Shown here: piece by piece, positions 1 to 64,000 of the stretch
Position numbering within the stretch: position 1 is the stretch's first letter
Layout of the letters: every line of letters begins with the position of its first letter
Assembly: GCF_000315915.1 (NCBI RefSeq)
Contig: NC_020191.1
Coordinates: 496,001-560,000, forward strand
Origin: Henningerozyma blattae CBS 6284
Lineage: Eukaryota; Ascomycota; Saccharomycetes; Saccharomycetales; Saccharomycetaceae
Length of the DNA: 64,000 nucleotides
Direction of reading: 5' to 3'
The notes under the pieces: generated by a model
The model's database searches: none
Told to the model about the DNA's origin: nothing
The model's input: the letters and a program-made list of their open reading frames with translations, nothing else
Translations under genes and position numbers: made by a program

Positions 1-832
1 TTTTATTGTTAATTGTAGAAGCGTTACTAATTAAAGAATTGGATTGAGAGGATTCTTTATTTGAAAAAGAATTTGTCTTGGAATTGATTTTCGATTTAAG
101 TTTCCCCTTTATAATGGTACCATTTGATTTAATTGAATAAGTTTGATCTTTTTTCGAACTTGAAGTTGAATCAGTAGTTACATCCAAATTATCAGATAAA
201 GCTTTTAAAGTTTGTGGGTCTATAACTTTTGGTTTTGTTCTTAAAGTTGTTGGAGAAGGAGAAGTGATTGTATTGGAAGTAGAACTAGTCACACTTGTGA
301 ATAGGGATCCATTGGGAGTAGATTTCAATGGGGTAGCAGTTAAAGATGGAGATCCGACAAAAGATGAATAATTATATTCCAAGTCATCTTCAATGGAGGA
401 GGCAGAATAGGCCTTTGTAGCTGCAGCAGAAGATGAAGAGGGTCTTCTCATTCTTTTGGGGATAGAATCTACAAAGTTTGAAGAATCGGTGGCACTGCCA
501 TTACCACTACCACCAAGTAATTTCTTGTAGGTATCTACATTTGATTGCGGTGGTGCAATATGATCTTTGTGGGCTTTTTGAGCAGCCACATCTGAAGCCA
601 ATTTAGGGTTTGATAGACCTTTACTTAATTTTGAAGTGGGGGATTGGAAGGCACCGGTTTTCAATTTAGCTCTGTATAGGGCTTCTGCACTTAGAGGTTC
701 GCCAGATTCTTGATATACGGATAATTTTTTTTTAGTTTTCATTGTGGGAGGTGTAATGTCTTTAGTGTTGTTATTATTATTTTTTTGTGAAACCAAAGAA
801 TAGTTCTTTGATGTAGAGGAGGAAGAAGACAT
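1..832 (-). CDS. EIS1: Eisosome protein Eis1/YKL050C family, N-terminal part (runs off left edge)
   Basis: An open frame on the minus strand starts with ATG at 832-830 and stays open to base 1, giving about 277 residues with no stop, so the C-terminus is outside the window. The N-terminus is Ser/Asn-rich. At about residues 38-65 it has a segment with the pattern VYQ-SGEPLS-EALYRAKLK-G-FQSP, which matches the conserved N-terminal motif of S. cerevisiae Eis1 (YMR031C) and its duplicate YKL050C. Eis1 is a cytoplasmic-face component of eisosomes, plasma-membrane furrows that organise the MCC domain; this is family knowledge. The divergent neighbour is HOF1, as in S. cerevisiae YMR031C-YMR032W, which favours EIS1 over YKL050C. 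The rest of the visible part is low-complexity Ser/Thr/Asn and uninformative. Confidence 0.85.
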   Translation of the reverse strand, partial: MSSSSSTSKNYSLVSQKNNNNNTKDITPPTMKTKKKLSVYQESGEPLSAEALYRAKLKTGAFQSPTSKLSKGLSNPKLASDVAAQKAHKDHIAPPQSNVDTYKKLLGGSGNGSATDSSNFVDSIPKRMRRPSSSSAAATKAYSASSIEDDLEYNYSSFVGSPSLTATPLKSTPNGSLFTSVTSSTSNTITSPSPTTLRTKPKVIDPQTLKALSDNLDVTTDSTSSSKKDQTYSIKSNGTIIKGKLKSKINSKTNSFSNKESSQSNSLISNASTINNK

Positions 833-1715
833 TTGAGGATGGTTGATATATTGAAGTTCAAAAAAAAANAAAAAAAAAAAAAGTAAAAAGACAAAGAGAT
901 ACGTGAGGATGAATTAGATAATGAAAGTTAAAAAAAAAAAATGAAAATTAGAATTCAAAATGAAAAAAGAAGAGCAAATTGTAATAGCGTATGGAGAATG
1001 GTTATTCTCCCTTTGTTATATGGGGTGGGATGGGATGGGATGGGATAGGATAATTTAAACAGCACGCACACGACAACCCGACAATAGTATACAAACGCGT
1101 AGATTAGTTAGGGATAGCCCCTTTGCAAAATTTGTTTTAAAATTTCAAATTTCAAATTTCAAATTTCAAAATTGTATATTGTAGTAGTAGTAGTAGTAGT
1201 TGTTTTTTTTTTTTCATGATAATTACAATTCCCCATTGAACTATAATAGATTGAAATTTGTTTTACCCAACAGGTTCAATAGAATTCACGACTCATCTTA
1301 AAAGGGAAAATGCCGAAAGAGGGGGTGTTCCAGGAGGGGAATCGCAGCCCTAGGTCTGGGGAGGCGCCTGGTCTGGGCACGACGGGAGTAACCCTAAAGA
1401 ATGCGGGGTGATTTGCATCCGTGCACCATGTATGGTTTAATGTTTTTTTTTTTCTTTTTTCTTTCTTTTCCCTGAGTTAAGCGAAATTTTTCTAAAAACT
1501 GGAAAGGGTAAAAAGTAAACAAACAAAAAGACTAGAATGGTAATAAGCAATTAAGAGATGGATTTATGAGGTTTGTAATCTGTCAAGAGATTTAGAAAGG
1601 TGAGAGAGGGAAACGGTAGAAAAAAAAAAAAAAAAGTAATATTTGAATAGCCATTTGAGAGTTGTAATTGATAAATTCTCCAATCTGCAGAGTAGTAAGG
1701 CAAAATCAAAGAAAA
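833..1715. other. EIS1-HOF1 divergent intergenic region
   Basis: No gene seen. It holds several simple repeats: A-runs with one ambiguous base at 869, a GGGAT pentamer tract around 1021-1049, an AAATTTC heptamer tract at about 1140-1170 and a TAG/GTA trinucleotide run at about 1181-1200. A GC-rich patch at about 1300-1430 carries a GCATCCGTGCA motif (1415-1425) resembling a Rap1/HOMOL1 site. The region must contain both divergent promoters. Confidence 0.6.
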
Positions 1716-3671
1716 ATGCTGTTGTATAATTATGAACAATGTTTTTGGGAGAAAAACGACAAGGGAGTAGAAGTGTTGTTATCTCATCTTGCGAATGGGT
1801 TACAAACGTGCCAGACGATTGTGAATTTTTTCAAGCAAAAGAGTGAATTGGAAAAGGATTATTCGAGGAGGTTGGGAGCTATCAATGAGAATCTATCGAA
1901 AAATTTGGTGGAGACGAGTGATTTTGGACATTTAAATGAAACGATCAATTGTTTACAAAACCTTGAATTTAAAAATGCACAATATCATTCGAAACAGAGC
2001 GAGTTTTTCTATTCGATCATTTATAATGAGATGAATTCTATTTTGAATAAGTTGAATGGCAAATATACGATGTATACAGGGTTGATTGAAAAGAGTCAGA
2101 ATGATAATCAATACACGTTGCAAGGGTATAAAGACTTGCAGGGGAAATTGCTGGAGGCGCAACTGCATGTGAAAGAGATCAATGTGGGGATTAGTAATCA
2201 AACGAATGATAATGAGTATTTGCAAAGGAAATTGAATAAATGGAATTCCAATGTGACTGAGATACAAAATCAATTGAATACGTTGAAATTGGAGTGCAAG
2301 GCTTCGAAGAAGAACTGGTATAAGAATTGGTCGAAGATAGCGGGAATGTTGCAAGATTTGGAAAGTACGAGGATAGAGTTGTTGAGAAGTAAGTTGATGA
2401 GTTATTGTAAGATATTGAAAGAGAGTAATAAGAATGAGATGATTAATTTGAATCAAATGATCAAGAAGATCGATAGTTTTGAGGCGATGGATGATATAGT
2501 GAAGTTTTCTACGCAATTTGGTACTGGGAGGTTGATGGAGAAGAATTCGCAACGAAGTTTTAGTCGGGGCACTGAGGAGTCGAGATCTATGGAGATGAAT
2601 AGTTCGCATATGGCGAATATCCGCAAGTTATCTAGTCAATTACAATTGCATGGAGATATAGAGCGAGAGGAGCGAGTTGAGAGTGTGGGAAGTAAGCGTG
2701 TGGGAAGTAAGCGTGTGGGAAGTAAACGTGTGGGAAGTAAGCGTGTGGAAGGTAAGCGTGTGGAAAGTAAGCGTGTGGAAGGTAAGCGTGTGGAAAGTAA
2801 GCGTGTGGAAAGTATAAGCGCCGAAAGTATAAGCGCCGAAAGTATAAGCGCCGAAAGTATAAGCGCCGAAAGCCAGCGCGCCCAAAGCCAGCACGCCCAA
2901 AGCCCCAAAACTTCTTCCCGCCAAGTCTCGACAAACATGATTGATCCTCCAGAAAACCTTCACCCTTATATACCTCCCTCGACACGTAAATCCCCGGTGG
3001 CAAAACATCCCCAACTGCCTTTCCCCATGGAAACACAGCAGCTGACCCTCCCCAATTCGTTTGATCATTTGAAAACCTTCTCCTCAACTTCAGAGTCGTC
3101 CGTGCCCAGTGATTTCCAAGAATCAATCAAGAAACGTCAAAGTGTGGATTCTATGGCGACTTCTGTGAGTTCTCTTGTGAGTAATATTGACGAATCACAA
3201 AGATTTGCTCGATCGTGGAATTCTCATAATAGGAAACGTAAATCTTTGATGGGACGCGATCTGGATAACAACGATAACCGGAGTGACCGTCTGACACAAT
3301 CGGAGAACAGCAAGGAAAGATCTGCAGAAACGAGGCGCAGCAGTGTGCAACGGGTGGAATATTCGATGAATCGGAGTGAGCCGATCCCTAGGGAAAGACC
3401 TGCCAGGGAGGTTTCTGCGGGAGGGGATTTCCCGCAGATGGCTTCCAATGGGGAAAAAGTGATAAAATTAGCCAAGGCTTTATTCCCACTTTTCAACACT
3501 GAGTCAGCTTCGTTGGCCAGTTTTGATGAAAACGATCATTTGTTAATCACCGAGATTGTGAATGACGAATGGTACAAAGGGGAAGTCTATGGCAATGAGA
3601 AAATCGATCCTGGTAGACGGTATGGATTAATTCCTTATAATTTCATTGAGATTATCAAAGACTCTATATAA
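1716..3671 (+). CDS. HOF1: F-BAR and SH3 cytokinesis protein Hof1
   Basis: I place the start at ATG 1716 because upstream in-frame codons have only a TTG. The protein is 651 residues, close to the 669 of S. cerevisiae Hof1. Residues about 1-260 form an F-BAR domain, opening with YNYEQCFWEKNDKGV and containing the typical FFKQKSELEKDYSRRL helix. The C-terminus (about 585-648) is an SH3 domain with the ALFPLF start, an EWYKGEV core and GLIPYNFIE. Hof1 is known to bind septins and the actomyosin ring at the bud neck and to coordinate ring contraction with septum formation. The middle is disordered and contains a minisatellite-encoded block at about residues 323-395: repeats of the type VGSKR/VESKR, then SISAE. 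It is divergent from EIS1 and convergent with CSE4, whose stop is only 64 bases away. Confidence 0.93.
   Translation: MLLYNYEQCFWEKNDKGVEVLLSHLANGLQTCQTIVNFFKQKSELEKDYSRRLGAINENLSKNLVETSDFGHLNETINCLQNLEFKNAQYHSKQSEFFYSIIYNEMNSILNKLNGKYTMYTGLIEKSQNDNQYTLQGYKDLQGKLLEAQLHVKEINVGISNQTNDNEYLQRKLNKWNSNVTEIQNQLNTLKLECKASKKNWYKNWSKIAGMLQDLESTRIELLRSKLMSYCKILKESNKNEMINLNQMIKKIDSFEAMDDIVKFSTQFGTGRLMEKNSQRSFSRGTEESRSMEMNSSHMANIRKLSSQLQLHGDIEREERVESVGSKRVGSKRVGSKRVGSKRVEGKRVESKRVEGKRVESKRVESISAESISAESISAESISAESQRAQSQHAQSPKTSSRQVSTNMIDPPENLHPYIPPSTRKSPVAKHPQLPFPMETQQLTLPNSFDHLKTFSSTSESSVPSDFQESIKKRQSVDSMATSVSSLVSNIDESQRFARSWNSHNRKRKSLMGRDLDNNDNRSDRLTQSENSKERSAETRRSSVQRVEYSMNRSEPIPRERPAREVSAGGDFPQMASNGEKVIKLAKALFPLFNTESASLASFDENDHLLITEIVNDEWYKGEVYGNEKIDPGRRYGLIPYNFIEIIKDSI
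2686..2885 (+). repeat. 15-bp coding minisatellite inside HOF1
   Basis: A 15-base unit of the form GTGGGAAGTAAGCGT repeats about nine times with small changes, then a related 15-base unit encoding SISAE repeats four times, followed by SQRAQ/SQHAQ variants. All units keep the HOF1 frame. Both strands happen to be open across it, which creates long spurious minus-strand frames. Confidence 0.9.
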
Positions 3672-3674
3672 TAG

Positions 3675-3710
3675 TGCAAGCGCGATTGCAAGCACGATTG
3701 CAAGCGCGAC
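3675..3710. repeat. 12-bp tandem repeat between HOF1 and CSE4 stops
   Basis: Three copies of a unit like TGCAAGCGCGAT lie in the 64-base convergent spacer between the HOF1 and CSE4 stop codons. The spacer must hold both 3' ends. No function is inferred. Confidence 0.7.
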
Positions 3711-3735
3711 TGTAACATTACAAAACATATAAACA

Positions 3736-4431
3736 TTAAATAAATTGACCTCTAATTCTTCTTGCCAATTGCATATCTTTTTTCATTATGGTAATACGTC
3801 TTGCATGCAGTGCCAACAAGTTGGTGTGGTCTAGTAGACCCACCAGATATGCTTCACTGGCCTCTTGCAATGCGAGAATGGCCATGGATTGCCAACGGAA
3901 CTGTTGTTCGTCTAGAGTGAACTCGTCTGTGACTTCCTTGACTAATCGGGCAAACGGGATTTTCGACATCAGTAGTTCCGTGGAACGTTGGTATTTCTTG
4001 ATTTCATATTCTGCCAATTGTGACGGGGTGAAGATTTTCCTTACATTTTTCCGAGTCTTGGCAATGGCTCTTAACTCTTGTAATCGTGAACGATGAGGAG
4101 GACTGTATGTGGCATTGGGTATTGGTTTCAGTTTAGTCTTGGTGGTGGCTGGAGTAATATATTCTTGGTCTGAATCATCATTAGAATCACCGTTGTCGTT
4201 GGAATCGTCGCCTCTATGTGTGTTTGGGTTTGGGTATGGGTATGGGTTTGAGTTTGAGTTTGGGTTTGAGTTTGGGTTTGAGTTTGAGTTCTCGAACCGT
4301 TTGGTTTCCTTGTATCGTTGGAACAGTCTTCTCCCTTGGATGTTACGTTGTAAGAACTGGGCAGCTCTTTGGTTCAAAAGAGTCTGTTCATCGTTAAGTC
4401 TGTTTATATTGCTGATGGTGCGTTGCGACAT
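3736..4431 (-). CDS. CSE4: Centromeric histone H3 variant Cse4 (CENP-A)
   Basis: This is a 231-residue protein; S. cerevisiae Cse4 has 229. The C-terminal hundred residues are a histone fold with near-identical Cse4 signature segments: [46 protein letters not shown] and the end [16 protein letters not shown]. The N-terminus carries a version of the essential N-terminal (END) region, [10 protein letters not shown]...[10 protein letters not shown]. Between them is a linker of NSNP/NPNS repeats encoded by a GGGTTTGAGTTT-like tandem, followed by an acidic stretch. Cse4 replaces H3 in the centromeric nucleosome and directs kinetochore assembly. Its promoter must fit mostly in the 119 bases before the ELM1 stop, as both genes are tandem on the minus strand. 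CSE4 next to ELM1 matches YKL049C-YKL048C; HOF1 on the other side is a chromosome XIII neighbour. Confidence 0.97.
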
Positions 4432-4550
4432 TGCTTGGAGTTGTTTGTCATGTGTTGAAATTTCTCCTGTGTAATGTTGTTTTGTTGTTTTTTATTTAAT
4501 ATATGATCGAGGCAGGGGCGACGCGAGACGCGTCGCCTCGCGCGGTGGTG

Positions 4551-6596
4551 TTATGGCGATGGCGATGGCGATGGCGATTGTTCCGAATACCGAAGATATT
4601 CGTGGATGTTTGCCATCGTGTCGAGTGATGGTTGTAATGTTTGCGGCAGTGGTTCCGCGGGTGGAGCGGGCAGAGGGGGCAACGAGGGGCGCCCAGAAGA
4701 CTGCGGAGGAGTCTCCACACTGTGTGTGGGGCATTCCGGGGCGATCTCCGGGGGGATCTCCGGGGCGATCTCTGTGGCTGGACACGTGTGGTCAAGAAAG
4801 TCCAGTACTTGTACTGGCTCATCCGATGATCGGGATAGTAACGAGCTGTGAGACGAAAGACGGGACGAGATGCGAGACGAGATGCGAGACGAAATGCGAG
4901 ACAAGACAATTGACTCCGGCGGGGACAGCGCTGACTCCGGCGGAGGCGGCGGCGAGTTTGGCAGGGCGGTTTGCGAAGAAGGCTGGCGTGATGGCGGGCG
5001 TGACGGTTTTGGCGTGGCCTGGGTAGTGGGTTTCACGGGCGCTTTCACGGGCGCTTTCACCGGCCCTTTCACCGGCCCTTTCTTCTTGACAATCGTCAGC
5101 TTCCGGAGTTTGCGAATAGCCGCTGAACTCCATTGTGAGACGGGGTCGTGGTATCGAGGTGCATCTCCTCCACGGCCATCTGGACTGGACGATGCTCTTT
5201 TGTCAAAGTGGGCGTGGTGCACGGGTCTGGGCGGCTCGGCTTCCTGTGCACCACCACCACCCAGCTCATACTGTTCCCGAGCCTTCACCCATTCAACAAG
5301 TTCTTCAACACCTGCCCTTTCACACGGCTTCTTGACAAGAATACGTCTCACAAGCAACTCATTCAACTCTCCATTGTCCCTTCGTTCGCCGTACTTTAAC
5401 GGTTCTCGCACAATTTTCTCGTACGTTTCAAACTCGTTCTCTCCCATAAACGGCAGTCTGTTGTACAACAGACAATACATCGTAACACCGGTAGACCACA
5501 CATCCAACTTGTACGCATCCATCTCCCCCTCCTCCTCTGCCTCACCGTCATTCGCCTCTTCATAGCCTTGGACATGATCATAACACAACTCAGGCGCTAT
5601 AAACGCGGGTGTCCCCACTATCCGCCGGACCTCGGCGGCAAAAAGCGCCCCGATTTCAGTGCCCGAATTCACCCGGAGACGGGATTCCAGCACCGCCGGA
5701 GTTACCACACTACACCCGAAATCCGATAATTTGCAATTCCCACTACGAGAATCCAACAGCACATTCGACGGCTTGATATCTCTATGGACACATCCTTTCA
5801 TTTTCAAATACGCCAATCCATGGACCAAATCGCTAAACACGTGCGAGTAGAACATCGAGCACGTGGCTTCTTCTCCTTCCTTGCGGCTGCCTCGTCTTTT
5901 CATAAATCGGGTCCATTGTGGTAGCATTCTCGTGTCATTCTGCTTCCCCTCATTTTCGCTCTCGGCTGTCGCCTCGCGTTTCCATTGTAATTCTCCTAAA
6001 TTACAATATTCACTGACTATCAATATATTCTTAAAGTCAGTTGAATCAATCACTTCCAAGATATTAACCACATATCGGTTCCCTCGTAAAAGACGCATCA
6101 AGAATATCTCCCCCTTGCATTTTTCCAAGTTCATCACCATGATGGCTTCGTCTGCTCCGATATGGCCATGGATGCCATGACTTTTCCATTTATTGATCTG
6201 TCTCATCACTTGATTCATGGAATATTGTTGAGTGTAGGGTCTTTTGGAAATATTCTTGATTGCAACATATTTACAATCGTATTTGGTCAACTGTTGTCCG
6301 TCGCGTTTCGCCTTGTAAACTTTACCGAATTGTCCACTTCCAATCGATTTAATAATACAATACCCGTTAATCATCAACTTCCCGTCTTGTTGATTTTCTT
6401 CGTACTTGTACAACTCGTTGACTATGTCGCCAATGCCTCCATCGGGATACAGGTCTAACGTTTCTTGTATCAATCCATTATAATTGACTCGGTATTTCAA
6501 TACCGATGATGACGAGTTGGTCGTCGAGCTAGAACTCGTCGGCGTGTGGCATTCTCCTAGAAACCCTTGTGTGTTTAACAACGTCGGGTACTTCAT
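4551..6596 (-). CDS. ELM1: Morphogenesis checkpoint protein kinase Elm1
   Basis: A 681-residue Ser/Thr kinase. The glycine loop GSGQFGKVYKAK is at residues 86-97, the catalytic loop HRDIKPSN near 268, DFG near 291 (as SDFGCS) and the APE motif near 333 (PAFIAPELC); the kinase domain ends near 445. ELM1 is assigned from the family plus adjacency to CSE4 (YKL048C-YKL049C). Elm1 is a bud-neck kinase that acts upstream of Snf1, Gin4 and the morphogenesis/septin pathway. The C-terminal 240 residues are low complexity: Pro-rich, VKAPVKGP repeats, SRISSRISSRLSS repeats and a final SPSPSPSP. Base composition here is strikingly GC-rich (over 60% in some lines) compared with about 35% in most other genes of the window. 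S. cerevisiae Elm1 is 640 residues. Confidence 0.87.
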   Translation of the reverse strand: MKYPTLLNTQGFLGECHTPTSSSSTTNSSSSVLKYRVNYNGLIQETLDLYPDGGIGDIVNELYKYEENQQDGKLMINGYCIIKSIGSGQFGKVYKAKRDGQQLTKYDCKYVAIKNISKRPYTQQYSMNQVMRQINKWKSHGIHGHIGADEAIMVMNLEKCKGEIFLMRLLRGNRYVVNILEVIDSTDFKNILIVSEYCNLGELQWKREATAESENEGKQNDTRMLPQWTRFMKRRGSRKEGEEATCSMFYSHVFSDLVHGLAYLKMKGCVHRDIKPSNVLLDSRSGNCKLSDFGCSVVTPAVLESRLRVNSGTEIGALFAAEVRRIVGTPAFIAPELCYDHVQGYEEANDGEAEEEGEMDAYKLDVWSTGVTMYCLLYNRLPFMGENEFETYEKIVREPLKYGERRDNGELNELLVRRILVKKPCERAGVEELVEWVKAREQYELGGGGAQEAEPPRPVHHAHFDKRASSSPDGRGGDAPRYHDPVSQWSSAAIRKLRKLTIVKKKGPVKGPVKAPVKAPVKPTTQATPKPSRPPSRQPSSQTALPNSPPPPPESALSPPESIVLSRISSRISSRISSRLSSHSSLLSRSSDEPVQVLDFLDHTCPATEIAPEIPPEIAPECPTHSVETPPQSSGRPSLPPLPAPPAEPLPQTLQPSLDTMANIHEYLRYSEQSPSPSPSP

Positions 6597-6782
6597 CGCC
6601 CCTCTTGCAGATGGCTATATTGCCAAGTCTATACAAATGTGTATACGCTTTATATGCGTTTATTTATTTATTTTTTTTATATAATTTATCATCATTCTCT
6701 TTCGCGTTCGCACTCGCGTTCGCACTCGCACTCGCACTCGCACTCGTGTTCGCACTCCCACCACGTCACTTCCCACGACCCT

Positions 6783-8354
6783 CTAGAAATCACCATGTTT
6801 CTTATGTGTCTTTAAATGTTGCGACAGATTATCCGATCTTGAAAACCTCTTGTCACAAAACGTGCAAGGAAACGGTCTTTCCGAAGAATGCACAGACCTC
6901 ACATGTCTTTTCAAATGTTCTGATCTACGAAACGCCTTCTCACATTGACCACATTTGAACGGCTTCACCTCTTCATTCAAGCTCGTACCATTCGTATTGC
7001 TTGTACTCGTGCTGTTATTGATAGTCATATGCGTCACCGACGCAGATTTCCGACGCGCCTTCTTAGATAACGTTGTTGGATGTGTGGTTATCGTCGGGAT
7101 CGCATTCATGATTGGTTTATTCTTGGCAAACGAAAGCGAAGTTAGATTGGTCGACGTCACGTTCAAATTCATATTAGTTACACTGCTTGTTGTAGAAGAA
7201 GGGGTTGTGCAAGGTGAAGATGACGATTTCTTACGGATCCGATTGGGTGAGATTGTATCGTTATTGATATTAAACATCGACATCCCAATCCCCATGCTGC
7301 CGGTCTTGTTGTTTGTAGTAGTAGTGGTATTAGTGCTGATGGCAGCGGCAGCGGCAGCGGCGGCGGCAGCACCACCACCACCACCACCACCACCACCACT
7401 TGTTGTAATTGGAGTGAGGAAATTGGGCTTGATACTGAGACTCGTTGTCGGCGTAGCACCAGCATCGAGCGCCTTGCAAGGATCTTCCACACTCCCATTC
7501 GTGGCCAATTTCGCAGCATGCGACGCATTCTCAGATAACATCAATGACGGATTAATAAACTTGTTTGTCGGAGTGGGTGTGGTCGAAGGTGACGACACTG
7601 GGGAGGTAGGTGAAATCATCGCTCCAAGCATCGGAGTGTGGCTATTCACCATTTCTATATATGACGTAGATGCAGAATGTTTGTGATGGTTATGGTCCCT
7701 ACGCTTGGACGAGCTTGCCATACTGAAATTGTAGTTCTTGAACATGGAATTGGGTATCACGTTGGGCGTATCGTGGAAATTATTGGAAAACAAATCCATA
7801 GATGCAGTGTTGAAGAGTTCCGAGGTGTTGGCATAAACAACCTCACTAAACCGCCTGTTGTATGATGTGATGGGTGAAACAAATTGGTCCACAGTCCCTA
7901 CTCCCCCCAAGCCCTCTTCTTCTTCTATGGCCTGTTCCTCTATATCATCGCCGCCTCTCTTGTGGGTATCCAAATCTAAAAGGTTCAAAGGAAACTCGTC
8001 GTTTTGCATCCCACTGCTCTCTTCAAACGGTTCCAACGCCAACGGTTGGTTCAAATTCTTCAACAAGTACAAATACTCGTTATATTCGTCTCTATCATCA
8101 TCAATCAATGCATCGTGTTCCGTATCATGAGGGTGATTATTGATGGGTGTTGTCGGCGATAAATCATTAGTAATGATGGTGAATTGGTTATCAAACAAGT
8201 TGTCTTTCAACATCGTGGAACTGAATGAATGCATGGCGGTATGGGTATTCTCTTGGCGGGAATCTCGACGTTGTGTGTGGAACGATAGGTCGTTGTTGCT
8301 TATACTAGGTTCGTTTGGTGAAGTCATGGAATTCTCTATAGACGTCGAATCCAT
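6783..8354 (-). CDS. MSN2/MSN4: Msn2/Msn4-type general stress-response zinc-finger activator
   Basis: A 523-residue transcription factor. Two C2H2 fingers end the protein: the first begins near residue 468 ([22 protein letters not shown]), the second near 497 ([21 protein letters not shown]), closing with KKHGDF, nearly identical to Msn2/Msn4, which bind the stress element AGGGG. Near residues 57-70 is [12 protein letters not shown], resembling a conserved N-terminal activation motif. A basic RRKSAS segment ahead of the fingers fits a PKA-controlled nuclear import region. The middle has poly-Gly followed by poly-Ala, then Asn/Thr-rich spacers. It is shorter than Msn2 (704) and Msn4 (630). The neighbour MNR2 is an MSN4 neighbour in S. 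cerevisiae, while SUB1 is an MSN2 neighbour, so the single gene here stands for either duplicate. Confidence 0.92.
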
Positions 8355-9331
8355 TGGGATATATTGTTGAGATGGTATATATAAAGACTAAGCTTATATG
8401 AAGACTAAGCTTATATAAAATGCAACCTATCTAAATTCGCAGTACGTAATATGTTTTATTTTACTTTTTTTTTTTTTTTCTAGGCTTTAAATTTCAATAG
8501 AGTATTAATATGTGTATTTTATTTTATTCTTTTATTTTTTTTAATACATCACCTGTAAAGGTTATAGGTACGTTTAAACGAACTATAAATATACAAATCC
8601 GGTAACCCATTATTTAGTCGTAGGGAAATCACGAAATTAATTGACACCAGGTGTGTGTCTGTGTGTAGTGTGTTATTTTTTTTTTTTTTTTTTTTTTTTG
8701 GTTTTCTTCGTATTCATAATTGGCTTTGAATTCCAACTACAAGGGAATTTCCACTCAGAACTCACCAAACAGGTAACCTGCAGTGAATTCACCGTACAAC
8801 ACTTGGTAGCGTGGGGGCCATTGGCTGAGCCAGCCCCTACAAGCGAATGTGGCGGGGCGCGGCGGGGGATCGAGACCCGCACGAAGCCCAGAAAAAAACC
8901 GAAACCCGCCACAGACTAAATCTCGCAGTAAGCCTTTTTTTCCCCTATCGGCTGTTCCGCGGCTCGTGTGCCTTCGGAAACCTTCGGAAACCTTCGGCTG
9001 GTCCGGAAACTCTCGGAGTCACGGTTACCCGGCGACGATTCGTTTTAGGGTGCATCCGTGCATCTCACCCGCACGTGCACCCCTACCCCACGTGTGACCG
9101 CCCGTACCCTTGGCCCGTGCACCCGCAGGAGTCAGCATCCGTACACCCGTGCCACCCACACACACACACACACACAATACATTTGCATACAGTCTAAATT
9201 TTAATCCTAATCTAAATCCTAATCTAAATCCTAATCTAAATCTAAATCTAAATCTAAAACCCAAACCCAAACCCAACCCCAAATCTATAACAAGTATGCA
9301 TACACATACACCAGATTCAAGCAAAAACATC
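8355..9331. promoter_or_regulatory. MSN2/4 upstream region with STRE-like and CACGTG sites
   Basis: No gene found. Upstream of the MSN gene (minus strand) lie three CCCCT (AGGGG) elements at 8834-8838, 8942-8946 and 9080-9084, two CACGTG sites at 9072-9077 and 9089-9094, a TTACCCG Reb1-like site at 9025-9031 and two GCATCCGTRCA motifs (9052-9062, 9135-9145). A CCTTCGGAAA tandem is at 8971-8997, and the 8820-9140 stretch is GC-rich. A long T-run is near 8678-8699. A hexamer-rich tract next to the MNR2 stop is listed separately. Confidence 0.55.
9193..9279. repeat. Hexamer-related tract downstream of MNR2
   Basis: The plus strand shows AATCTA and AATCCTAATCTA repeats that pass into AACCCA repeats. 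Read on the MNR2 strand this is a TTTGGG tract followed by TTAGATTTAGGA units, so it probably lies in the MNR2 3' untranslated region. It looks telomere-like but consists of mixed units. Confidence 0.75.
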
Positions 9332-12300
9332 TCAGAAGGAACCAAACCGACGCCGAGTGTAGAGAACTGCCCACCATGCCAATAACAACAACGACACGAC
9401 AATGCCCAAAAACCAATAGATCGATCCTTCTTCGTATCCCGGTTGGCCCGGAACAATAACATTCATACCCCAAAGACCTGTAATCACATTCATCGGTAAT
9501 ACCACAGTACCTAGGATAGTAATCTTACCCAACACGTCATTCATGTCGTTATTGACTCTTGTCATATCGATATTTAATTGAGCCAAATAATTCGAATGAC
9601 TACGGGACAATAATTTTTCATAATGCGATAATGATGAGACCATCGTGATTATATGATCTTGAATATCACTTAAATACATATCGATTTGTTCACTTCCTTG
9701 TCTCTTGCCCAATCCTTTAATCACATCGGCCTTGGGTGATAGCAATCTCATCACACTCATTACTCTTTTACGACATTCACCAATACGACGTAGCATATCA
9801 CCTTTTTTCTTCCACCCCATCATGTGGCCTACATTCACACTACTACGATGGCTATTGGTACTACGGCTTCTGCTGATGGAACTCGATTGGGTGAAACTAT
9901 CATCCATACTATTGTCGTCGTAACCGTCACTACCATTGTCCCGCCTTTGTCTTCCACTGGTCTTGCTCTTTTTACCCCAAAGACTACGACGACGGCTTTG
10001 AATACTACGTTCTCGTAACATCCGATTATCAGGACCCGTGTCAGAAACATTATCATCACTACCACTTTCACCACTTTCATCACTCCCATCATCATCATCA
10101 TCATCGTCACTATCATCACTGTCCTCACTATCATACCCATGATGCATCTTCAAAATGGCTTCTTCAATATCATAAACTTCATCTTCAATCGCTTCAATCA
10201 TGGGGGCAAACGAATCTGTAATATCATCAATAATGGCATAGGATACCCAATCAGCAGTCACAGTCAAATAATCCTTTAATAATCTTGTTCTACGTCTTAC
10301 ATTGATTGGATGTGGTGTGGTGGCGAAATGGAACGTCAGGATCCCTGTTTTAAATACAATGATGTAAACATTCAATGGTTCTAATTCACCTTGTCTTGGC
10401 TTGTGTCTTACTCCACTCTTACGTTTATATCTGGTACGTGCCTCTTCATCATCATCAAAACTACTATTACTTGTGCCATGAGCACTACCATTGCTACTAC
10501 GGTTACTCTTGCTAGTCTTGTAAGTGGTGGAAGATCTTCTTCTTCTAAACCCAAATAATGATCTCCAACTCTTTTTGTTACCACCTCCGTTAGTGCTACG
10601 AACACTGGTTCCATCATTAGACTCATCCATATGTTTGTGATTTTTCTTGTGTCTAATTCTTCTCTCAGCAACAATATCAAATGATCTGAAACAAACAAAA
10701 TAATAATCTTTAAAAACTTCAACTTTTTCATGAGCTTCCCCCAAGAAAATATCTTCTGTGGTTAAAGGATGGATCCCAAACGCTTTACTTATAACTTTCA
10801 TCTCTTCTTCGGTAGGATTCAATACATCCAACCAAAATGGTTCAATTTCTATCTCATCAATACTACCATGATTTATATTTGAATCATTTACAATAATATC
10901 ATTGATATTGGTAGTTGTAGTAGTGTTAGATATACGGGATGCATTATTATTATTATTATTATTATTAGTAGTAGTAGTAGTAGTAGTATGGCCACTTATA
11001 TTATTATTATTGTTGGTATTTAAATGATAAAGATTATTTTGAGATTGAGATGGGAGTAAACTCCGACGGGTACGATTACCCATTGCATTAGATGCATTAG
11101 GAGAGGTCACAGTATTACGTGATGATACTGGGTTGAGATTATTATTCACTGCATTCGTAATACTATCCACTAAAGTATATTGTTGAGCCACAAATAAATC
11201 TTCGAATTTTTGATCGCTTTGTAATAATCCAGAAATTGTAGGTGAATGGACCGTTTGTTCCAAATCTGGGCGGAAATACGTGAATCTGAAATGTTCTGGG
11301 TTATTAGAAATGATATGTGGTGGATATTGGATATTATGACCACTTTGACCTCCTCCTCTACCACCAACCAAAAAATTATCACGAATCTCATTCATATTTT
11401 TAAAATTTTTATTTAATTTCGTCTCCTTTTCCATATATTTCAAACTTCTTAATCTATCGGGATCACTAATACTACCATATGTAGATAATCTTTTCAAATG
11501 CCAAGGTGAAAGTTTCTTGGGTCTAATTCTACCTGGTGTCAGCATCTCAGTTTCGTTAACACGTTGATTACCCAATTCAGGAACCTCGATGTTGGAAACT
11601 ATAGGGTGGGAAAACATTATACCTTCTTCATTCATTTGATTGTACCCCATGCCCCCTGGTCCACCCCCTCTACTATCATTTCTACTACGACTACTACTAC
11701 CAACTAATTCATTATTCGATTCATTTAAATTAGAATTGGCAATGGTATTCTTATTAGTGTTTTCCATCAATATATCCATCTCATTCATCGTTTCATTCTC
11801 CACATCATCAAAACTATCAAATTGGAAATGGAATTCTTCAGCTTCTAAAGCAGCTTGTTTTCTTAATTTATCAGTCTCCTCTTTAGAAAACTCTTCCAGG
11901 ATTTGACAATCAGGCCAAATCTTAACACCAATACTACTCCCATCTTCTAAAAATAAACAAACATCATCTAATGAAGAGTTTTGGGATGAACCTCTTGAAG
12001 AAGGTTGGGAATTATAATCTTCTTCTGTAGTAATCTGTGATGTATTGGAATGAGAATCTGAGCTATTATTCTTTAAGCTATTCTTATCGTGTACAGCAGT
12101 TGTGGCATTAGGGTTTAAAATTGAATTGCTACTATTATTTGTATGTTTTAATTTACATTTATTTTTAGAATCACCACCAGCAACACTTTGCATCAACGCA
12201 TCCACATCAATGACAACATCTTCTTTCCCTGCAAATGTTTGTCTTCTCTTGATTTGATTATTAAAAGTAGATGGATTAATATTTGTAGTGGCAGTTGTAG

Positions 12301-13066
12301 GGATGAAATTGAAAGTAGCATGATGTTTTACTTTTAATGGATTACTAGCACTTTGTCTTCTAAATAAGAAATTATTACTTTTCCCATTTTTCTTCGAAAT
12401 ATCCATTCTTTCATTCCCCAAAGTAATATCATTAATAGTAGTATTAGGGTTAATAGTATTTTTAGTGTTTGTAGACATGCTTCTAGATCTACGTCCGGAA
12501 CTGATGATGGGTGAAGTTTTCATTGCAGAAGGTCTATGGTCGAATAACGCTGAATTTTCATGACTATTTAACGATTGATCAATACTTGAATGAATTGTGG
12601 TATGGTGAGGATGAGCTTGAATAGTACTTCTACCACGTTGTTCTTGGGAACAACTTGTTTGAGTAGTGGAATTTATCAAATTATCTGGATTGGTATCAAA
12701 TGAATTAGATATATCATGTAATATACCCAATGAATCCACTTGATCAAAATCATTTAATGGAGCATCATGATTTTTCAAATTGAAATTAACATCATGAAAT
12801 TCTTTATGTTGATGAGGATGATCTTGTTTCTTATCAATTTCTATGAAATTTTTGTGTGGATCTGGATTAGTCGTATTTGACTCTGAAGTTTCAAGTGCTT
12901 GTTCAGATGAATTATGTGGTAATTTATATACTGACGACTGTGTATTGGAACTTTCTACATTATCAATGTTGATATTATCGTTAGCCGTAGTATTATTAAT
13001 AGTGGTAATGTCTGTTCTTGAAAGTAAAGGAGTCTCTGTCTCCTTTGGATTTAGATCTCTACTCAT
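9332..13066 (-). CDS. MNR2: Vacuolar CorA-type Mg2+ transporter Mnr2
   Basis: A 1244-residue protein, longer than S. cerevisiae Mnr2 (969). The two C-terminal membrane helices and the CorA signature between them are clear: ILGTVVLPMNVITGLWGMNV, with GMN near residue 1201, a short VPGQPGYEEGS loop, then a second helix ending in YTRRRF. Before this comes the CorA-like cytosolic domain with EPFWLDVLNPTEEEM and HPLTTEDI segments. It is interrupted by basic/Ser-rich inserts and an acidic run (about residues 977-1005, mostly Asp/Ser/Glu). The first 600 residues are Asn/Ser/Thr-rich and probably disordered. Mnr2 releases Mg2+ from the vacuole under magnesium limitation. Alr1/Alr2 are the alternative relatives; MNR2 is preferred because it lies next to the MSN gene (YKL062W-YKL064W). 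Confidence 0.85.
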   Translation of the reverse strand: MSRDLNPKETETPLLSRTDITTINNTTANDNINIDNVESSNTQSSVYKLPHNSSEQALETSESNTTNPDPHKNFIEIDKKQDHPHQHKEFHDVNFNLKNHDAPLNDFDQVDSLGILHDISNSFDTNPDNLINSTTQTSCSQEQRGRSTIQAHPHHTTIHSSIDQSLNSHENSALFDHRPSAMKTSPIISSGRRSRSMSTNTKNTINPNTTINDITLGNERMDISKKNGKSNNFLFRRQSASNPLKVKHHATFNFIPTTATTNINPSTFNNQIKRRQTFAGKEDVVIDVDALMQSVAGGDSKNKCKLKHTNNSSNSILNPNATTAVHDKNSLKNNSSDSHSNTSQITTEEDYNSQPSSRGSSQNSSLDDVCLFLEDGSSIGVKIWPDCQILEEFSKEETDKLRKQAALEAEEFHFQFDSFDDVENETMNEMDILMENTNKNTIANSNLNESNNELVGSSSRSRNDSRGGGPGGMGYNQMNEEGIMFSHPIVSNIEVPELGNQRVNETEMLTPGRIRPKKLSPWHLKRLSTYGSISDPDRLRSLKYMEKETKLNKNFKNMNEIRDNFLVGGRGGGQSGHNIQYPPHIISNNPEHFRFTYFRPDLEQTVHSPTISGLLQSDQKFEDLFVAQQYTLVDSITNAVNNNLNPVSSRNTVTSPNASNAMGNRTRRSLLPSQSQNNLYHLNTNNNNNISGHTTTTTTTNNNNNNNNASRISNTTTTTNINDIIVNDSNINHGSIDEIEIEPFWLDVLNPTEEEMKVISKAFGIHPLTTEDIFLGEAHEKVEVFKDYYFVCFRSFDIVAERRIRHKKNHKHMDESNDGTSVRSTNGGGNKKSWRSLFGFRRRRSSTTYKTSKSNRSSNGSAHGTSNSSFDDDEEARTRYKRKSGVRHKPRQGELEPLNVYIIVFKTGILTFHFATTPHPINVRRRTRLLKDYLTVTADWVSYAIIDDITDSFAPMIEAIEDEVYDIEEAILKMHHGYDSEDSDDSDDDDDDDGSDESGESGSDDNVSDTGPDNRMLRERSIQSRRRSLWGKKSKTSGRQRRDNGSDGYDDNSMDDSFTQSSSISRSRSTNSHRSSVNVGHMMGWKKKGDMLRRIGECRKRVMSVMRLLSPKADVIKGLGKRQGSEQIDMYLSDIQDHIITMVSSLSHYEKLLSRSHSNYLAQLNIDMTRVNNDMNDVLGKITILGTVVLPMNVITGLWGMNVIVPGQPGYEEGSIYWFLGIVVSLLLLAWWAVLYTRRRFGSF

Positions 13067-13093
13067 TTTTGCATAAGGGTGAATTTAAAGATG

Positions 13094-13132
<39 letters not shown>

Positions 13133-14002
13133 TATAAAACCTTGTATAATTTGAATTTATTAAAGTCCGGTTTTAAATATCATACGTCAAGTTATTGCAG
13201 TAAATCTTGAAAAATATATAAATATATCTAAGTTTTGAATATTTGTATTATTGTATATGTCTGTGTCTATTTGTATCTGTGTGTGTGTGTGTATGTATAT
13301 ATGAAGACTATAATAACTACAGAAATGTTCGTGAACCCTTTATTTCAATATCTTATATTTACCATTATTACTATTGTTATTGATTGTTGATATTGTATAA
13401 TATTTTCAACAGTTACTAGTAAGTTATCTTAACTTAATAGTAGACCGAATAAGAACATGGTTTCCATCCCATTACTGCTGCGCCATCCCTGTGAGTAGCA
13501 GAGAAACGTGCGTAGTGACCGGAAACGGACGACTACTCAATAAATGTATGGTAGAATTTTTCCATGTCCATATATGAATTTTCTGCCTTTTTTTTTTTTT
13601 TTCGAACTACAAGAAAATTCGAGCCAACATTCTTGACACTAAGTATAATGAAATTTTGAAAAATAAAAATACAAGGGGCCTGTCCACGTGGCATGGTCAG
13701 GGTAAATTAAGGATGAGTTGGCGGCAAAATATGGGCACGTGGTGTTTTCGTTTTATAGTCAATATATACTTGTATATAAATATATATATAACGGATTATG
13801 AGAGAGGGTATAATACGTATGTAGAACATTATTATAATATACTATAAAATTAGGAAAGAATGGGAACAAATCTTGATGTAGTGATAAGGCAGAATGGTGC
13901 AGATTGTAGAGTGTATAAATGAGAGGATAAATGCTAGATATTAGATGGGGCAGAGGGGAAGAGAAGTGTGTGAAATGTGAAATTGTTTAGAAGTTCAAAC
14001 TT
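13067..14002. other. MNR2 upstream / SUB1 downstream spacer
   Basis: No convincing gene. An ATA trinucleotide tract at about 13090-13132 sits just upstream of the MNR2 ATG. Two CACGTG sites lie at 13685-13690 and 13736-13741. A small open frame at 13656-13847 overlaps these sites and has no recognisable similarity. Confidence 0.5.
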
Positions 14003-14941
14003 CTATTCCTCTTCGCTGATATCATCATCTGCTCTATTCATTTCTGCTTCTAAATGCTTTGCAAATTCTTCGTCACTTGAATTATCATCATGTGCATTAG
14101 TATTATTAGCAGCTGTTGAAGACGCTGGCTGAGAAGTCGTAACTGTATTAGTTATAGGATTATAGTTTGTATTGGATAAACCTACTTCTGGAGTCATTTC
14201 AGTCTTGATACTGGTGCTATCAGCAGATCCTATGGCGTTTGTAGCGGTCACTGGTGGTGGTACTGGGTTTAAAACAGAAGCTGGAGGAGTTGGTGTGGAG
14301 CTTGAAGGTTTGGATAAAACAGGTAAGAATAACGTTGCATTAGCTTCACGTTCCAGATTTTGTTTTTTCTCTTCTGAGTTTGTCAAAGTCGGTGGAGCCA
14401 CTTGCTTCTTGTTTGATGATTCTCTTTTTGATTTTTTATTGATCTCCACGTCGTCTTTGTCATCTGAGTCTCTTATTCTCTTGGAACCATCCTTGGGTTC
14501 TTTATTCTCCTTCTCATTATTAAAAGTAGCGGTATGGTCGTCATCGTCATCATCATGGTTCAACACTATGGTTCTTGTTCTTGGTCTTTTGGACCCCAAT
14601 CTTCTCAATGCTTCATCAATATTCAATCTATGTTTCAACAATTCATCGTATAAATCTTCAGTCAATGAAATCCCCTTCTTCCCAGGTCTCATTTCACCAG
14701 TGGAAGAATCCATATAATATTCTCTAATATCAATCAAATTCATATTACGGAATTGTCTAACAGTGACTCTTTTGTTCTTACCTAAATCAAAAATGGCATC
14801 TGGTGCACCTAACCCACCTTGAGACAACTGGCTCATATTAGATTGATTGGATGTATGAGAGGCACCAGCATTACGAGAGGCAGAGGAATTGTTGGAATCA
14901 CCACCTCTTTTCTTATTTCTATATCTATTGTAATATGACAT
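14003..14941 (-). CDS. SUB1: Transcription coactivator Sub1 (PC4 homologue)
   Basis: A 312-residue protein with the N-terminus MSYYNRYRNKKR, as in S. cerevisiae Sub1. Residues about 46-120 form the PC4 single-stranded-DNA-binding domain, with DAIFDLGKNKRVTVRQFRN and STGEMRPGKKGISLTED. The remainder is acidic, Lys-rich and Thr/Ser-rich, typical of the fungal C-terminal extension. Sub1 stimulates RNA polymerase II and III transcription, contacts TFIIB and helps protect DNA from oxidative damage. It matches YMR039C in position and in strand relative to the MSN and YET genes; CCS1, which separates MSN2 and SUB1 in S. cerevisiae, is replaced here by MNR2. Confidence 0.95.
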   Translation of the reverse strand: MSYYNRYRNKKRGGDSNNSSASRNAGASHTSNQSNMSQLSQGGLGAPDAIFDLGKNKRVTVRQFRNMNLIDIREYYMDSSTGEMRPGKKGISLTEDLYDELLKHRLNIDEALRRLGSKRPRTRTIVLNHDDDDDDHTATFNNEKENKEPKDGSKRIRDSDDKDDVEINKKSKRESSNKKQVAPPTLTNSEEKKQNLEREANATLFLPVLSKPSSSTPTPPASVLNPVPPPVTATNAIGSADSTSIKTEMTPEVGLSNTNYNPITNTVTTSQPASSTAANNTNAHDDNSSDEEFAKHLEAEMNRADDDISEEE

Positions 14942-16107
14942 GGATGAGAAGAGAGTGTTTGAACAAAAGATATACGGTATCAGAGGTATATGTGAGGGGA
15001 ACCAGTTTTATTTAGTTACGATGTGTAATCTGTAGAAGTGTACCCAAAAAAAAAGTTTAAAAAAAAGTAAAGAATTTTAAAGAGATAAAAAGATCAGATT
15101 ATGTTACAAAACTTTGTTATATCACTATGGAAATTAAAGTAAAAAAAAATAATTTTTCGTAAACAAAACGAATGTAAATTAATTAATTTAATTAAAATAA
15201 AGAGAATATATTATAATGTATGAAGAGGAAGAAGAAGAAGAAGAAGAGGAGGAGAAAAAAAACCTTGATCCCACTATTCCAATCGAATCCTCACTCTAAA
15301 TCAAAACTCAAATCAAATCAAATCAAAGAAGAAATGTCCCGTGTAAAAGAGAGTAGCCATCCATTGCATAAGATAAGACAGTGTAATATTGTGTGAGAGT
15401 GTTTGAGCTGGAACAAAATTGATAGGTTTTACTAGGTCTATCAGGTTTTACAAATTAACCCTGAAGAGGTTAACCTACGTGCTTAGTTTGTATTGTTGGA
15501 GTGGTAAATTACAAGTGGTAAATTGCAACCATCTCGGTCATTGGCTCGAGCCCTTCATAGTTGGTTACGTTTACACAGGTGCACACCTAGACTTTCCAAG
15601 GATAAAACCCAAACTCAGAACAAGCTCAACCCAGAATGAAAGAATCGAAAGTTTCATATTTCAATTCTAGTTTCAATTTGAAATTTCATATTACAAATTA
15701 CAAATCATTGATGAAAGAAAAAATTAAGTGAAAAAATTGAGGAAATTACAAAAATGAAAAATGAAAAATGAAAAATTGAAATTTGAAATTTGAAATTTGA
15801 AATTTGAACAAAAATGTACGGCCAGACGCTACCATGTAGGTTCCCTCGGTGCTTATTTCCGCGGGGCTCGTCGACTGTGATCAATGCCGTTTGTAGTACA
15901 GAGGGTATTTTTTTTCAGACACATATCCCAAGAGGTTTGTCAAGTAAAAAATGTCGATGAACAAATTCCGCTAGCCAATAATACTAAGGAAGGTTGGTAA
16001 AGAATGTTATTGATAAACGTTTATAGTTATTATATATAGAAAAAACTTGATTGTTTTAAGTGAAGGATAAAGCAACCAGGAATCAAACCAGATCATCACA
16101 ACAAACC
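14942..16107. other. SUB1-YET divergent intergenic region
   Basis: No gene supported; an 83-codon frame at 15419-15670 resembles nothing. Contents: a GAA/GAG purine run near 15220-15255, an AATCAA tandem near 15299-15330, and a GAAATTT tandem near 15778-15808 that is the reverse complement of the tract at 1140-1170. Two divergent promoters must lie here. Confidence 0.5.
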
Positions 16108-16755
16108 ATGACGTTATACTTTGTTTTATTATTTGTTCTGTTAACCATTGAAATGGGGATACTCTTTTTCCTTGTATTACCCTTACCTTTCAGAATCCGT
16201 CAAAAGATTTGTAATGTCTATTACAAGATATTTGCCAATTCTACTGTCAAGACAGTTGTGGCCATGTCTAGTGCTATCATCGGGATGTTATTTGTAGACT
16301 CTTTCAGAAGATCTCAATACACTGTCGTTTTACATCATCATCAAAAGAGACACACTGGTGGTGATTTATATGAAGAATATGAGAATGAAAATTTTGCTCA
16401 TGCCCCACCTGAAATCACACCAATTGAAGTCTTAGCTTCAAGAGCTTATCATCAAAGAAACACTTATATTTCAGGGTTCATCTTATTCTTTGGTGTTTGT
16501 ATTGCTACCATTATGACAATTAATAAAAAATTAGTTAAATATCAATCTTTAATTAATGAAAATAAAAAACCAGGCAAGACAGATCCCAAAGGTGAAAAGG
16601 ATTCCCAAGAAATCTTGGATTTGAAAGAACAATTGAGATTAAAGGAAATCACATTACAAGGGTTGAAAAAACAAGTGGGGAATGTAGAATCTCATTATGA
16701 TAATGAAATTAATAAACCTTCTGCTACTTCTCCTTCACAAAAGAAGAATGAATAG
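16108..16755 (+). CDS. YET1/YET2: ER membrane BAP31-like protein (Yet1/Yet2 family)
   Basis: Translation from ATG 16108 gives 216 residues, matching Yet1 and Yet3 (about 205), whereas the upstream in-frame Met at 16060 adds an unconserved leader. MTLYFVLLFVLLTIEMGILFFLVLPLP is replaced by a short hydrophilic KICNVYYKIF segment, then two more membrane helices near residues 50-65 and 128-145. The C-terminal third is a Lys/Glu-rich coiled coil, and the last four residues KKNE form a dilysine KKXX ER-retrieval signal. BAP31 proteins associate with the translocon and escort membrane cargo out of the ER. The position after SUB1 matches YET2 (YMR040W), and beyond MNR2 matches YET1 (YKL065C). Confidence 0.9.
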   Translation: MTLYFVLLFVLLTIEMGILFFLVLPLPFRIRQKICNVYYKIFANSTVKTVVAMSSAIIGMLFVDSFRRSQYTVVLHHHQKRHTGGDLYEEYENENFAHAPPEITPIEVLASRAYHQRNTYISGFILFFGVCIATIMTINKKLVKYQSLINENKKPGKTDPKGEKDSQEILDLKEQLRLKEITLQGLKKQVGNVESHYDNEINKPSATSPSQKKNE

Positions 16756-16996
16756 GCGTTGATGTATAAGTTTATATATATATTACGTGAGTAGAATTTG
16801 TATTAGAAGCTCTATTTTTTTAATTAAAAAAATTAAAAAATAGAAAAGGAACTATATTTTTTTTAAGTTTTGTTAATAAATATTGATTCAAAAATTATTT
16901 AAGAATGAGTAGGTAAAGGATTAGAAACGTAAATATATGTTAAGTTATAGTTGAAATATAAATAAATAAATAAATAGTATGTGTGGAAAATGTTCC

Positions 16997-17239
16997 TTAA
17001 ACACGGTGTTCACCAGCAGGGTTCATTTGATGTTGATAGATACGTTTTATAGTACTATTTTTGTCATTGTTTCTATAAGCAACAAAGGCTGCAAATGCAC
17101 CAAGGAACCCAACAACAGAGATAGTAGTGACAAAAGTGTTAGGATCTTTTGATTTTACTGCTCTTGAAGCTGGCGCTCTTTTTATTATAGTGGAATGGAA
17201 ATTTCTGATAATGGCACGGTTGATTAATCTGTTATACAT
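16997..17239 (-). CDS. Small mitochondrial single-pass protein (YKL065W-A position)
   Basis: An 80-residue open frame, convergent with the YET gene. The first 25 residues are basic and lack acidic residues (MYNRLINRAIIRNFHST), which looks like a mitochondrial presequence with a possible cut near RNF-H. Residues about 35-57 form one hydrophobic helix (FVTTISVVGFLGAFAAFVAY), followed by a short charged tail. I do not recognise the family by sequence. Place and orientation are those of S. cerevisiae YKL065W-A, which is convergent with YET1, so it is a candidate orthologue. It could be a small inner-membrane or respiratory-chain accessory protein; that is inference only. Confidence 0.65.
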   Translation of the reverse strand: MYNRLINRAIIRNFHSTIIKRAPASRAVKSKDPNTFVTTISVVGFLGAFAAFVAYRNNDKNSTIKRIYQHQMNPAGEHRV

Positions 17240-17713
17240 TTTAAGGGGAGAGTGTGAGAGCGTGTGAGAGAGATATGAATTGCAATCTTTCTTTAAAGGT
17301 TGTTTAGTTTGGATATTTATCCTAAGGAAAGAGGGAAAGAAGATTGCTACAAGAATAATATGAGGGGTTTATATATATACGTATTTCTTCAAGTAATTTG
17401 CAACGTAATCAAGATTGAAACCAAAAAAACCTACCTCTAGATTTAACGGTTATATCACCGCAAGTGTATCAGTTGATAAAACTAATAAAGACTCAATACC
17501 AATTAAATGTAAATAAACGTAAAAACTGATACAAAGACATGGGGCATTACCCTTCAATGCATAACTTTCGCATTGTGTCATTTCCACAATGGAGCTGACC
17601 ATTAATACAGGAAACATCATTTATACACATAAATATATATGATTGTATCATAAGGTGTCAATTTGCTTTATTTTCTAAACCCACTACCAATTCCTTACCA
17701 CACAAAGGAAGCC

Positions 17714-17761
17714 GGGTGGTGTAAGGTGGTGTAAGGTGGTGTAAGGTGGTGTAAGGTGGTG
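17714..17761. repeat. 10-bp tandem repeat (GTAAGGTGGT)
   Basis: Four full copies of GTAAGGTGGT at 17721-17760 plus partial copies on each side. They are perfect by eye. They lie in the long spacer between the small mitochondrial gene and MCM1. Confidence 0.9.
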
Positions 17762-20055
17762 ATATCTAAGTAGCACAATGGTAAAAGAAAAACCCATATC
17801 TGGGGGTAATGTGCCTATTTCTCCATCCCCTGATGATCCTATATAACAATAAAACAATGCAAGCGTTATTATTAATAATTTATTGCGGTTTACTTGTTCG
17901 CTTGGTATTTTTTCTTTTTATTTCATTAGACCCGAAAATTCCAGATTGGAAGATAACAACCAATCAACTAAACAAAGGGCATTATCACTGCGGGATTTAA
18001 ATAAAGTGCCGTGTAGAATGGTAACAACCCTTAAAAAAATAATATGGGGAAATAAGAATATAAGAGGCCTCATAGAGAGGGTTATTAATTTATGAAAAAA
18101 TTAGTTGATTAAGAAAATAAAGTGCCATAAACGTGAAGACAAGCCTGGAAATAAGGGAAACCGTGCACGTGCTTAATGTTACGAGTCTAATCACTCGTAC
18201 TTGATGATCTCTTCTATCATACATAAACTATTATTACGTGACTCCAATAAGAAACATCTCACGTTCGATCCATAGATGTCTCATGTATGTAATATTTCCG
18301 AGAATTTCTCACATGCACGTGACCGGCTAAGGCGTGGCGCTTTGAGACGAATCTGGACTGCATCATACCCACACTCACACACACATATATATAGTTTTGT
18401 ACAACTCTATATCCTCAGCTAATTCACAGAGGTATAAACATAAACAAAAATAAAACACGTAGGTCAAAAGTTCCTAAAACTTTAACTTTCCTCTGCCGGC
18501 TGTTTCAAGATATGCCTATACTCTATACCGTGCGGGGTAAAGCTGGAGGTTTCCTAAATACAAGCACTACTTGAAATAACAGTCGAGCGGGTGATGTCAT
18601 CTGATACAACTTGTCTTAAGACATGTTAGAATATCGCCACTCAAGGATCTGTGAAAACCTATAACACATTCGGAAAACATTTCGAAAAATAATAATAATA
18701 ATAATAATAATAAAAAAGAATAGCTAATGTTTTATATACGTTAAACATCCAGTCAAAAGACAAGACTAATCTATCTCCTTACGACTAATATAGCACAACT
18801 AATTTAACATGGTCATCATTTCGTGTGTCCTACTCCATTGAGCTTACATTTACTTCTTGGACAAATGTATTCATAAGGTATTTCCATCTCTATCTATTAT
18901 CAAGAGAATATTATTTGCTACAGATATAATACCACATTAGAATGAGGCAAACCCGTCTTTTCGCATTATATCCTGTCCAAAAAGAAACGATCTTTCATAT
19001 ATCCATACATTAGTCAAACATACTACAGAATGAGTAATTCAATGCTTGGGGTTAATACCACATATGGAAGTCTCTGTCATCTTACGCACATCCAATTCAG
19101 GAAACCGCGAAATTAGGAAACCGCCGTGCACATTCCGGGTCTCTGAGGCAATTGTCCGATCTGGTAAACACGATCTCGATTAGGTCAGGCACCTGCCCAG
19201 GCCAGCTACTGCTTATTTTGCTTATTTTGCTTATTTCGCGGCTGCAGCAATCCGCTTCTGAATCTGTCCGAGATCCAGCAGGATCTAAAAAAAGAAAAGT
19301 GTGCGGAAGGCACCACAGACACACTCACACTAAACGTTAAACCCCTTTCGGGCCCTGACTGCACTGCATCAGGAAACTCTTCAGATATGATCGACGCATG
19401 TGCCCCCAAAACGGCACGGCAGAACCTGTGAACCAGTAAACCCTATAACTCTCGCATAAACCCTAGATCCGACTTTACATAGCCCTGTCGACATTCTCCA
19501 ATGTCCGTCATTTGCACTTTTCTTTTTCTGGTATAGTATGTTTCCTATTTGGTAAATACACGATTACATCAAAACTGAGGGGTTACCCGGCTGCACGTGA
19601 CCGCATTTTTAGTCAAATAGCATGAACAATTTGGGGACATTTCCGGACATTTCCCGAGTTCTCACACCACTAAAACAGCAAAACCAAGCCAATTTAGACA
19701 TTGTGATTATCGCCCCAAACGACCTTTCGTGGCAAAATAAACAAGGATTGTGAAAATTTTCACCAAACAACAACGACAACAACAGCGATAATCGAAAACG
19801 CCTTTTTTTCCCAGTTTTCGTTGTTTCTTTCTTTCACTCTTAATTTTCCCACTTGTCAAAGAATTGGTCTTTAATCCTATCTTGAATATTCAATACCAAT
19901 ACTACGATACCTCAACTTCTTTTCTCCTCAATCCTTGTTCTTCCAAGACAGATCAGGAAACTCTAGCCAGAAGCAGTACAAGAAAACACAGTAATTATCA
20001 TCGTCAAATACTTTTATAATCTTCTAGGTTAAAACCTTTGTAAGCGACGTAAAGA

Positions 20056-20352
20056 GTAAGTTCCTAAGGATATTTAACAAATTTGGTGAACGACTCGATT
20101 TTTTCCCACTACTATTCTTTTACTAGTTGGTTAACTCTTTTGACTTTTTCAATAACTTTACTATATTCATAATCTCATCTAATAAAGTACTACGATTTAT
20201 TGATTATTATTATCATTTTCTCTGATTGATTGTTTTTGATTCTTTTTAAAGCATTTTACACTAAAAGATAAACGATCCTATTCGGTATTCAATACTTACT
20301 TTATACTACTACTAACTCGTTATAGCTACTAACTCTCACCCTGATATTTTAG
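20056..20352 (+). other. Candidate 5'-leader intron upstream of MCM1
   Basis: GTAAGT at 20056-20061 could be a 5' splice site. Two exact yeast branch-point heptamers TACTAAC follow at 20310-20316 and 20327-20333, and a TTTTAG acceptor ends at 20352, about 20 bases after the second branch point. The spacing is typical for yeast. It would lie wholly in the untranslated leader, 461 bases before the MCM1 ATG. A third TACTAAC at about 20775 has no good acceptor before the ATG. No transcript evidence is available. Confidence 0.35.
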
Positions 20353-20813
20353 GGCTATAAACTATTAATTATATTGCTATTATTGCTGCTATTGATTCTC
20401 TCTACTCTATCAAATAGTACCTTTGAATTTTTTTTTCTTTAAGTGACTTTAAACGCCTATTGAAGTAATAAAATAAAAAAGAATTCCCTTTTTATTGCTT
20501 ATTTCTTTATCCATTACTCAAAGGCTCTTTCTTTCTCTATCTTCATCTGATTGATAATATTGAATTTGGAATTTCTAGATTCATACTGAAAGAAAAAAAA
20601 ATAACATAAAAATATAAACTAAAAAAAACCTTAAAAAAACTACTGTTTACTGTATTAGAGTGCTTCAAAAAGGGTATACATCATATCTACTTTCGTTGCT
20701 AAATTGAAAAAAAAATAAAAAAAATTTAGAAAGAAGAATTTTTTTTCCTGTAATAAACACTTCTATTTACCATATACTAACTCTTCTCTTTTTACTATTA
20801 TTATATACTTACA

Positions 20814-22067
20814 ATGTCTGATATTGATGATACTACAGATGCTAACCAGCAACTCTCTGCTACTTCTCCGCACAACGCAAACTCGGTAACCACTGACTCC
20901 ACCGATAACCAAGTCAGTTCCACAATTACCAATTCAAACTCCGCTGTCACAGATCCAACAAGTGATTCTGTAAATACTCCAGGAAATCAAGATGTCGTAG
21001 CAACTGCAGGGAACTCCACTGCAGGGAACTCAGTCGATACCCCAGGTTCAGGTTCTGCTACTGATGGTCCTAAAGAAAGAAGAAAAATAGAAATTAAATT
21101 CATTGAAAATAAAACAAGACGTCATGTCACATTCTCCAAGAGAAAACATGGTATCATGAAAAAGGCTTTTGAGTTATCTGTACTAACAGGTACTCAAGTC
21201 TTATTATTGGTCGTTTCAGAAACTGGGTTGGTCTACACTTTTTCCACTCCAAAATTCGAACCAATTGTTACACAACAAGAAGGTAGAAATTTAATTCAAG
21301 CTTGTTTAAATGCTCCAGATGATGATGATGACGATGATGGTAATAATAATAATGACGGTGAACAACAGAATGTCATCCAAGCTAATGAACAAGCTCAAAT
21401 GGGTCAAATAACAAACGGAATGACTCAACAACAACAATTGGCCACTCTTCAACAACAACAGCAACAACAACAGCAACCGCAACAACAGCAAATGCAACAT
21501 CCTGCCATGGGTATGAACCCTCAACAAGGTCAACAAGGTCAACAAGGCCAAATACCAACCTCTGTAGGTGAACATTTACAAAATCAATTACAAAAGACTG
21601 CGGATAATGGTATAAAGCAAGAATTACAAAAACCAATGGATCAAAACCAAATGGTTGGAATAATACCTAACCATAATCAAAACGTTCAAGTTCAAAACGC
21701 TCAAGGTAATCCACATCTGATACCATTACAGAATGGTGCCGCCATGCAACAGCATATGGCTCAACAACAAGGTAATCCAATGCAACAACAACCACAGCAA
21801 CAACAACAACCACAACAACCTATTGGTGGTATGATGACTAATGAACAATTACATGCTCAACAACAAGCTCAAGCACAACACGCACAAGCCCAACAAGCTC
21901 AAGCTCAACAACAATCTCATCAACAAATGATGCAAGGCCATCCTGAGATGCAGGGTAATCCAAATCAACAACAAAACTTCCAAAACTTAGCCAATCAATA
22001 CTTAAGTTCAGATCAAAATGCTGTTTATCAACAGTATTTCCAAGAATCTCAACAAGGTCAATATTAA
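20814..22067 (+). CDS. MCM1: MADS-box transcription factor Mcm1
   Basis: A 417-residue protein. The MADS domain lies at about residues 85-145 and is essentially that of Mcm1: RRKIEIKFIENKTRRHVTFS, KRKHGIMKKAFELSVLTG, then VSETGLVYTFSTPKFEPIV and GRNLIQACLNAPDD. This is followed by an acidic run and a Gln-rich C-terminal half. S. cerevisiae Mcm1 has 286 residues with the MADS box near residue 18; here an extra Thr/Ser/Asn-rich N-terminal region of about 65 residues and a longer polyQ tail account for the difference. Mcm1 binds CC(A/T)6GG-type boxes with partners such as alpha1, alpha2, Ste12, Fkh2 and the Arg regulators, controlling mating type, cell cycle and arginine genes. No ARG80 duplicate is next to it. 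Confidence 0.96.
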   Translation: MSDIDDTTDANQQLSATSPHNANSVTTDSTDNQVSSTITNSNSAVTDPTSDSVNTPGNQDVVATAGNSTAGNSVDTPGSGSATDGPKERRKIEIKFIENKTRRHVTFSKRKHGIMKKAFELSVLTGTQVLLLVVSETGLVYTFSTPKFEPIVTQQEGRNLIQACLNAPDDDDDDDGNNNNDGEQQNVIQANEQAQMGQITNGMTQQQQLATLQQQQQQQQQPQQQQMQHPAMGMNPQQGQQGQQGQIPTSVGEHLQNQLQKTADNGIKQELQKPMDQNQMVGIIPNHNQNVQVQNAQGNPHLIPLQNGAAMQQHMAQQQGNPMQQQPQQQQQPQQPIGGMMTNEQLHAQQQAQAQHAQAQQAQAQQQSHQQMMQGHPEMQGNPNQQQNFQNLANQYLSSDQNAVYQQYFQESQQGQY

Positions 22068-22275
22068 GTAGCCATAAAGCAAAAAAAAAAATGGTTTCAT
22101 TTAGATTAACTTTGTTTTAAATTTTTTTTTTTTTGATTTGTGTTTAATTTGATTGTTTCTACTTTATCTTTTTTAATTTTAAATGCTTTTTATGATAAAA
22201 TATTATTCTATCGCCGAACTTATCCATTGAGTGTGAATTTATTACTATTACTATTTTTCTTATTTCTATTACTAT

Positions 22276-22307
<32 letters not shown>

Positions 22308-22327
22308 NNNNNNNNNNNNNNNNNNNN

Positions 22328-22360
<33 letters not shown>

Positions 22361-22591
22361 TATTTCTCCTCACTTAGACTTTTTTTTTTCTCTGAAGTAT
22401 AACTTTTTCAACTTTCAGCTTATTTTCAAAATCGTAAAAGAAAAATATTATTAATAAATACAGTCGATATACAAGTTATATATTTCTATAGAATATAAAC
22501 ATGTGGAATATCAATAAAGATCAACAGAAAATACATGTCATTAAAATTAGTAAATAAAAATCAAAATAAAGCAAAAGAACGTTACATATAA
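22068..22591. other. MCM1-GTO convergent spacer with AT microsatellite and assembly gap
   Basis: Both flanking genes end here. It contains an (AT)n microsatellite at about 22281-22362 interrupted by 20 undetermined bases (22308-22327), so the true length of the repeat is unknown. The open frame spanning the gap is an artefact. Confidence 0.85.
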
Positions 22592-23662
22592 TTAATCTTC
22601 CAATGGTTTGATATCTGGTCTAAAGCCTAATGCTACAGTCTTGTTTGGGTTTAATCCATTGGGCATAAATGAATAAAATAATTTAATATGTTTAAAATTG
22701 GTCGTTAATTGAAATTCTTTATAATTCCAGTATAAATTTCTTAACCAAAGATGAATACATGGGAAATCATATCTTATAGCTCCCAAATTAGTTTTCAAAT
22801 AATTAAAGTAAATTGCATCAAATCTGATAAGTGGAGCAAATAGAGTAATATCTGATTCAGTAATATGATCAGTGATAATGAAAAAATTTCTCAAAATTTC
22901 CTTTTCATTATCTTTACCGTACTTTTTGACTAAGACTTCGTAACGGTTTTTTAATATTTCTTCAACTTTTTTCAAACTATCAAATAATTTATGTAAATTT
23001 GTTTCATAGTCTTCCTGAGTCTTGGAATAGCCTGTCTTATAAACACCAGAATTAATATTTGGATAAGCCCATGAATGAAATTCTTCAATTTCTTTAGAAA
23101 ATTCTTCAGGCAATAAATCAATTTTTTTTGTATTAGGGTTTGACCATTTGTCAAATACACCACTATTTAATATTTCAATTATATCACCACTTTGGTTATT
23201 AACAATTTTTTTAGTCTTTGTATCATATAGGACAGGAATAGAAAGAGCACCTGTGAAATTGGGGTTGCTTTGTAAATATAAATCTTTTAAATCCTTAAAT
23301 CCATTGAATGGATCAAACGTACCATCAATATACATTCTTTCAGTGCCAGGTGTACAATCTAGAAATGAGTTTGTTTCATCTTTATTAGGCAAAATAACGC
23401 CACCACATATTTCAAAAGGTGTATCTTTCTTTGGGTTATCACCGTCCTTGAGCTGCATAAATTTCCATCCATTTGGCCCCTTTTCCCAATGAGTTACAGT
23501 CAAACCGATAGTGCTCTCTAAACCTTTCAATGCTCGAGCTAATAGAGCTCTATGGGAATATGGACAACCAAGACCAACATATAGCCAGTATCGTTTGTCT
23601 TCTGGTTTGAAAATAGGATGATCCCAAGAAATTGTATCAGTAAATTCTGTATTATTTGTCAT
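22592..23662 (-). CDS. Omega-class glutathione transferase / glutathionyl-hydroquinone reductase (Gto1/Ecm4 family)
   Basis: A 356-residue protein, the size of S. cerevisiae Gto1, Ecm4/Gto2 and Gto3 (about 356-370). The thioredoxin-like N-terminal domain has RYWLYVGLGCPYSHRALLAR, where the Cys of the CP-SH motif is the catalytic residue that forms the mixed disulfide with glutathione. It continues with IPVLYDTKTKKIVNNQSGDI and the C-terminal helical domain with ITESDITLFAPLIRFDAIYF and HLWLRNLYWNY. Gto proteins act as thiol transferases. The Leu-Gly-Cys-Pro context and the LARALK helix look closest to Gto1. The C-terminus ends in PLED, so no peroxisomal tripeptide is visible. It is transcribed divergently from another GST-fold gene at 24425. 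Confidence 0.88.
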   Translation of the reverse strand: MTNNTEFTDTISWDHPIFKPEDKRYWLYVGLGCPYSHRALLARALKGLESTIGLTVTHWEKGPNGWKFMQLKDGDNPKKDTPFEICGGVILPNKDETNSFLDCTPGTERMYIDGTFDPFNGFKDLKDLYLQSNPNFTGALSIPVLYDTKTKKIVNNQSGDIIEILNSGVFDKWSNPNTKKIDLLPEEFSKEIEEFHSWAYPNINSGVYKTGYSKTQEDYETNLHKLFDSLKKVEEILKNRYEVLVKKYGKDNEKEILRNFFIITDHITESDITLFAPLIRFDAIYFNYLKTNLGAIRYDFPCIHLWLRNLYWNYKEFQLTTNFKHIKLFYSFMPNGLNPNKTVALGFRPDIKPLED

Positions 23663-24424
23663 GCTGTTTTTTATAGTTGTTATTTATAATTGGTTAAAGT
23701 CTTCGAAGATTCGGTTAAGTAATGCAGTATTCTTTTGATGAGCCAATAAAATTGAAATAGTTTTTACCTAGAACTATTTCAATTTCTTTATATAAGAACT
23801 TATTTTATTATTAATTATAAAGTATTTTCTTTTATAGGAACGTTTTCAAATTTCCCATAATTCCAATTAGGTAATTACATTTTTGATATTTGTATGGCAC
23901 GCATTTTGACTTTTTTCCAAATCCTTTAATTTCCCAATATATACATTTCCGTTAGTCAACAACTTTTCTGAGTTACTCAGCAGAATTCAATGATTTCAAA
24001 TGAGAATTTCGGAAATAAATTAAAACAAATTTAAACGATTGTAAAAGACACGATTATCAATTAAAGCCATTGGATGATAAATTGGATTTTAAGTGAGATG
24101 ACATCATTTGAAGGCATCATGCATTTGGTGAATAGATAATTTAGATCAGGAAAGTATCAAACTAAAATTAAATAAAGGAGCTACGGGTGAATAGTGCTCA
24201 CGCAATACCAAGAGGGTTTCTAATATCGTATGAATACTTGATAACTAAAACAGTCTTAGATATCAATTTTTTGAACTATTAAAGGGATCAATATTTTCTT
24301 GTATTCTAAAGTTGTACCTTTTTTGAAAATATTTATATGTATACATCATAGAAAGAAAATTAAGCAATAGTCAAAAAAAAAAATAAAAAGGCAATCACTT
24401 AAGCACTCACATAACAAAAACAAA
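23663..24424. other. Shared divergent promoter region of two GST-fold genes
   Basis: No gene seen. The 762-base AT-rich region contains poly-A/T runs near both start codons and a short inverted repeat pairing AAATAGTTTTTACCTAGAACTATTT-like arms near 23755-23781. Promoters for both flanking genes must be here. Confidence 0.4.
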
Positions 24425-25078
24425 ATGTCCCAAGGTACTTTGTTTGTCAATGACTTTCCAAGAGGTATTGTTGCTAAAAGATTGGTTGAGTTTTATAATC
24501 TAGATGTTAAGATTGAATCCACTTCAAGCCCAACATTTATAAAGGAATTTCCGTTAAAAAGAATACCAGTTTTCATTACATCAGATGGTGTAAAATTGCA
24601 AGAAATGACTCCATTAAGTATTTATCTTGCTAATTTCATTAGTGATAAAAAAGTTAAGGCTCAATTGCTAAGTGAAGGTAATATTTTGGACCAAGCATTA
24701 CAAGGTAAATGGATGTCGTTGTCCAATACTGATTTTTTTACATGTGCAGCTAATATATTTTATATGTCTGTTGGTAACTGGCAATATTATGAAGAATTGG
24801 ACGAAAAATTTTGGAAAGAAGTTAACGCAGCTGCTTCAGTTTTCGAGGAAAGATTATCGAAAAATAATTATTTAGTTAATGATAATATCACATTAGCAGA
24901 TTTGATTACAGGCGTACAATGGGCATTTTCATTTCAACATATCCTCGGTGAAGAATTCAGATCTAAATATCCAAGTATTGAACCATGGGTTAGAAGAGTT
25001 ATTGGTGAGCCAATCTTGAAAGAACAATTTAAAGATTTCAAATTACTTGAAAAGAATTGTGACTCTAAATTTCATTGA
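24425..25078 (+). CDS. Stand-alone eEF1B-gamma N-terminal (GST-like) domain protein, YGR201C-like
   Basis: A 217-residue protein. It begins MSQGTLFVNDFPRG like S. cerevisiae Tef4 and Cam1 (eEF1B-gamma) and follows their GST-like domain throughout: FPLKRIPVFITSDGVKLQEM in the N-terminal subdomain, SLSNTD, and ITLADL with YPSIEPWVRRVI in the helical subdomain. It stops just after the FKDFK segment that ends this domain in Tef4/Cam1. The Lys-rich linker and the conserved C-terminal EF1G domain are absent, and nothing resembling them follows in the next few hundred bases. S. cerevisiae has one comparable domain-only paralogue, YGR201C, of unknown function, so this is probably a real gene rather than a truncation. 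Sequence is diverged from both Tef4 and Cam1. Confidence 0.85.
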   Translation: MSQGTLFVNDFPRGIVAKRLVEFYNLDVKIESTSSPTFIKEFPLKRIPVFITSDGVKLQEMTPLSIYLANFISDKKVKAQLLSEGNILDQALQGKWMSLSNTDFFTCAANIFYMSVGNWQYYEELDEKFWKEVNAAASVFEERLSKNNYLVNDNITLADLITGVQWAFSFQHILGEEFRSKYPSIEPWVRRVIGEPILKEQFKDFKLLEKNCDSKFH

Positions 25079-25409
25079 TTGTTACCAGATTTTGTTCATA
25101 TATATATATATATATATATTTTCTTTTTTTTTTGATAAATGTTAACTACTAGAGCCTTGATATATAAAGGATCTTATTTCTAAATAACGCTCTTATTTAC
25201 TATAAAAATAAATATATTTAAGCCAGGTTCAGTACTTAAAGTTAAAGATATAGATAGATAAATAATATATATCGAGCAATTGAATTGTTATATATATATA
25301 TATATTGTTTAAGCCTATGCTGTGACATACAGAAGTATTAATAGGTGTTTATAACCATATCTATATCCTATAGATCTATTCTTAGTCTTATTAGTTATAT
25401 TAAGTACTG

Positions 25410-25621
25410 GGATTCAAGAGAGTTAGATATTGTTATACAGTGTTTAAGATGTAAAGACGATTACTTAATTTAGACATATATAGTAAATACTATAACTAAA
25501 ATGAATATATTTCTTAAATAGTGTTTTTCGATATAAAAAGAAAAACACGTTTTAAACAATAAGTCACATGATAAAAAGTATTTTACCACTTAATAGAAAA
25601 TGATATAATCATATTCCGGCA
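25410..25621 (-). mobile_element. Solo LTR-like copy (TGCCGGAATA start)
   Basis: About 212 bases are repeated, in the same orientation and at roughly four in five identical positions by eye, at 32674-32883. On the minus strand both copies open with TGCYGGAATATGATTAT, resembling the TGTTGGAATA start of yeast Ty LTRs, and end near TTGAATC. I read it as a solo LTR about 580 bases from tRNA-Leu. No clear target duplication was found. Confidence 0.6.
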
Positions 25622-25767
25622 GCCTTATCACTGCTCAATCATTATTTTATTTTTCTGTGTCTAAATAGAGTTAGTTTTAGTATTATTTGATCCTAATTAT
25701 ATAGTACCCATATTTTGGGAAATACCATTATTTTGTCCACTCCTATGACTCATTTTTCTACAATTAA

Positions 25768-26041
25768 TGTTGTAAACCAACTTAGGAGTACGATACACTT
25801 AAATAGTAATTACCAAAACTAAACTTAACAATCTTATTAACTTAACACCAGTTAATACTTCGAACTTACGAATATAATTGTTATTCTTCTTAAACTAAAT
25901 AACTATATAAAAGAACTATAAATTTATGTCTTAAGTCTGAAAAAGCTGGCCTTTAAATACTTTTCAAAGGTCAACGCCAGCTTTTCCATTTTACTTTAAT
26001 TGGACTGTTTGTAAACTTACTTACAAGGGTAGGAGTGCCCA
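25768..26041 (+). mobile_element. Probable second solo LTR upstream of tRNA-Leu(UAG)
   Basis: It starts TGTTGTAAACC and ends GGGTAGGAGTGCCCA, with a TATA-like ACTATATAAAAG at about 25903-25914. The end shares AAGGGTAGGAG with the LTR ends at 30791 and 32618. It lies about 160 bases upstream of a tRNA, the favoured target of Ty1-class elements. It contains a strong hairpin (25941-25985). Boundaries are estimates. Confidence 0.45.
25941..25985. repeat. Inverted repeat / hairpin
   Basis: AAAAGCTGGC at 25941-25950 is perfectly complementary to GCCAGCTTTT at 25976-25985, with an inner CTTT/AAAG pairing, leaving a short loop. The following T-run makes it look like a transcript-end or LTR R-region hairpin; yeast does not use intrinsic terminators, so the role is unknown. 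Confidence 0.8.
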
Positions 26042-26199
26042 GTTTAAGTAATGCTGGCTAACTAGTAGAGATTATGCATCGAACCGATATTCACAGGTAT
26101 GCAACTAGCAGTTGCTCAGTGTTATGTATAATTTCTAGTTAGCAACTTGTAGATAAGTATAAAGTCAATCTCTTCTACAACAATTAACAACAACAGTTA

Positions 26200-26301
26200 G
26201 GGAGGTTGGCCGAGTGGTTTAAGGCGTCAGATTTAGGTAGACCCTAAAACTTGAATTCTCTGATATCTTCGGATGCAAGGGTTCGAATCCCTTATCTCTC
26301 A
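26200..26301 (+). tRNA. tRNA-Leu(UAG) with intron
   Basis: The acceptor arm GGGAGGT pairs with ATCTCTC, followed by discriminator A. The D arm contains GGCCGAGTGG (A box) and the T arm GGGTTCGAATCCC (B box). The anticodon TAG is at 26234-26236 in stem TCAGA/TCTGA, and a 20-base intron runs from 26238 to 26257, one base 3' of the anticodon as usual. The intron CCCTAAA can pair with the anticodon region. The long variable arm (TATCTTCGGATG) is class II, as for leucine. It closely matches the S. cerevisiae tRNA-Leu(UAG). A T-run terminator follows at 26302. It reads CUN leucine codons. Confidence 0.97.
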
Positions 26302-26613
26302 TTTTTTTGGAATTTTTTTCTCTGATAGTTGGTAATCACGTGATTTATCCCCAATAAGCAAAATTAAACCAATTGATAGTTAATTCTATAATATATATAT
26401 ATATACTTTTTAATCTAATTGATTATTACATTTATTAGAATCTATCTGTTTCAATTTTCTTCTAATGCGAATTTTCTTATTCTTTAAAGGTTGCATTTAG
26501 AAAAGGAAAAAAAAAATGAAATCAAAATACTATAGGACAAAATAAAGATGCAGTAGAAAGAGAAATAAAAAAAACAAGCAAAAGTGTGTTATTTGAGTAT
26601 AATACGACGAGCC
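26302..26613. other. tRNA-Leu to RSM26 spacer
   Basis: A T-run terminates the tRNA. An ATCACGTGAT palindrome (about 26336-26345) follows; the same palindrome lies downstream of the other tRNA-Leu near 34167. The rest is AT-rich with a TA repeat near 26392-26405. Confidence 0.5.
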
Positions 26614-27408
26614 ATGTTTCAAAGATACGTTTATAAACGATTAATAAATGATACGATTCTTAAAAATAGAAGAAGCATCCATATGATGCCTACATTACCT
26701 AATAATGAAACCTTAATTGCCAATGGTATACCTAACATATATAGTGGTAAAGGGTTTTCTGTTGCCTGGGAAGATCGCCAACGATATTTAATTGAAAAGT
26801 TGAATATGGTTACTAATGGGACTACTTTTGAATCTATGTACCCTTTCCATATCATGTTGCAAGCAAAAAATCGTAAAGATCAAGCACATATCTTTAATTT
26901 GGCATCTAGCGTTCATAATAATCACTTATTTATTGAAAATATCTTACCCAATGGGGCAGAGGATGCTGTTGGACCAAGTAAATTATTTTTAAATAAAGTT
27001 GAGAAATCGTTCAATAAGTCATGGGAAGAAATTAAAAATGAGATTATTGAAGTTGATTCCAGAAAAATTGTTGGACAAGGGTATATCTTTTTAATAGAGA
27101 ATTCTGATAAAAAATTCCAATTGCTTAATATTCAAAATAATGGTACACCATATTATTTCCCTATGAATCAAAGCCATGATTTGAACCATGTTTTACAACA
27201 AGATGAAATTGAGTTATACCATGAACTAAAAGAGATTGTAAAGGATCCAAAAGTAAAGATAAAGGATTATAGCATACCCATCATATGTATCAGTCTGTGG
27301 GATCATAGTTATTTGAAAGATTATGGAGTTGACGGACGTGAAGAATATTTGAAGAACGTTTTAAATAATTTGAATTGGTCTGTGATAAATAGTCGATTAT
27401 TCAATTAA
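26614..27408 (+). CDS. RSM26: Mitochondrial small-subunit ribosomal protein Rsm26 (mS42)
   Basis: I start at ATG 26614; the frame is open further upstream but only through a GTG. The protein has 264 residues (S. cerevisiae 266). The first 30 residues are basic (MFQRYVYKRLIND...NRRSIHMMP), a good mitochondrial presequence. The body follows the Fe/Mn-superoxide-dismutase-like fold used by Rsm26 and Mrp1: a helical half, then an alpha/beta half ending ICISLWDHSYLKDYGVDGREEYLKNVLNNLNW, which corresponds to the SOD W-x-H-x-Y region without needing catalysis. Rsm26 rather than Mrp1 is favoured because SOD1 is next door, as in S. cerevisiae (YJR101W and YJR104C); the intervening VPS25 and URA8 are missing here. 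The two genes are convergent. Confidence 0.85.
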   Translation: MFQRYVYKRLINDTILKNRRSIHMMPTLPNNETLIANGIPNIYSGKGFSVAWEDRQRYLIEKLNMVTNGTTFESMYPFHIMLQAKNRKDQAHIFNLASSVHNNHLFIENILPNGAEDAVGPSKLFLNKVEKSFNKSWEEIKNEIIEVDSRKIVGQGYIFLIENSDKKFQLLNIQNNGTPYYFPMNQSHDLNHVLQQDEIELYHELKEIVKDPKVKIKDYSIPIICISLWDHSYLKDYGVDGREEYLKNVLNNLNWSVINSRLFN

Positions 27409-27521
27409 TTAATACAACTTTAATTAAACACATGTAAATAAATTTTCGAAAAAAGCTTGATCATGTAATACTTATGAATATATATATAGTTAGATAGATG
27501 TATATGTATATACAAAAGTTT

Positions 27522-27986
27522 TTAAGCGGATAAACCAATAGTCCCACAAGCGTTTCTACCACCTGCGTTACCAGTCTTTAAGGATTCTTCGTTACCACCT
27601 AGACCCACGTCATCGGTACCAGCGTGAATGACAAAGGCTCTACCGACAACAGAATAAGGACCCATCAACTTGATAGTGTCGTTGACGATGGTACCTTTAG
27701 CGACACCATTAGCATCGGTCTTAACATTACCTAAATCACCTACATGTCTAATTTCTGAGGTCAAAGAACCATGGGTCTTACCAAATGGATTGAAATGTGG
27801 ACCAGCAGTTACACAACCATTGGTTAAATCACCAAACTGATGGATATGGAACCCACGTTCAGCATTTGGAGTATTACCTGTGATTTCGTATTCAATGGTG
27901 GTTGGAGCGTCTTCAGATTCTTGAGTAAGACGGACTAAACCAGAGACACCAGCAGAACCGGTTAAGATACAGACAGCGTTGACCAT
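27522..27986 (-). CDS. SOD1: Cytosolic Cu/Zn superoxide dismutase
   Basis: A 154-residue protein, exactly the expected length. All metal ligands and signatures are present: GFHIHQFGD (copper site), [12 protein letters not shown] (bridging and zinc His), HVGDLGN and zinc Asp region, [10 protein letters not shown], and the C-terminal [13 protein letters not shown] containing the active-site Arg and the disulfide Cys. The reaction is dismutation of superoxide to oxygen and hydrogen peroxide in cytosol and mitochondrial intermembrane space, with copper supplied by Ccs1. Codon usage is more biased than in the neighbours, as expected for an abundant protein. Confidence 0.98.
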
Positions 27987-29435
27987 TTTTTATTGCTATT
28001 ACTAATATAAGGAAGTTAGATGAGGTGTGTTAGTATTAAGTGTTGGTTAATGTTTAATGTTTGTCTTTTTTCACCCAAAAAACAATTTAATCGTGATTAT
28101 TAATCAAATCTATCGATGAAAATTAATCCTATTTTATATCAATTTTTTTTCAAATTAAAAATGAAAAAGAAAACGAATTAAACGAAGTTAGTCATAGAGA
28201 ATGATCAAATATATATATATAATGGAATATATCCACAAAAGTAGTATGAATAAATACGAATTCCGAGCAAGGTGATAAAATTGTTCCAGACTTCATCTCC
28301 AGAAAGCTCCCTTAATAGCCCCAGTAAAGACTTGATGCGTTTAGATATTTTGCCACCCAGTATGGGCGCCATCGGCCGACCGGTAGCGGTTTAGGGGGCG
28401 CCAGAAATTCGCACCAATTATGTGTGCCAGTAATCCGCTTGGGCAGTTTGTGTCTGCAATTCCGCCGGAATTTGTGTCACCATGTCCACGTGACCGATAA
28501 CGATTTGTATCACGTGATCGCGTCACGTCAGAAAATATTGCGACAGCAATTTCCTTATCACGTGCGCAATAGGCACCTGCGGCCGAATGTTTCTATTATT
28601 AAATAATTGTTGTGGTAGCCCAAGTCCGGACACTTTGAAGGTCCGTGGGTTGTTTCTTGCTGCTTGTGCTGTCTAACTTCCTCGGTTTCTTCCAAGAATC
28701 GTTTGCAGTAGCCTTTATATATCCTAGCTCTAAGTTTCAGCTTGACCTCGAGAAATCCGTTTTGGTCTTGCACCCTCCAGTTCATGCAGGCCACAAACAG
28801 ACCCTGTTGTTCACCAGTTCTAGCTGACTCTACTACTCATTCCTCTATAGATCGTCTTATCCTTAACCTTCCGGGTCGACTCTCATAGTTTCTAATTGAT
28901 GCTGTACCAATAGCAATAATACCTGTGACCCTAAAAACCAGTCGCCGAGAGTTCTGATTATATAGATCCTATCTAAAAATAAGAGAGAATAGAAAAATAA
29001 AAAAATAAAAAACACAGCAAAAAAACGGTAAAATAAGACGTAACGTTAAAAATAAGACAAATAAAATCAATCTACAACATATACTGTGTCTAGTAAATCT
29101 GTAGTTTAGTTTAGTTTAGTTAGGCTTGGCTTACTCCTGTGGTTTACTCCTGTTCATTCCGCACTCTCATTTGCTACGGCTCTTTCTCTGTCCCCTTTCC
29201 TTTTCTGCGTTTTTCTGCAGCGATTTCTGGCTCGCTTTTACTATTGCCGTTGTTGTTTTTTCATTTTTTCCATTATCTTATTGGATTTTATATCTTTCGG
29301 CATCTTAATACAACTAACTATAATTTACTATAATAATACTATTAGTTATAATTACAATTAATAATCATCAATTTTATCAAGATCGAAAAAAACTGCAATA
29401 GGCAACCATACACTCTATCACATCAATCCATTATC
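27987..29435. promoter_or_regulatory. SOD1-KEI1 divergent region with three CACGTG sites
   Basis: 1.45 kb with no supported gene; the short frames here show no similarity. Three CACGTG sites cluster at 28487-28492, 28511-28516 (inside ATCACGTGAT) and 28559-28564, within a GC-richer block of about 28290-28900. Such sites are bound by Cbf1, Pho4 or Tye7 in yeast. A TTTAG repeat is near 29105-29121. Confidence 0.5.
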
Positions 29436-30077
29436 ATGTATAAACGAATAACTAGTTCATATTCAAAAGTATTGCCAAACTCTTTTTTCATCTTATTCCC
29501 ATTGTATCTAGGGGTAGAACTGATCTTAGGGATATGCATCTTGAACAAGTGTTCAGGTTTTTATGGGATTCTAGCTTTATTCACAGGGCATCCACTTTCT
29601 ATCGTACAATGGTTGACTTATATCTGGTCCATCTTCACTCTATTGATCTACACACAAGGTATGTTCCATATTAAAAAACCAAACGTGTATCTTTTTTCGC
29701 AAATATTTACTATTTTTTCCCTAGATACAATCTTCACATTATTCTTAACTTTATACTTCGCTTTAGATTGGTTCAGTTCAGATCATTCCAATAAACAATC
29801 CGAAAATTCCCTTCAAAGAACTGAAAAGGACATAGAATTATCTCAAAAGCAAGGTGCCTCTTCCACTTATGAATTATTTTTAATAGTCATTGTAACTCTA
29901 TTCACACTTATCTCAAGATGCTATTACAATCTAGTACTAGCTTCCTTCTTACACAAATTATTCATAAATCCAAAATTTATCATTGATCAAGATGATGTAG
30001 AAACAGATTTGAAAAATAAATCATTCTTTAAAAAATTTGGTGGTATTTCCAAAAAATTGTTTTCTCATTTCTTCTAA
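29436..30077 (+). CDS. KEI1: Inositolphosphorylceramide synthase regulatory subunit Kei1
   Basis: A 213-residue polytopic protein (S. cerevisiae 221). It matches Kei1 closely in the first membrane segments: FPLYLGVELILG, then ILNKCSGFYGILALFTGHPL, nearly identical. Further helices follow at about residues 66-85, 90-115 and 150-175, and the C-terminus keeps the DQDDVETDLKNKS motif. Kei1 is the Golgi partner of Aur1, needed for inositolphosphorylceramide synthesis and Kex2-linked processing. S. cerevisiae KEI1 is on the intron-containing gene list as I recall it, but here the frame is continuous with no GTATGT-TACTAAC pair. Neighbours differ from S. cerevisiae YDR367W. Confidence 0.93.
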   Translation: MYKRITSSYSKVLPNSFFILFPLYLGVELILGICILNKCSGFYGILALFTGHPLSIVQWLTYIWSIFTLLIYTQGMFHIKKPNVYLFSQIFTIFSLDTIFTLFLTLYFALDWFSSDHSNKQSENSLQRTEKDIELSQKQGASSTYELFLIVIVTLFTLISRCYYNLVLASFLHKLFINPKFIIDQDDVETDLKNKSFFKKFGGISKKLFSHFF

Positions 30078-30435
30078 ATTATTACATTCAAAGAATTAAT
30101 CTACTAAAACTAATTTAATTTAATTTAATGTTTCTTTTTTTCTATTTTTATACGTTTTATATATATTTGTTTTTAGATTTTTATAATCTTTTGCACATCA
30201 AAAAAAGGGAAATCTTCTCATCAACCCTTCATATTTTTATTTTTTTTTCAATGATATTATATTTCCTCTTTTGATCATCTCCGAGATTTACCTTATTGGG
30301 TATTTTTTTATCTATTTATTTATATTTAGTAGCTTTAGTTGGTTTTTTTAAGATTATTATTATCAACTATAGTAATTTATTTAAAATATATTCTAAATAA
30401 ATATATGTCATACATGAACTTTAATATACTTACAT
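30078..30435. other. KEI1 downstream spacer
   Basis: AT-rich, about 360 bases between the KEI1 stop and the left LTR. No gene or RNA signal seen. Confidence 0.5.
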
Positions 30436-30819
30436 TGTAACACAGCTGAGTAACTAATATTTCTAGATATTTATGGTCTTTATACATACAACAGTAGATT
30501 TACTGGTTTAGGATAAAAGATAGTATAACTTGAATATAAGTTACTAATAAAAACCCCAATTAGAAAATTCGTTGCCGTTAATTAATTGACATCATGTAGC
30601 TTCTACAGGATATACTAAACATGAGAGGCACGTAACTCTTGTGAGGCTAATTAGGCGAAAAATTTTCACTTATAGACGACGATAAATTGACTTCTCTTGT
30701 CCAAAACATAATGTATAAATTGCCAATATTTCAGTCGACATCTAATCATTATATTTTTATATATTTTCTACAATTTTAATTCCTACTCAAAAGGGTAGGA
30801 GGTGTCTATACTATAAACA
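30436..30819 (+). mobile_element. Retrotransposon LTR, plus orientation (left)
   Basis: It begins TGTAACACAG and aligns by eye, with gaps, along its length to the reverse complement of 32595-33208. Shared landmarks are TTTAGG-ATAAAAG, the CTTGTCCAAAA block and the end TCCTACTCAAAAGGGTAGGA (30781-30800), whose ends can pair TCCTAC/GTAGGA. A TATA-like element is near 30711-30717. It ends near AAACA at about 30819. A short gag start follows (ATG at 30850), homologous to the gag start next to the right LTR but soon interrupted. Boundaries are approximate. Confidence 0.65.
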
Positions 30820-30849
30820 ATATACAAAAAAAGAATTATTCTCTAAACT

Positions 30850-32566
30850 ATGACTAACAGCAATACTAATATTAAGTATTCTAAGGTCGTACAAATATAG
30901 GATAAAATAAAGTTCTAAAAAAGGGGTACTGCTGTTAAAGCTGACAATAATTAAGCTTGGAAGTTGTAAGTCAGATATTTTGATGCAAACATATCTGTCG
31001 TAGTCAACAAATTTTGTAATGAGGTGTCCATCAGAATCTAACAACATTCTATCTGATAGCTCAATAATGAATCCCGCTTGTTCTAGATCAAATAAACTGA
31101 TTAAATTACAAGCAACATCTGTGGAATAAAGTACCGAGATGGGAGCAATTTTGTTATTAGTTATCATGAATTTGATTTTTCCTTCCCCTGAAACATCGAT
31201 TTTCCTATCTTAAACGGCAAACAACTGAGAATTGGAGATAGGAGAGAAATCATGTAAAATACCAGTATCTTTGATCGCTGAGCATTGAGCTCCAGAATCT
31301 AGAATTAGTACGTCATCTAAGGGGAGTTCTTGTAAAGCAGGCCTAAGTGTCAGTAATTCGTCAATCAGGTTTATTGTAATTTGGATTGCCTTCAACTTGG
31401 CTTTCTTCTTGACAGACTTCTTTTTGTTCACTGCTGTTGTTGGCTTTGAGGCATGTTCAAGAACTCTATTTGGGCATGTTACTGCTGTATGAGTAGAGCT
31501 CTGACAGGTTTGACAGTTTAAGTTGACTTTAGCTTTAAGCGTAGATGTTACTCTAGCAATTTCGGGTGATTTTATCTGAATGGCGAATAGAAAATTTTTC
31601 AGATCATAAGAACTAGATCCTTTAAGATAATTAGAAGTTATGTTGAAGTATTCACCTTTTAACGATTTTAAAATTCTTCGAGCAATCCAGTCATCACTAA
31701 TAGCAATGTCTAATTCCTTGGCCTTATTTCTTAGACCTAATATAGTGAACCTGAAGATAGTAGCGTCCATTTTTGTGTCAAACGAGATGTTATATAAAGA
31801 GTCTAGAAACTCTTCATAGATTTCATGGTCTGTACGAATATCCTTGGATAAGGTACACTCTACTATATAGTACAACGACATAAAACCCTTGTTAAGTTCG
31901 TTTTGGAACCATGTAGGATACGCCCTTGCAGGTACATACATGTTAAATATTCTAAGAACATAGTCTTTCTCCTCGTTGGAGACTTTAATGGTGTGAGACT
32001 CAGGAGTAACGATTGTATGTCATAATCCCTGATGATTTAGGAATTGGTGAAATAATTTGATCCATTGATCAAATTCAGATCTTTCCGAGATACAATATAA
32101 GCACACTTTGTGCGTCATATCATGAATCTGGTGTATTTTGGAAGTTGAATGAGTAACATTGTCAAAATATCTCCATTATCGTTAGGGATATTTTTAGGTT
32201 CATATGCTCCTCCAGTGTGTACAAAGTCTGGAGTGAAAAGGTAACAATTAGCTATATTAGCTGAAGAGAAACTTGGTAGTTGGTTATATGGCATAACTTC
32301 TGACTCCATCTGCATAGACTGCATCATCTACAGGAACTGAAACATCATCATTGGGTAAAAGTAAGCCTGAGTAGCAAAAGTATTTGTGTTAATTGAGATG
32401 AATTAGCAAAATTAGAGTGAGTGTTTGGAGGAACACTAGAGTTCTTACGGGAAGAGTTGTAGTTTTTATTCCCTTGCTTATGAAAGGACTGATCGGAAGT
32501 ATCGATTCCCCCACCACGAGTGCCATTATCGGAAATATAAGTTGTATTAATATTAGAGTCTGACAT
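30850..32566 (-). pseudogene. Degenerate Ty1/copia-type gag-protease remnant
   Basis: Minus-strand pieces: a gag start (ATG at 32566, MSDSNINTTY), frame breaks between about 32350 and 31950, then a 243-codon stretch (31210-31941) with capsid-like sequence, a CX2CX4HX4C zinc knuckle (CQTCQSSTHTAVTC) and the aspartic protease motif LILDSGAQCS. One in-frame TAA (31210-31212) separates it from 31167-30900, which continues protease towards the pre-integrase region (VLYSTDVACNLISLFDLE, LDSDGH). Integrase, reverse transcriptase and RNase H are missing. Zinc knuckle and protease share one frame, unlike Ty1. At about 30850-30900 the sequence instead resembles a plus-strand gag start, so two inverted halves meet near 30900. 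It is non-functional. Confidence 0.8.
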
Positions 32567-32594
32567 TATTTGGAGAATAATTTCTGCTGTTAAT

Positions 32595-33208
32595 TGTAAA
32601 GTTAAATTATAGAAACCTCCTACCCTTCTGAGTAGGAATAAAATATATAAAAAATAAACATAAGAAACTACAGTGATTCAATAGAGTTAAGCATTCTAAT
32701 TCAGTGTTTTATATGTAAAGTCGATTACTTTATTTAGAAATATATAGTAAAAAATATAACCAAAAAGAATATTTGTCTTAAATAATGTTTTTTGACATTG
32801 AAAGAAAAACACATTCACAACAATAAGTCACGTGATAAAGTATTTTACCACTCTATAGAAAATGACATAATCATATTCCAGCAGAAATACAAATTTCTAA
32901 ACAAATCTATATCGACTATTTATATGTTTCAATTTTGGACAAGAAGAGCCAATTCATGGTCTATACATAATGAAAATATTTTCACTTACTTTATCTGTTA
33001 GGTTCATCATGCTAATTATAATGTGATCTGTAATATTATGTCATATCACTTATTTTAATATTTAATCGTATGACACATGAATTATCTAAGTGGGATTTTA
33101 TTAGCAATATTACTTATATATAATACTCTTCTTTTATTCCTAAACAAGTAATTATTACTTGTTTACGCATAAAAGACCGGCTGTATTTAGTAACACTTAT
33201 TTTCAACA
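32595..33208 (-). mobile_element. Retrotransposon LTR, minus orientation (right), carrying a nested LTR
   Basis: On the minus strand it begins TGTTGAAAATAAG at 33208, the usual yeast LTR start, and ends after TCCTACTCAGAAGGGTAGGA (32618-32637 on the plus strand) near 32595. It is about 230 bases longer than the left LTR because of a nested copy of another repeat at 32674-32883. The gag start follows 30 bases downstream. No tRNA-iMet primer site of the Ty1 kind (TGGTAGCGCC) was seen. Confidence 0.65.
32674..32883 (-). mobile_element. LTR-like repeat nested in the right LTR
   Basis: Second copy of the 210-base repeat found at 25410-25621, in the same orientation. Minus-strand start TGCTGGAATATGATTATG, end TTGAATCA. 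It interrupts the segment between the TATA region and the 3' end of the host LTR. GAAAC to the left and GAAAT to the right may be an imperfect target duplication. Confidence 0.6.
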
Positions 33209-34060
33209 TAATCATCGTCCCAAAGAATTCAGGTAAAATATACATCTTGGTTATTTTTCACTGTTTCATACATTGTAAAGTTTTTTTTTAATATTATAAA
33301 AATTAACAAAAAAAATATTTAAACTGAAGTTCAAAATTTTAATTTAAATTTTCTTCAAGGTTTTCAATTTCCAATGTTGTCTATAATATCTGGTAGTGTG
33401 CATTTGTTATTATTATATATTTGTCAAGTTCTAAGCTAGTCTATAACAACTCAACTACAATATTGACTTATTAAGCCAACCCAATATAATATATATATAT
33501 TATTAGAAATGGAACAACAAAAAAGATAACATTTATAGTATGGAAAGTCACTAAAAAAAATGAAGATAGAGTGAATGATAAGAGATGGCGGTAATTATAT
33601 CAAACAATTAATTGTAGAGTACTGATTGTAACAGTTAATAAAATTTCTAAATGCTAGACCATTGTGGAACAATTTATCCATTTTATATACTTGTAAAATA
33701 GGAAATAGTAACACATATGCAAAATTTAAAAAACTTTAAGTGAAACGTACACAAATATATTGTCATTATACATTTTTTGTATATATAAACTAAGATAGGG
33801 AGTTAACTAAAGTAAATTATGGTCCAATCTAAAGAGGGGTGTTAAAGGTTGAGATATCCATAAAAAATTAGAAGTTGTAGATTTAATGAGAGTCGTTAAA
33901 AATAGGGAAACTATATGAGGATTGATGGGAAAAATAATTATAGAACTATATAATTATGTTACATAGTTTCAGAAGTGTATATTCTTAAAGTTTAAAATGT
34001 AGCTAATCTATGAAACTACAAACTTCATGTATGTAGTTAAATAGCAAAAAATCAAAAATA
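33209..34060. other. AT-rich spacer before tRNA-Leu(UAA)
   Basis: About 850 bases of very AT-rich sequence between the right LTR and the tRNA. I see no gene; it may be decayed transposon sequence. Confidence 0.5.
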
Positions 34061-34143
34061 GGAGGGTTGGCCGAGTGGTCTAAGGCGGCAGACTTAAGAT
34101 CTGTTGGACGGTGTCCGCGCGAGTTCGAACCTCGCATCCTTCA
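34061..34143 (+). tRNA. tRNA-Leu(UAA)
   Basis: An 83-base class II tRNA without intron. Acceptor GGAGGGT pairs with ATCCTTC, discriminator A at 34143. A box GGCCGAGTGGTC, anticodon loop CTTAAGA in stem GCAGA/TCTGT giving anticodon TAA, variable arm TGGACGGTGTCCGC, and B box GAGTTCGAACCTC. Nearly identical to S. cerevisiae tRNA-Leu(UAA). A T-run terminator follows immediately. It reads UUA codons. Confidence 0.98.
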
Positions 34144-34488
34144 TTTTTTGCTCTGTGATGTTACAATCACGTGATACAATATTTTTCTTCATTAAAGATT
34201 TCTTGTTATTCCAAAATTATTAAAGACTATGTAGATACCAGTCCATGTATCCTTTATCTCTGTATTTTGTGCACTATACCATTCTTGCAGTATATTTAAT
34301 CATAATAACGGTTACTTATTACCCTGAACTATATACATAGGAGGTTATTTAAATATGTTAAGCTAATTATAATCTCATCCTAATTATCCTATCTAATCGG
34401 TGAATATTGAAATCAAAAAATAAATTACTGGTCTATAAATAAATAATACATATAAAATATCTGTACATAATAAAATTAGTTCTCAAAA
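34144..34488. other. tRNA-Leu to helicase 3' spacer
   Basis: Begins with the Pol III T-run and an ATCACGTGAT palindrome near 34167, then AT-rich sequence up to the helicase stop. Nothing else seen. Confidence 0.5.
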
Positions 34489-37400
34489 TTATTCCATAAG
34501 AATAATTTTTTCAACAAGATCTAAGACGAATTCTGCCTTATCATTCTTAGAATTATCTTTCATATTAGAATAATCTGGGTTTTCCAATTTAGAATTGATC
34601 GATTCATCTAATAAATTACGTAATTCTTTGATTAATAAACCATTCTTGCACCACGTTCTAATTGGTAACCAGTTATCCAGAATAATACCAGGAGAATGAA
34701 TTTTTTCGCTTATTTCATAATGTAATGGACCACCAAATAGTAATACTGAGAGTGTATTCACGGGTGTAATATTACTTAAAAATAATTTACTTGTAGTATG
34801 AGCAGAATTGTAAATCATGAATGGATACTTTAACGCAACCATATCAGTTGATTTTTTCAAAATAGGTTGCTGATTATCTAACAACAATTGCACTTCTTCA
34901 GGAGCTATATTCTTACTTGAAAATGTAATCGATGAAGGGTGTATAAACGCTCTTGTCTTTGGCAAAGGCATTGAGTTACGTAAATCAAAAATGGATTTTT
35001 GATTTGTAGTAGAATTATTTTCCTCTTCTTCTAATTCATCTAATTTGTCAATATATTGTTCATTCCTGATCCAATATTTGATAGATGTAGCTTCTGGATC
35101 CTTTTCAATAGCACCTTGGGCTGTAGCTAAGAATTTTGGATCTGGTAGTTCAACACTAGCAACATTTGGATACGAGGCACCAATTAATATAGCCGATATG
35201 ATATCTAAATTTTTCGAATTCCTATTCAAATATTCAGAATAATGGGGTTTATAATTCATTGGCAGAAAACCAACATCTTTTAAAATAGAATAATATTGTG
35301 TAGTTAAAGATTTGAGTTCTCTCATTTTATTAAATGATAAATAATTTTCATTCATATATGACCTTTTTTCACTTGGATTTTCTATGTTTAAATACTTCGA
35401 AACTATTTCCACCATAGCTAATAGATCCCCTTTTTTATTATATTTTGACATTATTTGTCTTATGTTATCACGATTATCACTACCCCCAACAAATGGCATA
35501 GCACCAATACCTAATAGAGAAACAAGTAAAATACCTATGTCAGCACACCCAAAAATAATGCTATAAACCAATAATTTACCATGCTTACTGTCCATGACAG
35601 GCATTAAACTAACATATTTACCTAGTTCTGTTAATGTAGAGTCATATTCATTCACCAAACCAATAGTTTGTAGCATCTTTTCTGCTCTATTGAGAGCATC
35701 TAATGGTGGCGATTCTAAACCGGTTCTTAAAAATTCCTTGACATTTTTAATACCCATTGATTTCACTGATAAATAAAGTGATTCTAAACTCACCCTTTTT
35801 ATTTCAGGAGCTGGCATAGCAACCATATCTTCTTCATAGAGCCTTCTAGAAAATAACTTAAATGACATACCTTCACGAACTCTACCCGCACGACCTCTTC
35901 TTTGTTTCGATTCTGCTTGAGAAATGAAAGATTCAGTTAATCTAGTAGTATTGTCCTTGGGATTATAAAACATGGTCTTAGCCTTACCTGTATCAATAGT
36001 ACACACACAATCATCAATAGTAATAGATGTTTCTGCAATATTAGTAGAAACGACAACTTTTCTCCTAGACTTAAAATTTTTAAATACTCTCTTTTGATCA
36101 TCTGGTGATAAGGCTGAATGTAATGGTAATACTTCTAAGCCTGTAACAGTAGAAGACAGCATTCTACAGCATTTATTAATTTCTGCTACACCCGGTAAGA
36201 AGACAATAATAGATCCATCATCATCATTTTTATCCAATTCTTGATGCACAAAGTCCACAGTCTCAATAATCAAATCGTAATTGATTTGACCAGATCTGAA
36301 AAATTTAGAATCTGCCCCAGGTGTTAATAAATTATCGTCATCTTCATTATCAGAATCAACATATTTACCCTTAGGTTTTTTAATTTTGAAATTAACCATC
36401 TCCAAAACATCCTCTAAATAATAATCTTTAATAGGGAATGTTCGACCTTCAATATGACAAGTACCAAGCTTTGGGAAGTAATTTTTAAAAATATCAACAT
36501 TAACAGTTGCACTCATTAAGACAATTTTTAAATTTTTAATTTTACTCAACAAATTTTTTAGTAGTATAACAATTAAATCCGTATCTATGGATCTTTCATG
36601 GACTTCATCAATGACAATAATTGTGTTATTCAAGAAAGTGGTATCATTTTGCAAAATACGGACAAGAACACCTGTTGTCATGAATTTAATCCTTGTAGAT
36701 GGCTTGGTTTTATTGACCCCCCTAATAATATAACCAACTTCATCACCACACTCTACACAACGTTCTTCAGATACACGCTCAGCCAAACCAATTGCAGATA
36801 TTCTTCTAGGTTGAGTACAGATAATATTAGTGTTTCCGAAATCACCATTCGTCTGTAAGGAATCTAATAAAAATTGGACAACTTGTGTAGATTTACCTGA
36901 CCCAGTTTCACCTGTAATTAACACAACCTGGTGACTCATAATTAAATCCACAATAAGAGATTTTTTTTTCCAGGCCGGCAAATTTGCTCTTACGTCTTGC
37001 ATGATCTTGTAATCTAAGGTCTTAATTCTTTTAGAATATTCATCAGACAAGGCCTTTAGCTCTATAGATGAAATAGTGCGTTTCCCATATTTATTTTTAT
37101 TAGATTTATTGTGATCCTTAACTGTATTTTTATTAAGTTGAATATTGCTGGAGTGGTGAACAGATTCATCTGGTAATAAAGGCCCAGGATTTTTGATGAT
37201 TTTTTCAACATTATCCTGCAGCCATTCAAAGATATCATATATCAGAGGATTTCCCAACAAACTCATATCATTAATATATTGAAGAAGTTTCTTTAAAATT
37301 TGCTGTTTTATATAATTTGGCAATTTATATTTCTTGTCAAACGTGGAAACGATAATCCCTGGTATAGTATAAGGATACTGCTGACTCTTATATACTCTCA

Positions 37401-38817
37401 ATTTTAAATGCAACCTTTCATTTAAAACAACAGAGTATATTTTATTTGGCTCGATAATTTCAATCCGTTCTTCATAAACACTTTGCAAACCTTCCAACTC
37501 TTGATTCCATAATTCAAGGGATTCGTCTTCAGATATAGAATACGATTCCACTTTATCTAGAGAGGATAAAATATGTTCAGTCAAATAACTTGCAGCCAAT
37601 GCTTCATCATGGTTTGTTTGCTCCAAAGCAAAATAAACTTTATCTTTCGAGACTCCACTTTCCATCAGCCTGTCAATCATATTTCTTACATTCAAAGGAA
37701 GTGAAGATATCTCAATAATATTCTTTGAATCACTTTGTCTCTTTTGAAAGAAAGGTGGCAAGTCATCTTCAGGTAGATTGAAAAGCAAAAAAGATAACGG
37801 GTCATTATATTTCAAAGCTTCATCAACATGAACTGCTCTAAATTGAAGATCAAGTAAACGTTTTTTTAAATCAACACGATCACTATTACTTGAAGAATTT
37901 AGTTTTATCTTCTTCTCAGACCAATTTGTGTATAATTTTAATGCGGATTCCAATATATTTCTCGATTTTTCATCAAAATCAACCAATGGTGCTTTCTCCC
38001 AAGCCTTTTTAGGGAAATGAACCAACGAAACTGGTAAATTATTATTTTGTATCTTTCTGGAATTAACCTCTGAGATAGTTTTTTTAGTACTTTTAGAAGT
38101 TGATTGTTTGAAATTTTCTGCGTCATCCATAGCAATATTAATAGTAGCTACATGTTCCCGTTCTTTTTGGTTGTTTTTTGCCCTTAATTCTTTATCCTTT
38201 TGATCCTTCTGTTTTCTATCCTCCAGCAAAGTTTTAAATGGATCTGAATCAAAAATTTTCCCAGCTTTATATTCGTTTTCTTTTAGCAATTTCTTATGAA
38301 AAGCGGTCAAGTCTAGCCATAAATTTCTATGATTTGGTGGTAACATTGTATGCATATTTGTATTATAAGCAATACGACAAAGTGCGACAGTTGCTGCATA
38401 ATGTCTTGCTTCAAGAGACGTTTCTTGCGGGATTAGCAGACCTTTACCAGCAATTTTATCGTACGTTGGATCATTCATCCTTATAGTCAAGATTTCTTTA
38501 GTTTTAGGATCAGTATAGGATATTACAGCAATTGCAAGCATTCCTTTATCACCAATCTTTTTCATATCGTATTCAACTTTATTCCATTTTCTCTTTTGAC
38601 ATGTTTCATGAAGTAATGTATGCGGAAGTTTCCCTGTCCAACTGGAAGTTGACGTTACTTTCGTACGGTTTTCTTGCTGTTTCAGTTTTCTACTCTGTTT
38701 TTCATCTATTTCTTGACGTTCTTCCTCTTTACCCTTAGCTTTACCTTTCTTTTTACCTCCAGCATTTGGAGTCGGTGATGAGGATGACTTAGAACTCGAC
38801 TTACTTTTCTTCGCCAT
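34489..38817 (-). CDS. YLR419W: DExH-box RNA helicase, YLR419W (DHX57/DHX29-like) family
   Basis: A 1442-residue protein (S. cerevisiae YLR419W about 1435). Order of parts: a Lys-rich start (KKSKSSSKSS); a UBA-like segment near residues 375-415 (MIDRLMESGVSKDKV...NHDEALAASYL); an RWD domain near 430-545; a DEAH-type helicase core with GETGSGKST near 637, the DEVH motif near 735, SATVN near 765 and QRRGRAGR near 970; then winged-helix/HA2 and OB regions. UBA plus RWD before the helicase is the arrangement of this family, whose animal relatives act on structured RNA and in translation; the yeast protein's role is little known. Its neighbour VPS36 is the same as in S. cerevisiae (YLR417W). Confidence 0.92.
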   Translation of the reverse strand: MAKKSKSSSKSSSSPTPNAGGKKKGKAKGKEEERQEIDEKQSRKLKQQENRTKVTSTSSWTGKLPHTLLHETCQKRKWNKVEYDMKKIGDKGMLAIAVISYTDPKTKEILTIRMNDPTYDKIAGKGLLIPQETSLEARHYAATVALCRIAYNTNMHTMLPPNHRNLWLDLTAFHKKLLKENEYKAGKIFDSDPFKTLLEDRKQKDQKDKELRAKNNQKEREHVATINIAMDDAENFKQSTSKSTKKTISEVNSRKIQNNNLPVSLVHFPKKAWEKAPLVDFDEKSRNILESALKLYTNWSEKKIKLNSSSNSDRVDLKKRLLDLQFRAVHVDEALKYNDPLSFLLFNLPEDDLPPFFQKRQSDSKNIIEISSLPLNVRNMIDRLMESGVSKDKVYFALEQTNHDEALAASYLTEHILSSLDKVESYSISEDESLELWNQELEGLQSVYEERIEIIEPNKIYSVVLNERLHLKLRVYKSQQYPYTIPGIIVSTFDKKYKLPNYIKQQILKKLLQYINDMSLLGNPLIYDIFEWLQDNVEKIIKNPGPLLPDESVHHSSNIQLNKNTVKDHNKSNKNKYGKRTISSIELKALSDEYSKRIKTLDYKIMQDVRANLPAWKKKSLIVDLIMSHQVVLITGETGSGKSTQVVQFLLDSLQTNGDFGNTNIICTQPRRISAIGLAERVSEERCVECGDEVGYIIRGVNKTKPSTRIKFMTTGVLVRILQNDTTFLNNTIIVIDEVHERSIDTDLIVILLKNLLSKIKNLKIVLMSATVNVDIFKNYFPKLGTCHIEGRTFPIKDYYLEDVLEMVNFKIKKPKGKYVDSDNEDDDNLLTPGADSKFFRSGQINYDLIIETVDFVHQELDKNDDDGSIIVFLPGVAEINKCCRMLSSTVTGLEVLPLHSALSPDDQKRVFKNFKSRRKVVVSTNIAETSITIDDCVCTIDTGKAKTMFYNPKDNTTRLTESFISQAESKQRRGRAGRVREGMSFKLFSRRLYEEDMVAMPAPEIKRVSLESLYLSVKSMGIKNVKEFLRTGLESPPLDALNRAEKMLQTIGLVNEYDSTLTELGKYVSLMPVMDSKHGKLLVYSIIFGCADIGILLVSLLGIGAMPFVGGSDNRDNIRQIMSKYNKKGDLLAMVEIVSKYLNIENPSEKRSYMNENYLSFNKMRELKSLTTQYYSILKDVGFLPMNYKPHYSEYLNRNSKNLDIISAILIGASYPNVASVELPDPKFLATAQGAIEKDPEATSIKYWIRNEQYIDKLDELEEEENNSTTNQKSIFDLRNSMPLPKTRAFIHPSSITFSSKNIAPEEVQLLLDNQQPILKKSTDMVALKYPFMIYNSAHTTSKLFLSNITPVNTLSVLLFGGPLHYEISEKIHSPGIILDNWLPIRTWCKNGLLIKELRNLLDESINSKLENPDYSNMKDNSKNDKAEFVLDLVEKIILME

Positions 38818-39203
38818 TATCCTTTTTAAAGCTAGAGTGAAAGTACGATACTAATGCTAACAAGGGTCTATAAAATTAAATTGAGACAGTTTATATTTTT
38901 GAATATTTTATTTTGAAATATTATGATAAATCTGAAAAATTATACTAAGTATATTTGTCTAATTTTTTTGAAAAACAAAAGGCCGATCATCTTTAATTTT
39001 ATTTTAAATCTATTATTCAATATAGATAGTTAAAATGCATCAAGGTAAAAGTTAACTTTTTAATTGATACTAACACATAACTTTAATACAACAGTTAATT
39101 TTCATTTATTACTTTAAGATTTTTATTTTTTAATGATTGTGTAATTTCTATAAAAATCCAAGAAAAAAAAGTGCGTGCTAAATATGCAAAAAGTAATGTA
39201 TTC
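38818..39203. other. Helicase upstream / VPS36 downstream spacer
   Basis: About 390 AT-rich bases carrying the helicase promoter and VPS36 3' end. No other feature seen. Confidence 0.5.
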
Positions 39204-40820
39204 TTATATATGCCAAAATAAATTTTTGTAGTATAAAATACCAGTTAATTGTTCGTCTACAACCAAAATACCACTATCAATACAATTTTGTAAAACTTCT
39301 GTTATCACACCAATTGTCCAGTCACTTTGTGAATACTCATTAAGCTTCTTTGAGATTTGAAGTAAATGGCTACCCGGAAACTGCTCTATAATTTGTACTA
39401 TCTTTGTTTTGATAATTTCTAGAGCATTATCAGACCCCAGACATAAAATTCTCTGATTAATCTTCGTTAGCTTTAATTTTGTTAATCCCAATCTTTCAAA
39501 ACTCTCACATGCTTCTCTCATCTCAAGTGGCGAAACAAACCCTACGCCAATTCGCATCGCTTTGTTGTACATCGCGTATAAGTCTACAAGTGAGATCATA
39601 ACACAACCCTCTCTTTGCTGTTCATCTTTAAACTCTGAAGTTGCAAACTCGTATATCTCACGGGCAATTTCTTCGATGAAGATATTCTTATTGTAAAACT
39701 TATCTCTATCAACAATCAAGGAGGGAACTTGCTTAGAGTTCATCTTACTGCTACTAATATCATTTTTATTATACCGAGAATATAATTTCTCAATATCATC
39801 AGCAAATGACATTAAATTGCTTAAATCAGAGAGCGCATTGTTTAATAATATATCATTTCTAGCTAGCTGTGTTTCTCTTGACTGCTCTAGCGTAGAAATA
39901 CCAGTTCTACTTAATTTAGTTTCGATATAAGGTAACTCTTTCATCACAGGACTCTTTATAGACATTCCATTGACGGAAACTAAATCTTTATTAAAAATCT
40001 CTGTATTTCTTGCCTTTGATAGATTATCCAAAGCCATTTCTGTTGCCTCAGAGAACAATATGCCATCTGAATTTCTAAAACTGAACTGAGCATAATTCAC
40101 TTCTTTCAAATCAGTATTACCTGACGAAACATTCTCTAATAACAATTGGAATTTTTTATTTTTTCTAGAATTGAAGTTTCCTCGTATTTTTTTAGCTTTT
40201 GGAAGCCTCGTACCACATATTTCACAATTTCTAAGTTCTGAGTGATTAATAAAAGTACATGCTGGGCATATATTATCATTTTCACCTCCTGACTTTTTGA
40301 CTAACCTTTTGGAGCTTGTTGAGATTGACGATATTTTGATAGAGGATTTAGATAATTCATAATCAGCAGGTACACCACAGTTTGTACAAACTGGAGGAGT
40401 TATCGTTGCTTCGGTAAATTCTCCTTCGTATTCGTTTGCGAACATACATATTGGACAAATCCACTCTGTAAGAATATCTTTTTTTGAGCTATTTTCTCTC
40501 TTCAACTTTGACAAGTGTAAAATGACATCTGCATCCTTAAAAAAAACGATCATTCTTGCAGACCTTTTTAAAAATTTTGACTGATATTCAATAGAGCCAA
40601 TATCATCTAATTCTAATGCTAAAGAATTATTAATGGGATCATTATTGTCAACATAAATTATTCTCTGGGATGTTAAAAATATCCGACCATTTTGTCTATG
40701 CAGTATCTTCGATTTGCCATGATATAATCCCACATTATGATCAAGTAAGATATCTTTCTCTGCTTCCCTTAGAATTGGTTGGCCTGATGTACTAGTTTCA
40801 ATAAAATTCCAATGATCCAT
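39204..40820 (-). CDS. VPS36: ESCRT-II subunit Vps36
   Basis: A 538-residue protein (S. cerevisiae 566). The N-terminus is a GLUE (split PH) domain, starting MDHWNFIETSTSGQP and including GRIFLTSQRIIYVD. It is interrupted by two NZF zinc fingers: CPICMFANEYEG...CTNC at about residues 112-140 and CPACTFINHSELRNCEIC at about 186-205. The C-terminal 250 residues are paired winged-helix domains (EIYEFATSEF, GVGFVSPLEMREACESFERLGL). Vps36 binds phosphatidylinositol 3-phosphate and, through the NZF fingers, ESCRT-I and ubiquitin, to sort membrane cargo into multivesicular bodies. Confidence 0.95.
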   Translation of the reverse strand: MDHWNFIETSTSGQPILREAEKDILLDHNVGLYHGKSKILHRQNGRIFLTSQRIIYVDNNDPINNSLALELDDIGSIEYQSKFLKRSARMIVFFKDADVILHLSKLKRENSSKKDILTEWICPICMFANEYEGEFTEATITPPVCTNCGVPADYELSKSSIKISSISTSSKRLVKKSGGENDNICPACTFINHSELRNCEICGTRLPKAKKIRGNFNSRKNKKFQLLLENVSSGNTDLKEVNYAQFSFRNSDGILFSEATEMALDNLSKARNTEIFNKDLVSVNGMSIKSPVMKELPYIETKLSRTGISTLEQSRETQLARNDILLNNALSDLSNLMSFADDIEKLYSRYNKNDISSSKMNSKQVPSLIVDRDKFYNKNIFIEEIAREIYEFATSEFKDEQQREGCVMISLVDLYAMYNKAMRIGVGFVSPLEMREACESFERLGLTKLKLTKINQRILCLGSDNALEIIKTKIVQIIEQFPGSHLLQISKKLNEYSQSDWTIGVITEVLQNCIDSGILVVDEQLTGILYYKNLFWHI

Positions 40821-41113
40821 ATATTAGAATATTCATTAAAATAAGTGTGTGTATTAAGCTATCTAAGCGTTTGATTACTTATTTTTAAAAACATGGTTTA
40901 TTATGTATATAATGAAATATTATCCTTGAGGCCTCGTTTTAGCATTCTTGGTTCTTTTTTTTGGCGCTTTATGACTCCAAGGGAGTTAATTAACATTTAC
41001 CGAAAAAAATATCGATGAGCCGAATTCTATAACTTGGAAGGAGATTACTTAAGTATTTAACAATTACATAGAAGTATTGGTATAGCTTATAGATCTAATT
41101 ATCAAGACTTTAT

Positions 41114-44098
41114 TTAATTTTCTATGTCCTTTAAATTCTTCTTTTGCTTACCATATTTATGAGGCTTACGCTTAATATTTTTTCTTGGTGAATTATCTTT
41201 TTTTGAATTAGGAGAATCAATATCTGTAGGAGAACTTGGACTGGTGGTATATACTTCAGGAGGGGCAATTGATGAATTAGATATATCATTTCTCTGAGGA
41301 TTTGAACCTTCAATATGTCTCTTTGGTAGACATGGTGCTATGATCCGTTTTTTGGGTGCATTAGTCTGATTTCTTGGTGAATTGCCATTAAAGTCACTAG
41401 TTGAATTAATGCTTCTATGTAGTCTTAAATCACTCTCTGATTTTTTCATAATATTTAATTTTTTTGCCAAAATTAAATCTTGTAATTTTCTCTGCCACAC
41501 TGGAACCTGTTGGTCTAATATCTGTGTTAACTCATTTAATCTTTCCTCATCCTTTAACCTTTGAATTGGGTCGAATTTTCCAAAATGATAATTCCCCTCT
41601 CCATCAAACTTTAAAAGATGATTATGAAAATGCCACAGACTTGTACGATGGCAGACAGAAATTAATGAAACACCCAGACTTTGAGCAGTTTCATACATTT
41701 TCTGTTCCATTTCTGGAGACACTGCAGATGTACATTCATCTAAAACAGCAAATTTTGGTTTATGGTAATACATTCTTGCCATTGCCAATCTTTGTTGAAT
41801 ACCAATGGATAACTCGTCGTTCCAATTTCGTACAATGTTAAAGGCTTCTTTATCTTCAATATCCATAGAATTGTTTCCAGCATCGGAGGAGTCCTTTTTA
41901 GCTAAGGCGATAGCCAGGTTTTCAGTTATTAAATCTTCCAATTCTACCATTTTTAATATTTTTGCCAAGTATTCATCACCTTTTGTATAACTATTATTAA
42001 ATCGGTTTTCAAATTGCCTTGTCGTGTCAGGGTATATAATTTGTTCTCTGAAAGTATACTTATTACCCATATACGGTCTTTGAGGTAAATAAAATATATT
42101 ACAATTTGAAGATGGTGACATAACTTCAAATATAGAAGAATCATCAAAAGAGGAACTTCTTCTTCCTGACTCAGAAACTAAATCAGAATCGAAAAATGAG
42201 TTTGAAGGGGAATTTGTGCTACTGACATATTCCATTTCAGTATCAGAATAATAATTATTTCTATGTGGCATTATTAATTTGGTCTTTATATTTTTCAAGT
42301 TGGGATCATTTCCTTTATATTGCTGAATTGGCCATAAATTACCTAAAATACGGAATAAAGAAGACTTACCACAACCATTTGGACCAATAATTAATAGATG
42401 ATCACCATAATTAAGCCTAAATGTTAAAGATGGCACTAATACTTGATTACCAGGTGTTATTAAAGGTACATTAATAAATTCAATCTTAGAATCGTCATAT
42501 TCCATTAAAGCTTCTGCATCATTGTTAGTAGTAATAGGCAATCCAATATTTTTATTATTACTTTCAATAGTAGGTGATTCAATATTTTTTAATGGAGATG
42601 AATGTACATTTTGCTTCTCATATTCTGTTACTTTTTCATCTAATATTTTATTGAAATCAATTAATCTATATGAAACACCTTTTAATTGTTGAATATTTTT
42701 TTTCAATTCTACAAATTTACCAAAGGAACTAGATGCTGTTAACAATAATCTTCTATTTGTGATGAATTCCGCAGTTAAATCATTACTGACGCCATTATTA
42801 ATTGAACTATCATTCTTAAAAAAAATTGGAATTGAACATAAGAATAAACCTGCTGCACCCCAAGTATATTTGACAATAAAAGTAGTTGCTAAATCATATA
42901 TGGCCCTTTGTTTTAATTCTTTATTAATAAATAATATGATTTTGTAAAAAGAGTAATCCAGATTCAATAACTCTCTCCTTTGACCCCTTAGCAAAGCTAC
43001 TTCTTCGTTATTTGAATGTAAGTTTGAATGTAATGATCTAAAATTACTTTCTAATATTGCCTTTTTAATTGTTATATTAATAAAATTTGGTTGTACTATT
43101 CGTAATATTGAATTGGATAGAAATACAATCAAACCCAAAATCAACGTACCTTCTCCCATGATTGAACTATTTGAAGACAATAGTTTAAATGAACATAGTA
43201 TTAAATCTAAAGTTGGTTTTAATAATTGGTTTAATAAGATTGATGTATTGCTTGAGAAAGTATAGATATCCTTGGTCAAATTATCTTGGAATTGCATCAA
43301 TTGAATATTATCTAATGCCTTCTTATTTTGCATTAGAGAAGAAATATTTGAATTTTCTACAGATGGATCAATATTATCTCTATTTTGGATAAGTTTGGTA
43401 TTTTCATCATGATCTACTGCAGTAGAGTCACTATCTATATCATTAGATATACTACTAATGTTATTGTTCACAGAATTAATTGTAGAATAAAAAACATTAT
43501 TATTCAATAGATATTTATCCAATAGATAATTGGAAATTTTTTTATTGATTTCCAAAGAAAAATATTTTGTTAAGAAAGTAATCAAAGAATTGATGATACT
43601 TGCTGGGACACCCAATACCATCCATTGACCCAATAATATTTTTAAAAATTTGCTATAGTTTGATTTAACCAATGAAGATACAAGTTTACCATCTAAAGTG
43701 GCAACATGTAGAGTTAGAAATGTTCTAATAACTAATAAGATGGATTGAGTTATCAATAGAGCAATACATCTCTTATCTTTCAAAATGATTTTTATTAGAA
43801 AATTTAATTTATTTTGATTTTTTTTCTTAACTTTTGATTTTTTCTTATTCTCATTAGTCTTATATCGGAATGAAATAAATCTTGATAAAGACGTATCTTC
43901 TTGCTGTTTCTGTTGTTCTTGATCTTGCGAATCTGATAGTTCCTTTTCATCATCACTAGAATCGGTACCATCGTTAGCCATACCTTTGATTTTCCTACTT
44001 GAATTAGATGTATATATAGTAGCAAAAAGTAAAAGAATATATGATGACCTTAGAATATTTAATCTATTTCTTTGATAGAAATTTAAAAACCGAAGCAT
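41114..44098 (-). CDS. PXA2: Peroxisomal long-chain fatty acid ABC half-transporter Pxa2
   Basis: A 994-residue ABCD-family half-transporter (S. cerevisiae Pxa2 853). The opening [18 protein letters not shown] is almost that of Pxa2. The membrane domain includes [19 protein letters not shown] and the family EEA-type stretch [20 protein letters not shown]. The nucleotide-binding domain has GPNGCGKSS near residue 571, a degenerate signature [14 protein letters not shown] near 760 and Walker B FAVLDE near 784. Pxa2 pairs with Pxa1 to import acyl-CoA into peroxisomes. Extra length comes from Asn/Ser-rich inserts in the N-terminal loop and before the signature, and a basic C-terminal tail of about 110 residues. 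In S. cerevisiae it is YKL188C, in the sister block of the YLR41x genes found around it. Confidence 0.94.
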
Positions 44099-45578
44099 AA
44101 CTTTAGTGCTTTAAATGTAACGTTCTTTCTGTTATAAATAATTTTTTTAAGTTTTTCAATCTGTCATGAATTTTTTATATTGGAATATAATTGTGATTAA
44201 TGATTATGATTTTATATATATATATATATACATATATATTTCTCAAAAGATTCACCTTGAATACCCCAACATTCTGAAATTGACGCTACTAGGCATTTCG
44301 GAGTTCATTCTTAGCCCCGCAATTAATAGAGGCATCGCGAAACCATCTCCTTAAGAAACAGTTATTAGGTTTGATCCTCAAAGAAAATAGGGTTTCACCA
44401 GGATCCCTATAATTTTAAAAAAAGAAATAACAAAATAAATCAGCTACTACAGGATTCGAACCCGAAAAGTTAGACACGAAAAGCTACACGAAAAGTTCAA
44501 CACGAAACTATTTTTGTAAACATTTTTAATCTCTCACCTTTGATTCTAAATTAGGAAATGCCTCAATACCCGGGTACCAAAATTTTTGTATTTCCGAGCA
44601 GGGAAATTAGGACCTAAAAGGGTGGACAAAACTAGATCCAAAACGTCTATCAATAAACAGTTTGTCTGTTTCCAGTCTATTTTTTCATTTCGAAAAAAAG
44701 AAAGGAAGAATTTTTTTCATCGACCAGCTAGAATACATAGACTAAACTAGAAATTTTCATGACAATAAATTGACAATTCACTAGAACGAATGAAGAACCC
44801 AGCATCGTAGAATTACAAACTGAGAGGGGCTACGAATGGCTGAGTCGTCGACTCAAAACAATTTGCAATGATTTGGTACATATATTGGCTTAGATTCACG
44901 AGAGTGCAGAATTTGTCTATTGACACAGTTGCCATGTTGGTCAGCTTGCTTCTTGATTAATTAATAGAAATTCTGATTCGCAGTCCTGAAAAATTAAAGA
45001 GGTTGATCTATGAACATCATCTCAAACAGATTGGTAGTTGTATACTTCTGTTTGCCTGATTGACAGCATTTTATTTTGTAACATTTTATTTTGCTGCATT
45101 TTATTGTTTCTTGTTCTCGTTACGCATCATTTCCCATCATTGGTAACCCTCCAGCACTATGTTATGCAGTTTCCTGATTACTATGTAATTTTTTAATGAT
45201 GATTTATGTTGATTTGAAGTTGACATTATTTTTTTTTTCTCTTCTAATGACTTTGTTCTAAATTTAAATTTTTAAAACGTAATTTTCTAAATTAATTTAT
45301 CTTAAAGCCTAGACCTTACAATTCTTTCTTAACACCCCTTCTGTTTGTAGATAATACTGATTTTCATCCCATCCCAAGGAAAATAAAATAGAAAAGTATT
45401 ACTTCCCTTCCATTATATATATATTATCGAGTAGTTATCCACAGTAGGCTCTGTACTTGAAAAAAAAGGATAGTATTTACTTCGCTAAGAATATTTAAAA
45501 CAAATACATCAGAGAAATCATTGGATTCTGTTCCATTTATTAATAAATCATCCCATTAAATTATAATATACATACATT
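44099..45578. other. PXA2-PUN1 divergent region
   Basis: 1.48 kb without a protein gene. A TA repeat is near 44213-44240. An exact TFIIIC B box (minus strand, 44452-44462) and three ACACGAAA repeats just beside it are described separately. Both promoters must be here; the 45400-45578 part is the likely PUN1 leader. Confidence 0.5.
44452..44462 (-). promoter_or_regulatory. Orphan Pol III B box (GGTTCGAATCC)
   Basis: The minus strand reads GGTTCGAATCC, the exact TFIIIC B-box consensus, followed about 35 bases downstream by a T-run (TTTCTTTTTTT). There is no A box or cloverleaf around it, so it is not an intact tRNA. It could be a decayed tRNA, an extra-TFIIIC site or a non-tRNA Pol III gene. 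Confidence 0.5.
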
Positions 45579-46382
45579 ATGGCTAATACATTCAGACTGC
45601 TCCTTGCAGGTCTATTCACATTCTGCGCCATGATTTTGGCTGCCATTTCATGTGCAGGTTCCACAAGTGCTTATGTTCCAATCGATAGAATTTACACTTC
45701 ACAAATTAGTCTGAAAAACTTAGAACAAGCAGTTATTTTTCCAAATATCAAAGATAATTCAATCTTTAACAACTTACCATCTTATGTCAATGTTGGTTTA
45801 TGGTCATTTTGCGAAGCTGATGCCAATGCTAAAGTTACCAAATGTAAAACTCAAAGTGGCATTCAAACTTTCAATTTACAACAAGTTTTATTCGAATTAA
45901 TCGACTCTCCAGAATTAACTTCATATGCCGATGTCTTATTACCACAGAAATTACAAGATAAAAAAGGTTACTACAATAGATTAGTCACTTGTATGTTCGT
46001 GTGTACTTTATTAGGTGTCCTAATCAGCTTTTTAGCTCTGATCATTAATATTGTCAGATTATGTGCGCAAACTAGAGTTTTGACTTGGTTAGGACGTTTC
46101 CTTTCATTATGTGCTTTCTTTGCCATCTTAATTGCTGCTGCTACTAGTTCTGGTACTTATATTTACATTAGACAAATCTTAAACAAGAATGCTGCCGAAT
46201 ATGGTATTAGAATGAGATTAGGCGGTGTCTTTTATGGGTTAATTTGGGGTGCTTGTGGTTCATCTCTCTTGGCATTGATCTTTTGGGGTAGTGTTCGTGA
46301 TGGTCCATTGGGCTGGATGCGTGGACGTCGTGGTAGCCCAATGCCAAACGGTGGTGCTCCTGAAAAACGTTTGATATTATAG
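45579..46382 (+). CDS. PUN1: Plasma-membrane Sur7/PalI-family protein Pun1
   Basis: A 267-residue tetraspan protein (S. cerevisiae Pun1 263). The first helix is at about residues 5-28 (LLLAGLFTFCAMILAAISCAG), followed by an extracellular loop with two Cys (WSFCEADANAKVTKC), then helices near 135-158, 167-190 and 208-232, and a basic cytosolic tail. This is the Sur7/PalI arrangement. Pun1 is a cell-wall-integrity protein of the MCC/eisosome patches, induced under nitrogen stress; that is family knowledge. Assignment to Pun1 rather than another Sur7 relative rests on sequence feel plus the nearby VPS36 and YLR419W genes (YLR414C-YLR419W). Confidence 0.85.
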   Translation: MANTFRLLLAGLFTFCAMILAAISCAGSTSAYVPIDRIYTSQISLKNLEQAVIFPNIKDNSIFNNLPSYVNVGLWSFCEADANAKVTKCKTQSGIQTFNLQQVLFELIDSPELTSYADVLLPQKLQDKKGYYNRLVTCMFVCTLLGVLISFLALIINIVRLCAQTRVLTWLGRFLSLCAFFAILIAAATSSGTYIYIRQILNKNAAEYGIRMRLGGVFYGLIWGACGSSLLALIFWGSVRDGPLGWMRGRRGSPMPNGGAPEKRLIL

Positions 46383-47014
46383 AGATCTTCGAATAAAAAC
46401 ATTTATGTAGCTATTTTTGTTTTTGTATTATTAAATCCATGTAATTTGTCATTTAATTTATGTCGAGTCTATTAGATCTACTCCTCCACTTCAGTTTTTC
46501 AACATCATCAACAGATATATATTAATCTTGGCTATATTTATTCAAAAATTTGCTGATTAATATTTAGAACCAATTATATTTTTTAGTATTTTTCGTCAAG
46601 ATATGATTTTTTTGCTCTTTTTTTTCAGCCTACTCCTCTATGTGTTCGTTATTTATTGTACTACAATCTCTACGTTCCTTTCCTATACGCATTTCATGTG
46701 AATGCAATATAGTTCTGTATAATATTTTTATTTTTATGTACAATATATATATATAATTTTTTCCTTCAAATATGGGATAAATTTCTGATACTATATGAGC
46801 ATCAGCTCTGCCCTAACTATCTTGTATAATCTATTAGCAGAAAAAGTATATTTAAAGAAAATCACTTTACTCCAATATGACGTGTAAAAGTACAGGAATT
46901 TTTACGCTTTACCAGTTATACGAAAAAAAAATAATGTAGATCTAAATAAGATCAGCTTTGAAAATCCCTAAAAAAGTAATACAAATTTAGATCAGAAATA
47001 AAAAAAGGCAAGTA
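46383..47014. other. PUN1-TDA5 spacer
   Basis: About 630 AT-rich bases holding the PUN1 3' end and the TDA5 promoter. T-rich tracts and a TA run near 46743-46756. No other feature seen. Confidence 0.5.
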
Positions 47015-48061
47015 ATGATTTCAATAGATATTTTAATTCCGATCCTTTCTATATTATTAAAATTTCCAATATTGATAATCTTACCTTTTTACAAATTTTC
47101 AAATGAAAATAGAATAACAATAATAATATGTTTAATCTACTCAATTTTCATCAATGGATTTTTAATATTTAATGATTGGCATAAAAGTAAAGGAAGCTGG
47201 CTTCCAGTCGGAGAATTAGTATCACATAAAAGACAAAAATATATTATAATAACCGGTGGCAGTAATGGATTGGGCAAACAAATCATCGAGGATTTTTTAA
47301 AGACATATTCAAATATTGAAATAATTAATCTGGATATAAAGCCTTGGGATAACTCTCTCAAAACAGATAGAGTACATCACTTTACTGTCGATTTATCAAA
47401 TATTGAAGAACTAACTGCCGTGATTGGAAATATTAAATCTAAGTATTTAATAAATGGTGTCAATCCAATCGCCTTAATCAATAATGCCGGTACTAGAACT
47501 GAATATAAAACACTCTTTCAATCTAATATTATTGATGATGAGAAAATTTTTACAACAAATCTTAAGGCCCCCATCTTATTAATTCAACAACTAATTAATA
47601 CTAATTTGAAAGAAAAGACAAAAGATACCGGTCAATGTTATATAATCAACATAGCTAGTTCTCTTGGGATCTTATCACCATCTAAAGTCTCAACATATGC
47701 TGCTAGCAAAGCTTCGCTGATTGCAATGAGTAATTCTTTGTCCCATGAATTAATGCAAGATACTGTTCTAAAAGACCGTATTCGATGCTTACTAGTGATA
47801 GTTGGCCAATTAAATACAACAATGTTTAATGGATTTGAACCTCCAAGACAGTTTTTAGCGCCAGTCATTGATATTAAAATGTTATCAACAGAATTAATTA
47901 AATGCCTGGAAATTGGTAAAAGGGGTGAACTTTATTTGCCATTTTATTCTAATTTTGTATATCCATTAATGTTTTTACCGTATAGCATACAACATTTCGC
48001 TCGATGGATATCTCAAATGGATAGTTGTTTACCTGAAGAAAAGGCCAAGGCGCCCAAATGA
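47015..48061 (+). CDS. TDA5: Membrane-anchored short-chain dehydrogenase Tda5
   Basis: A 348-residue protein (S. cerevisiae Tda5 326). Residues about 1-55 contain two hydrophobic segments (ILIPILSILLKFPILIILPF and ITIIICLIYSIFINGFLIF), so the enzyme is membrane anchored. The short-chain dehydrogenase domain follows: the dinucleotide loop TGGSNGLGK near residue 79, NNAGT near 155, a Ser in IINIASSLG and the catalytic Y-x3-K as STYAASKAS near 230. The substrate is unknown in yeast. The position before CRN1 agrees with YLR426W. Confidence 0.85.
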   Translation: MISIDILIPILSILLKFPILIILPFYKFSNENRITIIICLIYSIFINGFLIFNDWHKSKGSWLPVGELVSHKRQKYIIITGGSNGLGKQIIEDFLKTYSNIEIINLDIKPWDNSLKTDRVHHFTVDLSNIEELTAVIGNIKSKYLINGVNPIALINNAGTRTEYKTLFQSNIIDDEKIFTTNLKAPILLIQQLINTNLKEKTKDTGQCYIINIASSLGILSPSKVSTYAASKASLIAMSNSLSHELMQDTVLKDRIRCLLVIVGQLNTTMFNGFEPPRQFLAPVIDIKMLSTELIKCLEIGKRGELYLPFYSNFVYPLMFLPYSIQHFARWISQMDSCLPEEKAKAPK

Positions 48062-48190
48062 GGTATAATACAAGGAAATAGGCTTGATTAATTGAGATAA
48101 GAATAATGCAAAGCTAAAGTAGATATAAATATTCTATACAAAACTATATAATGATAATATTGGGTTCTAATAAACAAATCATTGCTAATT

Positions 48191-48754
48191 TTAATTTTTT
48201 TTCTTCTCCTTCAACAAATTAATTTGATCATTCAAGTATTCATAGAATAGATTGGTTTGTAGATATCCTTGCTCTGAGAATATCTTGGTGACCAATAATT
48301 CAGAAGTCAATTCGTTGTTTTTTTCTGTAGAGTTATTTACATTTATTAATTTGAAATGGATTTGATAGATTGGAGTATCGTTGTTGGAGTTGCCCCTTGA
48401 ATTATTTTCAATTAATCTAGACATTATTTTCAATTTAATGGAATCTTTCTTGTTGATTCCTTGATAGGTGAGACCCTTTTCGATGAAATGATTAAAGATC
48501 CAAAATGTAATAGATAAGATGAAATAGAGACCTACTAATAATTTTTGATAAAATAAAGTTTGATTCCATTTGAATTTCTTATCCAATAAAAAACTGGTAG
48601 CGGCAATTAAACCCATTGAATAACCCAAACCTAATTTGATATCTTGGAAGAGATGGGATTGGGTATAGTTCAATCTTTTCAAAGTAATTGGTAAAGCTTC
48701 ATCTAGGGCTTGGCGCAATTCTGGAATAGAATAGACATTAATTGGCTTTGACAT
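48191..48754 (-). CDS. SPC2: Signal peptidase complex subunit Spc2
   Basis: A 187-residue protein (S. cerevisiae 178). MSKPINVYSIPELRQALDEALP is replaced by a helical cytosolic start, then two membrane helices near residues 46-60 (YSMGLIAATSFLL) and 72-90 (LLVGLYFILSITFWIF), as in SPC25/Spc2, and a cytosolic C-terminal domain with GLTYQG and IYQIHFKLIN. Spc2 tethers signal peptidase to the Sec61 translocon. In S. cerevisiae it is YML055W, close to IMD4 and CMP2; here it sits among the sister-block genes TDA5 and CRN1. It is convergent with TDA5. Confidence 0.87.
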   Translation of the reverse strand: MSKPINVYSIPELRQALDEALPITLKRLNYTQSHLFQDIKLGLGYSMGLIAATSFLLDKKFKWNQTLFYQKLLVGLYFILSITFWIFNHFIEKGLTYQGINKKDSIKLKIMSRLIENNSRGNSNNDTPIYQIHFKLINVNNSTEKNNELTSELLVTKIFSEQGYLQTNLFYEYLNDQINLLKEKKKN

Positions 48755-49988
48755 TATAATTTCAACACTGTGTAAACTATGATGAACTTTTATAAGCGTA
48801 GTTTAGATCGTGCTGTGTTTCTATAATTTATCATTTGTATTCAGGTTTGTTTTATTAATCTTTGTGCAATTTTCAAATCTTGAAGCAACGCTCGGCATAG
48901 CTTCCAACAAAGCCCGAAATCTAAAACAACTTTTACATTCCCCACATTGCCAATCAGATTATAGTAGATACTAGCAGGCTAGAGAAAGAAGGATATTTGC
49001 AACACATTACTTAAACTCAAAGTTTTGAAACCTTTTTTCTTTTAACCTATACTTCATATCTATTGTTGTGGAAATTAGATGATAGACAAAGTGTTATTTA
49101 TAACTAAATATATACCATAACTGCTTATAGATGATCCTTATTGTGAAGCAAATCTTTACTTTGGCATCATGTTTTCCCTAGTTTCATCAATTCAAGAATG
49201 CTGTTCCAGAGTTTTATCAAACTATTTATTATTCTCTTTATATTTTAACAAATTAAGAAAACACAAATGATAGATTAAAACTTCCATTTTGTTTATACCA
49301 CTAATTAATTTTTCTAAGAAGCTGTAGCTAAGAAACTTACAGTTCTCTATTCCATAATAGCCTTCTTTACTAGGATCTACCTTTAATCCTTATCATCCTA
49401 TTAGCCCCCCTCTAAGAACCTCTTTCCCAAAAAGTATAAAATTTCTATTTATCCAATATCTTGCATCTCTCACTCCACACCATTCTCACCTACTTTGCAA
49501 CAGACTATAAATCCTAGCCGCTCAGGGTGCCTTCCAGCATAACCAAACCCTATAAATAACCCAACATAACCCCAAATGTTTAATCTTTATCACGTGTGTT
49601 ATGATCACGTGGGTGCCCCGCTCCTGAAAACGCCCCCTCGGCTGACGCTCATGCATTCCAGTAGCACACTACTAGAAGATCGCAGGAGATCCAGAGGCAC
49701 TGACGGACCGTGAGCGACGCTATTTGAATTGTAGAATAGCCGGTGTCAACAAGGGTGCCGTGTGTTTCTCACTGCATAAACAAGAAGAGTTAACAACTTG
49801 GCGGGCAAAATAGTGAGAAAAACATTTGTTATAACTATCATCTGTTTTCCAAAAATTTATCTATTATTTACAAAGCATATACCAATAGTTAGGCTTTGGT
49901 TTCTGGTGAGATCAATTGAGAGTGAAGGATCATAGAATCTGACAATCTAAAAAAAAATAAATAAATAATTTTATAACCATAAACAAAC
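48755..49988. promoter_or_regulatory. SPC2-CRN1 divergent region with paired CACGTG sites
   Basis: 1.23 kb with no gene. Two CACGTG sites at 49591-49596 and 49606-49611 lie in a GC-richer block (about 49500-49760) about 380 bases upstream of CRN1. An A-run with ATAAATAAATAA precedes the CRN1 ATG. Confidence 0.5.
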
Positions 49989-51911
49989 ATGAGTGGGAAG
50001 TTTGTCCGTGCTTCAAAGTATAGACATGTCTTCGGGCAAGCTGTCAAGAAGGAATTACAATACGAGAACGTTAGAGTCAGTGGTAATGCTTGGGATTCCA
50101 ATATCATTAAGACCAATGGGAAATTTATCTCAGTCAATTGGAATGCTTCTGGTGGTGGTGCATTTGCCATCATACCTGTAGAAGAAGTAGGTAAATGTCC
50201 AGATCAAGTTCCTTTATTTAGAGGCCATACTGCTCAAGTTTTGGACACAGATTTCGATCCATTCAATGACCATAGAATCGTGTCTGCATCTGACGATTCC
50301 AAGATCGGGGTGTGGGAGATTCCACAAGATTATAGTTTCCGTGATTATAACGAAGAAACTATGGAAGATGATGATCCAAAACCTAAGGATATTTCTCCAT
50401 TGAAATTTCTTTCAGGTCATACAAGAAAAGTCGGTCATGTTCTTTTCCATCCTTTAGCCCAAAATGTTCTTGCTTCCTCTTCGTTGGACTACACCGTAAA
50501 AATTTGGGATGTTGAATCTGGTGAGGCTAAAATTACCCTAAAACATCCAGATATGGTCACTTCAATGTCCTTCTCCTACGATGGACAATACCTAGCTACA
50601 GTCGCTCGTGATAAAAAATTGAGAGTTTGGGATATTAGAGAAGAAAAAATCGTCAGTGAAGGGGTTGCACATTCGGGAGCTAAAAACCAAAGAGTTGTTT
50701 GGCTTGGTAACTCAGATAGATTAGCTACTACAGGGTTTTCAAGATTATCCGACCGTCAAATCGGTATTTGGGATGCCTTCAATTTGGATAAAGGTGACCT
50801 AGGTGGCTTTTACAATGTGGACCAATCTGCAGGGATTTTGATGCCATTCTTTGACGATAGCAATAAAATCTTATACATTGCAGGTAAAGGGGATGGTAAT
50901 ATTCGTTATTATGAATTCCAAGATGATCAATTATATGAATTATCTGAATTTCAATCCACTGATCCACAAAGAGGGTTTTGCGTTGCTCCAAAGAGAATGG
51001 TCAATATTAGGGAAAATGAAATTTTAAAATGTTTTAAGACCGTTGTTGACCAAAGAATCGAACCTATTTCATTCTTTGCTCCAAGAAAGGCAGAAGTCTT
51101 CCAAGATGATATTTACCCAGATGCTCCTTCTGATAAACCAGCATTAACAGCCAATGAATGGTTTGCTAATGAAAAACAAGTAAATGGTCCTTTATTGGTA
51201 AGCATGAAATCCATTTATGAAAATACCGACCCGGTTATTGTTGAATCTAAGAAATTTACTAAAACAGAAAAGATAGAAAAAAAGGAAACGAATACATCAA
51301 AAGATTCCACTACCTCTTCCAAATCAAGTTCTAAAAATACTTCCAACAACACCTCACTATCTGCTTCACCAAAGAAATTTAACGATGATACACCAATTAA
51401 AAGTAGTATTGTATTGAACAATAATACTAACGATAAGAACTCTTTGAAAAACGCTTTGAAATCAGATAGTTCTGTAAATGAATTATTACAAAAATCATCA
51501 ATGCTAGACGAAGTCAATGATGCAGAAGACCCTTCGAAGGGATCTTCAGAATGGAACGATGAAGATGATATTCCAAAGGACATCTCTCAAGTCAGCGAAT
51601 CAGCACCAGAGAAAGAAAGTATCCCTGTATTAAAAAAGGAAGTTACTATTTCTCCAAAACCTGAACCAGTTTCAATTGCTAAAGATTCGATAGCTACTTC
51701 AAAGAAGGAAGAAGAACCAATTAATGTTTCCTCCCCATCCACACCTGCAAGCACGAAGTCTTTAGGCTTGAAACAGTCCGTTGAAAAATTATCAACTCTT
51801 GTTTTACACTTAGAAGATGTCATTAATAAACTAAACGAAGCAAATGCTGAAAAGGATGTTCGTCTGAAAGAATTAGAAGATAAGATTGATCAATTAATTA
51901 AGAAAAATTAG
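49989..51911 (+). CDS. CRN1: Coronin Crn1
   Basis: A 640-residue protein (S. cerevisiae 651). The N-terminal signature SGKFVRASKYRHVFGQ leads into a seven-bladed WD40 propeller of about 390 residues (for example LFRGHTAQVLDTDFDPF, FLSGHTRKVGHVLFHPLA, VRVWDIRE-type blades). A Ser/Asn/Glu-rich unique region with a WNDEDD acidic patch follows, a likely microtubule/Arp2/3 contact region. The last 45 residues are a leucine-zipper coiled coil (LSTLVLHLEDVINKLNEA). Coronin bundles actin and regulates Arp2/3. Its neighbour SEN1 downstream is as in S. cerevisiae (YLR429W-YLR430W). Confidence 0.97.
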   Translation: MSGKFVRASKYRHVFGQAVKKELQYENVRVSGNAWDSNIIKTNGKFISVNWNASGGGAFAIIPVEEVGKCPDQVPLFRGHTAQVLDTDFDPFNDHRIVSASDDSKIGVWEIPQDYSFRDYNEETMEDDDPKPKDISPLKFLSGHTRKVGHVLFHPLAQNVLASSSLDYTVKIWDVESGEAKITLKHPDMVTSMSFSYDGQYLATVARDKKLRVWDIREEKIVSEGVAHSGAKNQRVVWLGNSDRLATTGFSRLSDRQIGIWDAFNLDKGDLGGFYNVDQSAGILMPFFDDSNKILYIAGKGDGNIRYYEFQDDQLYELSEFQSTDPQRGFCVAPKRMVNIRENEILKCFKTVVDQRIEPISFFAPRKAEVFQDDIYPDAPSDKPALTANEWFANEKQVNGPLLVSMKSIYENTDPVIVESKKFTKTEKIEKKETNTSKDSTTSSKSSSKNTSNNTSLSASPKKFNDDTPIKSSIVLNNNTNDKNSLKNALKSDSSVNELLQKSSMLDEVNDAEDPSKGSSEWNDEDDIPKDISQVSESAPEKESIPVLKKEVTISPKPEPVSIAKDSIATSKKEEEPINVSSPSTPASTKSLGLKQSVEKLSTLVLHLEDVINKLNEANAEKDVRLKELEDKIDQLIKKN

Positions 51912-53065
51912 TGACCTTAATAATGCTACAATCGTTTAATTATTTTTTTTCTCTTTAAAAACTCACATATTTAAATATATATCCCTGGAGATATTGTTGT
52001 AATCTCAAATTGTATTCACACCCATATCAATATAAAAAGTATATTCTACAAATCATGAAGTTAAATATATCCTAACACATAAGCACATATATATATATAT
52101 ATATATAGATATATATGATATAGAATTATGTAGTGGAAAAACATTAGTGCTTAATTTATGCTCTGCTCATTCAGTTTTTGGATAACAATTTTACCATTTT
52201 CAGTCATCATCAATCAATGAAAAGTAATAGTTGAAATCTTAACGTCATTCTTTTCGTGCCCATTTAAAATTGAGGAACAAAAATAATGGAAAGCCTAAAT
52301 TCTTGCCAATGTTTTAACATTGGCTTTTCTAAAACCATATAATAAATTTAACGTACCTATTTTTGTGACCACATTCGTGTGCCCTCTGGTATTTTCCGTT
52401 TCGGGTATATCAAAACCCGATTCCTACCGGAAGTTTTACGAAGAAACCTAACACGAAATCTTAATTAGCTATGTTTTTTTTTTAGATATGCTCCTAGCCG
52501 TTTTATATTTTTTTTTTTTTTTCTAATAGTACATCTATTAATACTAATTACTAAAGCAAATATAAAGATATATTAGAAATACGCATCAAAAGTAGCAATC
52601 AGTATTATTCATTAGAAATAATTTAAAACCTATCAGTTAGTTGTATCAATTACAATTATTATACTTTTTTTTTACTTTAGTTTGATAAGCCAAACTAATT
52701 TGTTATTCAAAAGTTAAATAGATAGATAAGTAGATAGATATACAGATCCAAAATAAAGCTTTATTCACTTTCTCGTATATACATTATATCTTTAATTTTG
52801 TGAATAAATTATTTACGAAGAAGTGTATTAAATTAAAAGAGAATAATAAGCTTTATATCACGACATCATTTTCTCCACAGATCTTTGGCTACTTACATTC
52901 CTTACAAATTTCAAGTTACTTTTCTTTTTATTTATTGCTCATTTTTGATTTTATTGAATCAACTATTTGAAATATCATCACCTCTATTTCTTACCATTTT
53001 AATTACATTTATTCGTTACATCATTATAGACTAGTATTCCTCTACAAATTATATTTAAGCACGCA
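51912..53065. other. CRN1-SEN1 spacer
   Basis: 1.15 kb, AT-rich, no gene. TA run near 52088-52108 and T-runs near 52472 and 52509. A CTAACACGAAAT word at about 52448-52459 echoes the ACACGAAA repeats near 44473-44505. The SEN1 promoter lies here. Confidence 0.5.
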
Positions 53066-56000
53066 ATGACAGATATCACAAATAATAAAATATATGAAAA
53101 TGCAAAGAAATTCTTGGAACCTATTGAAAATGTCTATTCAGGATCGAATGAAAGTATCCAGGAAGCTGCGTTATTGGGTGAATTATTAAAATTATTATCT
53201 GATTTGCCAGCAGATTTCCATTTGTTTTGTGATCCAATATTTGAGCCTATTTCAATTTTTTGTTTAACAATATTTTCATTTAATGAACAAGAAACAGTTA
53301 ATTGGTTAAAAACTAAATTCAATCCGACTTTATCGTCATGTAATAATTGTGTTTTAAAATTTATAAGAGGTAAATGTAGAATGCTACAACATTTTGCCAT
53401 ACGAAGACATGTTCCCCATGAACATGTTTCAAAATTTAATGACATTGTATGCTCATGGAGATCTGAAGCTTTGATGCCAGTTCTAACAAGCATTGCCGTA
53501 AATGGTACAAGAATAGAAATTACTAAAAATGTGGAAACAGCATTATTTGAATGTTTATGCAATCCACACGTTCTAAGATTAAATTCAAAATTAAAGTCTG
53601 CTTTTAATGCAATTTTTAAATATTTTTATGTTTCAAAGCTACCATTATTAGATTTTGACCATCCGGATTCAATCAATACTTTTGTAGCTGGTGTAATATA
53701 CTGCTTATGTGAAGGTACTGAGGAAGAAATTTTATGGGGTAGAAGTTTTGCAAAACGACTTTTATCTAAACAAGTGACCTTCAATTCAAAAACAATAACC
53801 TCTGATATTTTAGAAGAATTAAACATGCATTTTCTATTTTTACAAAACCCTTCAAATTGGAATGATGTAGTGATCTCTTTATTTTGGTCCAAATTAATTC
53901 CAATCTTTGCATTATTTGAAAAAGATGTATTTTCTGAGTATTTTGAAATCCCCAAAAACAAGATATCTTTAGAAAAGACACTCAAATTCCCAATTGAATC
54001 AATATTCAAATTATGGTACAACCATTTAAGTAGACCAAGTCGTGATAAACCAATTGAGTTTCTCCTAAGAGCACTTAATCTATTTTTAGATAAATGGAAT
54101 TCAGAATTTTGGAAGAAATTAGAACCATATACTTTTCATAATTTATTAGATATTATTTTTGATAAGGCAATCTTTGCAACAAAGCTAATACGAATTCAAA
54201 ATAACCCAATTCCTGACGATGACATTACCACAATGCTTTCTCATATGGGTTCAATTACAGATTTGGTTTCTTGGACATTGCCATTTTACAGCTCACTAAC
54301 TTCTTCTAAAAGAATTCAAATGGTTAAAAAGGTTTCAATGTCATTTTTAAAAATTATGGTCAATTTTAAGGATTTATCATCAATTTCAAAGGCATGTTTA
54401 ATTAATTCTTCAACTGCATTACTAAGGGCAGTCTTGTCTGTAAAAGAAGAAGAACGTTTATTATTATACCAGAAAGATAGCTTCGAAACCGTTCTTTATA
54501 CCAAAACTGATTCACGTATTCTTTTAAATAATCCTCTTGTTCAAGATACTTTGCTACGGTCTATTTCTAAACCACTCGAATTATATCCAGGCTTAGGTGA
54601 ATCTGCCACATCTGTATCAACTTCTGCAATGATGGTATTAACGAAAGCAATCAACTTCGATATTCTTCTTTTGTGTGAGTTTACTTATAAAATTTATAAG
54701 AATAAACCCATAGGAAGTGTATCATTTAATAAAACCTTAATTGAAAATCTTTCCCAAAGATTGGATCTATGCTCATTCCACGATGGACCTCTCTTGGCCA
54801 AGCAATTGTTAACGTCCCTAAGAAATATAAATGGTCTTTTAATTGTTCCTTCAAAGACAAAAGAGGCTAGTACAAATAATGAATATGTTGCTCAATTTTT
54901 ATCATTCTCAACAAACTTAATTGAAAAATTTGGTGATGTCCTACCTCATGAATTAAAGAAAATTTTAAATGATGAACATGCGGCACAAGGTTTTTGGTCT
55001 TGTATATTTTCTGCCAACACAGATGTATATCAGACAACCACAAATATTTTATATGATACATTTGATGTTCAAGGTAGACTGGAAGGTATTCAAGCAATTT
55101 TAACTTTAAATTTAGACGTTCAATTACAGGCAATTAATAGCGTGCTTTCACAATTAATAAAATGTGAATTCTATGAACCATGTCCAAGAGCAATTAATAT
55201 TTTGAAAGATATTATTGGATCATTTTTAGATCCTATATCGGGTATCTTTTCTAATTATGACACTCTGAAAAATGTATCTACTGAGTCTACACTAGTACAA
55301 TTTTGGCAATTAATATGGTCCTTTTTAGATATGATATACCGTAGTACATTAACTTGGGCCACCCAATATGAATACTCTGAACTTGAAAACTTCACAAAAG
55401 ATACACTAGATTTGAGTCGTTTATTGATTGATTCATTTAGAGAATATTCTGATATTCTAAAAGATCTTAACGCAGATTTATTTAAGTGGGTTTTTATCGC
55501 TTTTAAAAATATGCTGTATTGGCTAAGATTAAGCGACGAGGCTCTTTTAGAATCATGTGTAAGGTTAATCGTAAATACATCTGATATTGCTGTTGAAAAA
55601 CATATTAAATTTAATGACGAAGTTGTAGAGATGATGGCAAAATATGGTTCCAAAGCCAAACGCTTTTCAAATAGACTTACAGATCAACAAACAGAGGAAA
55701 TTCTTACAAAATCTAGACTATTCAATAAGCAAGTTACAGATGATATTGTCCATGAGAGTGAAGTGTATCATAAAGAAAAAGCAAAAGCTAAAGAAGTATC
55801 AGTAACTCTTGCAAATAAGACATCGTTACCTCAACAACATGAATCTAGGGCTGATATTTTACAGCGCAAGGCCACATCATCTTCTATCATGGGTCGCCCT
55901 AAGGCTACACAATCTAGAATTACGTCATTTGGAACTCTGCAACCTTCAAGTAGCATGACTTTGTCCAGATCAACCACAGTAAAACCTTTATCAAAAATGG

Positions 56001-59000
56001 AACTTGCTCGTAAACAACTGATGTCAAAAAGAGTTATACATCCAGCCAGTACTACCGTTTTCCACACAAAACCTCAAACACATAAACTTGATGAAAGTAG
56101 TAGTGAGGAAAGTGATGGAGATATAGAATCTGCGAGAGAACTATTTGCAACCGCTAAGTCAAAAACGAAAACTATTGAAACTGTTGACATGACCGGCAAA
56201 ATAATACATAAACAAAATGCTGTTGATAGAGCCAAGCAGGAACAAGAATTTATGAGAAGAAGGCTGAATATCGATCTAAATCCATTATATGAATCAATCT
56301 TGCAATGGGAATTTACTAAATCTGATGATTATCCTGATACTATTAATGCACAGTCATTAAAACCTGTCAAGGATAAATTTTCTTCCGTAGTAGACTATCA
56401 AAATACCATGCGTCCCCTTTTACTATTAGAGTGCTGGCAAGGGTTATGCAACACTCGTGATAAAGAGGATTTTAGACCATTTAGCATAATCGTTGGGAAT
56501 AGAACCGCAGTATCCGATTTTTACGAAGTTTATGCAAGTATTCCAAAACAAATGATTCAGGAGAGTTCAATTTCGGAATCTGATTTAATTGTTTTAGCTC
56601 ATTTTCCAAATTTATATCCTAATCAAAAACTAACTAGTGATGATTTTAAGCATACGCCTGATACGTGCCTAGCTAAAATTAAATCTATGAAGAATGCAAA
56701 AGGTGAAAGAGTTGATATCACATTAAGAGTTCATAGAAATCATAGATTCTCTAAATTTTTAAGTCTAAGGACAGAAATCCACGCAATGAAAGTGATGCAA
56801 ATGACAACTGTAGAAAGAGAATACACAACATTGGAGGGTCTAGAGTATTATGATCTTGTTAACCAAATTCTTGAAGCAAACCCTACACCACACGTAGAAG
56901 CCTCCCATGGCGAAATTGAGAGGGTTAAAGCAAATTATAAATTGAATACTTCACAAGCAGAAGCAATTGTAAACACTGTTTCCAACCCAGGATTTTCTTT
57001 AATCCAAGGTCCTCCTGGTACCGGTAAAACAAAAACTATTCTAGGTATCATAGGATATTTCTTATCTACATCTAAAATGGTTCCCAGCAATGTCATACGC
57101 GCTCCAGAAGGCGTAACTAACTCAGAAAGCAGCAAAGATAAATTATTGAAGAAACAAAAAATACTTATCTGTGCCCCAAGTAATGCTGCTGTGGATGAAG
57201 TTGTGTTGAGATTAAAAAGTGGTATATATGATAAAGATGGGAAACATTTTATTCCAAACCTAGTGCGTGTTGGTAGATCAGATGCTGTCAATGCAGCTAT
57301 TAAAGATGTAACTTTAGAGGAATTGGTTGACAAAAGATTGGCAAAGAAAAACTATGAATTCTCTAATAATCCAGAACTCAATAAGACTTTTAACGAACAA
57401 GTTGCGAAAAGACGGCAATTACGTGAAAAGTTAGATAGAGAAAATGGCTCTGTAGAAAGTAAATTATCTACTGAAGATATTGCCAATTTACAAATCGAGA
57501 TCAGACAACTAAGTAAAAATATTAATGAGCTAGGTAAACAGAGAGACGAGATAAGAGAACGTAACTCAATTAATTATAGAAATAGAGATCTGGATAGAAG
57601 AAATACTCAGGCTAGTATTTTGGCTGGTAGTGACATTATATGCTCTACCTTGTCAGGGTCTGCGCATGATGTTTTAGCATCTCTAGGTGTGCAGTTCGAT
57701 ACGGTCATTATTGATGAAGCTTGTCAATGTACTGAGTTATCTTCGATAATCCCTCTACGTTATGGTGGGAAACGTTGCATAATGGTTGGTGATCCAAATC
57801 AATTGCCACCTACTGTACTTTCAGGTGCTGCGTCAGATTTTAACTATAACCAATCCTTATTTGTTAGAATGGAGAAAAACACAAAGCCATATTTATTAAA
57901 TGTTCAGTATCGTATGCATCCACTAATTAGTAGATTTCCTTCGAAGGAATTCTACAAACGCGAACTTAAAGATGGCCCTGATATGGAAAAGATTACAGCT
58001 CGACCTTGGCATTCCTTGGAGGCCTTAGGTCCATACAAATTTTTTGATATTGTTAGTGGAAAACAAGAACAAAATATTAAGACTATGTCTTATGTCAATC
58101 CTGAAGAAGTCAGGGTTGCAATAGAGTTGATTGATTATCTATTAAGACATTTTGAGAAGAAGGTTGATTTTACTGGTAAAATTGGTGTTATATCACCCTA
58201 CAGAGAGCAGATGATGAAAATGAAGAGAGATTTTAATTCTTATTTTGGTGGGGTTATATCGACATATGTAGACTTTAATACTATCGATGGGTTTCAAGGT
58301 CAAGAAAAAGAAATTATATTATTATCATGTGTTCGTGCAGATGCTTCTAAAACAGGCGTCGGTTTTTTGAAAGATTTTCGTAGAATGAATGTTGCACTAA
58401 CCAGAGCTAAATCAAGTATGTGGATTCTAGGTCATCATAAGTCGCTTTATAAAAATAAATTATGGAAGCATTTGATAGAAGATGCTCATAAACGTAATGC
58501 CCTAACTAGCGCTTGTTCTGGCTTTTTAAATATAAATAATGCTCAAGCACAGGCTATTTTGGATAGGCATAAGAACTCACATTCTTATTTGTCCAATGGA
58601 TCAACTTCAACTAAGGATATAAGCTATCATAAAAGAAAATCCGATGATATGTTCCCTGAGCCAAAGAAATTTGCTAAATCTGAGAATAATGAGAAAATCG
58701 ATCGAAGAGAAAGTAAAGACTCAGGAGTCACAAAAGAAGCTGTAGAAAAGAAAGAAAAGAAAGAAAGAAAAGAAAAGAGAGATAAAAAGAAAAGAAGGAT
58801 AAAAGAAAAGAAGGATAAAAAAGACAAACGAAATAAAAAGGAGAAGAAGGAAAAAGCTAAAGATGGTCCATCTTCGACTACTGGAAATTCATCAAACACA
58901 GTAGCCAGTGGTACCAAAAAGAAATCTTCAATTTTTGGGGCTCCCTCTTTAGTTACTGAAATTATCGATACTAAAACTCGTGAAGACTCTAACAATGGTA

Positions 59001-59773
59001 CTGTACCCAAAAAACACAAAAAAATTGATACCCGGCATGTTTCATTCTCAGATTCTGTGAAATATATACCTAATTCAGGGGAAGAAGATAAAGACGAATA
59101 CATTCCTTCTGCGGCTACTGAACAATTTAAAAATGTTGAAAGGATCAGATCTCCTCCCTTGCCTACTGAACTTTCTAATACTGAAACTATCCCAAACATT
59201 GATGAAGAAGATGATTATACGCCTGTCATAAAGCAACAACCTACAAATAAGCCTAGTAATAACTTAACTCGTACTAATAGCAATGGCTCCAGATATAGTG
59301 GTTCCCATTTTATGGGTTCCGATAGCAATATCACCGGACCTATTACAAGTAGGTACAATCCTTGTGTACCTCAAATTGATTCAAACCCTGTGAGATATGG
59401 GAATGTTAGAAATAACGATGGCAGATACGTCTATGACAATACATCATATGGAATGAGACCGCCTATGAAACAGTTTGTAAAGCCTACAAATTCTGGTAGT
59501 TTCCCCCCATCAAATAATAATGGCGGGATGTCTTCTGATTATTACAAACGTAATGCTAATGATTTTAGCAGTACCACCTCATCTACTTATCCTAGCAATT
59601 ATTCTCCTGTAGGAAATAACAATAATCCTTCCTCATATGACTACTCGAAACCAGGACCTCCACAACATTTATATCCTCCCAATAATTATCCCAATAATTC
59701 CAAGGGTAGTAGGAGCAGAGGGTCTAATTATTCTCCATTTATACCAAAAAGAAGGAGGCCACACGGTCCTTAA
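53066..59773 (+). CDS. SEN1: Superfamily 1 RNA/DNA helicase Sen1
   Basis: A 2235-residue protein (S. cerevisiae 2231). The N-terminal 950 residues are all-helical, as in Sen1. The UPF1-type helicase core contains GPPGTGKTKT near residue 1315, CAPSNAAVDEVV, DEACQCTE near 1550, QYRMHP, the IDGFQGQE motif and MNVALTRAK near 1775. A lysine-rich stretch at about 1893-1932 is the nuclear localisation region; the last 200 residues are Asn/Ser/Pro-rich and end in RRRPHGP. Sen1 acts with Nrd1 and Nab3 to terminate short noncoding RNA transcription and removes R-loops. The helicase core is intact by eye. ATG23 is convergent 137 bases downstream, as in S. cerevisiae. Confidence 0.97.
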   Translation: MTDITNNKIYENAKKFLEPIENVYSGSNESIQEAALLGELLKLLSDLPADFHLFCDPIFEPISIFCLTIFSFNEQETVNWLKTKFNPTLSSCNNCVLKFIRGKCRMLQHFAIRRHVPHEHVSKFNDIVCSWRSEALMPVLTSIAVNGTRIEITKNVETALFECLCNPHVLRLNSKLKSAFNAIFKYFYVSKLPLLDFDHPDSINTFVAGVIYCLCEGTEEEILWGRSFAKRLLSKQVTFNSKTITSDILEELNMHFLFLQNPSNWNDVVISLFWSKLIPIFALFEKDVFSEYFEIPKNKISLEKTLKFPIESIFKLWYNHLSRPSRDKPIEFLLRALNLFLDKWNSEFWKKLEPYTFHNLLDIIFDKAIFATKLIRIQNNPIPDDDITTMLSHMGSITDLVSWTLPFYSSLTSSKRIQMVKKVSMSFLKIMVNFKDLSSISKACLINSSTALLRAVLSVKEEERLLLYQKDSFETVLYTKTDSRILLNNPLVQDTLLRSISKPLELYPGLGESATSVSTSAMMVLTKAINFDILLLCEFTYKIYKNKPIGSVSFNKTLIENLSQRLDLCSFHDGPLLAKQLLTSLRNINGLLIVPSKTKEASTNNEYVAQFLSFSTNLIEKFGDVLPHELKKILNDEHAAQGFWSCIFSANTDVYQTTTNILYDTFDVQGRLEGIQAILTLNLDVQLQAINSVLSQLIKCEFYEPCPRAINILKDIIGSFLDPISGIFSNYDTLKNVSTESTLVQFWQLIWSFLDMIYRSTLTWATQYEYSELENFTKDTLDLSRLLIDSFREYSDILKDLNADLFKWVFIAFKNMLYWLRLSDEALLESCVRLIVNTSDIAVEKHIKFNDEVVEMMAKYGSKAKRFSNRLTDQQTEEILTKSRLFNKQVTDDIVHESEVYHKEKAKAKEVSVTLANKTSLPQQHESRADILQRKATSSSIMGRPKATQSRITSFGTLQPSSSMTLSRSTTVKPLSKMELARKQLMSKRVIHPASTTVFHTKPQTHKLDESSSEESDGDIESARELFATAKSKTKTIETVDMTGKIIHKQNAVDRAKQEQEFMRRRLNIDLNPLYESILQWEFTKSDDYPDTINAQSLKPVKDKFSSVVDYQNTMRPLLLLECWQGLCNTRDKEDFRPFSIIVGNRTAVSDFYEVYASIPKQMIQESSISESDLIVLAHFPNLYPNQKLTSDDFKHTPDTCLAKIKSMKNAKGERVDITLRVHRNHRFSKFLSLRTEIHAMKVMQMTTVEREYTTLEGLEYYDLVNQILEANPTPHVEASHGEIERVKANYKLNTSQAEAIVNTVSNPGFSLIQGPPGTGKTKTILGIIGYFLSTSKMVPSNVIRAPEGVTNSESSKDKLLKKQKILICAPSNAAVDEVVLRLKSGIYDKDGKHFIPNLVRVGRSDAVNAAIKDVTLEELVDKRLAKKNYEFSNNPELNKTFNEQVAKRRQLREKLDRENGSVESKLSTEDIANLQIEIRQLSKNINELGKQRDEIRERNSINYRNRDLDRRNTQASILAGSDIICSTLSGSAHDVLASLGVQFDTVIIDEACQCTELSSIIPLRYGGKRCIMVGDPNQLPPTVLSGAASDFNYNQSLFVRMEKNTKPYLLNVQYRMHPLISRFPSKEFYKRELKDGPDMEKITARPWHSLEALGPYKFFDIVSGKQEQNIKTMSYVNPEEVRVAIELIDYLLRHFEKKVDFTGKIGVISPYREQMMKMKRDFNSYFGGVISTYVDFNTIDGFQGQEKEIILLSCVRADASKTGVGFLKDFRRMNVALTRAKSSMWILGHHKSLYKNKLWKHLIEDAHKRNALTSACSGFLNINNAQAQAILDRHKNSHSYLSNGSTSTKDISYHKRKSDDMFPEPKKFAKSENNEKIDRRESKDSGVTKEAVEKKEKKERKEKRDKKKRRIKEKKDKKDKRNKKEKKEKAKDGPSSTTGNSSNTVASGTKKKSSIFGAPSLVTEIIDTKTREDSNNGTVPKKHKKIDTRHVSFSDSVKYIPNSGEEDKDEYIPSAATEQFKNVERIRSPPLPTELSNTETIPNIDEEDDYTPVIKQQPTNKPSNNLTRTNSNGSRYSGSHFMGSDSNITGPITSRYNPCVPQIDSNPVRYGNVRNNDGRYVYDNTSYGMRPPMKQFVKPTNSGSFPPSNNNGGMSSDYYKRNANDFSSTTSSTYPSNYSPVGNNNNPSSYDYSKPGPPQHLYPPNNYPNNSKGSRSRGSNYSPFIPKRRRPHGP

Positions 59774-59910
59774 ACAATTTAAAAATATAATCATTAACAC
59801 AATAAAGATTACTAATTACAGAGATGTAAGAGGTGTATTACTATCTACTATGTACAAATATATATGAATGATGACTAATAAAGTTAAGTTCATTAAGGCC
59901 CATCATGCAA

Positions 59911-61317
59911 TTAATCATTTTTTGTATTCTTTTCAGCTGATTTAAAAGAATCCAACTCAAAAGCGTCATTAATTTTTGAAGAAAATATGTTCTGGTCAGA
60001 CAAGCCTGCAATTGTTTGTGATTTATTAACTAGTAGGAATGGAGGGCTTGAATTTCTTTTAGATTCTGATGATGATAGTTTAAGTGGAGAGGAAGTTGAA
60101 AATTGTAATTCTTCATTGGATAATACTTCGCATGCTCTCTGTAGGGTGGATTTTTCTTCAATAATTAATTTTTGGATGAGCTTGTCTGTATTTTGTCGTA
60201 GTAATATATGGAGATCTTCAATAGTGATGCTAATTGTAGAAATTATCTTAGAAATCCTCTCAGAATCTTGCAAATCCGCTTCCCGTAGTTTCCTTCGTAA
60301 ATCATTTTCAAGAGCAGTTACATACTCGATACATTGTAGCCAGGAATCTCTGTTATCTACATACATTTTTGCATTTTCTTTATTTTCCACAAGTTGAGAT
60401 TGAAAATATTCCAGTTTTACGTCGATAAATTCTATACTATGTGTATTCAATTGCGTCATATCTTCCAAAGATAAATTTGATATCGATGAAGAACCCGTTG
60501 TAAAATTGACAAGTTTTTGTGTTAATGAATTTGAATGTTCTTGTGGAATTGTAAACCCTATTGATTCCAAAATTTGTACCTTCTTTCTATAGATTTTCTC
60601 CACTTTTTTGTACAATTGATCAGTTTTATTTCTAATTTTCGAACTCTGTATTCTTAATTCCTTTTTAATAAAGGCGTAATCTTTCTGATAATTGGCTAAT
60701 AGCTGTTGTAATGATGCTATATCGCTTTGAGCATTTTCTTGAGCTTTGTTAAGTAATGTAATGGAACTTAGTAATTGGTGTGACTGTGCATTGGAGGAGC
60801 TATCATTCAATCCTGATACAATTATTTCGTTGTTTAAATCATCCTTATCTATTAATTCGTCTTTTTCAGACGATGAAGTTGGTGTCGCAGAGCTTAGAGT
60901 TGTGTTATTAGCCCCAACTAAGCTAATATATTGGTTTAAATATCCACGGTAAGTTGAAGGAACCTCTATCGCCGTTGGATCAGAATTATTAACATTTTCG
61001 AAAGATGTTATATCAATTTTATCGTTTTCCCACGATGAAATTTTTTCTACTAATTTCTTTTCACTTTTTATTAAGCTACTTAAGTACTGTCTAGATTCCT
61101 TCAATAATTTAATCATTTCTCGAACTTCACCATCGTGGGTGATCATCATATTATTAAGGGTACATAGGTCATTAAAACATATTAAAATATCCTTCCTGCA
61201 TTTATCTAAATGTAATGAGGATTCTTCTTCTGTTAATGCCTTTCTATGCAGTTCAATAAATCCTTGTAGCAAATTGAATATTTCAGCTTTTTGTATTTGT
61301 AATTCTTCTAAATTCAT
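59911..61317 (-). CDS. ATG23: Autophagy coiled-coil protein Atg23
   Basis: Start set at ATG 61315-61317, giving 468 residues; the frame extends upstream only to a GTG. The protein is largely helical with heptad-like stretches (residues about 1-110, 195-260 and 300-390) and a Ser-rich C-terminus. The opening MNLEELQ...KAEIFNLLQ...HRKAL resembles Atg23 (453 residues in S. cerevisiae). Atg23 works with Atg9 and Atg27 in supplying Atg9 vesicles for the Cvt pathway and autophagy. Sequence evidence alone is modest; the position between SEN1 and the calcineurin gene (YLR430W, YLR431C, YLR433C) is the stronger support. Confidence 0.75.
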   Translation of the reverse strand: MNLEELQIQKAEIFNLLQGFIELHRKALTEEESSLHLDKCRKDILICFNDLCTLNNMMITHDGEVREMIKLLKESRQYLSSLIKSEKKLVEKISSWENDKIDITSFENVNNSDPTAIEVPSTYRGYLNQYISLVGANNTTLSSATPTSSSEKDELIDKDDLNNEIIVSGLNDSSSNAQSHQLLSSITLLNKAQENAQSDIASLQQLLANYQKDYAFIKKELRIQSSKIRNKTDQLYKKVEKIYRKKVQILESIGFTIPQEHSNSLTQKLVNFTTGSSSISNLSLEDMTQLNTHSIEFIDVKLEYFQSQLVENKENAKMYVDNRDSWLQCIEYVTALENDLRRKLREADLQDSERISKIISTISITIEDLHILLRQNTDKLIQKLIIEEKSTLQRACEVLSNEELQFSTSSPLKLSSSESKRNSSPPFLLVNKSQTIAGLSDQNIFSSKINDAFELDSFKSAEKNTKND

Positions 61318-61804
61318 GATGACTATACGCACTGTTATTAAATTCTAATATAAATAGGCGGATGATATAGATCATTACAAACTGAAAAATATTATGCTCG
61401 CTTTTATTCAAAATAATTAATTTAAACATGGAGACTCCTAATTTTATCTAAATATTAAATTCTGGAGTTTTATAAAAGCTACCTCTAAAAAGGCGGATGG
61501 AACTCCGAAAATTATCATTCCTCACGGAAATATTTCTATTTTAATATACTTTACAGAAAGCACAAGTTGATTGTTAATCGTTCGTTACAAAGCAGAATTA
61601 AATATTATTCAAAAAATAGTAGAAAATAATGCATTTAAGCTATTAGAATATATAAAATTAAATAATATCCCTATAAAGAAATATTATATATTGTTAGAGC
61701 TTAAAAATCGGTTGTCTAAAAGAATATAAATAAAATAGATTATTGAGTCTTTATTAAGTGTCTAATAATTTTGATAGTAAATGTAATATAGTTATGTAAT
61801 TTAA
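61318..61804. other. ATG23-calcineurin spacer lacking IMD3
   Basis: About 490 AT-rich bases. In S. cerevisiae an IMP dehydrogenase gene (IMD3) lies here between ATG23 and CNA1; no trace of it is visible. Confidence 0.6.
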
Positions 61805-64000
61805 TTACATCCTACCATTAATAAAATTTGAATTTACGTTAAGATTTACACCAGGCGATAATTGTCTAAATCTACTTGCAGCTACAACATTTTGGCTCTT
61901 CTTATGTTGAATTGGTGTATTAAATTTTTGATTAGTATGATTTATTAATCTTGAATTATTTGACATAGGGTACGCAGAGCCAACATCAATATTATTGACT
62001 GGCAAAAATTCATAAGACTTAGAGGTGGACCCAGTAAAATGAGAATGTCTTCTTGGTTTATTTGACTGTTGATATCTTGCATTCGAGATATTTGAATTAG
62101 GGATCATATTTGAACTCCTATTACCAACCCCACTTGTGTAACTCATATTTGAAATTTTACTGGTATTCATATTTGAATACATACCCGTATTTTCATTCCA
62201 ATTATTATTACCATTGTATTGATAATTAGAATTGAATGAACCATTCGGTTCAATGTTGTAGCTGTTATTACTTTGATAAAATGGATTCCTAGAATTATTA
62301 TTGTAACTATTATTGTAAGTATTGTAATTACTGTTCATGTTGTTGAAAGTGTTGCTATTCATATTGTTATTGATGGAGTTAATATTGAGATTATCGTTTA
62401 TATTGTTGATCATATTGTTGTTCACAAGATTATCAAAATTGTTATTATCAAGATTATTAAACGAGTTACTAACACGCATATTGTTATACATGTTTCCATT
62501 CATATTATTGGAGTTCATGTTTCTCATGTTATACCTAGGATTTCTTAAATTGTTATTCATTATTAAAGTTCTGCTAGTTTTTTTAATTGGAGAATCATTC
62601 ATATATTCGAACGTATTAGAGTTGTAACAGGGAGTGTTATTGGGGGGCATACTAATATTAAAATTATTATTGTTCACTTCATTATTTTCAACTTCGATTT
62701 CAGATTCAGGGGAATTATAAACCATTTCATTTGGATCCTTGTTTATGTATTCAGGTTCCATGTAGTATGTATTTCGAGTATTATACGGTGGAGATACATT
62801 AGAAATGTTACTAGTTTCATATGAAAGAGAGTCTGTATTATTTATGTTATTGATTGAATTTTCATTAAATGGATTTTTATTATTGTTATAATTTTGATTT
62901 GAGATATGGGCATTATTAGTACTAGTAATACATGTGGTACTATAACTGTTAACATTGTTGTAGTTATTCATATTAGTAAATGTATTTGGGCTACATTTAC
63001 TTAAGGCATGATAAGAGTGTCGTTGTGGAAATGATGCAGGTCTTGAACTATTATTATTATTTGAATTGCCATCTGGGGATCCATTTGGTGAGTTAGTTCT
63101 ATTAGAATTTGAATTTATTTTTACTAGAGAAGAATTCTGAGTAAATGCAGGATTATTGTTTTTTTTATCAATACCAAAGGATAACTCTGAAGTCGGGTTA
63201 GCTTTTATGTTATTTCTATTGAATTTGGAACTTGTAATTGAATTAGAATATAAATCCGAAGTTGAATTAAAATTAGTTTTCCCCGTATTATGTAATTTCG
63301 AATAAACGATCTTTTTATCTACATCTTTAAAAGTGGGATAAATTGTTTGTGAGTTCGATAACTTGTATGAATTTACTGAATAAGGGTTAACTAAATCAGG
63401 TGCAGACTGAGTGGATGAGTGATTCATATATGTGAATGTTTCAGGATCGTCAGATAAATATTTAATAGGCTTATTTGTTTCTACTTGTTGCTTTTTAGGA
63501 GATGATGTTGAAGGTAAGTTTGAGGTTGAACTTGAATAATGTGAATATCTTTTCAAATTTCTTTTTAACTTTGATGGAGAAACCTTAACATCATCATCAT
63601 TACAAATATTTAAAATTGACACTAACAGATCATTAATTTTCTCACCTACATATGGTAAAGACCATGAAAAAACATCCATAAAATCAGGTAATAGATAAGG
63701 ATGAGGAGATTTTTCAAACTGATTAATATTTAGAGTGTCATTTTCGATCTTTAATATAGCGGCTTTATTATCAAAAGAATCCAAATAATTTGGGGCACTA
63801 AAAATCGTTAGCATACTTGGGAAATCATATTCTTTTGTATTCTTATACATTCTATAGCCTAGATCTTGCGCTTCATGTGCTCTAATGATTGATAATAAAT
63901 TATTTTTCTTCAAGAACTCACATACAGCTTTATAAGTGAAGCAAACTGAACAACCTCTTGATTCATTTGGAACGAAAAAAATATCTCCATCAGCAGTAAT
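61805..64000 (-). CDS. CNA1/CMP2: Calcineurin A catalytic subunit with atypical Asn-rich C-terminal tail (5' end beyond window)
   Basis: The minus-strand frame runs in from base 64000 and ends with a stop at 61805, showing 731 residues of the C-terminal part. The first 100 visible residues are the end of the PP2B catalytic domain: [17 protein letters not shown], the active-site region [17 protein letters not shown] and [18 protein letters not shown]. Next, at about residues 100-137, is the calcineurin-B-binding helix [18 protein letters not shown]...[11 protein letters not shown]. After that, the usual calmodulin-binding (RNKI...SRMFSVLREE) and autoinhibitory (FEKARKEDLINEKLPP) segments are absent. 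In their place is a tail of about 590 residues dominated by Asn, Ser and Tyr. The Trp of SPHPYW is Leu here. The position next to ATG23 matches YLR433C. It dephosphorylates targets such as Crz1 in calcium signalling (family knowledge). Confidence 0.9.

What the first reader, a model, noticed from the sequence alone, without database searches (positions are those of the whole stretch)
61805..64000. Calcineurin A whose calmodulin-binding and autoinhibitory region is replaced by a ~590-residue Asn-rich tail
Seen: the catalytic end and the calcineurin-B-binding helix are well kept, then the protein becomes Asn/Ser-rich until the stop, with no canonical calmodulin-binding helix or autoinhibitory segment. 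Known: in yeast and animals these two segments hold the enzyme off until Ca2+/calmodulin binds, and removing them gives a constitutively active enzyme. Inference: this copy may be calmodulin-independent, or controlled by its low-complexity (possibly condensate- or prion-forming) tail. Only a weak basic patch ([10 protein letters not shown], about 35 residues from the end) recalls the calmodulin site, and SPHPYW is changed to SPHPYL near the drug and substrate docking groove. A second, normal calcineurin A elsewhere in the genome would make this a specialised duplicate.
Basis: partly seen in the sequence, partly recalled or inferred. Interest (0 to 1): 0.75.

Follow-up and report, generated by a model that had tools for sequence, protein, structure and literature searches.

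The report
Duplicate calcineurin without its regulatory switch
A yeast carries, beside a normal copy of the calcium-controlled phosphatase calcineurin, a fast-changing second copy that keeps the enzyme core but has swapped its calmodulin switch for a long asparagine-rich disordered tail, so it may work without the usual calmodulin control.

Summary
The window is from Henningerozyma (Tetrapisispora) blattae and the gene runs past its edge: an intact 1132-codon calcineurin A. All nine metal and catalytic residues and the calcineurin-B helix are kept. After residue 541 come 591 residues (25% Asn) without calmodulin helix or autoinhibitory domain in any frame. The genome has one further calcineurin A, on another chromosome, with a complete regulatory region. 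Gene order (yeast order recalled) makes them whole-genome-duplication ohnologs: the window copy in the CNA1 place, the normal one in the CMP2 place. The window copy also has three enlarged loops in its catalytic part, Arg332 changed to Asn in the substrate-docking strand (Arg in 258 of 258 relatives) and a terminal branch over four times the next longest. Of 262 other family proteins in hand, only a human construct also lacks both segments. Best reading: a specialised phosphatase, not gated by calmodulin, with weakened PxIxIT docking, placed or regulated by its disordered tail. The anatomy is firm; the mechanism is inferred. Calcineurins without these segments are described in trypanosomatids; my searches found none described in fungi.

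The parts
61805..64000 (-). 3' two thirds of the calcineurin A gene (residues 402-1132 and stop); the 5' third (residues 1-401) lies right of the window at C7:560001-561203, locus L009:4001-5203
63977..64000 (-). last 8 residues of a 66-residue acidic loop (residues 344-409; family median 9 residues) in the catalytic part; the rest is outside the window
63683..63976 (-). C-terminal part of the catalytic domain (residues 410-507), with catalytic Arg416 (human 254) and His443 (human 281) kept
63722..63724 (-). Asn494 in place of human Arg332 (PxIxIT docking strand); Arg in 258 of 258 relatives
63692..63694 (-). Leu504 in place of human Trp342 (SPHPYW to SPHPYL); Trp in 257 of 258 relatives
63650..63652 (-). 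Tyr518 in place of human Phe356 (LxVP/drug pocket); Phe in 258 of 258 relatives
63581..63682 (-). calcineurin-B-binding helix region (residues 508-541), conserved in sequence; modelled with low confidence (block means 42-70)
61808..63580 (-). 591-residue Asn/Ser-rich tail (residues 542-1132) in place of the calmodulin helix and autoinhibitory domain; modelled mostly at pLDDT under 50
63524..63577 (-). basic patch [18 protein letters not shown] right after the B-binding helix; its first 20-residue window (543-562) has net charge +5, tied highest in the tail, and the largest hydrophobic moment of those tied
62105..62641 (-). most Asn/Gln-rich stretch of the tail (residues 855-1033; up to 40 N+Q in 80)
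61859..61888 (-).
53066..59773 (+). SEN1 helicase, synteny marker
59911..61332 (-). ATG23, synteny marker (matches PDB 9zm0, Autophagy-related protein 23, E 7e-25)

Best explanation
The gene is the CNA1-position ohnolog of calcineurin A in Henningerozyma blattae. It has become a specialised phosphatase. The core is predicted to fold, has every metal and catalytic residue and, through the kept helix, probably pairs with the genome's single calcineurin B (inferred). Because the calmodulin helix and autoinhibitory domain are gone, calmodulin should not gate it; any Ca2+ control would come through calcineurin B alone, or from tail-based inhibition or localisation (inferred). Arg332-to-Asn and neighbouring changes in the PxIxIT strand, and Phe356-to-Tyr in the LxVP pocket, suggest changed substrate choice (inferred). 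The 591-residue disordered tail and the enlarged loops would decide where it acts and on what (inferred). Ordinary Ca2+/calmodulin signalling is left to the CMP2-position copy (inferred).
Against: No expression, binding or activity data. dS is near saturation and averages over both copies, so recent relaxation on this copy is not excluded. The groove enrichment of changes (7 of 21 against 20 of 151, p 0.027) was tested on a stretch chosen after seeing it. Short docking and kinase motifs in the tail occur at chance rates. No orthologue was seen that would show the tail to be conserved. The B-binding helix is modelled with low confidence (block means 42-70, residues 501-540), perhaps because calcineurin B is absent from the model. 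Asn330 and Ile331 of the PxIxIT strand and Trp352, Tyr341, Leu343 and Pro344 of the LxVP pocket are kept, so docking need not be lost.
Confidence: 0.5

Rival explanations
1. A decaying duplicate: relaxed selection let the regulatory end erode into low-complexity sequence; the protein has little function of its own and will be lost.
For: Very long branch; 27 of 172 conserved core columns changed; Asn-rich sequence occurs elsewhere in this AT-rich genome (4 of 54 ORFs in hand have 30 or more N+Q in 80; two of the four are overlapping frames of this gene); partial loss of the gate is also seen in three unnamed proteins of the family.
Against: 1132 codons without a stop; every metal and catalytic residue kept; dN/dS about 0.18, though dS is near saturation; catalytic core predicted to fold.
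Confidence: 0.25
2. The gate was replaced, not lost: the tail carries an unrelated autoinhibitor or calmodulin site, for example the basic patch at residues 543-560, so the enzyme is still Ca2+-controlled.
For: The patch has charge and hydrophobic moment like the real site (+5, 1.04 against +5, 0.83), and the second model draws a helix at 543-553, at low confidence (block means 51 and 38); human CNA-beta1 replaced its AID by a different inhibitory motif, LAVP (PMC8523714, passages).
Confidence: 0.2
3. A competitor: it binds the single calcineurin B or substrates and tempers the normal copy, acting as a modulator more than as an enzyme.
For: One calcineurin-B gene for two A subunits; B-binding helix conserved in sequence.
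Against: Full set of catalytic residues kept, which a pure competitor would not need.
Confidence: 0.04
4. Frameshift or assembly error hiding a normal regulatory end.
For: None found.
Against: No regulatory segment in any frame of 10 kb; the catalytic part itself is diverged and has enlarged loops, which an error after residue 541 cannot explain.
Confidence: 0.01

Closest known systems
Yeast calcineurin A pair CNA1/CMP2 (also called CNA2)
   Same: Same two loci by gene order (S. cerevisiae order recalled), same catalytic domain and B-binding helix; the C5 copy has the complete architecture.
   Different: PMC6506691 (passages) gives the S. cerevisiae proteins as 553 and 604 residues and describes calcineurin A as carrying a calmodulin-binding domain and a C-terminal AID; this copy has neither, is 1132 aa and has three enlarged loops.
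Trypanosomatid CaNA1/CaNA2 (T. cruzi) and Leishmania CaNA2
   Same: Calcineurin A reported in silico with only catalytic and B-binding domains (PMC8470620, passages; its labels for calmodulin site and AID look exchanged against usual use, as I recall that use).
   Different: No long Asn-rich tail is mentioned in the passages read; those are protists, so the loss is presumably independent.
Vertebrate CNA-beta1 splice form
   Same: A natural calcineurin whose AID is replaced by a divergent tail that controls place and activity (PMC8523714, abstract and passages).
   Different: Splice form, keeps the calmodulin site, 40-residue hydrophobic palmitoylated tail with LAVP; here a separate gene, no calmodulin site, 591-residue polar tail, no LxVP.
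Unnamed family proteins P0125/P0126 and P0171
   Same: Degenerate calmodulin helix and shortened AID (P0125, P0126) or no AID match (P0171); P0125/P0126 also have a long loop (51 and 42 residues) at the place of the third enlarged loop.
   Different: All docking-groove residues checked are canonical, no long tail, organisms not named.

Membership tests
Calcineurin A (PP2B catalytic subunit) | PPP metal and catalytic residues (human D90, H92, D118, R122, N150, H151, H199, R254, H281) | tested here: met
   D163, H165, D192, R196, N224, H225, H304, R416, H443 all in invariant columns of the 79- and 146-row alignments
Calcineurin A (PP2B catalytic subunit) | Closest by sequence and fold to calcineurin among PPP phosphatases | tested here: met
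Calcineurin A (PP2B catalytic subunit) | Calcineurin-B-binding helix | tested here: met
   Residues 508-541 align without gaps to solved and yeast calcineurins; binding itself not testable here; model confidence low there
Calcineurin A (PP2B catalytic subunit) | Calmodulin-binding helix | tested here: not met
   controls positive
Calcineurin A (PP2B catalytic subunit) | C-terminal autoinhibitory domain | tested here: not met
   controls positive
Calcineurin A (PP2B catalytic subunit) | PxIxIT docking strand with N330-I331-R332 | tested here: not met
   N and I kept, R332 is Asn; R in 258 of 258 relatives. Whether docking itself is lost is not tested.
Calcineurin A (PP2B catalytic subunit) | LxVP pocket (W352, F356, Y341, L343, P344) | tested here: inconclusive
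   four of five kept, F356 is Tyr; residue roles from PMC3582496 passages
Calcineurin A (PP2B catalytic subunit) | Ca2+/calmodulin-stimulated phosphatase activity | not testable with these tools
   needs protein
CNA1 (YLR433C) position ohnolog | Gene order SEN1, ATG23, CNA1, TSR2, CAR2 | tested here: met
   the aminotransferase is class III, taken as CAR2; S. cerevisiae order recalled, not fetched
CNA1 (YLR433C) position ohnolog | Groups with CNA1 in a tree | tested here: inconclusive
   bootstrap 54; p-AU rejects none of five placements at 0.05, though the RELL and ELW measures exclude a sister grouping with the C5 copy alone
Prion-like / low-complexity proteins | 30 or more N+Q in 80 residues (threshold recalled) | tested here: met
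   40 in 80; 96 windows reach 30; aggregation not testable

The most novel reading that the evidence does not exclude
A natural fungal calcineurin that has left calmodulin control altogether after whole-genome duplication, with its PxIxIT docking strand rewritten, and that is now addressed to a private set of substrates by a 591-residue prion-like Asn tail, possibly through condensates. It would be a calcineurin that senses Ca2+ only through calcineurin B or not at all.
Probability: 0.3. Interest if true: 0.8.

Novelty: new variant of a known kind. Interest (0 to 1): 0.62.

Why it matters
A 2021 paper (PMC8523714, passage) calls the calmodulin/AID activation mechanism conserved in all calcineurin forms of animals and fungi, with one splice form as the only known exception. 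This gene would be a second exception, as a separate gene in a yeast of the S. cerevisiae family, where deletion and replacement tests are simple. It offers a natural experiment on what calcineurin B alone can do, how much of substrate choice lies in Arg332, and how a tightly gated enzyme survives losing its gate.

Tried and rejected
Frameshift or misassembly: rejected for this assembly. Calmodulin-helix remnant: the family alignments placed the calmodulin columns at three different places of the tail (about residue 665, 611-626, about 636), and the profile finds none, so no remnant is claimed. Microsatellite origin of the tail: one two-copy 24-bp repeat only. Autoinhibitory LxVP or PxIxIT in the tail: none, or chance level. 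Tree placement as a recent copy of the C5 gene: not excluded by the AU test (p-AU 0.08; 33 sequences, fast trees, 2000 resamplings, which the program warns is few), excluded by RELL and ELW weights; gene order is the main argument against it. A long-tailed orthologue elsewhere: none in the 120 rows listed of 1762, nor in the 120 listed of 7948; only those rows could be seen, candidates were capped and limited by length. Human numbers printed for the C-terminal half are shifted by 230, because the human construct P0122 repeats a segment; its residue table for human 254 and beyond failed for the same reason, so those residues rest. A bacterial promoter scan has no bearing on a yeast gene. Papers: searches turned up no description of this gene or of a fungal calcineurin A without both segments; the library lacks most subscription journals. 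Papers seen: passages only of PMC6506691, PMC6728138, PMC8523714, PMC3582496, PMC5653234 and PMC8470620 (an earlier look at PMC3582496, found none of its terms); all others as search listings.

Full report
What is there. The window is C7:496001-560000 of a 14.04 Mb, 10-contig genome. The normal calcineurin A of this genome is listed publicly as TBLA_0E04600 of Henningerozyma blattae CBS 6284, which names the species; the public contig listed for it is 1,324,051 bases and C5 here 1,316,927, so the assembly may differ. A look-up of Tetrapisispora blattae returns Henningerozyma blattae. The finding's frame continues past the window edge. The whole gene is one ATG-started, uninterrupted frame of 1132 codons (L009:1805-5203, minus strand).

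What is missing. After residue 541 come 591 residues, 25% Asn and 15% Ser. Six regulatory segments (the C5 copy's and five relatives') find nothing in any frame of 10 kb (best E 0.16), while the C5 locus as control gives 4e-41 to 6e-118, self match included. Profiles built from 253 and 254 relatives give no match in the tail and 48 and 84 bits in the normal copy. Across the 263 proteins in hand, the calmodulin profile matches 258 and the AID profile 260 at E below 1e-3. Only this protein and P0122, a human construct with a repeated segment, match neither; P0125, P0126 and P0199 fail the calmodulin profile alone and P0171 the AID profile alone. Two cautions: the profiles include most of these sequences, and the proteins in hand are only the best-scoring rows of three searches. 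The tail finds no PDB chain at E 0.1; the normal copy's segment finds six, including the yeast calmodulin-CNA1 peptide fusion 2lhi.

What else has changed. In an alignment of 260 of the 263 proteins (three dropped for length), with this protein compared with 258 others (P0122 also left out), residues 1-541 cover 172 columns conserved in 97% or more; 27 of them differ here. Changes include human Arg332 to Asn (258 of 258 others Arg), Phe356 to Tyr (258 of 258 Phe), Trp342 to Leu (257 of 258 Trp), Tyr324 to Ile (253 Tyr), Met329 to Leu (255 Met) and Asn335 to Glu (253 Asn). Human numbers come from P0122, corrected by 230 for the C-terminal half (see Tried and rejected). Seven of 21 conserved columns in residues 475-504 differ against 20 of 151 elsewhere (p 0.027), a stretch picked after the fact. 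Three loops in the catalytic part are enlarged: 29 residues (128-156) and 32 residues (246-277) where every other row has at most 1, and 66 residues (344-409) where the median is 9 and a few others also have long loops, up to 100. The terminal branch is 1.84 substitutions per site; the next longest is 0.42.

The second copy and the origin. A search with the phosphatase family gave 19 places, and a search with the normal copy gave 16 matches: its own gene, four pieces of this gene (36-61% identical), a 69-residue piece on C6 at 93%, and ten others at 37-41% that belong to other phosphatases. So two calcineurin A genes were found. The C6 piece is a lone 195-bp stretch 98% identical in DNA to the C5 gene. 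This gene is flanked by SEN1, ATG23, TSR2 and a class-III aminotransferase, presumably CAR2. That is the S. cerevisiae order around CNA1 (YLR430W-YLR438W, recalled). The C5 copy lies beside an IMP dehydrogenase, as CMP2 lies beside IMD4 (recalled). The sequence tree cannot place the fast copy firmly (bootstrap 54; topology tests), so the ohnolog reading rests on gene order.

Selection. Against the other copy, dN is 0.36 and dS 2.0 over 381 codons. dS is near saturation and both branches are averaged, so this says only that the core was long constrained. The tail is not a simple repeat, has Asn runs of at most 4, and mixes AAT and AAC (110 and 38), which does not look like a fresh microsatellite. 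Asn-rich stretches occur elsewhere in this genome, so the tail's composition alone is not special.

Mechanism. Shown: core, residues, absence of the two segments, enlarged loops, second normal copy, single calcineurin-B gene. Inferred: it pairs with that B subunit; calmodulin does not gate it; PxIxIT docking is weakened (the human N330A/I331A/R332A triple mutant is defective, PMC6728138; the passage does not test the single change); LxVP docking is at least partly kept (Trp352 and three further pocket residues kept, Phe356 changed; pocket from PMC3582496); the disordered tail sets place or partners. The nearest parallels are trypanosomatid calcineurins reported with only the catalytic and B-binding domains (PMC8470620) and the vertebrate CNA-beta1 splice form (PMC8523714). 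The latter paper states that the canonical mechanism holds for all calcineurin forms of animals and fungi apart from that splice form. Within that statement this gene is an exception.

Limits. No orthologue of this copy was seen, so the age of the change is unknown. Sister-species genomes could not be searched here. No data on expression or activity were found.

Noticed in passing
L017:1468-1908 (C2) and L015:1468-1905 (C8): The genome has two calmodulin genes, 101 of 147 residues identical. The best PDB matches of both are chains named calmodulin, closer for the C2 copy. S. cerevisiae has one (recalled). A second, diverged calmodulin beside a calcineurin that lost its calmodulin site may be worth a joint look.
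   Followed up: partly
L026:4104-4298 (C6:526103-526297): A 195-bp fragment 98% identical to the normal calcineurin A gene lies alone between two long frames that I did not identify, within a 79-codon frame; it looks like a recent fragment duplication.
   Followed up: partly
proteins P0125, P0126, P0171 (unnamed sources): Other calcineurins of the family have a degenerate calmodulin helix and short AID, or no AID match, with normal docking residues, which suggests the gate erodes more than once.
   Followed up: partly
protein P0199 (listed as Candida parapsilosis): AID profile matches but the calmodulin profile does not, although other C. parapsilosis entries in hand match both; perhaps a gene-model difference.
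   Followed up: no
protein P0212: The only other of 258 relatives with Leu at human Trp342; it matches both regulatory profiles.
   Followed up: no
L009:7550-7996, minus strand: A 148-codon frame between TSR2 and the aminotransferase, with no Pfam match; by position it may be DIF1 (recalled order).
   Followed up: no
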